Source of the DNA: Amyelois transitella
Taxonomy: Eukaryota > Arthropoda > Insecta > Lepidoptera > Pyralidae
Assembly (NCBI RefSeq): GCF_032362555.1
Contig: NC_083518.1
Location: 2,616,501 to 2,680,500, forward strand
DNA length: 64,000 nt
Direction: 5' to 3'
Positions within the stretch are counted from its first letter, which is position 1. The number at the start of each line of letters is the position of its first letter. The notes below the pieces were generated by a model. That model worked only from the letters and a program-made list of their open reading frames with translations, ran no database searches and was not told where the DNA came from. Below, piece by piece: positions 1 through 64,000 of this stretch. The position numbers and the translations under genes are program-made.

Positions 1-119
1 CTAATCGCGTCACGTGTCGTACAGTTGCGTGGCGCAAACTTTAGCTAAGTACCTATATTTTAAAAAAGAACAGATTATTATTTCACATAATAGTAACGCT
101 ATTTATAACAGTAATTGGT

Positions 120-215
120 AACGTTATAAGATTACATTACCGTATCACGCTTATAACGTTATCAATCAACTATAACGTTATTTAACGTTACTTTTAGTGT
201 TAATTTGGTAACGTT
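120..215. promoter_or_regulatory. Cluster of AACGTT palindromes upstream of mRpL17
   Basis: Five copies of the palindrome AACGTT start at 120, 155, 174, 184 and 210, within 96 bp. Two of them lie in a 12-bp perfect inverted repeat (119-130 with 150-161, 19-nt spacer). The cluster ends about 130 bp before the mRpL17 start codon, so a promoter-proximal factor-binding role is possible. That role is inference; no known factor is assigned. Confidence 0.3.
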
Positions 216-346
216 TACAAGCCCTGGATCTGAACATTGCTGTTTTGATGTATACCTAACCTGTATTTTTTTGTTTTATCAGCATTGGAAAATATAGATT
301 CATATAAAATAAGTATTAAGTTGCCGATTAAGAAAAGAACATCATT

Positions 347-1029
347 ATGAATCAAGCAGAAGTCACAAAATTGGTATCAAAATTGCGTATTCCTGTACCG
401 GCCACACATCGAAAACTACGGAATTCCAAGGGTCCTGAAGGCAGGCTAGATAAATTACGTAAAACTGTGACTGGTCTCATTAAATATGAAAGAATCGAAC
501 TCAACTATAATAGAGGAGACGAAGCTCGTCAATACGCAGAACGGGTAATATTTTTTATCTCTTTTATTTAAACTTTTTCAAAATTTAATCCCATCTACTT
601 TTATGTTAACGTGATGATTTTTTTTTATTGCAGCTTATATCAGAGGCAATACGTCATGGAGACTGCCATAAACCCACAATGGAAACTGCAGATTTCTGGT
701 TACTTGAAAAAGAGCTGATCCACAAATTGTTTAAAGTTCTTGTTCCACGGTATGAACAGTCTAGTACATGTTACACTAATTTGGTTAAGGCACCAAGGGC
801 TCAAAATACAAGAAATACTGATAAAGTTGTTTTGGAACTAAAGGGAAACCCATATCCACCTCTGATTAATAAACAGGCTCAGAACCGACAGTTGATCCAA
901 AATATTCTTCTTGATGCTGCCAAACAAGACTACAGGCAAGCAAAATATGCTGAAATAGCAGCAAAAATGGGTGAAGAAAAACCAGCACAGCTAGAAGAGA
1001 AACCCACAGAAAAAGCAACTGAGAACTGA
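347..1029 (+). CDS. mRpL17: Mitochondrial large ribosomal subunit protein bL17m
   Basis: Structural protein of the large subunit of the mitochondrial ribosome. There are two exons, 347-544 and 634-1029, joined in phase 0 (donor GTAATA at 545, acceptor TTGCAG ending at 633), giving 197 residues. The N-terminal part (about residues 18-45) has the L17 signature, a HRKLRN start followed by the Arg/Lys-rich helix ending in LIKYERIE. The core continues through GDEARQYAERLISEAI and the C-terminal beta region ends near residue 155. The last 35 residues are a charged Glu/Lys/Ala tail of the kind seen in animal bL17m. No clear cleavable presequence is visible. The start ATG is the first in frame after the likely transcription start. 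The reading frame continues smoothly over the splice, so the gene appears intact. The next gene, on the same strand, is 3.2 kb away. Confidence 0.93.
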
Positions 1030-1257
1030 AACCAAAGTAGTTACATTATTGATTAGTATTTTTAGGCATTAAGAATATATGCATTTGTTTCACTTTCTGC
1101 CTTTTTTTTGTGTGGAATTTGACCATAGTGCAAGAATACACTGTTTTTATTAAGACTTCCTATGTATTAGGATACAAACAGATATACTCTTATATTGAAA
1201 TTAGGTCATCATAGCTATAATAATGTTGCTATACATGTGTTACCTATAGTGGCAGCA

Positions 1258-1640
1258 ACTTGATAGCAATCTGAAGCTGAATGTTGAGAAGACGGAGTAC
1301 ATGGCCTGTAAAACAGGTACGGCACCTGTACACAGGTGATAACCTGGTCAAGCGTACAGACCATTTTAAATACTTGGGATCTGCACTTCATGCGTCCAAA
1401 GACATCAATTGCAAGGTCAGAGGCTCAGATAGCAGTAGTCTGGGCACAGTGGGATGAGGTGCGGGTATTGTTTGTGACCCCAAAATGCCAGTTAGGCTAA
1501 GTGCAAGTCTATGTATAAACCCATCATTAGGCCTGACTTGTTATATGGCAGCAAGACATGGCCTATGCTGGAGCGACACAAGCAAAACCTGTGAGTCATT
1601 GACAATGAACTGAAATGCATGAATATATAAATAATAATGT
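1258..1640 (+). mobile_element. Decayed non-LTR retrotransposon, end of reverse transcriptase ORF
   Basis: Translated in shifting frames, the plus strand gives pieces typical of the C-terminal part of animal LINE reverse transcriptases: LNVEKTEYM near 1280, HFKYLGSALHAS near 1355-1395, and PDLLYGSKTWPMLERHK near 1531-1585. Frameshifts and stops interrupt it, so it is a dead fragment. A similar but separate relic lies at 14095-14720. Confidence 0.75.
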
Positions 1641-1832
1641 CATAATCATCATAATATTTCTGATTGAAAATTTCATAAAATGAAGTTGAAATGTAATGAG
1701 CCTGTCGTTTATAAGACCGCAGACTCTTTGGTAAACGGAGTCAATGCCTCTAGTTGGTAGTTACCTCAGTATTCATGGTAATGTAAGAAATTAGTAAAAT
1801 ATTAAACACGCTAAATTTTAAAAAAGCGTGTC

Positions 1833-1857
1833 CTGAACAGGACCCCATCCTGTTCAG
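1833..1857. repeat. Hairpin with 10-bp perfect stem
   Basis: CTGAACAGGA and its exact reverse complement flank a 5-nt loop (CCCCA). It lies in intergenic sequence next to a GC-rich patch and is probably part of a degenerate transposable element. Confidence 0.5.
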
Positions 1858-2368
1858 AGATTAAGAATATGATAATTTGCCACTTAATATTGCTCTGAAA
1901 ATTCACTTCCGGTTACGTCACGCTAGAAGTTTTCACAGTTTCCGGCCGGTAAACGGATTGTAACCATTTCCATTGTAGATTAAGGCGCTACATTCAGATT
2001 ACATGTACCTCGATGCGGGCGAGAGGCTCACCCCGCGCGGGGCTCACCCCCGACCACGCTTGCCCCGCTAGATCGCCGCGCACCGTAGCCGCTGGCGCGT
2101 GACCTCACGTAACCCGAATAAAGTTTGCGAATGCAATGGAGTCCGCATCAGAATATTTTATTGTTTTTGATACAATAAAATAATTTTACAAAAAAACATA
2201 CATATATTAAATTACATTATAAGCAATGATATAGTTGCGGATGTATGCAAAAATTTTGTATAAAATGAATAAGTTTGTAATGGTTTTAAAAAATCTACTC
2301 GTAATTACTTATTCGATTTCGTTCAATCAAAGGTAATTTACATAGTAATGTATATCATATATTTTTAG

Positions 2369-2396
2369 GGTTCCGTAGCCAAATGGCTACGGAACC
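2369..2396. repeat. Hairpin with 12-bp perfect stem, GGTTCCGTAGCC type
   Basis: GGTTCCGTAGCC, the loop AAAT, then the exact reverse complement. From memory, the motif GGTTCCGTA is frequent at the edges of lepidopteran interspersed repeats, so this is most likely a repeat terminus rather than a gene element. Confidence 0.55.
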
Positions 2397-3104
2397 TATG
2401 GTTTTCTATATATGGTTTTCTATCTTGGGTTGTCGTTGATGTCGGCGTCGGAATAATGCCATGACTATCTAAGTCCATAATATCAACTGTCGACTCCACA
2501 CCATCCGCACTTCTCTGTTCGGACATTGTCAACGACGATATCGGAGACAATTTATTTTTCCTAAAAATTAATAACAATCAAATAATGGGATAATGACTGT
2601 GATCGTGCCAAATGAAGAAAGCGAAGAAAAATAAACCCTGCGACGTCTTGCAGCTGAGGAGATACCCTGAATAATACAGTTACCTAGGAGTAAGTACCTA
2701 TAGAAAAAGACAGAACAATCATCCAGTAAAAAGTACTGTTTCCGTAGGCAAAGACCAGGGCAACAACTAGTGACAGTATAACCGACGGCGGCGGAGCTGT
2801 TGTTTGTTGTTGTTTTATCTATCTATCTACCTACTGCCGCCCCGCCACAAGCCGGTATCAAATGAAATATTTTTCACCTTCAGTGTTTGCGGAGAAAATC
2901 TCAGTAGGCATCTATATGTCTATCTATTAGTAAGTGTAATTAGTACCCACCATCTTAATTGTCCCATATGGGAAGCTCTTTCAAGGTTTTTTTTTAACAT
3001 GCTAACATTTAACATGCTATCATGACGTAAAATTATACACCTATTTACACTAAACGAAACAAAAAAACTGTATTAAAAACTAACCTAAACTATCTATAAT
3101 AGGT

Positions 3105-3209
3105 ATATTTCAGAAAGTACCAAAAAAAAAAAAAGTATCAAAATCCACGATCCTAAATACCTACGTAATATCACCCCGTCCGGCGGAAAAGCGACGCGTA
3201 AGATTCAGA
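3105..3209. repeat. Dispersed 105-bp repeat, copy 1
   Basis: The segment from TTTCAGAAAGTAC to GGAAAAGCGACGCGTAAGAT is found again, inverted and about 90% identical by eye, at 62955-63055. Homology stops sharply on both sides in this copy. Confidence 0.75.
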
Positions 3210-4270
3210 GATCAACGACACAATTCAATAAGCTGAGCTGACAATTATGTACAGAAATAAATTCAAACAAAATGAATGTGGGAAATTAAATACTTCGCAG
3301 AATATTTTTCAACGACGCTCGGAGCGATTGGCACAGGTCCTGCGTCGGAGAATGTGATCCGCGGAGTGAAGGCACGCTTACAAAGGATAGCGCTTTATCC
3401 CACCCGGTCGTGTAGGAATGAGACAGAGATAAAGTGTCAACACTCTACTGTCCAGTACTATTGTCGCAACAATTTTAATTCCTGTTTTCATCTATTTAGT
3501 TTAATTACGTCTAAACAAAACATCCAATCGAAATTTCATCTTCCAGAAGTTATTATTTTTTAATGATCTTCAATTTGGTACAAAATTCAAATTTTAAATC
3601 CTTATAGTTTGAGATAAATAATCGAAATCTAGACTTGTGTTCCTGAATTTTTTTGATCGAGGATTTTTGTTCCAATCGTGTTTTCATCTTCCACAAATAT
3701 AATTGAATATATTTACTTTCATATGCAAAAATATTGAAACGATGCAAGTTATATTTTATGAGAAAAAACCAAGTGAAAATGACCCAAAATCTATGATGTA
3801 TCGCCTTAAATCTAGAACTTTTCTTCAGTTGTATGTTTAAGTTGACAAAAAAAAGAAATATTGTGAAAATGTGTGTGACAAAACTATGAAGATTTAATCT
3901 GCCTTGTTGTTCTTCTAAATATTAAATTTTATTTTGTTGATACCGACTCTTGTTATATAAATTCAGTCGTGTCGGAATCGAATGGTATAAACAATTAAAA
4001 ATGCCTTCTTCAGCCGACGACTAATGAATGCTATGCCGACGCAGTGTATGTTTTCTACATTTTAGGTTATCAAAATATTATCTTATACCACAATATAGCA
4101 GTGATCCTCTTTTGTAAGCAAAACAATAACTATAGTAAGCACTTATCTCTCACACACCACCAAGTAAATTTCTTATCAGTAAATTCATGCTTATTATCAT
4201 TTTGCTCTCTGGAGAAGTGGTTTTATATCGGACTTTAATTTTTGTACTCTGAGAAGACTATAAAAACGCA

Positions 4271-6732
4271 ATGTCAAAAATTGTTGTATTGGGTTCTTGC
4301 AGCGTAGATTTTACAACGTAAGTAAAGTTAGACATAGTCAAACATACTCAAAATACATATAAACAGAAGCACATTGACCTAGGTAGTTAATATTTTATTG
4401 CTTGTGAAATTAATATGTACAGGTATGCACCAAGACTACCGAAGCCCGGAGAAACTCTTCATGGTACAAAATTTACAACTAGCTTTGGTGGAAAAGGTGC
4501 TAATCAATGCGTAGCAGCCGCCAAACTAGGCGGGCATGTCTATATGATATGCAAAGTAGGTATGTAGACACATATTGTTTTCAGAAATTACTATGATTTG
4601 TATTAGTCTAGTGATATCTAGTGATACCTATATAAATCTAGTGAGTAAAACCATTTTTTTTTAAATGTAAATAGTTAATTTTTTATGAAGATGCCCGCAG
4701 TCGTAAACCAAAATATTTACGTAACTAGGTACTAATAACTACGGTTAGTGATGTAAGTACTATCGACAACAAAATATATCGATTATTTGTTTAAAAATTA
4801 TATTTTACAGTAGATATTTAAGAAAATATATAAAAAGATTCTTATTTATAATACATTAAAATACACAAAATGACGTTGCTGTTATATAATGCCTAAACAT
4901 CGACAAAGGTTTACTTAGGCACAACGAAAACATATCGAATCGATTATAACATAGGGTTGCTAAGCGAATTATTCAGAAAAAAATCTGTGTATTGTGATGA
5001 GGACTGTGGAATAAGAGACTCCAACCTATTAAAAAAATAACTACTACCATAATATATATTCTATCTTTCTACTTCCTTAATGAGTATTAGCTCTAATTTA
5101 ATATTAGTAGTTAAGCCCAAATGTTATTTTAGAACAATTTTATTGAACATTCTACCACCAACTACATTCTGGGTCAAATTATTATCTTTGCATTCTGAGA
5201 TGCTCCTATTACGACTCTTTATAGGTTACTAGATGCAACTCCATTATTGCACAATTAATTTTGCCACTTAGTTTATCGAATATGGCAGGGTAGCTTTTTA
5301 TATAATAGATTTGAGTGCGTTTAGCCGCAGAGAGAGTAAGTGATACAAGCGAATGTTGAGACTATTCTTATTAACAAAACTTTATTTAGTATGTATCAAT
5401 ATAGGTAGCAATAATGTTGTAATATTGCAATAACTATATTGTATTCATTATTTAACTATAATTAACAAATATATATTTTTATTATTTAACAGGAGACGAC
5501 CAATGGGGAGAAAATTATAGAAATCACTTTAAAGACCTAGGTATTGACGTGACTCATGTCCAGATAACACAAAATGTCTCTACTGGAATAGCCCAAATAT
5601 GCGTGTCAGAGAGTGGAGAAAATCAAATAGTTATAGTGCCCGGATCGAATGGACGTTTAGGAAAAGTTGACGTGCGAAGTGCTTCGAAAATTATAGAGAG
5701 TGCCGAAATACTTATTTGTCAGTTAGAAACACCGTACGAGACAACATTAGAAGCATTCAAATTAAGTAAAGGAGTAAGTACCTACCTAACTATATGATCT
5801 TCCGATACCAACAAGGAAGTCACACAAATGAATATTGCCGATCATGGACAATATTTTAACTTTTTATGATTTCAGTTAAAATTATTAAATGCTGCCCCAG
5901 CTCGGAAAGATATACACGAGTTACTTCAATATTGTTCTATTCTATGTGTGAATGAACCAGAAGCTTCGTTACTAACTGACCTGAATGTCGATATTTCGTA
6001 AGTGCAATTTAATTCGCCATTTATACCAATTGTAGAACAAATTCACGTACCATGGTAGAAGCTTACACGTGTTGTTCATTTGGCTACAAATAGTGTTTTT
6101 TTTTGAGTACCTAGGTCGAATTTCGTAAAATTGTTACGTTTTAATTTTACAGGAATGCTGCTGATGCGTTAAAAAAGTTATTAGATAAAGGTTGTGAGAT
6201 TGTAATTATTACAATGGGAGATAAAGGAGCTGTTTATTCATCAAAAAAAGATCCAAACCCAGTTCATGTCTTTTGTGAACCCGTCATTCCTGTCGATACC
6301 ACAGTGATTATAGTTTTTTATTTAAGATAAAAGTACCTTTAGCCCACAGGATATTCATGAACTTTGATAAGGAATAAAGTATGATCTCTCTCTTCTGACA
6401 GAGATGAGAATTAATATCTTACCAAAGTTCGTGAATAGCCTAGCCTTACCGATATAAATTATAACCTGTCTATAAAATTCTGTCACATTTTTTTCACAGT
6501 TCTCGTGAAATAACGATTATCTTTAAAACTGAAACTTTTTCAGGGAGCTGGTGATGCTTTTGTTGGTGCACTTGCAACATTTTTAGTCAAGTACCAAGAT
6601 CTGCCTTTGCATCAGATAGTCGGAGCTGCATGCGATGTGGCGACCATATCGGTCACTAAAGAAGGAACGCAAACAAGTTACCCAACAAATTATAATCCAT
6701 TCAACAAACAATACAAATATGTGATGCTATGA
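4271..6732 (+). CDS. Rbks: Ribokinase, PfkB carbohydrate kinase family
   Basis: Phosphorylates D-ribose to ribose 5-phosphate with ATP, feeding the pentose phosphate and nucleotide pathways in the cytosol. Six exons: 4271-4317, 4423-4559, 5493-5773, 5876-5997, 6153-6303 and 6544-6732. They sum to 927 nt, or 308 residues, the usual ribokinase length, and all splice phases match. The sugar-binding start is VVLGSCSVDF (residues 5-14). PfkB signature 1 contains GGKGANQ (38-44). NEPEA lies in the central part. The C-terminal PfkB signature has GAGDAF (247-252), whose Asp250 is the expected catalytic base. Donor sites are GTAAGT-like except exon 5 (GTGATT, 6304) and exon 2 (GTATGT). A polyadenylation signal AATAAA sits at 6744, 12 bp past the stop. 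The gene looks complete and functional. Confidence 0.95.
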
Positions 6733-6743
6733 GCACATTTTTA

Positions 6744-6749
6744 AATAAA
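6744..6749 (+). terminator. Polyadenylation signal of the ribokinase gene
   Basis: A canonical AATAAA lies 12 bp after the ribokinase stop codon. It implies a very short 3' untranslated region. Confidence 0.6.
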
Positions 6750-9713
6750 ACATCATGACATCTTATACCATCAAAGTTTTATTATACAAATGGAACAAAC
6801 TTACGGTAAACACACAAGTAGTTTATTCAACAAGACTTCTTCGCATTACATCTATGAGCAATGCGGGGTTTAGAAAGGCTAATTGTTTTTTTTTTATAAT
6901 AATTATATCCTTAAATAAAACTTAGCTATAACCTTACAAACATATGGATTACTGGAACCATACAGAGGTATATTATAATAGAAGCCAGACTTTCTCTAAG
7001 TTTGTGTCAAGCAAGAACTAGGAAGGCTAACAAATATACTTAATAGTCCTAATACACTACCAAAAAGTTTTATATGAATAAACCTATTCCTAATTTTCAG
7101 GGCACAGATACACATCTTTAAACAAAGTTATTTATTAATATAATAAGGCAATAAAGTCTAGAGCAATAATATTATACATTTAACATCTAAAAATTGTTTT
7201 AATCAGCAGTAGCATAATAATTTAATATATGGGACAAATTGGCAAAGGTAATATAGACATTCGCAGACAGAAACTAAGACCAATATTATCTTTTTACCGT
7301 CAAGCATGTCTTCATAACTTAAACATATACATACATAATTTTTAGATTGATTTTGGCCATATCGGCGCAAAACTATAGGTTTGTAATTTCATATTATTGT
7401 AATGAGCTTAACAGTTTTAAGTTAAACCAAGCAGATTCATCACAAATCTACGTGTTGTTTTTGAAACTAGTTAACAATTTTAATGATAGGTACTGTAATA
7501 ATGTTTATTTTATTGGAATGTCCAATGCTTTCCGGTGGAGAAAAATAATATTCAAATCTTCATTAAAATCCGCCTCTGCTTTCAGTGGCATGGACTATCT
7601 GAGTAATATCTGCGTGATCTTTTTGTATCGAATATATCGTAGATGAGCGCACGAAGTCTACAAATCAACTAGGGACTATATATGTAGGTATATGTATTAT
7701 TTAACACGATAAATTTCAAACCGTAGATCTTATTTTGATAAAGTTTAAAAGGTATGTAGGATCTGTCAAAATCTTTAAATTCATGGGCCAACAAAGCGGA
7801 TAAGTCGCTTTTCAGATATGTTTAAAATAATAATTTTGCGAGGTTTAAGTTCGCAGCGAACGTCTAGTTACTTCATTTTAGTATCTACCCACCATTGTTT
7901 TTTTTCTAATACACCTTTCCAATGACTAAAGAAAAAAAAATTATGGCAACCCTTTACGGTTACGGATGCAAATATTTTTGGAGGTTTAAATAATTTATTA
8001 ATGTCTTAAGTTGAGTCATAAATTGGTACTTTTTGCCATGGTTTTCATCAATAACGATACGATAACAATACGAGATAATTTATTCTTTTAATTTAGAAAA
8101 AACACAGAAACCAGTTGATTTGATAGGTCTATACGTTTACCTGGTTCACATGGTTGGTGAATTATTGAATGGTGTGAATCGTCTTTCATGATTTTTTTTT
8201 CTTAGCAAAGATAAAAGTGATGCGTCTTTAAGATATTAACCACACAATAAGAGTTATATTTTGAATGGACACAAAGTTACATCGGGAAATACATTTATCT
8301 ATATTTCATTCCAATCTTTCCGTACAGCCAACTACAAAACAATAGCAATAAGTAACCTTTCCCGCCATGTTACAGCTTTACATTACCCAATCGATAATGG
8401 GAACAAAGAAAATCTATATCCGTTTAATTTACATAACCATTCTAAATTTGAATACAGCTTTATCCCAGTAAGCTATATGCCTGTTTGCTTCGATGTTTTC
8501 ATGAAAGTTGACAACGCATTTCTCTTGTCTCCCATTCTCTCTTACTTTGCTGTAAACCTCAGATAGACCGAGAGATGATTAAGAAATGTCTTTTCAGTAT
8601 TCGTGAATAGACCCCTTGAACAAGCAAGTACTTTTTATATATCGATATTATAACTGTCGCGCCCCAACACTAAACGGAAATAAATATATTGTAGGTAGGC
8701 ACAGTGTACCTTTCCAAATATCAATTCGTCGTAATAATGTAGCAGGTAGGTATACTGACAATACGTACCAAGAGACGAAATTGTCCGACTGGCTCTGGAG
8801 TGTCGGTTTCAGAAATCAGCTGAATCAGATGGCAGAAATCAGCTGTTTCAGAAGTTGACTTTAACGAACATACTATGGTAATTTTTCTGACAGTAAACCG
8901 GCATGAAGAAGATTAAACTAAAATCAAATTTATTACCTATGTATACAATGATATTATGAATGTAACCCCTGGATATTTATTTCTAACAGTCTTGACGCCC
9001 AAGGAATATGATTACAACATATAATGTAGACAAATATAGAAAGCATAATATAAAATAATACATATGTAATGATAACATCATTATTTATATTTCTTCTGTC
9101 CTTAGTTTTTATACATTTGCATTTTTTACATTCAACAATGAAACACCAGGTGGTAAAGTGTGCTAATGATAAAAAAATACATTTCACATTTTTTTGGGAT
9201 AGATTCTGAGAAATAATATAAGTATTTCCTCACATTCATTACTATGTGTAAAAAAGATTAAGACATATTTTTACACAATTAAAAAAAATGAGGTATAGAG
9301 TGTCCTGAACAATTAAAAATATTCTATAACTTAATAACATAGAAAATTATTAAACATACAATTTCATGTTTCATAGGTAGCCAAGCTGTCCTTCACTTTT
9401 ATGTGAAAATATCCCTGTGTTGTGTGTTATCCAACTTATTGAATGATTTATCACAATACATAATGAAAAACAGTACAGTTCTTTTTCCCGAATCTTTGAA
9501 CCACCATTTGATTTTAGCTCATATTTGTAATTTTTTTCATTACAACTAGTACAAAGTAAGAAGTTACTTTAAGGAAGCTTATCCTGACAGTTGTATTATA
9601 TTTTGTAGTTCAATATTAAGCAAAAGAGAACAATATGTTCAAAAATTTTCAACACAATATTAGGCTGTTATTGTACAAATTTATGTGTGATTAAATTAAA
9701 TAACAGAATATTT
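6750..9713. other. Intergenic region between convergent genes
   Basis: No coding sequence is supported. The right part is probably the 3' untranslated region of the minus-strand gene that ends at 9714. The only structured element I see is a possible Helitron-type end at 7849-7867. Open frames of 77-101 codons are AT-rich, low in complexity and unlike known proteins. Confidence 0.5.
7849..7867 (+). mobile_element. Possible Helitron-like 3' end
   Basis: GTTCGCAGCGAAC forms a 6-bp stem with a 1-nt loop, then two bases, then CTAG followed by T. A short hairpin just before CTRR and an A/T target is the signature of Helitron 3' ends. The 5' end was not located. Confidence 0.35.
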
Positions 9714-11180
9714 CTAATATAGAATGTACAAACTCTTCAATTCAGTGTCATCAACAATTTGCAAAAGGACATTTAAATCGTCAAGGCTTGATATAAATTT
9801 AGGTGCTCCTATTAATTCTACTTGTTTCCCCTCTATCTCTATACTATATTTCATGTTTTTAGGAAGTGTAACAGACTTCTGACAAGTTCCATTAATTTTT
9901 TTCGTGAATGTAACATGGGTTATATCTTTCTGTTTTGCAGTCTTATCACCATTTGTGATGATTGTATTGTTAGTGTCTTTCAGGTTGGAATTTTTGATAG
10001 GTTCTTCTTCAATTTTGCTGCTTGTTTGAGATTCTGTAGCTGCAGTTTGATTTGTGTCAATTTTAACTGGATCTGATTCTACTAGTGAATTGGGCAAGGG
10101 TAAATGCTCTTCAATTCCTTTCTTCAAAGCCTCATCTAAAATTGATGGGCTGTTAGGATTCTCAAATTCTTCGGAAACCGTACCTGGCACTTGATTGGAT
10201 ATACTTCCTTGAATAGCATTAAGCTGGGCGACATCTTCAATCAAATTAGTAACATCACTGGTGTCCACCTCCATAGCTGTGACAGATTCTTTGACATCAT
10301 CAGGGATGCCAGGTTTTCCAAGAAGCATTGCTTCCACATCACTTGACTCTAAATTTGACTTAAATTCTACTGAATTGCTTTGGTTATTTTCCTTCTTACT
10401 TTCACTTGAATCATCATTTAAGATATCCATAATTGAAGGAAACTCATCAGGTTTACTTCCTGTTTCTGAACTCTGAACTGAATTGGCGGGCTTCACGTCA
10501 GGTTTTTCATTGTACATAAGGTCTTCTAGCTCCGCTGCTATTCTGTCATACACCTTATCATCAGTGGGTTCATCTTTTAAAGGAAGATACTCTATATACC
10601 AATCTTCACTTGGCAATATACTTTTATTAATTAAAGGCAACAATTCATCAAGAGATGTTTTACTTTTCATGTCATTTTTTGAACGAGCCTGAGATGGGTT
10701 TACAAATATGATACCATATTGCTTTAAATTTGTAGCTGATTTTAAAGATTTTCCAGTGAAATTAGGTATATTTAAATTGGAATTTTTGTCTTTCACAATT
10801 GGAGACTTTTTCAATCTATTGTTCTCTTTTAAGACATTACATGCTGGTTTCGGTATTGATGCCTTATCCTTTTTTGAGATAATAAGCTCTTTTACTGGGT
10901 GCGGTTTATAAGCATTCCTATGCAGAAGTACCATACCATTTTCATTTCTTTTTAATCGGGCATTTGAATTTGGAGAAATAGCTTCAACTTTTTTCGTTTT
11001 CGGGGTAGAATTGCTTTCATACTGTATCTTCACTTTAGTAAATTTACCTAATATTTTGGCAAAATCCATTCGAGTCACAACAACAGTACAATCGCGACAT
11101 TTTCCTTCTTTGTATAGACGTTCTATGTTTTTTGGCATTCTGGGCAGCCGCACTTTCCTTGGAGTTTTATGAGAAATCAT
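9714..11180 (-). CDS. Uncharacterised 488-residue disordered protein, single exon
   Basis: I do not recognise this protein. It reads from ATG at 11180 to a stop at 9714 without an intron. The N-terminus (about residues 1-60) is basic and compact-looking, with MPKNIERLY, a Cys-x2-Cys pair (CRDC, near residue 28) and a hydrophobic run (TVVVTRMDFAKILG). Residues 60-190 are Lys/Asn/Ser-rich and basic. The middle and C-terminal part (190-420) is acidic and Ser/Asp/Glu-rich, with the related short motifs PSIMDILND and PSILDEALKKGI, possibly partner-binding helices. The last 60 residues (KYSIEIEGKQVEL to the end) look folded. This layout suggests a nuclear adaptor or chromatin-related protein, but that is inference. 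Its start faces the YLPM1-like gene 2 kb away, so both may use one regulatory region. Length and codon use argue strongly for a real gene. Confidence 0.8.
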   Translation of the reverse strand: MISHKTPRKVRLPRMPKNIERLYKEGKCRDCTVVVTRMDFAKILGKFTKVKIQYESNSTPKTKKVEAISPNSNARLKRNENGMVLLHRNAYKPHPVKELIISKKDKASIPKPACNVLKENNRLKKSPIVKDKNSNLNIPNFTGKSLKSATNLKQYGIIFVNPSQARSKNDMKSKTSLDELLPLINKSILPSEDWYIEYLPLKDEPTDDKVYDRIAAELEDLMYNEKPDVKPANSVQSSETGSKPDEFPSIMDILNDDSSESKKENNQSNSVEFKSNLESSDVEAMLLGKPGIPDDVKESVTAMEVDTSDVTNLIEDVAQLNAIQGSISNQVPGTVSEEFENPNSPSILDEALKKGIEEHLPLPNSLVESDPVKIDTNQTAATESQTSSKIEEEPIKNSNLKDTNNTIITNGDKTAKQKDITHVTFTKKINGTCQKSVTLPKNMKYSIEIEGKQVELIGAPKFISSLDDLNVLLQIVDDTELKSLYILY

Positions 11181-13244
11181 TTCTGTTAAATTTCTGTTTA
11201 GGTTATACGAACCTTATATTTATCGTCTCAACGTATTGACAAAATCAACTCGGTTAAAACACATTTCCCGCGCAGACGAATTAATCACTTTATCACAATG
11301 TATTGAACCACTTTAAAATTTTTCTGATTGCTGAACATATATCTGATGATAATTTTATACACTAAATGATGATTAATACTTAAAATAACACGAAAATGTG
11401 AATTTCGTAAGGGCAAAGACAGAGAAAGGGTATTGCTTTTCAACAACCAACACAAAAATGGCGTCAGTATAGTGGTGCGAAGCGTACTCGATACTCGACA
11501 GTGAATAGTAATGGGCACGTAAATAACGTAGGCGATTGTGTCAATATCGATATACACTATATGTCCATTGTTTATCGCTCTTGATTGATTAGTAACATTT
11601 TTTTAAATACGTATTCTTTAATGACATACCTCATTAAGAAATAATGATTAGGTAAATGTATTAAATTACATTAATTATGATCATTAGAGATTCATTATAG
11701 TTAATTTGTAAACTTGCAATGAAATAAAAAAATACTTACATCATTATTAAGACTATTGACTATATACTCAAGATGATTGTAACCACGAAAATGTAATCTA
11801 ACATGGAAAATCAAAAACATCAGAAAATAGAAAAATACTTCGATTGAGCATTTTGTCTATTATTATATATAAAATATTACATATTCTGTACAAAATGACA
11901 CCACGTTACTTATTCAAAAAATTGAGAAAAAACATTTTTCTTGTTTTGAAATAGTGATATGAAAACTCATTGCTCTACTCAGAGAGCTCCTTGGTTACCA
12001 ACCATGTTTATACCGTCAATAATATTGTATTTAAATACGTGCTGTTTTAAGATGAATAATACCAACGTTCCTTATGGTTTTGTCTTTATTCTTGTATCTA
12101 ATAGCTATCTTGAAGTGATTTCATAAACGCTAATGCCATATAATATAATGGTGTTACATGTCAACGCATTCAGCGCCCGAATGTCCAAAATTAACATGGA
12201 CCTTTTTTACATTTACATTGTGAGACTGTAGCGGGAGCGATGATTCGGCTCGACCGCCACCAAAGGTAAGATCTTCCGCCAGGCTAGTTGTTATGCCTGG
12301 GGAACCGCGGCTCCGACAGTGATGTGTCGGAGGTTGTATATATAGCTCCAATCCGTGAAATCTTTGCTTGCGCGATTTAGGGTTTTCGCTGTTTTTGGCT
12401 GATAGCGTCGCGTTATTTTTTTTGTGACTTGTGGCTTATAGATTTCGCCACAAGACCATAATAGAGATCAGTGTCTTTTTCCTTGTATCTCTTTACTACT
12501 TAAGCAGTTTTCTATTAGTCTTTTCCTTAGAGTTGGTGGCAGCTTATATACATTGACAAGCCGACACGAGCATCGAGTGACATGTAAGATTTCAAACTTG
12601 GATCGAATTTAATCGGCGTTGAAGAGTTAAAAATACAGTTAGAAGTACCTACTGAAAAGGATCTCAAAAAAATTAACACTGGCAATGCTCTTGCTGCCAC
12701 TTGTTAAATAAGTGCTGTGCCCTGGGGTTATGCCGCTATCGACTTCGTCTTAAAAAATATGTTGTCTTTACTCTATTTTGTTGTCATTTTACTTGTGGAT
12801 ACTATTTCAGTTAGATTTTTATTAATTAACTACTTTTAAAAAAGGCGGTTCACATTGTGACCTATTCAGTGAATTGATTATGATGCGGTTTTAGTTTTTA
12901 TGCTCCTTAGTAAAACAAAACGTTTCAGTTTTTAGAAATTAAACCAACTTCAAAAACGGAGGTAATCGAATGGAGTGTTCTCATTTTACAAAAGTTTATC
13001 GAATTTATATTAGTCGTAAAAAGACAATACAGCACTATCATGTCTTGTTTGCAACGAAACCTGAAGTTGTCAATAAGTCATTCAAACAAAATGGCTGACG
13101 TTTAATTCAATTAATAATCGACAATATTAATTGTGTCGATTGGCGTGATTATTGATTTCTAAGAATGCATTTTTGATAAAAACGAAAAGAATACATATTT
13201 TAAAACCATTTAATTGTTTATATAAGTATTCAATTTTGTACATC
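11181..13244. other. Shared upstream region of two divergent genes
   Basis: This spacer separates the starts of the 488-residue gene (minus) and the YLPM1-like gene (plus). Both promoters should lie here, but I cannot point to convincing core elements. It includes a structured GC-richer segment at 12170-12355. The open frames are short and not protein-like. Confidence 0.5.
12170..12355. repeat. GC-rich structured segment, unidentified
   Basis: In otherwise AT-rich DNA this stretch folds into stacked hairpins. CCAGGC pairs with GCCTGG over a 10-nt loop. TCCGACA pairs with TGTCGGA over 6 nt, extended by AACC/GGTT. GTCCA pairs with TGGAC near 12182. A TATATATA motif follows at the right edge. 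I compared it by memory with spliceosomal snRNAs, 7SL and tRNA and found no match. It may be a miniature transposable element or an unknown structured RNA. Confidence 0.3.
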
Positions 13245-16200
13245 ATGTCGTGGCCTGTGAATTCTGGTCCATGGACTCCCGGCATTGCTGTGACCCAGGA
13301 TATGAACATGGGGTCCTATACTGCAGATCAATGGACTGCAATGCAACAACAGAATTGGCAGCAATGGGCGCAATGGCAACAGCAATACGCTCAGTGGCAG
13401 AGTCAGTATGGAGAAAAGGTTTGTACTATTGATAACAAAGGTTTCAAATTCAAACTTTTATTTGCATAATATGAGTACAACAAGGTCTTAAATATTATGT
13501 CTAACAGAACTCTCAAAAACAATGATTTCAACCACCTTGCACCTAACTTTTACCCATTAAGAACGTTAATCTCTTCGGCCCCCTCTGAGCGTGATATTAT
13601 GTTAGTGAGCGGCAATAACTTCTTGACATTTAACTATTTAATAAGCAGATTTCACTACCTTGTCCGAGCACTCACCATAGGTTTAAAGTTAAATAACCTC
13701 ACAAAATAAAGCCTTTGATGTAGGTATATATGAGAAGAGAAGCATTGAACCAAAATTTGTTTTATCTTCACTACCAGATCAGAATGGTACCTATATGAGT
13801 GACCTTTATAACTGAATTAAGCCTGTGTATATATTATGTGTCACTTGGTAATTGTATTTTTTTCCTTATCCAATTGTAAGTAAAAAAAGTAATAAAAAAA
13901 TAAAAAGAGGTGTAAGACAAGGACTCTTTCATCAAAGTTATTCTCAGTTGTGCTCAAAGAGAAATTCAAAAAACTTAATTGGGGAAAATTTGAAAGAAAG
14001 AAAGAAAAATCTTTATTAAAATGAGGTAAAACAATGTCTGCCTGAACACAGACAGATAAAAATATATCCATTTACAGTTTGGTATTAATGTTAATGGATC
14101 AAATTTAAATCCTCTATGTTTTTCTGATGACCTGGTACTTCTGGCCCATGATACTACAAATAATGACTTACGGATGTCAAACTTGGGCTACAACCGAAAG
14201 AAACTTAAATAAACTAAGAACACGCCAAGGAAGCATGGAGAGGAGCATGCTAGGATATAACTTGCCGCTAAAAAACAAGCAGTAGACATAGGAAAGATTA
14301 CTAAAGTAGAGGATGAAGGTAAAATCATGCATGACAAAGAAGAGGGCACAACTGATCACATACTGGACCCCAAGATGTGGAACAGTGAGAAGGGGAGGTC
14401 GACAGAGAAGAAGATAGGCAGATAGTATAAGACATACCACGGGTGCCTTGTGGTTCCCAGCACCAATAAAAAAGGAATGGGACCACAACATCTCGTTCTC
14501 ATGGATGTCGTAAAAGGCGAGGTTTAGGCTTTTAAACTTGGGATTGGGAAGGGAAAGATCTGGAGGAGGCCTTTATGTCATAAACACATGCCGATGGAGA
14601 CTGATGTGTTTTTATTATAATAGTTGTATATGTAAATCTGTTAATCAGCAATAAAGAGTTTTGAATTGAATTCTTTACAAAAACAACATAGTATTTGAAT
14701 TTTAGTAGTGCTGGGCCATCCACCCAATCCTGTCACTATTCAAATCTTAATTCACATCTTAAAAATATACAGCTGAGCTGAACATGGCCTTTTATTCTTT
14801 CAAGACTGTTGTTTTTGTCTACCCTGCAAGGGATATAAAATGTGATTGTATGTATGTACAACAAAACATAGATATTTTCATGTTTATAGTTTCTCCTGTT
14901 TAAATCTTTTGCAGTAATAAAACATAAAGAATCATGTATACCTATGCCAGTTGTTTATCCATTTCATTATTATTAAAAAGAGTGAGAAGTTAACTGTTAC
15001 TGAGTGATGAGTGAGATGGACTGACAGATAAGGTAAACTTGGTATATATGTTTCTTGGAGAACATATGAAATTCCTAAAAAGATGTTAGAATGAATTTGA
15101 AATGGAGAGCAGTGCCCTATGCCATTGATGTCTTTGTGATCACATACTCTTGGTATTTGTCTGGTTGGGTCTCTAGAAAGCTGTTTAGAGGGATCCACCT
15201 GTGAAATACACAGAAATGACATGGGACCTTTTAACATCGTAATCCAATCTATATAAGCTTTTAACCGCAGTTTGCCTGCATGAATTTAGTAAATCTCCAA
15301 AAAGCGACAAATACAAATTTTTCGCCATCTAACAAAAAAGCGACGGAATTAGCACCACTTATAAAAAGCATTAATTAAACACAACCTAAAAAAACGACAA
15401 ATTAAGCGCCACCTACAAAAGAATACAGGTTTTTCGCAACCCCTTAACGGAAACCTTACTTTTTTACTGAGATGAAAGGAAATATGTCTTTCTCAAGACA
15501 AAATATACGTTATATTTCAAGAAGATTAATTCAGTAGATAACCTGGACAAACAGACAAACAAATATACTCACTTTCACATTCATTAGTTGGGTTTTGATA
15601 TATGTATGTAGAAGTGATGATATATTTTAGGTATTTATAACAACTTGTGCTAACTAAGAATATTTGTATTTGTTTTAGTATGCTCAACAAATGCAAGCCA
15701 TGCAGGTAATGGGTGGTGGTGGCGGGTTGATTGGCATTCCTCCGCTGCCGGCCGCGGGTCCCCCGCCCGCGCCTCCTCCGCCCGACAATCCCCCTCCGCC
15801 GCCCCCACATGAAAACAACCAGCCACTTTATAGCCAAAACAACACTACACAGCCGGTACCAGTGCCAGCACCCGGCAACAGGAATAACACAACTACTTAT
15901 AACAACAGCACAGGTAACAATCAAAACTGGTCCTACGAGAAAGAACAACAACAGCAACAAGCTCCTGTTAACGCTGAGGCCTTGAAGAAACTAGCCGAAG
16001 AGGAGCGCCTTTTTGATATTCAGTTTCAGAAATGGGAGGAGGAGATCGACAAGTGGAGGCGGGAGAATGTCAACCATCCAGACAAACAGGCCTATGAGGA
16101 GTATGAGGCAAAGTTCGAGTCGTGCCGGCTGCAACTCCTGGAGCGGCGAGCGCAGATGAACCAAAAGAGAGCTAAGTTGCTCGGAGGCGCTACACCGGCT

Positions 16201-19200
16201 GCTGCTAACGCCACTGTCAACGCAGGTAATATATCAACAGCCATACCGCCTCCTTTACAAAACAACAGTAATTATAATATGCCTAACAATGCTCAATCAC
16301 AGAGCTATAACAATAAACCCAACAATTTCAATAGCAATGATCAGACTTATAAGGATTATAACAAAAACAGTGGGATGATCCGTCAACAGGATCGTAGAGG
16401 GTCTAATTATGAAGGTTATGACAATTCAAATTATAATAGAAGTAAAAATGTAGATCCTCAAGATAGATATGAGTCATATGAGAATATGAAAGATTATTCT
16501 CAACAAGAAAATTATGGTGATGACTCTAATTCGTCGTTTCTGCCGCAAAGCACTGGTAAAGGTATACCAGGTTTGGATTTAGTAGCGGAATCTGAGAAGG
16601 CTCCCCAATTAGACGAAGATGTCATTGAGATAACTTCAGATCCATCGCAAAATCGAGGTGTTCCAGATTATTCTACAATATCTAAAGGTATTAATAATAT
16701 ACTTGGTGATGAAAAATTGATGAATATATTATCCTCGATTCGTGGTCAAGCACCGCCCGGACCACCGCCTCAATCTCGAGAAAATGTAGGTCATGGTGGA
16801 ACTTCTCAAAGTTACAATAACCCACCACCAAATAATTGGAATAGAAATAATGATCAAAGCCAATGGAATAAAAATAATGACAATAACCAATGGAATAGAA
16901 ATAATGACAATAACCAATGGAACTATAACAATGAATACAATCAATTTGACAATAAGCAAGTTCCACCTAATAGTCAACAACAAGATTATAGACAAAATCA
17001 GAGTCAAAATAGTAATTATAAAAATTATAATGATGGCCAGCAAGGAGGTCAGGACCAATGGAATTATGACGAAGAGGGAAACTATGGCCAGGAGAACTAT
17101 GGAGATGAGGGAAATTATGATGGGGAAGGAAATTATGGCGATGATGGAAATTATAACCAAGATGATGGCAGTTATAACCAAGATGGTAATTACAATCGAG
17201 ACATAAATCAAAGAGCAGGGCCTCCGCCGAGAAGTAATATGCCTCCCCACAGAGGGAATGTTCCTCCTCAAAGAGGTAACGTTCCACCTCAGAGAGGGAA
17301 TATGATTCCTCCACGGGGAAATGTGCCTTCACCGGGAAATGGCCCTGCACCTAGGCCTTTGATGGATATTAATTCTACTGTGCATGATAACTATAATAAT
17401 ATGAACCAAACGCCAGTCGTGCCCCCGCCTAGAAAACCCATATGGGTGGAACAGCCATTATTCACTCCATCAATTATCGTCGAATATGATCATCAGCCAC
17501 TAAGAGGGAAAGGTAATTTGAGAAATATTCTGTTTGTCCTAGAAACATCACATAAAATTGTGATTTAAATGACCAATTTAGCTTGGAGTTACAATAATCC
17601 TCAGACTTGATTATAAAACCGATTCAGAAATGTTTTTATTTATTTATTAACCTTCATTTCAAACAAAAACTATTTGATTTGGGGCAGATAAGATTTTACA
17701 AGTATGAAGAAGACATAATGTTATCACCTGTAAAGTTTTAAAAAATTAATTTCTAGGATTATTGTAATTTTTTTTAAATTAGAACCCTATTTCTGATTAT
17801 TGGTAGTGATATTTGTACTATAATTATATACTGTTATACAAATGTATAATCTTCTTTTCTAGCTCGCGACTTCATAGAACCAGTCCATATGTTTGATTAC
17901 AATCACAAATCCAAGGATGGCGATACGAAAAAGTGCGATTACGAAAAGGAGGTTGACGAAATGTATGGTAGGAAGCCTAGGGAAGACGATTATGACAGAT
18001 ATCGTAGAGATCGTGAATATCACAGGCAGTCGGAACGCGAAGACGACAGATATTCAAGGGATCAATCGAGACAGTTTGAAAGGCGCGCACCAAGTGATTA
18101 TCCCACACATGATTACTATAGGCAGAGACCACCTAGAGACGATTTTAATGATAGGAGATATCCAGAGAGTAGATTTGACGATAGAAAACGCGAAGACAGG
18201 GATCGGAACAGAAGAGATGAAATATATAGAGATAGGGAAAGAGATAGTTATAGAGATAGCGAAAGGGAGAGAGAAAGAGACAGAGATAGAGAAAGGGATA
18301 GAGGCAGAGAAAGGGATAGGGATAGGAATAGAGATTCGAGAAGAAGCAGGAGTCGCGAAAGGGATAATCGTAAAAGAGCACGTAGCAAAGAAAGTCCAAT
18401 AAGTTTAATAAGCGAAGAATCGATTCACTCGAAGAAATCAAAAGATTTAGACGACAGAGACTCTAGGAAACATATGGTGATGATAGACGATATTTTAGAG
18501 CCGCCTGGCAGAGACATGAGGCCAGCGAAAATTGTCATTATTCTTAGAGGTATGTGTTGAATTTCATATACTTTATTAGCTATACACTACAGGTTTAGTG
18601 AGACATTGTATAGAAATAAATATATTTTTAATTATTACCTCACTAAGTTCGACATGTCTTTCTATATCTAAGCGCAAAATATCCGCCTAATCCATTATTT
18701 GTACAGCAAATTATACCTAAATTCTTTCCGGGTTCTTGCTTATGATTAAAAAGAAATCATATTTTCTTTTATGATTTCTGTGGACTGCTTTTGCTTCATC
18801 CACATATTTTTCACTCCATTCACGTAAGAAGGTCAAAATCTTATAAAAATTGAAGTGTATTTGTCAACTTTCAGGTCCGCCTGGAAGTGGAAAGTCATAC
18901 CTAGCCAAATTGATCCGAGACAGGGAAGCTGAATTTGGGGGTACAGTGAGAATCATGTCGATCGATGACTATTTTATGCAAGAAGGAGAGGTCGAGGAGA
19001 CTGATCCTGCTACTGGGAAAATTGTATGTATATTTAGTGACATTGCCCTAGGGCAAAAACTTAATCATTATTCTGAATTGTCTGGACAATTCAGAAAAAT
19101 CATTAAGTTTTGTGTCGCATGCGCTCATCGCTTCTCCATAGATGTTGGAAAAGGAGACTAAAGAAACGGGCATGGGATCCTCTTCAAAGGTTCGGAGGTG

Positions 19201-22200
19201 AGACGGGAGTTGCTTCGTGTAAAAACCCGACTCACCCAATCCAGGATTGTGGCCAAAAGGCGGACCCACTGCTGCTTCTCTCCAAAGAGGTTATCATGTA
19301 ACCAGAATTAACCCCAGGAGGAAGAAGTTTTTCAGAGTTTATTCTAAAATAATTGGTTTTTGTAAAACCACCTTGTATAACATTAACATTTTCTTTTGTC
19401 TTTCAGGTAAAGAAACCATCATTGAAGTACGAATACGACAGTAAATTGGAGGAGACGTACGAGAACTCTCTGAAACGTGCATTTAAAAGGAGTTGTACTG
19501 ATGGTTACTTTTCGTTTTTAATCTACGACGCGGTCAACGACCACCTGAAGTCCTACGCCGATATTTGGAACTACGCACGGCAGAATGGCTTCCAGGTACC
19601 TACCTATGTTATTTATATAATAAGTAACCTAATTGAAATTAGAAAATATGAGATAATTGAAATTGCCGTATTGTTGCCATATTTATTTTAACTAACTGTT
19701 TCCAGTGACTTTGTACGCGCAGATGTTATGAGTATCGATTTTGAAATTTGATTGACAGGTTGAACAACTTTTCCCACAGTATATACACTACTTTTACACA
19801 TACAAAGATGTCATTTTCATTGTTCTTATTATCTAACTGGTAAATAACGGTAATAAATAGCTGAACGTGGCCATTCAGTCTTTACAAGACTGTTGGCTTT
19901 GTCTACCCCGCAACGGATATAGACGTGACCATATGTATGTATGTATGTAATGTATATAAAATATGTATGTATGTAATGTATATATTTATGTATGTAAATA
20001 ACGGTTCTGTTAATATCATTTTATGTACCCAGTTCACTCCGCACGTGATTGGCATTTTGCTACCTATTATCAGGTTTACGTCTGCACCATGGAGTTGGAC
20101 GCTCATGCGTGCTACAAGAGGAACATCCACAACCGTAGTTTGGAAGAGATACAAGTGATCACCTCCCGGTTTTTCCCGACGCCCTCCCACCACATCCAAC
20201 TGGACCCCACCACGTTGCTACAAAGCGCGGGAATCACTGAAGTGCATATGGAGGATGTGGATAGCGATGACGTTATTATGGAAGACGTTCAAGATGAGGT
20301 GAGATGAGGGATTGAATGAATGACTCTTTGTTGCATAGTTAAAGTAGGCTATGCACAATGGAAGGCCTTCTCATACCTTAAATATACCTTATATCACCAT
20401 ATATTATTATATATCTCTATCATTATCTTTTTTATATATGTACTCATAGTCATAGAGAAATGTATCTAAGGTACTACAAACATAATTTTGTATGTGTATT
20501 GAAATGATTAATAAAATTATAGGTTATGGGTTTCTGATATAAAAAAGCAGTAGACAAAAGTTCAATTGCAGATTTGATTTGTGTATGAAGCAAACTATAA
20601 TGGTTGGGCGGTTAAAATGTATAGCATTTTATTTATCATATTTTTGAATTAGGTGTTCCTCTTAACTGATTGGTGAATTTTTTTTCTGGAAATATACTTT
20701 TTTTTTGTAGGTATATATAATTATATACTTAATCAGAAATATTTCTTTTGCCAGATTATTAGGTAATGTAATTGTCAAAATGCTTCAGGTTGTAGTGAAT
20801 TTTTTTTATTTAAGAATGGTGACCTAAAACTTCAAACGTTAGTTATCAAAGGTTGATAATTCAACAGTAATCTACAATGAGCAGAAAAGCAGTTAGCGAG
20901 ATGTTTGGTCAGCAATAAAACAGAGGAGTTCATATTATGCTAATAATTAGTGAAGAAGATTTACATCAATTTTGCTTCAATGTCCCTTTACATTTAAGAG
21001 TAGGGTAGGGTTAACAAATTTTATTCCAGCATTGTAACTAAACACGTAAGGTGCCCCATCGCAGGTCGAAACCGTTTTTACGTCGAAGTGGGAGAAAATG
21101 GACGATGCTACGCAACTAGGTAGGTTTATTGTGATGTTACATTAATGTTGTCGATTTTTATTTTTTTTTCTTTTATTAAAAAAGCGTTTGGACCAATCTG
21201 TTTGATGAAAGGCAAGGTTTATAATTATTTTGTATGTAAGTACCGGACAAAAGAGGTGTGGGGAATCTTGGCGGTTCTCGAAATAAAAGATTAAGAGAAG
21301 GTACCATATGATGGGTGTGGAAGTTGATGAGATAAGATTAATTAATAGTATTGGAGGTTATCGAGATGAGAACAGTTTTCTTCTCTATCTCTTCTATCGC
21401 CTGTTTCCAGTTGTACTCTGAGTCACACATCAAAGAATCAAATTTCTGTGGTACAATCATAATGATATAAACCCTGTATCAAAAAGAAAATACGTTTGTT
21501 GTTTTATTTTAAAATAAAAATTGTTATATTAATTTAAACCACACATTTTAGGAAACTTCAAAATTTAAACCTACTTAACTAAAACATGTGAAAAATAAAG
21601 CACTATGTGAACAACGACGCGATGAAAAAACTATATACCTACAAGACGGGGTTTAATCCACACTGGGATAGGCAATTAAGAATTTATTATACATTTTTAT
21701 GTAAAGTTTAAACTTAATTTCGTGAATTTAGTAGGAAACCCTTAAATTAAATTTGTGGTAGATAAACTTATCTAATTAACATGACGCGCAAATTGTAAAA
21801 GTCAATCAGGTAAAAGAATAAAATTCTCTCAGGCGATGGTCTAGCAAACTTTATCAATTTCCATTCCCTCAATAAGCCATCTAGCCAAGCATGGTCATCC
21901 GAGTCTTGTGACTGGTCTTCTTAGTATGTGCATGTGTCAGCATATGTAAATGTGCTGTTGGCTTGTTGCAGCGCGGCTCGACGGGACCAACAAGCCGCTG
22001 CGGCCGTCGCAGATCTCCATGGAGGACTACCTTCAGCTAGACGACTGGCAACCTTCTAAGGCACAACCAGGAAAGAAATCTGTGAGTATACACATTTTCA
22101 TTTGTGACTAGCGGTTGAATGAAACTACGTAAGCGTTTATTTTTATAAAAAAAAAACATTCTGTCGCTATTAAGATAGAATTGATTGATTATTTTTTTTT

Positions 22201-23449
22201 ATCAATTCTTTGTATGTTTTCGTATACTTTCAAACGTTTCAAAAATATACTTATCTATAATCGTATATATAAAATATATCTACGGAATAAAATATATCTA
22301 CGGAATATCTAAATAACTCTATTGACGATATTGATTAACTACTTACGATTATAGGTTACCGTAGCCAAATTAAAAAAAGCGGAACTTTTATTTCCTCTTT
22401 TTACGACCCGTGCGTATTATTTATGCACGTTGTATCAAATTACCTATTTGCGGAAAATAGCAATGGCCAAAACATAGAAGCAGTGAAACATTATTCCGTT
22501 TCAAGTTATTTAACACCATTATTTAGGCCACTTTTGAAGACTGAAGACAGTCACTTTTGACTGGATGATTAAGGAATGTGGAAAATCATGATCGAAACTT
22601 TTTTATTAATCACGCAAACAACGTCAGAACAATTAGGTATTTTATTCTTAGAAAGATCCCATATAAATACGTAGCATTTTTCGTCGCTACAGACAATATT
22701 TATGTCAACGAAACGTGGCAACACTTTTTAGCGGAAGTTGTTTTTTAATTACCTTTTGGAATTAATACTGGTTTCAAAAATTTCGACAAACGTACTGAGT
22801 TACAGTACAGAGATGAAAATGACCACACGTTTTTTTTTAAAATTATTACAGAATTTAATTTGACTTTGTTTTGGTTGGTAAACCTTAATTTTGTTTACTA
22901 ACTCTAACACGTCGATATTCTCACTTAGAATTTAAAAGTTTTATTAAAAACTGAACTGAAACGAACTGGTTTCGTTTGCGACGGCCCGTTTTTGACATTT
23001 ATTCTCTACTTAATTAAATTTTGCCTCTTAATGGCAATATTAAATGAATTTTGTCATTATTTTGATTCAAATTCAAAAGCGTTTTTTGACGCGTGATCAC
23101 GAAAACGGATGTTTATGATTATATTTACTTATATAGAGGTAGAGTAGACGTTATTCTACTCATGTCGAACACTTTCAGTAATTATCCACTAGACGGTTTC
23201 TTAATACTGTTTTAATTGTTCAGAGGTAAGTTTTTCTTGTAAGAATATAATTAAATCGTCATTGGATTTCATCGATTGTAATTATAACAGGTACGCTGGG
23301 CGGACATTGAAGAGAGAAGACAACAAGAGAAGATGCGCGCGATCGGTTTTGTCGTCGGTCAAACGGATTGGAACCGAATGACAGACCCGACTATGGGATC
23401 AAGTGCGCTTACGCAGACTAAATATATAGAGCGCGTCAGGCGCACGTAG
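13245..23449 (+). CDS. YLPM1: YLPM1 (ZAP3) homologue, nuclear P-loop protein
   Basis: Homologue of YLP-motif-containing protein 1, a nuclear protein phosphatase 1 partner. Exons: 13245-13418, 15679-17512, 17863-18549, 18875-19023, 19407-19595, 20074-20298, 21065-21119, 21972-22081 and 23291-23449. Together they encode 1193 residues with consistent phases. In order: a Gln/Trp-rich N-terminus, a polyproline stretch (about 79-105), a charged coiled coil (about 163-222), Asn/Gln-rich low-complexity repeats (about 445-570), RGN repeats (582-612), an Arg/Asp/Glu-rich RD/RE domain (about 690-850), then a kinase-like domain. The P-loop GPPGSGKS is at 899-906, split between exons 3 and 4, followed by SIDDYF. 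The C-terminus carries VRWADIEE and AIGFVVGQTDW, both hallmark YLPM1 sequences. An upstream in-frame ATG at 13152 exists, but 13245 fits better as the start. Confidence 0.93.
13990..14020. repeat. GAAA microsatellite next to ATCTTTATT
   Basis: A short GAAA run followed by ATCTTTATT lies in intron 1 of the YLPM1-like gene. A like arrangement occurs at 51826-51850. This is the reverse complement of an AATAAAGAT...TTTC tail, as would be left by retroposed elements on the minus strand. Confidence 0.45.
14095..14720 (+). mobile_element. Non-LTR retrotransposon relic with internal deletion
   Basis: Near 14117-14149 the plus strand encodes FSDDLVLLAH, matching the reverse transcriptase active-site block (F-x-D-D). 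Only 17 bp later it jumps to TYGCQTWATTERNLNKLRT (14166-14220) and SMERSMLG, which normally lie far downstream, so the middle of the gene has been deleted. The end, near 14567, matches a tail with GGAGGAGGCC, followed by AATAAAGAGTTTTGAATTGAA at about 14651. A repeat fragment (14438-14546) is interleaved. It lies in intron 1 of the YLPM1-like gene, in the same orientation. Confidence 0.75.
14438..14546 (+). repeat. Interspersed 240-bp repeat, 5' half
   Basis: Carries the GGTTCCCAGCACCAATAAAA, GTCGTAAAAGGCGA and AAACTTGGGATT blocks that form the 5' half of the family whose fullest copy is 61821-62062. Its 3' half may be the piece at 14735-14856, split from it by other repeat sequence. Confidence 0.65.
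14735..14856 (+). repeat. Interspersed 240-bp repeat, 3' half
   Basis: Contains the family blocks GCTGAACATGGCC, CAAGACTGTTG, GTCTACCCTGCAAGGGATAT and a GTATGTATGTA tail. It lies in intron 1 of the YLPM1-like gene. Confidence 0.65.
19043..19111. repeat. Twin hairpins in intron 4 of the YLPM1-like gene
   Basis: A 6-bp stem (TTGCCC-TA-GGGCAA, 19043-19056) abuts a 27-bp inverted repeat (19056-19082 with 19085-19111) whose arms match at 25 of 27 positions over a 2-nt loop. It is followed by sequence that resembles a dispersed repeat (19112-19300). Confidence 0.55.
19180..19300. repeat. Dispersed repeat fragment in intron 4
   Basis: The segment beginning GGTGAGACGGGAGTTGCTTC and continuing through CCAATCCAGGATTGTGG resembles sequence I recall as dispersed in many lepidopteran genomes. 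No second copy is present in this window, so the assignment rests on recall only. Confidence 0.35.
19855..19950 (+). repeat. Interspersed 240-bp repeat, 3' part
   Basis: Begins at GCTGAACGTGGCC and ends in GTATGTATGTATG after the block GTCTACCCCGCAACGGATAT. It sits in intron 5 of the YLPM1-like gene, with further GTAT-rich simple sequence after it. Confidence 0.75.
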
Positions 23450-24209
23450 GTAGAAATTAATAGTGATCTGCTTGTTTCATTGTACAACTACGCTATAAAT
23501 TTTATTTTTCGCTGCGTTGTTGGACGTCGGGACACTTTTATTTTTAACAAAATTGTAAATATTTCAAAAACAACTTACCCGATAAAAATAAAAATTATAT
23601 TAAATAAAAATAAAATGTGAAATATGACTTAATTCTGATATATGTAGATACATATGTATCGTTAAATTAATAAGACTTGTGTTGTTTCGTATTTTGGTCA
23701 TTAAATATTGTCCCAGCATTTTCATTTTCAGTCATATAAAAGTAGTTTAAATATAAATACCGTCAAAACTAATTAATGGTGATAATTTTTTAAATAAAAT
23801 AAGTGGACCTATAACGTATTTAATTTTCTTGAATTAGTTTAGCAAATATTTTTCAAGTGATTTCATATGAACTTACATGGCTTAATAAAAATAATTTGAC
23901 AGTTGATAAGGAAATCCTTTAACAAGTAAAGCAGATACATTTTATATTTCTAAATATCTCTTATAGCATATGAGTACATTTGTCATTTAGGATTTACCTT
24001 TTAGGTCTTAAATCTGTTTTACTTTTCATATGCTGATTTCATTGCTCGCCGCGCCATATATTTCGCACATCGCAAACTTGCCTGATTGTGGCTATTTTAA
24101 TAGGACCTATGTGTGAAATCAATGGCAAAATATATAGTCGAGTGTAAATAAAATAAAAATACGATGAAACATAATAAGACTGTTTTATTTCATAGACCAC
24201 TTAAATAAA
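23450..24209. other. Spacer between convergent genes
   Basis: AT-rich 3' flanks of the YLPM1-like gene (plus) and gene B (minus). A run of AATAAA-like motifs near 23605-23615 can serve the plus-strand gene. No other gene is visible. Confidence 0.6.
24184..24189 (-). terminator. Polyadenylation signal of gene B
   Basis: AATAAA on the minus strand, only about 20 nt past the gene B stop codon. It implies a very short 3' untranslated region. Confidence 0.55.
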
Positions 24210-25670
24210 TTATACGTCGTCCATCGCGCTTACAAATCCGTTAAAATGTAAACTTTTATTACTATAACTTTTGTATGGATTTCTAAGTCCGCCCTTCGGC
24301 GGTTCCGTGGTGTTAATTTTCGTCATGTTTTCATCGACGTGTTCGTCAGATATATTATTTTTTTCGTCCGATTCGGTGCGTTTTTCGTGCGTCAGTCCTG
24401 TTTTATCCAGTTTTTGAGAGTCGGATTTTTTGAGAATATTCTCTCCTTCTCTTCCACCGGTGACGATCATGATTTGCGGGGTGCTCATGGCCGTCATGTG
24501 GTCCTTGATGCACTGTTGTAGGATGTGCAGGAAAAAAAGGAACGCCAATAAGGTGAGCGCTGACATAGCCGCGTTGCTTTTTTGGTGACCTCCGCCGTGG
24601 TGGCTTCCGTGACTACTGATCAAGAAAAAAGAGAATATTATTTACAAAAAAGTAACGATTACAACACATGCCTAAAATGCACAATAATAAATTTATTTTA
24701 TGCGTGGAATATTTAAAAATTTACAATATGTACCAAAAATTAAAAAAAGAATCCACATTATTTAATACGCGGAAAAAACTAAAATTTTATGTTATAAATT
24801 TTGACGTAAAATTTTTAATGTGTTTTATTTTTGCCATAATGTATTTTGGCCGTTCATATTAACAATAATTAATTTCTTTCTTTTATGTTTATTTCCTTCA
24901 AAATAACCCACTTACAATTTATGTATGACTTCATGTTCGTGTACGTGCGGCACGGCCGCTGAAGGTTCATATCCATAGAACAGTTGCTCCTGCCCCGGAG
25001 CCCCGTACTCTGAAAATCTGGAAAGTAAACATGACCCTTTTTACTGATGTTCATAAAATAAACATTTACATTTTTATGTTCGTCTTTTGAAAATTCCTTG
25101 TTTTATGGAAATGGCGTTGTTTTAAATATTTAATTTAAGCTAGCTTTATGGAATCCAAAGATGAATTAAAAATTTTACGCAATTTCAATTGAAACATTAT
25201 GTCTCTACAAGAGAAAATAAAGATATTGTCGGTTCAGCAACGACTGTCAAGATATGTTCAAGCGTCGCCACTCGCCAAACGTGTGAAGCGAAATGGATTT
25301 CTTAAGTTTTAACCCTACGTACTATATTATACTGTACAAATAATATTTCTTATCACATTATTTATGTTTTTTAAATAGTTATTTGATTAGTAATGTAGTA
25401 CATTGATGTTATTGCCATTGCCCAGCATATACGGTATATAAATAAATAGCTTATCAACTTACTCAAATTCACTGCGAATTTTTATCTATTTACGCGTCAT
25501 TGAGTGAATCTTGGAAAAGAATGAAGAAAGGAGATGTTATGACGGTGGACTCACCTCTCCATAAGATGCTTCCCCGCACCCATCTGCGACAGTATCTTGT
25601 CCAACGTCATGCTGTCACCAAATTCAAGGTCTGACTGCGAAGGTAAGTTATGTCGCGCTCCGTAGTTCAT
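24210..25670 (-). CDS. Gene B: unnamed single-pass membrane protein, His-rich
   Basis: I do not recognise this protein. Three exons on the minus strand, 25555-25670, 24916-25017 and 24210-24615, give 207 residues; donors are GTGAGT and GTAAGT and all phases agree. The N-terminal part has no signal peptide. Residues 63-84 are His/Gly-rich (HVHEHEV, HGSHHGGGHQ), followed by one membrane helix (about 88-108, starting AAMSALTLLAFLFFL) and a polar, charged tail rich in Lys/Glu/Asp/Asn. The ATG at 25670 has an in-frame stop five codons upstream. It is therefore either the true start or the first codons after an unseen splice site, so an extra 5' exon is possible. The helix resembles that of gene D (same MS-x-T-LAFL pattern). 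The tail ends 20 bp from its poly(A) signal. I infer a plasma or organelle membrane location; the function is unknown. Confidence 0.8.
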
Positions 25671-26818
25671 ATGCTCTAGTTGTCATAAGATGCCTTGGAG
25701 ATTGATGTAGCGGTTTCTCCGCCATGTGGGGTTAAGGTTGACAGCCTTTGAACTGTTTGGAATACGTGCGTTTTATTTCTCGGAGATGATGGTGATATTT
25801 ACATGCTGGTTGGTACATTCTGGCCAACTTGCATTGTTGTATTGTATGTATCAAATCGCCTAAATCGTTTAGTTGATATTTATGGTTATTTATTTTTATA
25901 TAATAAAACTGAATCTTGGAACAATTCTTTTATTCATAAATAAAATATATTATTAGTTGATAGGGATTCTGGTCATAGTTATTTATTTTTATAATGAAAC
26001 TGACCATGTGATAGAAGGTTACATAGTATATTAAAAAAAAAAAACTGTATTTAAATATACATAACTAAAAATGCCGCTTATGTATCAGTAAGTTTAAACA
26101 TGGGTGGTTGTTTTAATATTCTGTCTAGAGTAATAAATCAACAATGTTAAAGTTTCCATCATGTAAACGGAAAATTATTAAGTACCTAATTAAGAATGGG
26201 ATAAATGAAAGAGTGTTTTGAAAATATTTCTTTTTATTTCACAACAATCACATACACGCAGGACGTCCTCAGGCATACAATTCCACACATTAAATATACA
26301 ATACTAACTATTAGGTGATACAAACAGTATTTATATCACACAGCATTATTTTTACATCAGTCGTTAATTATCGAGAACTGGCTGTATTGCTAATTGTTTA
26401 TTACCTAACATAAAAACAATTGCCAATAAATTGCAATTTATTAATTTTGCTCGTTTCACTGGACGGGAACATTTATTTTGGGTATATTTAATATTTGTTT
26501 TCCTACTTATTAACTTCTAGAATAAGTTAAATAAATAAATAATTTAAATAAATTAATAGAACACTAGGTTCGGCTCGCTCTTGACCGATGGGATACGTTT
26601 GAGCACAGCATGCCTTTAACAGATTAAGGCACTTTACGGAATAATTTGTCTACTGAATTTCGTTTCGATGCAAACGAAATTTAGTAGGCTGAAATTTTGA
26701 CTAATGTTAATTTCTCACTCGTTTCACCCAAATCACTAGTTGGAAATTTTTCTCCAATGGTTTGGTAAAATGTTGGTGTTGTCGATGAGGGGATTTATTT
26801 TGGCGATGGGTTTAGCCC
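25671..26818. other. Spacer between genes B and A
   Basis: AT-rich sequence holding the promoter side of gene B and the 3' untranslated region of gene A. TTTATT near 26229 (AATAAA on the minus strand) could end gene A transcripts. No other gene is seen. Confidence 0.5.
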
Positions 26819-29750
26819 TTAGACTTCGTTGCACTGGAGGTACATTTGGCGGCAGTCGACGCCGGAGCGGCCGAGGCGGCCTGCCTCGCTGAACTCTTCG
26901 AAACTACCGCCCGATTGCCTCTCCATCACGAAGCTTGCTGCGTATCTGTGAAGGGAGAGATATACGTATATTTTCTAATTTATACATTATTGAACGAATT
27001 AAAATGGTTTATAGTAAAAAGATTGGTAAGGGTTTGAATAACAACCCCTTTTTGTGTACAAAATCCGATCCAAGACTTTTCTGCTACTACTGAAGGTATT
27101 CTTGTTGTATCAAAAACATAAAAATCCCGACTTTAAAATCGTAGTATCATACACATATCACGTTATATCCACGGGAAAGACGTAGCCAACAGTCACAAGA
27201 CTCGAGGCCACTAATAGCTATTGTATCGCAGTATTGGTTTTTCTTTGATACAAGTTTTCAATTCAAACATCAGAGTCAAGAGGATATACAAGAAAAAGAA
27301 ACAATCAAGTTACTCACGTTCCAAGTTGACAGAAGACGCTCTTAGGGCCGATATCGCTAGAACACTCGAGGTTGGCGTCGCACACGTATTTCTGCAGACA
27401 TTTGTCGTCGTTAGTGCCGAACGACCTCACGTAGGTCTTCATCATGGCGATGCCAGCGAGGGCTGCGTCGCTGACGGAGTCCTTGCGACCCATGGATCTG
27501 GCGGCCAGGGAACGGTGGGAGAACGACGTCTTCAGGGCGTCCAAGAGGTTCACTACGATGTTGATGAACTGCGAACGGACGAAATCATGTTAGATCTTCA
27601 TTGCAAGTTGCAAAGGTACACCTTTTTCATTGAGGAATACGTTGGTGGAAGCAGGTGAGGCTGATTTGGAGAGAATTTCGTTAAAACTTTTAGTTTGGTT
27701 CAAAAGTACCGGGAATTTTTGGAAGAGTTTTATATATATATAGTGTTAAAAAGATATTAATATGTAAATTAAAACTATGTCATATTCATATTAGTCTCAA
27801 TCCTTGTAAAACCTAGTGAGATTAAAATCGATTCCGTGATGGAATATCTTTATAATCCCAATAATTCTAGAGTTACCTGATGTTTGGTTTAGTTACGTTA
27901 ACCGCGCGTTAAAAAGGAGAAGGGACAGGTCGCATACCTCTCCAGCCTGTTTTGCCATGGAGGCGACCTGGTCGGGATCTTTCGTACCGAGCACCGTCGA
28001 CAGTACCGCAGCCAAAATACCCTGAAGCAAGCGAGAAGCAACACCATCTCCATAACCAATTTTTACTATGTACACTCCAAATTTGGGAGCACCTCAAAGA
28101 AAAACACACGACGCTAATAAAGATCCCTTTATTGGTTACGATCTCTGAACTTCGATGAGGTTTCCCAGGAACGTGAAGCATATTAACCGTGTGAATTAAA
28201 AAGGTTTTACTAAACTACTCAATGGATTCTAATACCTGTTACATGTGAGGGTATACTAAGTGCTTTACACTATCGGAGTGACGATTTCTATTTATCTACA
28301 TTAATGTTAGTAGAGCAACATGGAATGAAATAGATTGTAATTTGTACATTTCAATTTGGTTTATCGAAACTTGTCTTACGGTGTAGTGATAAAGAATTGA
28401 TACGTACCTGCATGGGGGACGAGCCATTGTCGACTTTGTCAATGCCGTCGCTTGAAGGTCCTCCTCCGAGGATGGCCGTGAGGATCTTGAGTCCCATAGA
28501 GAACAGGTTCGCCCAAGGAGAGGGGGATGCGTCAGTGTCGATGTTGTCGCTCTTGTTGGGGCCAGTTGCTCCTGTGTTGAAGATCATCTGCATCAACATT
28601 CCTGAAAAAAGTATATTAAAAGTTTTTGATATTACATTGAAATTATTCTTATATTACTTATATTTAATATTTATTGTGCTTCAGTGCCGGTTCAAGCTTT
28701 CTATTTATTAAATTTAAACAATGCGTTTTGAAGCCAATATGATTAATATTGCTAAGTTTTTTGTTCTACCTGACTTAGATCTCTAAGTACGGCAACGTAA
28801 TTATTCGCCATTACACCTGTTTTCCTTTTCATTTCAAGCCAATAATAAGGTCGGAACATTACCAAGCACGTTTGACCACGAAAAGCCGCCGTCCGAGATG
28901 GAGTTGTTTTGTATTTCATCGATGTCATCAAGAGCCACTTTCTTCAGAGCGTTGGATTTCTCCGCGAATTTCCGCTCCTGGGCGATTTGCTCCGGCTGGT
29001 GTACTGGCAATGAATTGCTGTAGTATTGTGGGTTTTGTGTCCTTACGTTACTTGTAGCCTGAAAATAAACAAATTAATGTTCCTATTACATGTTTAATCA
29101 ATTTCGTAAGAGAACATGGATCTACTGTTATTTAGAACAATAAGAAAACATTTAGTTATGATCGATTGATCGTGCAACATTCTCAGTAAAAAGTTCTAAC
29201 GATACTCTAAAGATTTCGTATTACAATAATTAAAGAACTATAATAGCCATTAAATTAATTTTATAATCATTAGCATCTTGGTTTGTTACTCTAATTATTT
29301 TTTGTTGATGTTTGATAAAATGACTTAACTATCAGTTTATATATTTCATTAGGAGGATTCCGCCATATAACATGTGTGGGGCCTTCAGAGGTATCTAATG
29401 GAGAGTTTGGAGCCTTCGTCCTCTATGAAGGAAGGGGACTCTACACTCCCTGATTTGGAATCAGCCGGCGATTCAGCCAGTTAAAGTTGTAGTGCTTAAC
29501 AAGTTACCCAATAGATCTTGACACAAGTGTAATTCAATAAATCTGTTTTCCAAAAATCCTGAATTTAAGTGGACAAAAAGATCCATTAATGGATTTCCAA
29601 GATGGATTTTACTGGACGTAGTGAACTTCTCTCAGGGGGTTAGTGTACCTGTGATATAAGCGGGACGTGTTGCGGATACGCCAGCGTGTGGAGGATGGTG
29701 GACGAACTGATAAGCGCCAACAGCGCCCAGCCTGCTATCTTTGAATGCAT
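26819..29750 (-). CDS. Gene A: unnamed secreted cysteine-containing protein
   Basis: I cannot name this protein. Six coding exons on the minus strand (29649-29750, 28863-29058, 28408-28601, 27938-28021, 27318-27568 and 26819-26945) total 954 nt, or 317 residues, with all phases consistent. The ATG is the first base after a splice acceptor (TTTTCAG/ATG), so an upstream non-coding exon must exist; a candidate lies at 39171-39263. Residues 1-24 form a signal peptide. A polar, Gln/Asn-rich stretch follows, then Gly/Ala-rich hydrophobic helices (about 100-115, 130-150 and 165-200). The C-terminal domain has six cysteines (249, 255, 261, 272, 307 and 314). The C-x5-C and C-x6-C pairs recur in gene C. 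GC-rich third positions and strict phase argue for selection on the protein. I infer an extracellular or luminal role. It could be an epidermal or cuticle-associated protein, but nothing in the sequence proves this. Confidence 0.85.
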
Positions 29751-30684
29751 CTGAAAAGGAGAATCATCCGTAAGTAAAGTGGAAGTAAGTACCATTGACG
29801 ATATGTTACTTATTTGTAACAGGTTTTGAAATGACATCAGTTTAAAATATGTAAGTGGAATTTAATATTTTTTAACAAAGTGGAGTAACTATCTAACTTT
29901 CCATAGATTATATATTTAACGGTTGCCCGTTTTTCACGTGGTTTTATTTTCAGTCGATTAAATAACATAAAACTAACATCAAAATTTTAAATGACCTTTA
30001 CCGTTGCACAACTTACACCCATATGCATCTCAGAATCGTATGTGAGCGTATTTAATTAACTAAATGGACTTTCTTCTAATTTATTTGTGTTCTCGCGTTG
30101 GACGACGTCGCGTAGATTAGAAAGTGTTCTATGAGTAAATCGCGCAAATTGATTGCGGCGTTTGGAGTGGTTGGAAAGTAGCCCGTCTGCAGCTCCTGTG
30201 CATTTTTACGAGGATGCTGGGCTAATTGGAGGAAGTCTATTAGAGTAATTGCTGATGAATGTTACAATTGAACTGTCTCTGAGCAATGGAGAGAATTTTA
30301 ATCGCAGGTGTTTCCATTCAGAGTGATTTCTTTATCGGAAATCAACTTTGAATTACGCCGGCTTGGAGTATCTATTTCTATTATCGTAACTGCATTAGTT
30401 TTTATTTTATCGCAAGCAATCGCAAGTGTTTGTTCAAGATTCCCCTGTCACAATTTGGAATCTAACATAAAACTCCATCCAGTCTTTAGTGAACGGTGGC
30501 AATGAAAAACTACGAAAAGTTTTTGCCTGACATTGCATCAGTCGTTTGAATACCGTTACTGCATCCATTAAGACGCTTCACTTGCACCTATCCGGTCCAG
30601 AAGTGTGTTAGTAAAGTTGTATCCGACCTCGATTACGGTGACCGGGTCTTCGCTAACTGTAGTTCGGATGTCACCTCTTAGCCC

Positions 30685-31277
30685 AAGATCCCAGAGCCGT
30701 AAGACACAACTTATTTTCTAAAGAATGGATCTTTCGATTCTCAGTAGTCTTTCGTGTACTTTTAATACCTGCATGTTTGTGAGACTTGCCCGGTGACACG
30801 TGCGCAGGTACCAGGCGAGAAAGGTAACTAAAAATCACAGTTACTTAACTTAAATTTTTATGACTGATTTTTATATATATTTTATAGACTATTACTCTGA
30901 AGTCATATCAGAGAAGTCAGACGCTTTCCATGCGCCAGATCTTTTGTCAGACGCTTTAAAGCTCTATCAAAAAAAAATTAACTTAATTTATTTTTAAATG
31001 TCTGACTTTTATATATGTTATTCAGATAACTATTACAAAGTTGTATTAAATCAGTCAGACAGTTTGTAATGACCAAACACCCCTTAAACACAAGAATTAC
31101 TCAGCCTCGAGTATGAGCGCGATAGCACAATGCGCATGCGCGTCAGAGTAAATATCTAATATTTGAAAAGTACTTACTGTTTTCAATTTCATATTTTTGC
31201 ATATCTATTCAAATACGATGAAATTTATAATTAAAATAATAATTAATCATTTTTAAAATAATATAATATATTGCATA
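30685..31277. repeat. Foldback, left arm (593 bp)
   Basis: This arm starts AAGATCCCAGAGCCGTAAG and ends ATATTGCATA. It is repeated in reverse complement at 32079-32672 with only a few substitutions and small indels along its length. Confidence 0.92.
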
Positions 31278-31540
31278 TAAATAGGGGAAAATGAATTTTT
31301 TTGTAGCAATAGCCTTTCAAAAAGAATGATTTTTATTTTATTTAAAAAAATATATCTATTATAATAATTTCAATAAAAAATAATTAATTATGATTAATCA
31401 ATTGAATAATTATTTAATTGTCTCTTTATCATCTTCATCATCAGTTAAATTGTCGTTGCTGGCAGAATTTTCCGTAAAATTAAAATCATAAACAATTAAA
31501 AAATAGTATAGTAATAGTAAACCTATAACATATAAATATA

Positions 31541-31730
31541 AGTGAAAGGCGACTAAGGGATAGGCTTACAAACTTGGGATTCTTTTTTAGGCGATGGGCG
31601 AGCAACCTATCACTATTTGAATCTCAATTCTATCATTAAGCCAAATAGCTGAACGTGGCCATTTAGTCTTTTCAAGACTGTTGGCTCTGTCTACCCCGCA
31701 AGGGATATAGACGGGACCATATGTATGTAG
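31541..31730 (+). repeat. Interspersed 240-bp repeat, most of element
   Basis: It has the ordered blocks AAAGGCGACTAAGGGATAGG, AACTTGGGATTCTT, GGCGATGGGC, ATCATTAAGCCAAATAGC, TGAACGTGGCC and CTACCCCGCAAGGGATATAG. It lacks only the first 60 bp of the family. It is located in the loop of the foldback. Confidence 0.85.
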
Positions 31731-31753
31731 TCTACTTTAATTTCGACACCACC

Positions 31754-31824
31754 GCAACGGCTTCGATGGTCCAGTGGTTACCGCGTGAGACTGTGAAGTT
31801 GGCGGTCCGAGTTCGAGTCCCAAC
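31754..31824 (+). repeat. tRNA-derived SINE head or tRNA pseudogene
   Basis: The sequence GATGGTCCAGTGGTTA resembles a tRNA A box, and GAGTTCGAGTCCC a B box, at the correct distance. No acceptor stem can be formed, so it is not a working tRNA gene. Confidence 0.5.
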
Positions 31825-31979
31825 AATAACAAGATATATATTAATTTTTATTTATTAAAAATATTTTTTTTTGTGTTGTTTGAGTATTTATTAAAAAAAC
31901 TGAAAATCAAAATACTACATATCATCATACGGTAAAAATATTTTGTCTGTACATTTAATATTTTGACTGAAACAAATAG

Positions 31980-32078
31980 AGAATTTTTTTTTACATTTTT
32001 GTCTGTCTGTCTGTATCAGACTGTATGATTAAGATTCAACTCGAACTTTACGCGGACGACGTCGCGGGCAACAGCTAG
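31980..32078 (+). mobile_element. Helitron-like 3' fragment in the foldback loop
   Basis: Contains GCGGACGACGTCGCGGGCAA followed by CAGCTAG and then T, the terminus shared with 50593-50596. It is truncated on the left. Confidence 0.5.
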
Positions 32079-32672
32079 TATGCAATATATTATATTATTT
32101 TAAAAATTATTAATTATTATTTTAATTATAAATTTCATCGTTTTTGAATAGATATGCAAAAATATGAAATTGAAAACAGTAAGTACTTTTCAAATATTAA
32201 ATATTTTACTCTGACGCGCATGCGCATTGTGCTATCGCGCTCATACTCGAGGCTGAGTAATTCTTGTGTTTAAGGGGTGTTTGGTCATTACAAACTGTCT
32301 GACTGATTTAATACAACTTTGTAATAGTTATCTGAATAACATATATAAAAGTCAGACATTTAAAAATAAATTAAGTTAATTTTTTTTTGATAGAGCTTTA
32401 AAGCGTCTGACAAAAGTTCTGGCGCATGGAAAGCGTCTGACTTCTCTGATATGACTTCAGAGTAATAGTCTATAAAATATATATAAAAATCAGTCATAAA
32501 AATTTAAGTTAAGTAACTGTGATTTTTAGTTACCTTTCTCGCCTGGTACCTGCGCACGTGTCACCGGGCAAGTCTCACAAACATGCAGGTATTAAAAGTA
32601 CACGAAAGACTACTGAGAATCGAAAGATCCATTCTTTAGAAAATAAGTTGTGTCTTACGGCTCTGGGATCTT
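32079..32672. repeat. Foldback, right arm (594 bp)
   Basis: The reverse complement of the left arm (30685-31277), about 97-98% identical by eye. The outer ends mirror each other exactly to AAGATC/GATCTT, with no clear target-site duplication outside. Confidence 0.92.
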
Positions 32673-33929
32673 ACTCTATCTCCCACCTGCCTCAATAAGG
32701 TGCTAGTTATATAAATTGACGTAAATTTGTGATGACCGTTAGTCACGACCGACTAGGACTACACTTTCTTCTCAAATATTTGACACCAGCTGCAGTTATT
32801 ATTCGTTGTAATAGTTGCGTCACGAAACCGCTGTGCAAACGTCGACAATTTGTTCCGTTTTAATTAGTTTGTTTATTAAATTCTCTTAAAACTTAGATAA
32901 CACACAAAATATACTTTATTTTCGTTAGCTGCGGCATGTTGAAATAATTTTATACATTTAACTTATAACCAGTGCTCGTTGAGTGCCTTTGAAATAATAC
33001 GCGTATGCCTTACGTCAAGTATATGCAGTTTTCTCTCCGCCTCGAATATCAAGTGACACAGTCGGTTTTCTTGTGTTTCTAAGAGGAAAATTACAAACGT
33101 AGATATCGAGTTGCGTCGGCGCACCGGAGCCGACAGCACCGAGATTCTTTCCGGAGAAATTTGTCGTTGCCTTTGCGGATTAAGTATCGAGGATTGAGAG
33201 TTGCAACATTGTAAATATTGTATATCCTACAGAAGACACTTGTTTTCAAAGTTGCAAGATTTTCCTTGTAAAATTAAAGCTTAAGTTTAAAATATTTTTC
33301 GCAGTCACAATTATTTTTAAAGACGTTAAAAATAAAAATTTCTTATACCAATCTTTTCCAAAATGTGGTTTTAACAGTCATTTGTTGTTTACATTTAATG
33401 GTTAGCTGTGACACAAATACACAGTAATGTTACGTCCAAGTTTTTCCAAAATAGTACAATGCCACATTCGTCAACGCAGTGGCGTGACAATCGAAGTTAG
33501 TGCCAGAGAAAGCGGGAAGTGGTTTGGAAAGGCGCGACGGAAATGCAATAAGTATTAATGAGTCATAATGATTATCAATAAGTGTCATGTGTTATAATGA
33601 TTGACTCCATTCATTGATCTCAGTTTGGTCGGAGATGGATAAAACATAAACATAATATAATTCACCTAAGGAATATTGGTAGTTTAAACTCCACTTTATA
33701 CAGTATTTATTCTTTCTGATCCAAGGTGGTCCATCAGAAAAGTAAACCTTGGCGGGCTGCAAAAGTCTAACTAACTGGTAAGTTGCCACCGAAGAAAAAA
33801 CATTGTTTGCCCACCGTTCTTATTCAAATTCTTTGGCTTCTGAGGATTACAATGTTCGTCTTAAAATATTATTCTGTTCGTATATATATCGTACCTACTC
33901 ATAATTTCTAATCGGCTTTCTTAAAGGGC

Positions 33930-34092
33930 TGGCCCCGTCACGATTCACGGGGTGCCTTCGCCCGCCTGACCCAGTGACCCTGAGAACAGCCGGTGCAACG
34001 AACCTTACGCCCTCACTTTCGTTTGAGGCGGATCTGCTGTTGCCAACCTACATTGCCAACCGTAGTTATAGTACAGGTTCATGCATATAATC
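33930..34092 (+). other. GC-rich open stretch, possible exon or repeat remnant
   Basis: About 50 codons are open in one plus frame, ending in TAA near 34092, in a GC-rich patch inside AT-rich DNA. It begins with a 6-bp hairpin (CCCCGT/ACGGGG). No start codon, clear splice sites or known domain is present, so it may equally be a repeat. Confidence 0.2.
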
Positions 34093-37000
34093 TCTAATAT
34101 TAACATTCTTGAAATAATGACAGAGTTTAACTGCCAGTATTTGTTGCGAATCATAAAGAGTCGCTCTATTTATAAGCAGGTTATTCATTTATAATTAAGT
34201 AGATACTCTAAGGGTATCTGATGAATCTATCTCTTTCAAATCATATGTCAAACGGTAAGTATTTTGGCAAACGAGAACGGGTAAGGTCCCTTAAATGGAC
34301 TTCGGGATAAAAGACGTAAGTGTGAAACGGGGAGCATCCCAACTTGAAAGCGCTTATTGGAAATGTCTAAAACAGCATCGCTTCCCTCATATCATATCAG
34401 GCAGTATGAATACTACAGTGTCAACGTCACAAATTGATCATTAACATAACACCATGATTTATAGCGTCCCATTTAAATGAATAATCTAAGAGATGACAGG
34501 CACATATTCATAAATCGAAAAAATTCGTCTCATGCACTATCGTTTATGCTAATTTTCAAGCGGCCGCGGTAAATCCTTTTAGCCGTTTTTAAACTTAGTT
34601 GTTCTAAAAATAATTTGGATACTTTCTCACTTTCACTTTTGGTTCAACTCTGTTTCGAGGCTTTGCAAAAAATATTGCGTCTTGCGTCATACACACAGTT
34701 TGAATGGCACAGAATACGTTGATGAATTTAATGTACACATAACAACTTATGTGATGTTAATACGTAATGGTTTTATTTTGTTTCTGAATCGTATTGTTTT
34801 ATCTACAATAAGAAAACTAATAAAAAAATTTATCATGTTCAGAATATAAGCAAGCCTGGGGAAAAAATATATATCAAATTAACCCAAAGTTAACATTCAA
34901 TACAAGAAATGTAGCATTATTAGTTAATATACTTCCACATCTTTGCTGTTGAGCAGAAGAACAGTGTATAATTACACAGCGTAGTAAGGCATAACGTTGA
35001 ACGACACATGGTGAAAGCCGCCGATGCAAGGTTAACGTTTTTCTTATTTCGGAGGACAACTCCACATGATCAGCACCACTTTCATCGGAAATTCACCGTG
35101 GAAAGAATCGCGTTTCTCCCACAATTTTTATCTCTTAAGTTGACGTTTCTATATGCAGGAGAGCATGGGGAAATTTTATGACACGAGAAAGTAACTTATG
35201 ATTGTGTTTGAATATAATTCTACTTACGCTTTGTTTATAAATTGTTTCTTATTGAAACAGTGCATCTATTTACATGTCAATTTACTGTTTCTTGTTTGAT
35301 ATGAGTAAAAACATGCTCTTACTATGCTACCTTATATTTGTTGTCGTATCGTATCTTGGTTTATCAATTCTATTAATTGCAATATGCGCGAACTTCTTTT
35401 TATAACTTTGACTGTTTATGGTCCAAGTTATTATTTACTGTCTCAGATTAAAAATAATTTGGCGATATCATGTCAGTGATTTATATATGACACAACTTCG
35501 CGGTTTGACGGGTAACCATAGATGTTCAACATGCACATTTTGGTCATTATTTCATCGTCACATTTTTCTTCAAAAGATTTACCCATCCCTCTGTGTAGTT
35601 CTGTGGTTTTGGTTGTTTTTAGCTGTGCGCTGACCGGTCCAGCGCGCGCTTTCTAAAACCATCCACGGGCTTTGTGCGTGTTCTGATGCGGATGTGGACG
35701 CACGTTACGTTTCCATTGCAAATGTTATGTGCTCGTGTACAATCATGTTTTTGGTTATATTTTTATACATTATATGACATGATTTGAGCATGTTTTCCTA
35801 CCAAAGCGGAATGTAACAACAATTTTTATTATGGTGGTTAAGACGGTTATAAAAGAATATCATTTAATTCTCCTATTTTGGTATTTAATTTTTAGTCCCA
35901 GAATTCTTAAAATTTAATAACCATATTTTTTTTAATACTGTTGCATATATCTTGTAAAAAAAATTGATACCCATTAACAAACAATCCGTTTTTAGAGAGT
36001 ATTAATATCAAACATGGTTGCGAACTAAATCCGCAAAAACATTTTATACCTTTCTTACGAGTATCGTAAAACTTAACGCGAAACATACTATTTTGATTCC
36101 TTCTTGTTCAGAAGTGTGGATAACTTAATGTCTTCGGGTCAACCGCCGTTCCTCCATGATTGAGGTTTGCTGGCACTATTCTCTCTTCATATTTCATTTC
36201 TATTGGCGATTCACTCTACGCATCGTGTCCACGTGCTACATCTTATACAGAACCACCGTTAACCCGGTCTCGCGGATCGAACGTACGGTACACTTGATGC
36301 ACAAGTCCAATTTGTGCCACAACATCACCTAGTTTACGAAACGTTTCAAATGGCTATAGCTATTGAGCTGTGATGGGATGTGGCTGTTCCATATTGGAAA
36401 TATCTGTTACCCAATAAGTTACTTGCGTTAGAATGATGGGTTTGATTCTATTTTATAATCTAACGACATCGACGATGCTGCACTAAATTCGTTTTTTTTA
36501 TATATAAAATCTTAATTTGTCCCATTAGAAGATGATGGCTCTAATGAATATAAATAAATTAACACGAACCTCGACAACATTATTTGGTGAATACTTACAT
36601 ATTATTGACTGATAAAGAGTTTGAAAAATTTGAGGTCCGATTTTAATGAACATGATCTTGTCGTAGATACCTTAATCGACGACAGCGATGTAATGTCTTT
36701 ATGGAGAGATTTTTTGGATCGACTGCGGAAGCAGATAATTTACTTTTACTACTTATTTATTACCGCTTTTATATCCTAGCTTGGTATGTAACATATCTTA
36801 GTGGCTTTGATGGTAACTTAAGATGCTCCATGTATAAATTATGGGCTTTTACAAGTGGCTAAGATTTTATGCTTAAAATTGTGACGTCTACTAAGTATAT
36901 TTTCCAAAAGAATCTTATTTTTATTTCATTTCCTTTTGGAAACCTCAAGAGTTTCCTTGAATTAATGGTAAGTAAGTAAATCTTAAAACGTCAGTTGTAA

Positions 37001-39170
37001 CAATTGGACACGTTAAAAAATAAACTAAAACGTTTTAATTAACTCCAACAATTTACATAATTAAAATGTATCTTTTATTCATCGTAACACATAAAATTTC
37101 TGAGCCGGTGGCACGCCTAATTTTATGGAGGCAGCGTATAATTTTCTTTAAATCGCCGTCGGTTACCCAACCCGCTGACGAGATACGAGATTCCTCTCGC
37201 CAGCAACTTTCACTTTAAACTTTTTTGGACATGAGTAGGTACCGTCTACATCCGACGCGATGACATTAATCACGAACTGAACTCACTTTTGCTATTGTTC
37301 CGCTTATATTTTGTAACATTTAATGATCCTTTTACATTTCACCTGCTTCGTGATGCTATAATTAGCATGGAGTGGAATTTGATTTAATGTTTGGTATCTA
37401 CCTACAGTTTTGGTAACTAAAACAATCATCGCGATGTGTGTCTTCAATAAATTGTTCGTCATCAGTGATGATTAAATGGGAAAGTTTTATTTGCTTGGGC
37501 CATTTACTTCTGCCTCATTGTCTTCTTAAGCAAATTCATTTGCTTTTGTTGATTTGTGATGCAGATTCACCGGTTTTCTGAAGATCATATCTAACTATAA
37601 AGATTTAATAACGTCAATCAATGTTAAATATATATCATGCGTAATTTTCCTCGTACAACTATTTCGTTCCAGCAAAGGCCGGGTGGCGAGAAACTCAAGT
37701 CCGGACGGTCGGCACGCAAGCGACTGTTGACCATTCCGATCGCACAGCTTTCCACGCCACTTTCGACAGTCGCACGTTTCAAGACTTTTAATTACTAAAC
37801 CTGTCACAAGTAACATAACCGCCCAGCGTTTTGTTTACCCAGCAAGAGATGTTAAGAAAGTTACCTACGTACTTGTTGCTAATGATAAATTATATCAATT
37901 TGACGCAATAGATCGCTTTCTAAATTGTGTAGTAGGTGTCAACGATCACATTATTGATGGAGATGAAGCGTGGGTTGATGTTGATACTCCTATTGTTTCG
38001 ATTCGATATACAAAGGTGTTATAAGGTAGAGACGATATAAAAAGGTGAAACCTCTAATTACCAATTCAAAAACTTTTCAAACAATGTATATCTAAATCTC
38101 TGCTCTTTTTCTTAATAATTTTTGTAACAAATATAATAGTCTTGCACAAAAAGCAACATCTTTATATTGAATTCTTAATATTTATTTTAATAGACCGGTT
38201 AGAATCGAATTGTTTTGCTCTAATTGGTAAATGGATGATGGATGTTTAGATCGAAGATATCTCAAACATTTAGTAAAATTGTAATGTAGTAAGTATATCA
38301 TATTTAACCAGTAGTCAAACATTCAATAAGGTTCTTTGATCCTTATTGTTATGCCAAATATTACACAATATTTAGCGTCTCAAACCATGACCAATACTGT
38401 CTTAGCGTAACATTTTCACATTTTAGAAAGTGAAGGTTCTTATTTACATGTATGAAGATGGGCTCACTGATGAGTTCTTAAATGCCGTGAAATTTTGAAC
38501 ATTGTTTTGCCAGGTGGGTTTGAATGACTAATGAGACAATATATGGCTAAACGTTATTAAGATACGATATACTTATGAAGGTATTGGTAGGAAAAAAATG
38601 TCATTGTGCTTTTGGGTCTTCTGTGTTAGATTTTGATTGTATGGTTTTGTACACTTTCTGCACACCAAAAACAAACTCTATAATTAATGGATATTATTAT
38701 TTGACTGTAGGCCGCCTTTATGACCAAAAATAGTGTTTATAAAAATATGAAGCGACGGGGTGAGCTTGTGGTTTTTGAGAAATCAAGTGTTTTCATTTTT
38801 ATTTTATATTTAATATATGTTTAGTAATCAAAACAAGTTAACCACTTATGAAAATATTCAAGAAGCAAAAAAATTAACGGTTACTTTTAAAAGAAACAAT
38901 TGTTACAAAATTCAAAGCTATTTTTAACTAAAGTCAGAAATCACCAAATTTTTTTTTTCACTTAAATAAAACTAACAGCAAATTAATGACCACAAGTGCT
39001 TTCACAGTATGCAATTTCCGAAATAATCACTTCCTAATTGAATAATCACACCACCACAAACCACGAGGATATCTCAAAAACCAGGTCGCTTCCGAAATCA
39101 CTGATTAGGGCAGGTCAGGTCACCCGATCACTTCCCAAGTCACGCACTTATCACTGGTTCCCAAGCTTAC

Positions 39171-39263
39171 CTTTGATAATACTGGAACGGGAATCACAAT
39201 TCACAAACACTTCGAGTCACTGGAGAAAGTGCGTGAAGCCGACACGAAAGTCTCACTTGCAAT
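39171..39263 (-). other. Candidate non-coding first exon of gene A
   Basis: On the minus strand this 93-nt segment starts at an initiator-like TCATTG (A at 39263) and ends with the strong donor CAAAG/GTAAGC (exon end 39171). It contains no ATG, as expected for an untranslated leader spliced onto an exon whose first base is the ATG. The link to gene A is inference from orientation and splice type. Confidence 0.45.
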
Positions 39264-39286
39264 GAGCGTCGCGCCTTGAACTTCAC

Positions 39287-39296
39287 TATATATATA
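39287..39296 (-). promoter_or_regulatory. TATA box of the candidate gene A promoter
   Basis: TATATATATA on the minus strand begins 33 bases upstream of the A of the initiator-like TCATTG at 39263. That is the standard TATA to start-site distance in insects. Confidence 0.5.
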
Positions 39297-42200
39297 GCTT
39301 GACCCAGATAATGCTGGCGGTTAACTGTGCTATCCGTCTTTCCGTCAGTCCAACCAACCTGTTCATCCCGTTGTTTGGGCCGATCCCTACGGACCTTGTC
39401 AAGGACACAAGCCGACCTTACTACGGCTCCTTAAATGTATGTGAAGGGATTCTTACAGTTTACTTTTTACGTCTGCATTGCTTCGAAGCCCCTTCTAGTC
39501 TTCAAGCTCTACGATGATAACGTCGACAGTTCAAAGGTTACATTTGTATTAATAATTATTTTTCAAAATTTCATGCATACTTGCATAGTTATTTGGTCTA
39601 CATTAATTCATTTTTCTCAGGCAACTTTCTGTTTTTGGAACACAATTCTCAAATTCTGGGACATATTAACACGAACGCGAGTAGCATGTAGCGTTGCTAT
39701 TGTAGGTTTATGATATTAATAACGGTCTGTATCACTTCTTTGGTAATTCATGGCTGGCTGGAAGTAATAACACTGTCAAAAATCCTACAGTTACATACTA
39801 ATATTTATTTAGATTCATAGTCATCAAGCTGAATCGTAATTTCTATATCAAGCCATCCATCAGAACATTACCTTTGAGTCTTTTGACTATTGGTTTTTGT
39901 ACCCGAAATAGGTACGATGTGATAACAGAAATAATTATACTACAAGAAATCAAAATAATATCAGACGAAAGCCTGCCGAAACATCGTCTGCAACGGAATA
40001 ATCTGTTGCATCTTCAGCACAGCACAACACAATACCACCAGTACGTCTACCACGATTTTTAGTGTGTGCTAGGCTTAATTACAATTATCTATGTCTACGA
40101 GTTTGATTATGATCTAAAGTTATCTTAATTATAATTAAAAGATTCGGAACTAAAACAATTCACGTTAAATCATTCAGACTTTACATTTACGGAGGTACGG
40201 GTTGATTGAGGCAATAATCTCAAGACTCATAGGCTAAGGACATCAGCGTGGATCCTGAGTTTCTTCGGTTGGTTGACCATCAAGTTTTTGAAATATTTGT
40301 TACAATAACTATAAATTATAGGTAATAATGGATAGGTATTGAAACTGAAGCTATTCTTAGCTTATCTTTTATAAACCCGCACGATGAAGACCTTTGAGTA
40401 AAATTTTATTATTTGAAGAATTTATTGATGCAGGTCATAAACATAATGCAGAAAAAGTACCTATTTTTAACGTTATAGGTATGTCATTGGATTGTAATTG
40501 TAATAGGAATAAGAACCTATATTTATAAATGAAGTTTACTGTGAATAAAGAAACAGATATTATGATTTGGTTAATCCATACTTCCATACTCAAATTTAAG
40601 AAGATTCGCGCGAATCCCGAAATTTTGTCACAATATACATATAGTAGGTATTCGCAGTTAAGCGAAAATGGTAAAAAATAGGAATAGAATCAGTTTACAC
40701 AACACAACATCATAAGCACATATTTGAATAAAATTTTCTATTAAAAAAATCATAGAAAAATTCAGAAACTAAATACATGTTCCTTGTTACAGGTACAAAG
40801 GCCAACAGAGGGTAAGGTTTTCCAAAGATATGTCAAGCTTGGGCCAGGTAAGTACGTTTCAGCAGTTATATCTGTTATCTCTGACTCCCTACCAGATTTT
40901 AGAATATATTTGATTAACTTCAGGTAAGAGAGAAAATATTCTTAACATTTGTAAACTCACTGGTCCACTTATTGGACTCTAGCAGCCCTTATAAAGATTG
41001 ATTTACGAGGTCTGCACGATGCTGTTATAATGAAAAATATTTATAACTGACGAATGATTCGGCTGCAGCTAGATGTACCTATCCTTCCAGATTTTATTAT
41101 TAAAGTAAGTATTATTGGAGATCAATAAATGATTTCCATAAGAAAACCACATCCGTATGGAAGCAGTCTGCATGGAACGTTTGCAATATTGCATTACAGA
41201 GGAAGAGGCAAATGTTTCTAAAACTTATCTTTCTTCGTCCTGTAATTTCGTCGTAATTATCCCATATCATGAGCCAATTGATCGATTTTGGTCGGACCGA
41301 TTTTTGGTTCCCTTTAGAACTCTATATACCTAGTTAATAAAGGTTTTGGGACATAGATTCTTACTACATTAGAAGAAAATATTGGGATAATAAAAATAAA
41401 CTTTTAGCAACCTCCATAACATTTACGAAGACCTATTTAACTATACCGATCCACATGGTAAGTATCTTTTCAGCCGAATTAAAGTTGTCAATTTTTGTAG
41501 GTAGGAGTTTTTTTTACCAGAATGCGATCCAATTGCTATTTTTACCACAAACTCCAGTTTGAGATTCATAAGTAATGATAATTGCTCATCATAACTGTGT
41601 TAACAGCTTTGAGCCCAATACGTTGCGGAACCACTGATCTGCAGCCATTGAGCTGTTCACTTTACACCCGTTAAATCAAACGGTATCGTGATTTTATCTA
41701 ATAGGAGTCTATTGCGTTGATTATGTATTTATCATCAAAAACGTCCATGATTTTGTAAGTAAGAGTATATTTACAAAAATTTTAGCATCATCAAGGGCTT
41801 ATAGAATCAAACTTTTAAAATCTTACCTCATCATATATTTCTGACTATATAGTATACCTAATAGTAGTTATTATAAAAAAGTAAACTTTGTAATTTATTG
41901 TTTGTTTGTAAGGCCTAATCATCGGAGATAATAAACCGATCATCAAATTCTTACCTCGTTAAAAAGTACATTATCTGCGGGTGTTTGTAGGTTATCCTAG
42001 TAAGGTAAAATTTAAATGAAGATGTTCAATTCGAATTTTTAATATGGATTATTTTACAGGTAATCTCAACTGATGCGCATGTAAGTTGTGTTTTTATTAT
42101 TATTTATGGATGAAATAAATGATGAATTCTTAATCTTGTGTTTTATTTATTATAACTTTTCCTATAGTGACAGTCAACATCAGAGAACAACTGTTTTCGC

Positions 42201-42699
42201 ATGTAAACGCATCAGGATCTTTTGAAAAAGGATTTTCATATAATTAATGTTTTTTGGGACGAGTACTGTAATTTTATTATGGAATTCATTTCTAATTTTG
42301 TACTCTAATCATATCATAAAGTATTTATATTCCGTTCAGAAGTGATGAAAATAAGAGTTAAAAGAGACTTTTTTAAACTTAACACACCTCCTTTAGATAA
42401 AAATATCAGTAGAAAACTAAATCAGGAAGAGAAATTAAAACAATGTACAGATATCTACGCGAATTTTAATAAAACGGAACGTGTCTATGCATAATAACAC
42501 ACATTACGACCTCGCTAGCTGAATGCCCGTCTTCGCACGATGTTGTGTTGATAGCAGCTATTACTTGTAATATAATTTTCACTTTTCTTTTAGTAGGTAC
42601 ACAACCACACACATGCCAATGTATAACGATAATTGTTATTGTTCGTTTATAACGTCATCAGTTTTTAAAAGAACCCTTTCTCTTGCGTGTTTTCGTTTG

Positions 42700-42790
42700 C
42701 ATCCTCCGCTGCTATGTTAAGGACAGCTTTGCCGACATTCCTCTCTCCACTTTGTCCAGTCTTCCGCATCAGTCTTTAAGAGAATATATT
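42700..42790 (-). mobile_element. Possible LINE ORF fragment
   Basis: The minus strand reads LKTDAEDWTKWRE before losing frame. This resembles the stretch near the C-terminus of lepidopteran LINE proteins that contains D-x2-x-W-R. The fragment is short and weak. Confidence 0.3.
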
Positions 42791-43599
42791 CACTCGCACA
42801 TAGTCCCATATTGTCTTTACACTTCAGAGCCGTGGTCTAGCTTCGTTATATTTGTCTAGGCCAGTCAAAGTAGTTTAGCAATAAAATAGGAAGCGATTGT
42901 AGCAGCATATGTTTGTTGTTACATACTAATTCTGCAATTTGGTAACTTCTTTGTGAATATAGTTTTCTTTGTCAAAATCTTCAGTAGAAATATAATTGTA
43001 TAATCTATCCAAATCGTCATAAACTTGCCTGATTGAGCTCTGATTTAAGTATTTATTGTACCTTGAGTTAAAATACCTGTTTGGATTAACAAACTTTGAC
43101 CGGGAATTAAAAACAAGCTAAATTGAGTCCTCGTGGTAGACACTATACGGTACGTACGACGTTGTTCCCATGTTGGCAACTGTAAAATAGAGTATGGTAA
43201 TTCGGGATCACTACCAATATAAAAGAAATCTACCATTAAAATGGACATTGAACTTAAGGTTTGTAATAAATTAAAAGTCAAGCATAAAATGGATATTAAT
43301 TAAGCGTAGATACTATGATCAATCATAAGATTAAAATTGATTTCAGTGGACGTAGGGCCATATCTCATAGCTCAATCATTTAACTTATATCTTACTAGTA
43401 TTACGTAACAATAACACGAATCAAAAATTAATCACAATAAAAGATCTTGACACCTTACATAACCGGATATCAAACTTCAAAGAAATGTTTACCAACATCG
43501 TGACGCGAGTAACGAAAGCGAATAAGGAAAACTGTATTACTTTCGCTAATTCCTTTTATATGGCTTGACCTGACGTACAGGATAAAGATCCAATGAGTC

Positions 43600-43768
43600 A
43601 TTATGTTTCTTTGTATATAAAACGCATAAGTGACTGATTGACTGAATGATCTTTCGACGACAGCTTAAATTACTGGACCGCTCGAGATGTAATTTAGCAT
43701 GCAGATTTTCAGAAATTCCCGGAACGGGATTTTCAAGTTACGCGGGCGGAGCCGCGAGGGCTCTCTAG
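43600..43768 (+). mobile_element. Helitron-like short element
   Basis: It ends with CGGGCGGAGCCGCGAGGGCT, then CTCTAG followed by T. The 3' GC-rich hairpin-forming tail and CTAG/T end fit a non-autonomous Helitron. The 5' boundary is approximate. Confidence 0.4.
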
Positions 43769-43924
43769 TTCTTCATAAAATTAATCGTGATATACTCATT
43801 TTGGCTCTTCTACTCTATCATTAAATCATATCTATGGGACATACCTAAAATTAATAAGAAATAAAGTCTCGGGGCAATATAGAACAATTATCTTGAATTG
43901 CCCATACAAAAGACACCAACGTGC

Positions 43925-44145
43925 TGAACTGTTGTGTTGTGTCTGTGATACCGGAGGTCCCGGGTTCGAATCCCGGTCAGGGTATGATGAGAAAATAACT
44001 TTTTCTGATTGGCCTGGATCTTGGATGTTTATTTATGTAAGTATTTATTATAAAATATAGTATCGTTGAGTAAGCATCTCGTAACACAAGTCTCGAACTT
44101 ACTTCGAGGCTAACTCAACCAGTGTAATTTGTCCCGTAAAAAAAC
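43925..44145 (+). mobile_element. tRNA-derived SINE, 5' truncated
   Basis: It opens near a good B box (GGTTCGAATCCCGGTCAGGG), continues with ATGATGAGAAAATAAC and TGGCCTGGATCTTGGATGTT, then TATTATAAAATATAGTATCG and CTCGAACTTACTTCGAGGCT. I recognise this as a common lepidopteran SINE-type repeat. The A-box end is degraded. Confidence 0.65.
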
Positions 44146-45128
44146 ATATATCTAAGCAGACGGTATTGATAATACGCAAAGCTCAAGAGTCCTTAAAAAG
44201 TTCATTAGAGAGAAGAAAACTATTCAATAATGGTTTTAACATAAAGGGTTGTTGGTATTATAATTAATCAAGTCATAAAAAAGCACTAGGTCGTGTGATA
44301 GCCTTGATCATGAAGTTTTGCATTTGATTGTCAGGTGTCTGGCTTGATACAAGCTTAGTTCCCACGGTTCGCATGTTTTTCCAGTTCCGCTCCACTTATT
44401 GGCTTGACTCAATGTAATTAGGTACTGCGACAACTTGGTAGATTATTCAGAAAAGTGTCCGTGAAAGTCACACAGAGATTCGAAAAAAAGGGAAATGAGA
44501 TAATTCTGTCTTAACATAGATCAACTAAAACGATATATTTCAAGTACCTTTGTATCTGAAAAGCATAATTAATGGCTATTTCGATTTAAAATAAGAAACA
44601 AACGGGGTGAGCTAAATAAAACCGTTTAATAAAGCTCACTGGCTTGGTCGTAGAGAAGCACATACTCGTATGTAAATAAAAAATAAAATAAATATTCTTG
44701 TGTTGTACTTCTATTTCCACGCAGATTGTAAAAATAATGTAATAAATAGTAATAATGAATGGGTATGCGTATTGTGTAATAATCCTGTTTTGCGTAATAG
44801 TTATTATTTAATACGTTCAAATAGTGTTTCGGTCTTTTTTTTTCAGTTTATTTCAGTCTCCAAGTCTTTCAGTAAAATGTAAATAGGGTACTATTTCTGC
44901 GTCATGGTGAAGCTATTTGAGATATTTTCGAATTTCAACAAGGCCGCTCCTCGGACTCAGATGGCGTGGGCTTTATTTCTTACTTTCCTTGACATAGAGA
45001 AAGTGCCCTTGAGGAATAAATAGATTTATTAACAATGGCGCATCTAGCGCAAGTTTGCATGCTGTCTGATAGCGTAGAAAAAGTGGCCAACTGCTTCTTT
45101 TCCCTTCTAAAAGTCAATCAAGGAAAAA

Positions 45129-45182
45129 GCGTAGCTATTAACTTGGGATTCTTCTCTTAGGCGATAGGCTAGAAACCTGTAA
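45129..45182 (+). repeat. Interspersed 240-bp repeat, small fragment
   Basis: Only the central blocks remain: AACTTGGGATTCTTCTCTTA followed by GGCGATAGGCTAG and AACCTGT. Confidence 0.55.
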
Positions 45183-47640
45183 ATATTTACGACTAAGGTA
45201 TTCAGGATACGTGATTTTATGTAGCAAGTATGTACGTATTTATATTGTTGTGTATTTTTCACCTTTCTCTTTTATATTTGATTTTTCTGATAAAGATTTG
45301 TACATATCATCAGATTGATGCTAGTTTTGTCTCTTTAGCCGGAGCATGCAGTTGTTAGTATTTTTCTATTTTTATGCGAATCGCTTTTAACTGCTTTTAT
45401 TCTACATAAGTTGAAATTGAATCAGTCGACTGCATACAGCCACTTTAAACCGGAACAGAGTCCCGGAACTGTATTCGAGACATGAATACCTGACCTTATA
45501 GTGGTTTGTGTAAAACCACCGCAGATGAACACTCAATCACTATACAATAGAAGAAAAAGGCTTTTACGTATTTTGTTGAAATTTAACAGGGGCCAAGTTA
45601 TTTTGTTTTACAAAAATAATTTGTACGGGTGTCCAGTTGTTCAGTCCAAACACGATTCATGATGGGTCGGGTTAGGAGAATGATAAAGGACAATGGTTAC
45701 CTACATACATCCAATTACCTGACTGTGCATGCAATATTGTGCAGGTTTCTTCGCGATGTTTTTCCTTAGCTCTCTTGACAATAGAATATATTAAAATAAA
45801 TAAGTATAATATTTACTAACTTACTAAATCGTCACAAAAAGTAAATATCTAAAAGGAAGTTATATGTTGTGTCTATACTTCAACAATTTACTTAACTTCG
45901 ATAATTTCTGAGTTTTCGATAGAATTGTATGAAATATTTCATGAAAACCATTAAATCGGTAGTTTTAAAAGTACCTACTTGACTCCATACGTTCGATAGT
46001 TTTCATCTGAACACCGTTATTACAAGCAACTATTGCGGAATGAACGCATAAAAGTAAATGCCTCTCAGTTTTAGATTTTAAAATAATCAGTTGTCTTGAC
46101 ATAAATTATAAATAGAATCAGGTTTATGTTACATCGTCCTATATAAGTCTCAATACCTTTTTTTGCAAGTAGAACAAACAATTTGTATGGAATATAAAGT
46201 GAATTCAAGTTAGAATGTCGATTCACGTGGAGAGTTGTAGAAAACATACCAAAAATATATAACATATCGGCATTTCTTTCTGAATCATGAGGTTTGTTAG
46301 AATGCAAATGGTGGAACCATAGCAATTACAATGATAGAATAGAATAGATTTTTTTTCAAAATTGGAAACAAGGTATCACTTATTGACGTCACATCACTTA
46401 AATCTAAATATAACTATTACTAGTTTGAAAACAAAATATCCTTATACTTAGCTAACTTTGTAAGACTACGTGCTTATAAGATATGCGTGCGATAGATAAC
46501 TGGCTAAGCTATCATTACGATATGTTCGTGATCCAATGTGTTCCAACCGTAAACTGCATTGGCATTTGTGTACCGTTCTTAATAGTGTATTTCTTAAGAT
46601 TATCAGCAAATTATAATATTAAAAACTGCAATGCAGTTTCAATTTGAAAATGACATAAGGTGCAGGATCTAGTGACTAACAACCGATGGAAAAAAATTAA
46701 ACTCGTATTGTTATTATGATGAAAAATACCCCAAGTTCCATTATTTCTTTTAATTAACCATTGCGGATTGTGTCCCAAAGAAAAAAACAAAATTAATTAA
46801 TATTTTTTATGTTTTAAGTAAATGGTCTAAAAAAAGAAGAAATCATTTCTAATTGCCAGTATAAAAAAAAATATAATTATACCCACCAACTCCCGGGCAT
46901 AGTATAAAAAAGCCGAGGCTTCGAATTTTTTTGCGATGGCCTAGCAATCGTCACGAATATAGGTATCTCATTCTGGTAGGTAGTGTTATTACATTGTGTA
47001 TTTTTCCCTTTAGTATGCCATGAGGTGGTAGATCCCGTAGGTAGATCTTATAATTCCAAATAAAGTGATCAAAGTGTTTAACGATATACCTTTTTGAATT
47101 TAATCGATGAATTTTAAACCGTTTGAATAGCCTCAATATTATCTTAATTAATGGCTAAATCGGTTGAGATCTACAAATACAAATTGCATCCGTAATAAAG
47201 TAGAGTAGGTAATATCAAAGTGCTAATTAGCAAGCTGATTCTATCTATAAAGCGGTAAGCGATTTGTTTTTTGCTAGGAGGAAATTTTCTTTTATATCGA
47301 TGTCTTAGAAAACAACAAATGAGGTAAACCAGTAAATATCTTGAATTATAGAACACGAGTACACCACTATGGTATGGTTAGATATTTCATTAAAAAGTCA
47401 TTTTCAAGTTCAAATTATAACCATGCGTTATTTTTTAATGCATTACATAAGATGAAAAATAATAATGCCGATTTTTCTGTACCTAACGTTGGCTTGCGGA
47501 AATTACGAGAATGAATCAAGATTTGAATGCAACTCCCGGTGAAATAATCGTAAAGTTTGATGATTAAGAGCTAAAAATCGGCCAGTGTTTTAAATTATTT
47601 TCTTTCTCAGAATCGTGGTGATAGGTAGACGGTCCCCTAC

Positions 47641-47725
47641 CAGAGTGGCGTGGACGTAACCGGCGACTAACGCTATTAAGACTATGATGGGCAGAAAGTT
47701 AAAGACTAAAAGCACATATTTGTTA
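47641..47725 (-). other. Possible exon encoding a hydrophobic segment
   Basis: On the minus strand an acceptor-like TTGGTCAG precedes a frame encoding a strongly hydrophobic run (VLLVFNFLPIIVLIALVAGY), then a donor-like CTG/GTAGGG. There is no ATG in frame. If real, it would be an internal exon with a signal-anchor or membrane helix. Confidence 0.2.
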
Positions 47726-47775
47726 CTGACCAAAAACACGAACCGTTACATTTATACACACATTTTATTATAATA

Positions 47776-47997
47776 ATGTTGAACGTAAACACGGCGGGAG
47801 TGGGGCAGTGGGCCGGCGAAATGTGCGCTTTCCTTCTCAGTGACACTCTAATCGGCGCTATGACCTACAAGGACCAGCGCATTCCGACACAACTTCATGT
47901 CATCGACCGTTTAGTTTATCAGATCGCCAGGCTTAGTCGCGAATGTGAGCAGGTTATCCAAATTATTTTTAAAAGAATAAAAGGCAATGTTAAATAA
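47776..47997 (+). other. Small open frame with coding-like composition
   Basis: The 73-codon frame from ATG at 47776 has GC-rich third positions over about 55 codons (WAGEMCAFLLSDTLIGAMTY, then QRIPTQLHVIDRLVYQIARL), in contrast with its AT-rich surroundings. The last 14 codons lose that character after a weak donor-like AG/GTTATC at 47941. I do not recognise the protein. It could be a lone exon, a small gene or a repeat remnant. Confidence 0.3.
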
Positions 47998-49731
47998 CTT
48001 TTTCTGAATTTCTTAGTAAGTATATCTCTAGGTATTAAGGGTACAGATGAACAAACATGGTCCTCTATTCTCTGCCCACTGCTTTTCGCAGTCCTTAGAA
48101 CTGAATTAATATCCAAAAAAAGCTCTTTTCTGCTCTTGACAAATTTCCCAACAAACTCTTGTCCCCTAATAAGTTGAATATTTCAAGCAGTTGAGAATTT
48201 TTAAAGGAATCTGACATTAGATCCTAAGAAACTCAAGGAATGTTGATATCAGGCCAATGTTAAATCATCAAGCGCCAAAGCGAGAAAGAGAGTTCAACTT
48301 TGTCTTTCTACTACACCAGGTTATTCACCTCCAAGCAATTGTGATTGTCATACCAAACAAGAATAGTATTCACTCACATGTTTTCACAAGGGACAAAAGG
48401 CTGAATGAATAAGTATAATAGCAAAGGAGTCGCAATGTCGTAGAAAGTGAACGTTCCATATGCGAAGCAGGACGGAGCCGGGCTTAAGAATACGTTTGAA
48501 GTACTCACAACCACAAGATCCATGCTATATACACCTTTAAAACTATGGTTATAGTTGCGATATTGCAAAGAATCAGGGCAGTTTCACATGCCGTTGTTAT
48601 ATTGTTATAGAAGTTATGGAACGCCCCTAACATTGACAGAATTGCACACTTTCATTGAAACTGATTTGATGACCCAGTAAAGGTGGGTGGGTTCATCATT
48701 GAGAGCATGGCCGGCCCATGAATTTGAGAGGCAATTTTACTATATCTGTTAGAAATTAAGACTATATCTGTGGTAAACACACACAAAGCCTAGTGTGTTT
48801 TCAAAAGGCCAAAAAAGACGGCAAGATGACACCACATTATTCTTATATTTTCAAGGAAAATATACCTAGCATTTCTATTGTCTTATTCCGAATTCTATCA
48901 GGACCAGTAAGACTTTACTCACTAGATTATTTTATTTTCTTTTCTTTTCTTCGGAGAACATACAGTCATCAATAAACAATAAGTTAATTAATTACTAAAG
49001 ACCAATTACACATTCTCGCATATAAAAAACTAAGCAACTTGTATGACGATCGATTAGCTAATATACTCGTAGTTCTGTCAATTCCAAGGGTTTGCCATCT
49101 TAGACTCTTGTAGGGTAGGGAGAACCTTACAAGAAATGTTCGAGTAGATAAAGCAACCTTCATGTTATCAGTATAGATCTAGGTCGGCCATTAAAGGCTA
49201 ACTATATCTGTTCTCATTTGATAATTCTAGTGGATAATTTGCATTTGTTATATGTGTATACGTGTGATTATAGTTTCTTTCTATATTTTTTGTTCATGGC
49301 TCAGCTCACTAACATGTTTTAAGAAACAAAATATTGATAGAAATTTATCCCATATTCCTAACTACGATAAGAATGACCATTCGATTAATAGGTACCATCT
49401 CTTATTCGAATTTAATTGCGTATTATGGGAAAGAGGCGTGATTTTATGTATGTATGGTAGGTATATGCGTTACACGAAGTGAAAATGACTCTAAATATTT
49501 AAATTAAAAGTAGGTAACTTAGTAGGTACTTACTATTTATCCCATTTATATCATTCTAAACAAGGTTGCACGAGAGTTTTTATATTTTTGATCAAATATT
49601 CATAGGTGTTCAATTGTAGGGGTTATGAATAGTAGAAAATCTTGTCTAAGATTTTTCCTGCTAAAATGCGGGCTAGTTAACATTTTATGAATTCGTCCTT
49701 GCTGTTGTGAAAAGTGTACCTACTATGATTA

Positions 49732-49940
49732 TCCTACTAATATTATAAATGCGAATGTTTGTTAGTATGTCAGTATGGATGTTTGTTAATCTTTCACGCA
49801 AAAACTACTGAACCGATTACGATGAAATTTGGTATGTTGGTAGCTGAAGACCCAGAATAACATATAGGCTACTTTTTACCCCGGAGTTCCCGCGGGATTG
49901 ATAGGGTTTCCATGCGGACGAAGTCGCGGACGGCCTCTAG
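49732..49940 (+). mobile_element. Complete 209-bp Helitron-like non-autonomous element
   Basis: It starts TCCTACTAATATTATAAATG right after an A and ends GACGGCCTCTAG right before a T. This is the 5'-A/TC...CTAG/T-3' signature of Helitron insertion. Internal blocks such as AAAACTACTGAACCGATTAC and GGAGTTCCCGCGGGAT are those of a repeat that I recall as very common in moths and butterflies. Confidence 0.65.
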
Positions 49941-50469
49941 TATACTATGATACCGAAGCTTATGTGCCAAATTTTCCATGAATCTTCATGTAAGTACTAC
50001 ATATGACTGCTTTTGAAATTTGTGTCACAACACTTATGTACCTAAGCTCGACGGAAATTAATGTCTATTGTATGACACTAACTACTGAGGAATCATTCTT
50101 TTTCTCATAACTCATAGTTAATTTGTTTCAATGGGCGAGCAATTACGTTTCACTTTCTTAATTTAAGTGATAAGAGTAATTTCTTATTCAAGCATTTTTT
50201 TAAGATTTAGGTACTTAACGTTGGCGTTTTCCAGCCAGTAGAATAAATTAATAAATAAAATTCTTTATTGTCTTGAGATTACAATTTTACAACTACGGTT
50301 AGATAGGTAGCTCTTTCTTTTCCCAAAGCGAATTAAGTACAATTTTATAATTTTCCGAATTCTATGTCTATGTTTAACATAAAATTAATTCATACTAAGT
50401 ACATAGCAAATATTATATTTGCACCTGTAACGAAAACACTTGAAAATTTAAATGTCCATTCAAATTTTG

Positions 50470-50596
50470 CTTGGTCCAACTGAATAAATACAAAATTTTC
50501 ATCCCGCCTTCATCTTCCCCAGCCCTCTAGGGGCATTACGGGGGTTCGCTTTTTCAGTGAACTTTTACGGCAATTGAATTCGCGGGCAACAGCTAG
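50470..50596 (+). mobile_element. Helitron-like 3' fragment
   Basis: The terminus GCGGGCAACAGCTAG followed by T is identical to the one at 32064-32078. The upstream sequence is truncated or diverged. Confidence 0.45.
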
Positions 50597-50995
50597 TAAA
50601 TGTATATAATTGTTTCAGCAATTGAGGTGCCCAGTGCCCACACATTTCCCCGCCGCTTATTATCTTGTTTCGTCAAAGATACGTTTCGTTTTGATTTTTT
50701 CCGCGGCCACTTTCTCCGACTGACCGCTACCACAAAATTAACGAGTTGCAGATGTGGAGAGATGATACAAAAAATTGTTGTAAAATAAGTAATTAAAGTG
50801 TAAAAGTATGTTCTGCAAGGGTTAAATGGTCATAGTAAATGAAATATGAAACGTGTCAATTTTATGTTTGTAAAATTTGGTCAGGAGATTTTTAAGTTAA
50901 TATTCTTATTTCTAAGGTCTTTATGTTCCTACTGGCGTTAGAGCCGGTTGCGTCTTCACCTCTCTGTGTTTTTAGTTACCTTACAGCTCTATTTT

Positions 50996-51012
50996 TCTCT
51001 CTCTCTCTCTCA
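50996..51012. repeat. CT dinucleotide microsatellite
   Basis: About eight CT units in a row within AT-rich sequence. Confidence 0.8.
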
Positions 51013-51825
51013 TTTTAAGGCAGGTATAAATAACTTTTATTTAATATGTACATATATTTCATATATTGGCTTATTAGTAGTCGGAACAAAACAACTGTCT
51101 ACTTTTACAACAGGTGTGAAATTTCTATGGTGCCTGTTCATAAAATCATTAGGCACCTACATTTACTCACACAGACAGCATAATGTCTTTATCGCTTACA
51201 GTACACGAAGCTAATGGTCACAAGGCACAAAGGTAATATTTCGTTTGATGGCATAATAGTGGAATTGAGATTTACATGTAGTGACAGTAGCTAGATAAAA
51301 TTGGATACAAACAGCAAGTATAAACTTCCGTAAATTCCTTATTTTGTGACTGCGGCCACCATTCATGCCGTGACAAACATATTACCGCTTTATTTTTATG
51401 TTATTTTGTGTAATGCTTTACGTGTGGATTAAATTGTGACTGGCATTCAAAGATAACTGACTCTCTTACGGTTTTTTTGTTTGAATAGAGAACAGCGAAT
51501 CGAGCTGCCCTGTATAATAGTACCTAATAGTGTTTGCATATCAGTATTTTTTCATCAGACAAAATTAATATTTTGTCATCGAAATTGAACGATCGTCAAA
51601 TTTGAGTTTCAGACTCATGTGAATCGGAGGTTACTTATTAGCAAAAAAAAAATCACTCTTAGATTCAATATGTTTAATAATGAACTAATGAATTGATTTG
51701 TTACTTGAAAAAAAGAATAAATTGAACGACAAACGAAAAACGACAAATTGAACTAAGATAGTTAAAATTCTAATAAAATATGCACTTTGGTGTTCTGTGG
51801 CGTTCACCAACAATCCATCAATAAA

Positions 51826-51850
51826 AAAGAAAGAAAAAATCTTTATTTGG
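51826..51850. repeat. GAAA tail next to ATCTTTATT
   Basis: AAGAAAGAAAAAATCTTTATTT repeats the arrangement found near 13990-14020. It is probably the 3' end of a retroposed element in the minus orientation. Confidence 0.4.
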
Positions 51851-52387
51851 CGCAAAAGGTGACATGACATTGTTCTTAATCATAAAAATAAAAAATACAT
51901 GATGCGACCGAAAGGGATGAGGTGGCTAGTTATAACAATAATCAAATTTTTATGGTGTTACCCAGTTACGAAGTAAGTAGAGCGAGCTCCTCTAAGTGTC
52001 CAAATGTGATAATTATATTGTTGACTATTGGCGGCCCTTTCTCGCGTGCTAACGAGAGAAACTGCCTTCAATTCGGAAGTTTGGACACAAACAAACGAAT
52101 TGTAACATGAAATTTTCGATAGCGTTTTATTTTAGTTATATTTTTTTTGTGATACATTTTTCGTTTGTATGTCAGTTGGCTTTCGGCGAACGAAAAAACT
52201 TTCAAGTATTGATGTTATGCGATTAACGTCGCTCATCTTATAAAACATTAAGTATCAGAAAGGTATGAAGTTCAGGTGTTTAATTTTGGTTGCTAAATAA
52301 CACATTTATCAGTAGATCCGCGCAATATATCAAAGTTTATACAATACATTTTAAATAAATAAATACCACTTGGTATGTAGTCACGGG

Positions 52388-52465
52388 CTTTCAGTTTTTC
52401 AAGTCCCTCTCTCTTTTTTCAAGACTCATTTTACTCAAGGGATATAGACGTAAATATATGTATGT
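52388..52465 (+). repeat. Interspersed 240-bp repeat, eroded 3' fragment
   Basis: It keeps CTTTCAG, TTTTTCAAG, CTCAAGGGATATAGACGT and a TATGTATG tail, with the middle scrambled. Confidence 0.4.
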
Positions 52466-52699
52466 TCATAAGGAAAGGAACATTGTTATTTGCATTCATC
52501 TGAATTATATACGAAAAGTTACGTTTTTATCTCAAATCCGTTTTCGATATCAATCAACACTCAAGGAACCTTTAAAATGATTTGATTTGAAGTAATGCGC
52601 ACTGGTGTTCACAAACATTGTAATTATTTAAATTTTACGTTATTATAGTATATGTATGATAATTTAAACACAATTATTAGTAAATTTAAATGTTAATTT

Positions 52700-52886
52700 G
52701 TGCCGTGTGGTTCCCGGCACCAATAGAAAAAAGAATAGGACCTCTCCATCTTTTTCCCAAGGTATGACTCATTAACTGAATCTTATCATTAAGCCAAACA
52801 GCTGAACGGGGCCTATTGGTATTTTCGATACTGTTGGCTCTGTCTACCCCGCAAGGGACATAGACGTGATTATATGTGTATGTATT
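52700..52886 (+). repeat. Interspersed 240-bp repeat with internal deletion
   Basis: It has the hairpin start GTGCCGTGTGGTTCCCGGCA and the whole 3' half up to GTCTACCCCGCAAGGGACAT. It lacks the central ACTAAGG...GGGATTC block (roughly 60 bp). Confidence 0.8.
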
Positions 52887-53439
52887 AATTAATTATAATT
52901 ATTTATTAATAATCTTTTATTTCTGTGAACATATTGACCAGTGTCGAACTTTCGCACCTAAGTTGCGTAACTTCGCTCACCAACATCGTCCATTATCTAA
53001 TTATTACATCACCATTATGTAACGTTGTGTGGACGATTCTGTTGTTTACATGTGAATTATGATCATTTCAATGTTTGGCGATGAAAGCTAGATCGATGAT
53101 GTAGTGTTCACACGATAACTGTCAAATAAACTTGGTCCAATCCGCAATTGGCTTAGTAAAGTTTTTCGTAGTGTTATTATGTCTTCTACTTAGCAGGTCA
53201 TTGTGTACGTATGTGTTTTATCACCGTGAACTCTCATTAACTTACAAATTACTAATAGTAAAAGATGTTCCATGTAGGTTTCCTTTTTATTTGTGGAATT
53301 AATCTGCAGGGAAAAAATATGACAATTTATTTATTGATGTAGAAAAACTTCTTTACACAGTGAAAAATGAAATCGGATAATTATGAGTATTCCTTTCAGT
53401 AAAAAAGTGATAGGTTAGAAAAAGGTTTGCTTAGCCAAT

Positions 53440-53612
53440 TGATCTAATCCTGCTACAAAACCTCTAAAGAAATCATCATTGTATTGTGAAACGGTTAGTT
53501 TTGAAGTTCTTTAGGAAAACGAATGCACTTTAAAAATAAGTACTTATTTGAAATTATCACAGAAACCGGATATTCAAAATTAGAAGCTCACGAAATCGCA
53601 GGCAAAAGCTAG
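53440..53612 (+). mobile_element. Possible Helitron-like 3' fragment
   Basis: It ends CGCAGGCAAAAGCTAG before a T, a degraded form of the GCGGGCAACAGCTAG terminus. The left limit is unclear. Confidence 0.3.
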
Positions 53613-54434
53613 TTGTTATAATTAATTAATAAGTTAAAATAAGCAAAGACTGTATCTATCTCTTTGTCACGATCCCTGCACATTTCAATGTAAATAAAAT
53701 TTGTTTGTAGGTACAGCGTACGAAAGTAGTTGTAAGTTAAGATACTTAATTCGTACACCGTTCAATAAAAACGTGTTTATTCTATAGGACTTTAAATGTT
53801 TAAATACAAAGTAAAAGTAAACATGAGTGTTTAAAATGTGAAATTACGTTGGAAAGTGTTGAGGAAAATACGCGTTGCGCGTTGAGATCTTTTGAATAAG
53901 CGTAGAGGTTTCATTGGAAACGTAGTTATTTAATTTTATCTTCATTTAATGTGTCAGCACCTTTAATAGTCAATGGTTTCACTTATTTATATTGCTGTCG
54001 TGCTTGTCTTCGGTTTATTATTTATTTATTTATTATTAAATTAATATAAACCCCTCCCTTAGAGCAGGTAGACATCTGGGAAATTGTAATGCTCACGACA
54101 TCTTAAGTTGGCGTGATAGGACAATGTACGTGGGAAATATTAAATTTGGTACACATTATTTTTACCACACCAGCAAGAAAAACTGTCTGAAAAAGCTTTG
54201 GCCAATGTTTTCTCTTATTTGAATTTCATTTGCTATCTTTATTAAACCCCGAGCTTGATGCCAATGCAATAATTTAATCTGAATCACGCTATGATGAGAG
54301 AAATATTATACTAATAGTACTCTGTACTCTAGATAATGTAACCTACAACCAAAGCCCGTTAATTTCTTAGTCAATTCTCTCTTAATGGACTCCAAAACTT
54401 CATTAAGAACCTATGCCAAATTTGTAATTTCTAG

Positions 54435-54661
54435 GTCCAGCGGATTTCCAGTTGACATGTAAGTCAGTCCAGTCAATCGGTTTCTCTTTTATTAACATAT
54501 TATTAAAAGAAAATAACACCGCGTGCGGTCAAAATATTCAAAATTTACTTTTATTTATCAGTGGTTCCATAACTCAGGTTAGCTATTCGGGTGCGGGGTC
54601 GACAGCCTCCTTCACTTTCCCCGAGGCCGTGGTACAGGATGCGATCATCTCCCATCTCTAA
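54435..54661 (+). CDS. Candidate last two exons of an unidentified gene
   Basis: Exon 54435-54458 (24 nt) is flanked by TTTCTAG and GTAAGT. Exon 54562-54661 follows TTATTTATCAG and ends in TAA. Joined, they give one open frame (SSGFPVDIGSITQVSYSGAG and then STASFTFPEAVVQDAIISHL). In the second exon 18 of 24 third positions from the SYSGAG part onward are G or C, against an AT-rich background, which is typical of real coding DNA here. AATAAA at 54801 could be the poly(A) signal. I found no convincing upstream exons and do not recognise the protein. Alternatives are a small independent gene with a distant 5' end or a remnant of one. Confidence 0.35.
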
Positions 54662-55898
54662 CCGTAACTGGTTTTGTTTTGATTTATGAAATACTTTGGT
54701 CATTGTTTGATATCCATGAACTTGGAGCATAGAAATATCTGTAAATTGTAGCTTGATCTATTAGTTTCAAGCGACTTGATGAAGTGAGTAATATGTGATG
54801 AATAAAACAAGTACATATAACGGTTTATAAAATACTCTCAGGCTAAGGATTAAGAAGTAATAAAGTATAAAAAAATTATAAGTACAAACTATGAATCAAT
54901 ATAGACACTTCATCCTCGAACTCCATAAATACTATGCTTAATTAATTCCTATATATACTTTGTACATTTAATATTTTGCTTAAGATTTAAGTTATGAAAA
55001 TATTGGTAAACCTCCATTTTTTGAAAAGGCCTAAATATAATATTATTATGTCCATGCTTTACGCATGTGTCGGAAGGAAATACGCGAGCACGGGGCTATA
55101 TATAAATATGATTTAAAGAGCGCAAGAGATATTTAGACGTGATAACGAACCTTATCGATAAAGCAGGCAACAATAAATTACAAACAATCAAGTTGGGATA
55201 CAACATATAAGTAACACGTGGGACTATAAGATTCCCGGAAAACAAGAGCTTAAAGTGCCAGCTAGTTAAGTTTTAGTAGTTAGTGCAGCTTTTCTTATTT
55301 TAACAACATGTGCACACGCCAAGCAGTCTGCGGTTGTCGTGACGTGATGTAATGTAACAGACATTTTATAATTGTTGGCAGGCTCGGGTAAATGACCTCT
55401 TATGTAAGGAACACGCTTATATTACGTTGGTTTGGTTGAGACTGACAGCAGAGATCAAAAAATTCCATCAGACTAGATCTTTCTTTTTTAGACCATATAT
55501 GAAGGCGGCGAACGATCAAAATGGATTTATTGTGTTTGGTAGATAGTATGGAGAAAAGCTGAACCAGAATGAATGTTAGGTCCCCCATGAGATGAACTGA
55601 CCAAATTAAAATTAAGGCGGCAATAAAATACCCTGTTCATAAATGCATATGTTTGTTATGGTTTACTAAGAGCTCCGATTTAATGGCGTTGTATAACAAA
55701 ACTTCTCACTCAAATCTTCTTTATTGCCAACACTTTTTCTTTGTCTTCTTGGAAATCCCGTCTGCTTACTAAAATTTACTGCTTTGAATATTTTAATCGG
55801 TTATTCCGTGTTCGCCAAACCAAAGCTCTAGTTATTGAAATACATAAAAAAATAAGGTGAAAATTAACACAAGTGTTAGCTAATTTTTAATAGTAAAA
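54662..55898. other. Spacer, no feature seen
   Basis: AT-rich sequence between the candidate exons and the stop codon of gene C. It probably includes the 3' untranslated region of gene C. No repeats or frames of note. Confidence 0.5.
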
Positions 55899-57600
55899 TC
55901 ATTCAGACAGATCACAATCTTTATGTTTCTGTTCGCATGTGTCCCCACTTTCTCTAATTTCCTCCGCTGTCGGCAGGTGGCGGTACATTATGTCAGCTCC
56001 ACGTAACCCTTTCAAATTATCAGTAATATTGTCCTTGTCAAAAACCGCATCTTGCATCTTATGTACAAATGGTGTTATCTTGCAAACTAGAAGCCTGATG
56101 CAACTGGTGTCTTCATCTTGTTGTTTGATAGCTTCGTCGATGTCATGCAAAATGGATTCGTTTTTAGCTCTTTCTAGTAAGTCTTGGAGGCTCCTGGAGT
56201 TCTTGTTGAGGATCCAGGATGTTGGATCTTCGGTGCGATAAGGTTTTGATGGCCGGGGTGGGCCTGCCAGGAAGGTTGATATCTGAAATGTGTAAAAATA
56301 TTGGTTGAGATTGGTAAGTGTTTACAGGGATCAGACTAATTTTCAGGCTGGAGTAAAACTTAGCTAATTGTTAAAACAGAATATTTGGTATCATTTATAT
56401 CTTCGGTAAAACTGTTAATCCAATAGCTGATAATGTATTATTGTTTAAATAAACTTTGACGAGAGACAACTTTCTCAAAATGATTTATTTCTCTCACAAG
56501 AATTTACCCAAAGGCAGATCACAAACGAGAGTATCTTCTTATTTTTGTGTAAATATCGAAATACCTAGAGTTTGTATATTTATTTTTGTTACCTTTTCAC
56601 ATTTTATTTACACAACCTTCTTTTTTGAAATTTCATTAAAATACTGAATTAAACTTTCATCCCAAAAAAAATAATATTACATGAGATTTACGGTAAACGT
56701 AAAAGACGTAGAAGCTGCGAAATCTCATGCTTTGGCTAGTATTTGGCTATATTTATTTTAGAATAGATAAAATTGTTTTTTTTTCAACTCACCATTTGCG
56801 CTACAAACACAAGCGCGTTTACAGCCACCGCGCTGATTTGATTGGGCTGCAACCCAATCAGCTTCACCAAATACTTCAACGGTGTCATCGGACTTGGAGC
56901 CTCATTTACACTGTTATTCGGTCTATTTTCCTCCGCCAAGTTCTCTGAGCTGGCATCTTCATATGCTTCACTGAAGATTGGTCGTCGTCTGTTTGGTGTT
57001 GGTGAATGTTGGTGATGAGTTGGGGAGTTTGGTGTTGGCATATGTTGGTGCTGGTTTGCAGTATTGGCTGTCTGGAATGCCCGAACCACGAATTCCGCTA
57101 CTTTTGATGCCACTGATTCTGAAGCTGTAAATAAGGTAATTGGTTTTCTTAAAACTGATGAAATCTTAGGATAATTGACAATAAAAAAAAAAATACTTGA
57201 CGTGGAGAATTCGTTTTCGGCAATCCGGTTTAAATAGAATTAAGTGATAGAACTTCTGTTCTATCACTATGTATTTGCAAATATTTATAAGAACTTTTTG
57301 TAAGGCTAGCGCCGTCTCTATTTGAATCTCAGCCATAACTACAGCTGAACATGGCCTTTCAGACATTTTAGAGAATATTGGCTCTGTTTTCCCCGTTATA
57401 GATTAACACGTGATTGCGTATGTGTGTGCAAAATACACACGTGTATTAGAATGTTTCATTAGGAACTTACCTAAAAAATCAGACGCAAACTTCATCCCTC
57501 CACTCAATCTATCTATAAAACCTTCTCTCCCTTCGCGTTCAAAATCATTTGCACACACCAATTTTACTACTAAAATTACTAAAAATACGGGTGTCGCCAT
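55899..57600 (-). CDS. Gene C: unnamed secreted protein related to gene A
   Basis: I cannot name this protein. Three exons on the minus strand (57471-57600, 56793-57124 and 55899-56282) total 846 nt, or 281 residues, with phases consistent. The first ATG (57600) begins a clear signal peptide (MATPVFLVILVVKLVCA). Then come an amphipathic segment, a His/Pro/Asn-rich linker with a repeated short motif (PTPNSPTHHQHSPTPNRRRP, about 68-87), a hydrophobic stretch (about 122-152), and an acidic C-terminal domain with four cysteines (215, 221, 270 and 277). The spacing C-x5-C and C-x6-C is the same as in gene A, suggesting common descent and two disulfide bonds. It faces gene D head to head, 1.4 kb away. 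The protein is probably secreted; its function is unknown. Confidence 0.82.
57243..57268. repeat. Hairpin with 11-bp perfect stem in intron 1 of gene C
   Basis: AGTGATAGAAC and its exact reverse complement flank the 4-nt loop TTCT. No other copy is seen in the window. Confidence 0.5.
57315..57428 (+). repeat. Interspersed 240-bp repeat, eroded 3' half
   Basis: It keeps TTTGAATCTCA, AGCTGAACATGGCC, TTGGCTCTGT and a GTGATTGCGTATGTGTG tail. It lies in intron 1 of gene C, antisense to the gene. Confidence 0.6.
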
Positions 57601-57696
57601 CTTGAGAGCCACTTTGAGACTACATTGAAGACGGGAGAAGTGACGCGCTCTGCTGAACGAGGTAACAAGCGCGTGCGCAACTGTCGTAGACCATGG

Positions 57697-57703
57697 CTTT
57701 ATA
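57697..57703 (-). promoter_or_regulatory. Possible TATA box of gene C
   Basis: TATAAAG on the minus strand, about 100 bp before the gene C start codon. I saw no clear initiator at the expected distance, so the call is tentative. Confidence 0.3.
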
Positions 57704-59033
57704 ATGAATGTCTTTCTAAAGCTAGGGGATGTTAAAAAAATATTCTTGGGAGCTAAATTTTTTATTTCATTGGGAAGATGACATGTTTTCTCTATTCAAT
57801 ATAGATATTTATTATTTTAATTGGTTCGTCTTGCATAGGTTAGATGGCGCTACTGGTATTTTTTTTATTGTAAAATTCCCTGCATACGAAAGGTGAAATT
57901 GAGAAATAGCGACAATTACAACGTCTAATTACCTACTTTAGTAATGCATTTTATAATCCTATATGTCTCTATAATAATCCTTTAGTTGAAAATGAGGTAT
58001 ATAAACTAAACTAGGATATCAAAGTTATTCTGTAAAGGTCTTATAAAGTGACTTAGGGTTAATGAGCTCATATCGTTTTGAAGTGGGGCCAGAAACCTAG
58101 AGAATTTACAATAGCGTCCTCAATACATTAAAATAAATGGTTATTTTTTAAAACAAATGCTGTTTTTCCTGTGAAAACAGCATTTGCGACGTTTTTCTTT
58201 CGACTGACATCAATATATCCCTGGGATAACTTTTCATATTAGCTGTTAGTGCTCCTGTCCCTTAGTTGGTTTATCGACTGAGGCATACAGAAGTCTTATA
58301 AATAAGAATGACCAATATGAGAAGAGAGAAGAGAATTAGGAAGAATTGAAACTGGATATTTTTGAACACCCTGTGTTATAGAGACATTTACAGAAACAAT
58401 GGCTGCGGCAATCTGCTGAGCATTACTACAGCAAATGTGTAGAAGGTATGCCTCATAACTTTTGCCAATGCCACTACTTGACTTGAAATATTTTGTAAGT
58501 ATCTTGTACCCAAAATATTTCTTAGGTTGAAAATAATAGTCGTGAAAATTTAAACAGATCACAACGTATTTGTCGTTTTCTTTTCTTTCATTTCCAATTT
58601 ATAAAACAAACTGTTAAACTACCTACCAATAAGCAATAAAAATATCCTTTCAATCTGTAGGGAAGTAAATAAAATGAATTGTTTATTGACTTTTCAAATT
58701 CACAAACCTGAAAGTCAATCAAGTTAAATAATTTTTTTGGAAATATTTATATCAGAATAAATGCGCTTTTGGGATAGGCAAATAATAATTTCACGATTCT
58801 GTAACTTTGGTATTCGCTGATGCTGCATATTCTTTCGCCATCATATGTTTGAAAAGTCGGCTGACCTCGGTCTGATTAAATATAAAAATAAATTCTGGTC
58901 TAAATGCGAAGTATCACCCATTACTTTACTTAGCTAAACGCTGTGACCTGTATGTTTAACGTGAGATGTGCTCCGTAGACCACAGTAATAGGACATTGTG
59001 ACAGCCACAAAGCCACGGAGTAAACGTCTCGAA
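57704..59033. other. Shared upstream region of genes C and D
   Basis: This spacer between two divergent starts contains a 13-bp hairpin (58154-58186) and a TATAAAAA motif at 58881, about 150 bp before gene D. No other gene is supported. Confidence 0.5.
58154..58186. repeat. Hairpin with 13-bp perfect stem between genes C and D
   Basis: CAAATGCTGTTTT and its exact reverse complement flank the 7-nt loop TCCTGTG. It is too short for a typical animal microRNA precursor. Confidence 0.6.
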
Positions 59034-59636
59034 ATGATATTATTTATCTTACTCTTATTCAAGGCTACAAACGCCGAAATACCCAACAGAGACCTTCAAT
59101 TTCTCAACGAATTGCCCTTGGAAAAACTGCTGAAGCTGAAGGATTCTTTACAAGATTTTGTGACGGATAATACAGAAAATATCACAGTTACGACACCATC
59201 TTATTTACAATCATTTGGAGCTCAGGCGTTAGCGTTAAAGGGACCTCCGATAAAACGAACGGATTATGAGGAAAGTCTTTGGAAGAAAGAATCGAAGATA
59301 AGCAATATATTCTCGATGTCTGTGACGACGCTGGCCTTTTTAGCGTTTGGTGGTTATTTGTTGTGTTTGATTGTGCAAGCGGTGAAGGCGAAGGAACAAT
59401 ACGCGGCAGCGGCCGGATCTCAAACTACTTTAGTGGTGAATTCTGCTATAAAAAAGAGGCCTCAGATCCAATCACAATTTCAGCCGCAGTTCGCATCCTA
59501 CGGGAGGAAGAAGAGGAATGTTCGACAGCAGAGAAGTTTGAAGAACTTGGACCTCTCGCCCGATGAGTTGTTCAGTGCGTTGCTGCAGTTCTGTGAAGGT
59601 TACGCTAAGTGGAGTGAGAATGTAGAACGGTTTTAA
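59034..59636 (+). CDS. Gene D: unnamed single-pass membrane protein
   Basis: I do not recognise this protein. A single exon encodes 200 residues from ATG at 59034 (an upstream in-frame GTG is not a start in animals). Residues 1-14 form a signal peptide (MILFILLLFKATNA). The ectodomain has Leu-rich, amphipathic parts (about 20-43) and one N-glycosylation sequon (Asn49). A membrane helix covers about 92-117 and begins SMSVTTLAFLAFGG, like the helix in gene B. The inner part is Gln/Lys-rich with a basic cluster (GRKKRNVRQQR, 157-167) that could be a cleavage or stop-transfer-like site. It ends with an amphipathic helix (ELFSALLQFCEGYAKW). The expected orientation is type I. Its neighbour, gene C, is transcribed divergently. 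A TATAAAAA at 58881 might be its promoter. Confidence 0.8.
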   Translation: MILFILLLFKATNAEIPNRDLQFLNELPLEKLLKLKDSLQDFVTDNTENITVTTPSYLQSFGAQALALKGPPIKRTDYEESLWKKESKISNIFSMSVTTLAFLAFGGYLLCLIVQAVKAKEQYAAAAGSQTTLVVNSAIKKRPQIQSQFQPQFASYGRKKRNVRQQRSLKNLDLSPDELFSALLQFCEGYAKWSENVERF

Positions 59637-61820
59637 GGTGTTTATTTATTTATTTATTTGGGGACATTTTAGTGTTTAATGTTGTTATAAACGTCAGATA
59701 AATATAAACTATTCAGTGAGGGAATTATTTCTATCCTTACCCTAATCATGTCAAAGGCCAACAGAATGGGAAGTATAAAATGATTACTTAGATGATGATG
59801 ATGATGAACTCTGTGATTGGTGATTTGATTTAGCATATATCTGATAAAGAAAGTGTTCATCTTGAGACCTTACTAGTAGTGAACCATAGTGATATAACTA
59901 AATTATTCCATTTCCGTGTACCTGCTGAAAAGAAAAAGTTGGAAAACTTCTCCCAGATCTTAAATATTTCATTAATCCAATAGTTTTGTTATAATTATTA
60001 TGAATATCACATAGCCTTCATGCATAAGTATTTAAAACATCGATTTATGAAGATATAATTTCCAGAGGCTACTTAAACGCTGTTTACACCAAAAGCAGGA
60101 AGCCAGATTGCCATCAATACAATCTGTAAACGTTTTCAACCTGTCAAATAACCACGCTAACACCCAATAATAGCAACAAGATTCTCGTTGTGCTTATATT
60201 AAAGGCGAAATTCTAAAATATTTTATTTTAAACTTTAGTATAAAATGTTTAGAGTTTAATATGCATTGGTGGTTTTACAGTTTTTATGATATTTAGAATG
60301 TGGTAAGTGCTTGGTTTTGTTTGTATGAGCTCGTAATGAGGCGGTTGGTTTCGGTCTGTCATCGCGCGCTCTTCTGTTTATAGTCCGGTTGCTCGAAATC
60401 ATGAAAATAGAGCGTTAAACAGTTACTTTATCTCCCTCTATTTAAAAAACATATCATTGTTACCTATTCTAAAATAATTTCTTATTGCATAAGCATTTTA
60501 CGTTAGCTAACTCCAATCAAAATATAAATGATGGTCGGCTGCCTACCATATACCAATTCATCTTGAAAATTCCTAATAATATTTGTAAGTTAAAGTTATA
60601 CTTTAACTTTTGCATAACCCACATAAATTTCGTTCTATTATTTCAATGAAGTGCAATTATTCTTTGTTGCATTATCATTTTTGAGTCAAAGTTCAACTAA
60701 GTGAAGTCTATATTCTAATCACTTTTTATAGTAGTAAATATTGAAAAAGATTTTGTGGTTCAAAAACAATCAAATATATGTAAAGAAATCTGCGAATAAA
60801 TTTAAAAAATAAATTGTAATTCGATAAAAAATATCCAATTTATTTTTGTATGCACCTTCGATTGACGTTTAGTTACGTTCAGCTGAATGTCTTAGTGATG
60901 AATTGAACACCATGTTTATGCATGTGATAATTATTTTTAACACGATGTTTAACTAATAGTTTGTGCAAGTCGCCCGCTACGCTGGTGGTTAAGGCGGGTG
61001 GTACACTGCGCACATGTTCGCGCGATGACAGTGTGCACTGGGAACACCAATAACGGTTATCGGGGTCTAATCACTGTTTATTACTTCTTTGGAGTTGACA
61101 TAAACACTGAAAGAAGACTTTGTGGTTAAGGCTCGAGAAATATAAATAATTTTTTTAAGTCTAAAATTTGGAAGAACTTGTAAAGAGATTCAGACTAACA
61201 CAAATTTATCTTTTTATTTTTTAAGGGTAGTCAGAACAGATAGTCAGGACTCAAAGGCTTAATTAACGATGGTTAAATGATGGAAGTGATATTTACAGTC
61301 TTTGACAAAGTTTTAACGATAAGATAGGCTGCTTGAATAAGACGAATACTCGCCACGAAATATTCTGCTTTAAAATTAAGTGCTTACCTATGAACTTTTT
61401 TAAGTATTTTGCCGTTTAGACACTTCTTGGGATACCTACTATCTACACGAACATTACAGTGGTTCTGAACAATTCACTTCGAATTTATGCATTGATACTA
61501 ATATGCAAGACAAGTTACTAAAACAATTGAAAACGCTTTATTACCTACATCTCGTCGATTCTCGATTTATTCGCTAATACTCGAGTGAAAGACATCGGGG
61601 TGTTTAGGTCAACCGTTTACGGCAAGAAACCTCTAAACTAAATTGAATTTTACTCGTAAACAAGGCGAGTGAGGAATCGATTCTCTCGATGTATCGTTTG
61701 ACGACTCGTAAACCAAAAAATGGGTATGCATTCACATTTAGATTTTATGATGTACCTTTACGGGAAAGTGTTCTGAGAGACTTTTCTGAGCTGAAGAAAA
61801 AAGATAAATGTTTATATAAT

Positions 61821-62062
61821 ATACATACATACATACATATGGTCACGTCCATATCCCATGCGGGGTAGACAGAGCCAACAGTCTTGAAGACTAAATGGCC
61901 ACGTTCAGCTATTTGGCTTAATGATAGAATAGTGACAGGTTGCTAGCCCATCGCCTAAAAGAAGAATCCCAAGTTTATAAGCCTATCCCTTAGTCGCGAC
62001 ATCCATGGAAAAGAGATGGAGTGGTCCTATTCTTTTTTGTATTGGTGCCGGGAACCACACGG
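61821..62062 (-). repeat. Interspersed 240-bp repeat, fullest copy
   Basis: Read on the minus strand it starts with the hairpin GTGTGGTTCCCGGCACC and runs through GGACCACTCCATCTCTTTTC, CGACTAAGGGATAGGC, AACTTGGGATTCTTC, GGCGATGGGCTAGCAACC, AAGCCAAATAGCTGAACG and GTCTACCCCGCATGGGATAT. It ends in an ATGTATGTATGTAT tail. The TATG microsatellite tail marks the 3' end. It is the reference copy for the family in this window. Confidence 0.88.
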
Positions 62063-62697
62063 AATCCTATTCTTTTTTATATAATATTTCCTTTGAGTAT
62101 TTACAGGAATAGGTATGCTACCGTTTGTTTGAAATCAAACCTCGTAAATAACAAGTTAGGTGCCTAATTATCTAGATTCTGAAACTACTTCTATTGTACG
62201 AGAGTGCTACTACTTTACTTCCTTATCAAAGTAAGAATTAAAGGATTCATCAATTTGCAAATGAAGCGGCTCTTTGAATTAAATGTTAATGGCTTTTCGA
62301 ATAACACAAAGCATGGCTATTCAGGCATCATTATAAGGTTCTACCACTACTTAACTTTCGATTGGTTCTGTTTAATTAGGTTCTTAACTGACTAATAAAT
62401 CGCCAGATACCTTGTATATCCCTAACGATAGCTAGGTGGTCAGTGCTACTCTCGAACGGTTAGGGTAAAAATTTAGGTATCTGTTTTTTATTGCATCGAT
62501 ATTTGCATTAATAAAAAATAATATTTAACAAACTGACAACAAAACTAGAAAAATATGAAGATCTATATAATTTTAAAATGCTTTTAAACATTATTTTAAT
62601 TTAGTTCTGTTCTTAAGGAATGTTATTTTTTATCATGTGTGCCACACATACCTACAACACATCTGTGTGCGTGTGACATTCTTGATTAAAGTAACTA

Positions 62698-63151
62698 TAT
62701 ACAGGGTGACATTTAAAACAACTGCATCCTTTTTAACATAGACTATACCCATGCTTCTGAGCCGTTTGAGCCTATTTTTATTTAAATTAAACGTCATCAT
62801 TTTCACATTTAAAAAACCCTCAAAAACTACGTCACACGCTTTATTAAAGACCAATACTACAAAAAGAAATTAAACTAAACATGTAAATAAATGTCTGAAA
62901 AATAAATTGTTTTTCTAGTATCAAGATCAAGTAAAGTACAGAGTTGTAATACTGTCTGAATCTTACGCGTCGCTTTTCCGCCGGCCAGGGTGATATTACG
63001 TATTTAGGATCGTGGATTTCGATACTTTTATTTTTTTTCGTACTTTCTGAAATATGAACCGATATTTTTCTTTCAACGTTTTTAAATATCCTTTAGATGA
63101 GTACACTTAACAGTTAAATTTATGCAGTTGATTTAAAAGGCACCCTGTATA
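62698..63151. mobile_element. MITE-like element with 11-bp terminal inverted repeats
   Basis: TATACAGGGTG (62698-62708) and CACCCTGTATA (63141-63151) are exact inverted repeats bounding about 454 bp with no coding capacity. The TA-rich ends fit a Tc1/mariner-type MITE. A copy of the 105-bp dispersed repeat lies inside it near the right end. Confidence 0.6.
62955..63055. repeat. Dispersed 105-bp repeat, copy 2
   Basis: An inverted match of 3105-3209, differing by a 4-nt indel and several substitutions. Here it is nested inside the MITE-like element. Confidence 0.75.
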
Positions 63152-64000
63152 GTTTAGTTAATAAATGAATTCTTATAAAAAAGACAAACGTTAACATATT
63201 CCAAAACCACCTAAAACTATAAAAAAAATCATACTTTGTCTTATTTCTTATTAAAATATTCTTAGATTATTAATCAAAAATAACATTATAATACGAAACT
63301 ACGACACTATTTATTTCCGAGTCTGAATTACAGCTATATAAACATTGCTAGCCTTTGTATTGGCTCTTAAAGGGAATGTTTATAAGGCTATATATTTATT
63401 TCTTACAAGCTGTAGTATTCATTTTATTACGCAGATGGCGTGTGTAACGGGAAATTATACATTCTCCAGCATAATTAAATTACTTTTGTCTTTTCGTATA
63501 TAAATTGAGATAAAACAACAGACTTGAAATCACCTTTATTTGTTTTTAAATTAGTTTATAATGCTTTAGCTTCGGATTGATCGAGAATGAACAAGTTCTC
63601 TCATCGCATGCGAATATCAGTAAATTACTTATCAAATTTATACCTTTTTCTCATCTTTGCTTGTCTTTATTGACCTCACAGGAGAGGAGCCCGCAGCGCG
63701 TCTTTGTCCCATATTCCTGGATCGTTTTTACCAAAGTGACTCCATGAACACCACAAAGATAAACATAAAATTTTTAAAGGTAACCGAGGAAATGTAGGTA
63801 CCTATTATGGACTTTTTACTTGACCTTGATTTACACGGACGGAATTTTGCTCTCTGATTATTTACGTGAACCTATACTTTTAATGCTAAATCTATTCAAT
63901 TATTTGCTTACCTCCTGATTTAGAGTAACGTAGATTAAATCACACATGGCCACATAGCAAGCCACTTAGCATTGGGTAACCGCGATAAATATCAGCCGAC

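Follow-up and report, generated by a model that had tools for sequence, protein, structure and literature searches.

The foldback structure at 30679-32678 of the window (the whole 64,000-nucleotide stretch of Amyelois transitella DNA that was analysed) is one copy of a family that is real, young and mobile. The family is known in kind; what is unusual about it is a target site duplication (TSD) of 3 bp, the unlike tips of its two arms and the visible exchange between them. The element is quite probably a foldback DNA transposon of the "two-TIR" type that is non-autonomous and was active recently, having an origin by end copying, arms that recombine with each other, unlike tips, TAG...CTA ends and a 3-bp TSD.

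Self-comparison of the window gives two inverted blocks. The larger (30685-31152 paired with 32205-32672) has 468 nt that are 100% complementary, an arm pairing that cannot be attributed to chance. The smaller (31150-31277 with 32079-32206) has 128 nt at 98%. The nearly identical inverted arms of about 600 bp reported in the first-pass annotation are thus present. Comparison with 56 copies places the ends of the element six bases beyond the arm boundaries given there, on both sides, resulting in a total length of 2000 bp. When these tip bases are included, the left arm has 599 nt and the right arm 600 nt, separated by a loop of 801 bp. The arms have eight differences: three adjacent tip bases (30682-30684 versus 32673-32675), four internal substitutions and one 1-nt indel. 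The features of the window copy are as follows.

30676..30678, no strand: left TSD, TCT (from the sequence, with ends and TSDs set from 56 copies)
30679..31277, plus strand: left arm (TIR), 599 nt, with beta tip TAGCCC, a one-base variant of the usual TAGTCC
31278..31443, plus strand: inner part that continues the arm (from blastn comparison of the window element with L062, L065 and L066)
31410..31474, minus strand: last-exon remnant, ENSASNDNLTDDEDDKETIK* (translation of the window, compared with L065)
31540..31840, plus strand: other loop repeats
32066..32078, plus strand: GGGCAACAGCTAG, situated exactly on the border between loop and right arm
32079..32678, minus strand: right arm (TIR), 600 nt, with alpha tip TAGAGT
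32679..32681, no strand: right TSD, TCT (from the sequence and the 56-copy comparison)

Judged by its recognizable parts, the loop consists of half of a former extended arm, an exon remnant, dispersed repeats and GGGCAACAGCTAG. The segment at 31278-31443 is found in both arms of L062, L065 and L066, which are about 760 bp long, and the window copy keeps only the left-hand one. The splice acceptor of the last exon, TTTTTACAG in L065, is altered to TTTTACGG in the window. Among the repeats, the region at about 31549-31729 recurs at 61830-61997 and partially at five further places in the window. The sequence GGGCAACAGCTAGT occurs at 32066-32079 and 50584-50597 of the window and in the one-armed copy L044, whose similarity to the window element stops at the same border between loop and right arm; we take this sequence, and GGGCAACAGCTAG within the element, to be a Helitron-like 3' terminus. 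The longest stop-free stretch inside the window element is 63 codons, and neither a tRNA gene (ARAGORN) nor an Rfam match was found in it. The absence of coding capacity, claimed earlier, therefore holds for the window copy, but its loop retains the last-exon remnant and longer copies retain a stretch of 126 amino acids. A different type of loop was read directly in L063 and L067, and L051, L057, L064 and L068 show similar gaps relative to the window loop. The alternative loop of L063 and L067 contains sequence starting CTAGCGACCCGCCCCGGCTTCGC, probably a different inserted repeat.

The family was sought in the host genome, which comprises 327 Mb in 33 contigs. A search with one arm, in which 40 of 271 candidates were scored, gave at least 42 matches, 40 of which cover nearly the full arm at 99-100% identity; the two arms of the window are among them. 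The exact 21-base arm tip occurs 125 times in forward and 128 times in reverse orientation, and the same pattern read backwards, used as a control, does not occur at all. With two tips per copy, these numbers correspond to more than a hundred copies. The first 100 tip places listed are mostly paired, about 2 kb apart. The loci fetched for comparison were the best arm matches and 20 odd-length or unpaired places from the tip list. Distinct copies having both exact 15-base tips make up the comparison set (n=56), which is biased toward copies most similar to the window arm and leaves out those with a mutated tip or a single arm, such as L044, L067 and L070. The shortest form described here, L058 (G000:C2:11178276-11178560), is a mini copy of 297 bp with the TSD ATG, in which one arm is represented by about 255 bp and the other by about 31 bp. 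It may hint at how little of one end suffices for an element, or it may be the product of a later deletion. Mariner-like transposase sequences adjoin two of the loci studied, at L071:159-1346 (an open frame of 395 amino acids) and in L067 from about 4690.

The ends of the copies are sharp. TAG followed by three tip bases and AAGATCCCAG..., or its mirror, is found at 56 of 56 left ends and 55 of 56 right ends, so that the element runs from TAG to CTA. Directly outside, a matching 3-bp TSD is present in 51 of the 56 copies (all except L002, L033, L034, L054 and L065), compared to a mean of 7.0 and a maximum of 15 when the flanks were shuffled (2000 trials). TAA (13 copies) and TTA (12 copies) are the commonest TSDs. 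Upon joining the flanks and searching for paralogous sites, empty sites were found, among the matches listed, that lack both the extra TA and one 3-mer. The joined flanks of L047 match L054 at 96% over 202 bases, and those of L025 match L024 and L067, with about 86% identity; for L004, many copies of a dispersed repeat provide the match. In some alignments of joined flanks, for example those of L016, the gaps differ in size. The TSDs and the clean empty sites together show insertion of the cut-and-paste type with a 3-bp TSD, and not that of a TA element.

The exon remnant belongs to a gene of which more is preserved in other copies. In L065 and L066 the arms of about 760 bp include the end of the last exon, and a frame of 126 amino acids from the same gene is situated between them. 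This frame has relatives elsewhere and aligns to residues 672-769 of P0002, a 39% relative. With a C-terminal peptide of 57 residues, tblastn gives matches in 56 of 72 sequences, a set that contains overlapping loci. The remnant in the window is not as long; it escaped this search at E 1e-3 and was recognized by translation. P0002 is an open frame of 809 amino acids on the minus strand of L071:1773-4199 (G000:C32:5300072-5302498) and belongs to a multi-copy protein family, with three near-identical copies on contig C32 and further copies that are mostly broken. Two of the three gene copies on C32 lie within a longer near-identical duplication and therefore do not reveal the ends of an autonomous element; no complete autonomous copy is present among the fetched loci. 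Searches of Pfam, NCBIfam and PDB gave no match to P0002, the three frames upstream of it likewise have none in Pfam, and six peptide patterns sought in IMG/VR gave no confirmed relative. The single Pfam match of P0001, to Reprolysin_5 at E 0.17, is below threshold. When the C-terminal half of P0002 is read by eye, the motifs EADT...SDTD...GCD are found, which we take as a lead toward the FEN/XPG nucleases that they resemble.

Arms so nearly identical could also have come from an isolated inverted duplication of recent date or from an artifact of assembly, both raised in the first-pass annotation. These are contradicted by more than a hundred dispersed copies having the same tips, by their TSDs and by the empty sites, and there is practically no chance that either is correct. 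The annotation's description as a young foldback element is correct. The copies are numerous, independent and dispersed and have 3-bp TSDs, and their arms differ on average by 0.54% from the column consensus. An element of the Tc1/mariner type with TA duplications is scarcely credible. TA does occur at the two ends of almost every copy, and the genome is rich in such genes, with at least 150 scored DDE_3 matches (1339 candidates), but what is duplicated in 51 of 56 copies is the three bases outside TAG..CTA, and a TA duplication is refuted by the clean empty sites, from which TA and one 3-mer are missing.

A MITE-like family of the PIF/Harbinger type, having a 3-bp TWA TSD and mobilised by a Harbinger transposase, with the gene remnant in the loop as a passenger, agrees in part with the TSDs, which have the right length and are TTA or TAA in 25 of the 51 matching cases. 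This explanation is nevertheless unlikely. The remaining 26 of the 51 are not TWA, and Harbinger ends begin with GGG or GGC whereas those found here start with TAG. The presence of the exon remnant in most of the sequences searched with the C-terminal peptide is, moreover, what would be expected of the element's own gene.

The two ends of a copy are not alike. An alpha end, TAGAG(T/C), is paired with a beta end, TAGTCC or a one-base variant of it, in 55 of the 56 copies, the exception being L065, in which the right end departs from this pattern. What differs consistently is AG versus TC directly behind TAG; at the third position alpha ends have T or C and beta ends have C. In a comparison of 40 arms of each kind, three duplicate loci included, these three tip columns are the only ones in which the commonest base differs between the end types. 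The most likely cause would be a transposase that requires one end of each kind and thereby keeps the tips unlike, in which case the difference would be maintained by selection.

Exchange between the arms was studied with 37 distinct copies, each about 2 kb long. On average, the two arms of a copy differ by 0.77%, while arms from different copies differ by 1.01% when taken from the same end and by 1.03% when taken from opposite ends. A derived variant is present in both arms in 34 of 202 copy-by-variant cells, compared to a mean of 6.1 and a maximum of 14 with shuffled partners (1000 trials). Shared descent of variants already present in both arms inflates this count; a variant inherited in both arms must itself, however, have reached both at some time. 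Of 17 doubletons, six unite both arms of a single copy, and eight unite same-end arms from different copies. Among the 21 variants occurring in at least three arms, nine are found in both arms of some copy, ten are restricted to a single end type, and two occur at both end types, never within one copy. An arm has its own partner as nearest relative in only 6 of 80 cases, duplicates included. The one-end variants and the small number of partner-nearest arms show that conversion is partial.

The orientation of the loop relative to the tips, determined by strict rules, agrees in 32 of the 37 copies and is inverted in five, namely L001 (the window copy), L017, L024, L038 and L039. By looser rules applied to the 56 copies, 41 have the major orientation, seven are inverted and eight are undecided. 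The five inverted copies occupy four places in the loop tree, where L024 and L038 cluster with full support and the others stand apart; support is low at many nodes and is 0.35 at that of the window copy. The one-armed L044 has the same arrangement of tip and loop as the window copy, and the flip of the latter may thus be older than its insertion. Conversion and crossing-over between the arms are probably the simplest account of the shared variants and the flips, an exchange of tips instead of crossing-over being an alternative explanation of the flips.

Assuming such recombination, the history of the family might be pictured as follows. The ancestor would have been a gene-carrying element in which one end and part of the last exon were copied, inverted, over the other end, giving rise to arms of about 760 bp. 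In copies resembling that of the window, one inner side would later have been replaced, leaving arms of about 600 bp. Recombination of the arms would be ongoing, with conversion moving mutations from arm to arm and crossing-over inverting the loop. Mobility would depend on a transposase supplied elsewhere, with TAA/TTA favoured as target. Recent activity of the family is likely. The mean divergence of 0.54% is a lower bound on its age, because conversion makes arms more alike and the copies compared are biased toward similar ones. That the arms are nearly identical is due to the youth of the family and probably to arm-to-arm conversion as well, so this insertion cannot simply be dated by it.

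The long near-identical inverted arms, dispersed copies and TSDs place the family in the Foldback structural class. Foldback elements are known chiefly from P- and Mutator-type transposons. Mutator-like foldbacks have longer TSDs, about 9 bp for Mutator/Foldback, and by its TSD of 3 bp the present family is excluded from that group and differs from Tetris and Tm1. It shares with these two the long inverted arms for which, in the excerpts cited, they are termed foldback elements (PMC4079207, PMC3169594). In the excerpt concerning Galileo, a P-superfamily element of Drosophila, the non-autonomous 2-TIR copies average 1.7-2.2 kb and consist almost wholly of long TIRs, the TIRs have lengthened through recruited internal sequence, and close inverted repeats are suggested to attract recombination (PMC3573991). 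The present family is similar in size, in its long-TIR make-up and in the probable growth of its TIRs from internal sequence. It differs in having 3 bp and TAG...CTA ends instead of the 7-bp bounding sequences described there (PMC3573991), a TSD length that excludes the P superfamily. Furthermore, no P-type transposase was seen here, and the end types are set apart by tip bases alone.

The 3-bp TSD and the resemblance of the protein family, by eye, to FEN/XPG nucleases, taken together, point to a possible kinship with Academ (AcademX). The AcademX nuclease is of the XPG type. Academ elements are not known to us to have long foldback arms, and in this respect the present family differs. The likeness lies in the TSD, given as 3 or 4 bp in the cited part of the AcademX report and found here, with a length of 3 bp, in 51 of 56 copies; a nuclease is said there to be encoded (PMC10045372), and the remnant here is nuclease-like by eye. 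Excerpts of two further reports record Academ in Lepidoptera (PMC5704228) and describe it as widespread in arthropods (PMC6327564). No description of the foldback family was found in the titles and abstract openings of the literature listed on Lepidoptera foldbacks, long-TIR elements, Academ, Galileo and hairpin RNAs.

The window copy is plausibly situated in intron 1 of gene A, a minus-strand gene, and this intron would extend from about 39.17 to 29.75 kb, in agreement with the position proposed earlier. The sequence signals are a TATA-like stretch directly upstream of 39.26 kb, a splice donor CAAAG/GTAAGC at about 39.17 kb, and, at about 29.75 kb, an acceptor TTTTCAG/ATG followed by an exon that resembles a signal peptide and is the first coding exon of the gene at 24-39 kb. 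Minus-strand frames at 24213-29752 and 55897-57795 suggest two multi-exon genes; two frames of the 24-39 kb gene have no Pfam match above cut-off. This placement, and a predicted arm duplex of -997 kcal/mol, would suit retention of the copy as a source of hairpin RNA serving as an siRNA or ADAR substrate. It is, however, very improbable that the copy was retained for this reason, as its arms are 0.5% and 0.8% from the column consensus, similar to the mean of all arms, and nothing seen distinguishes it from other copies.

The family might tentatively be viewed as an Academ-like, nuclease-encoding foldback lineage in which the arms are a recombination device and the tip difference of two or three bases is under selection because the transposase pairs unlike ends. 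If this is true, as few as two bases would specify the two unlike ends, and nearly 600 bp would be kept alike by conversion while crossing-over flips the loop. The family also connects a mobile element with a protein family that bears no Pfam name, and offers many arm pairs of about 600 bp for RNA studies. Because its young copies exceed a hundred, end sharply, can be compared with empty sites and show sharing and flipping between arms that can be measured, it makes the growth and upkeep of long arms directly testable.
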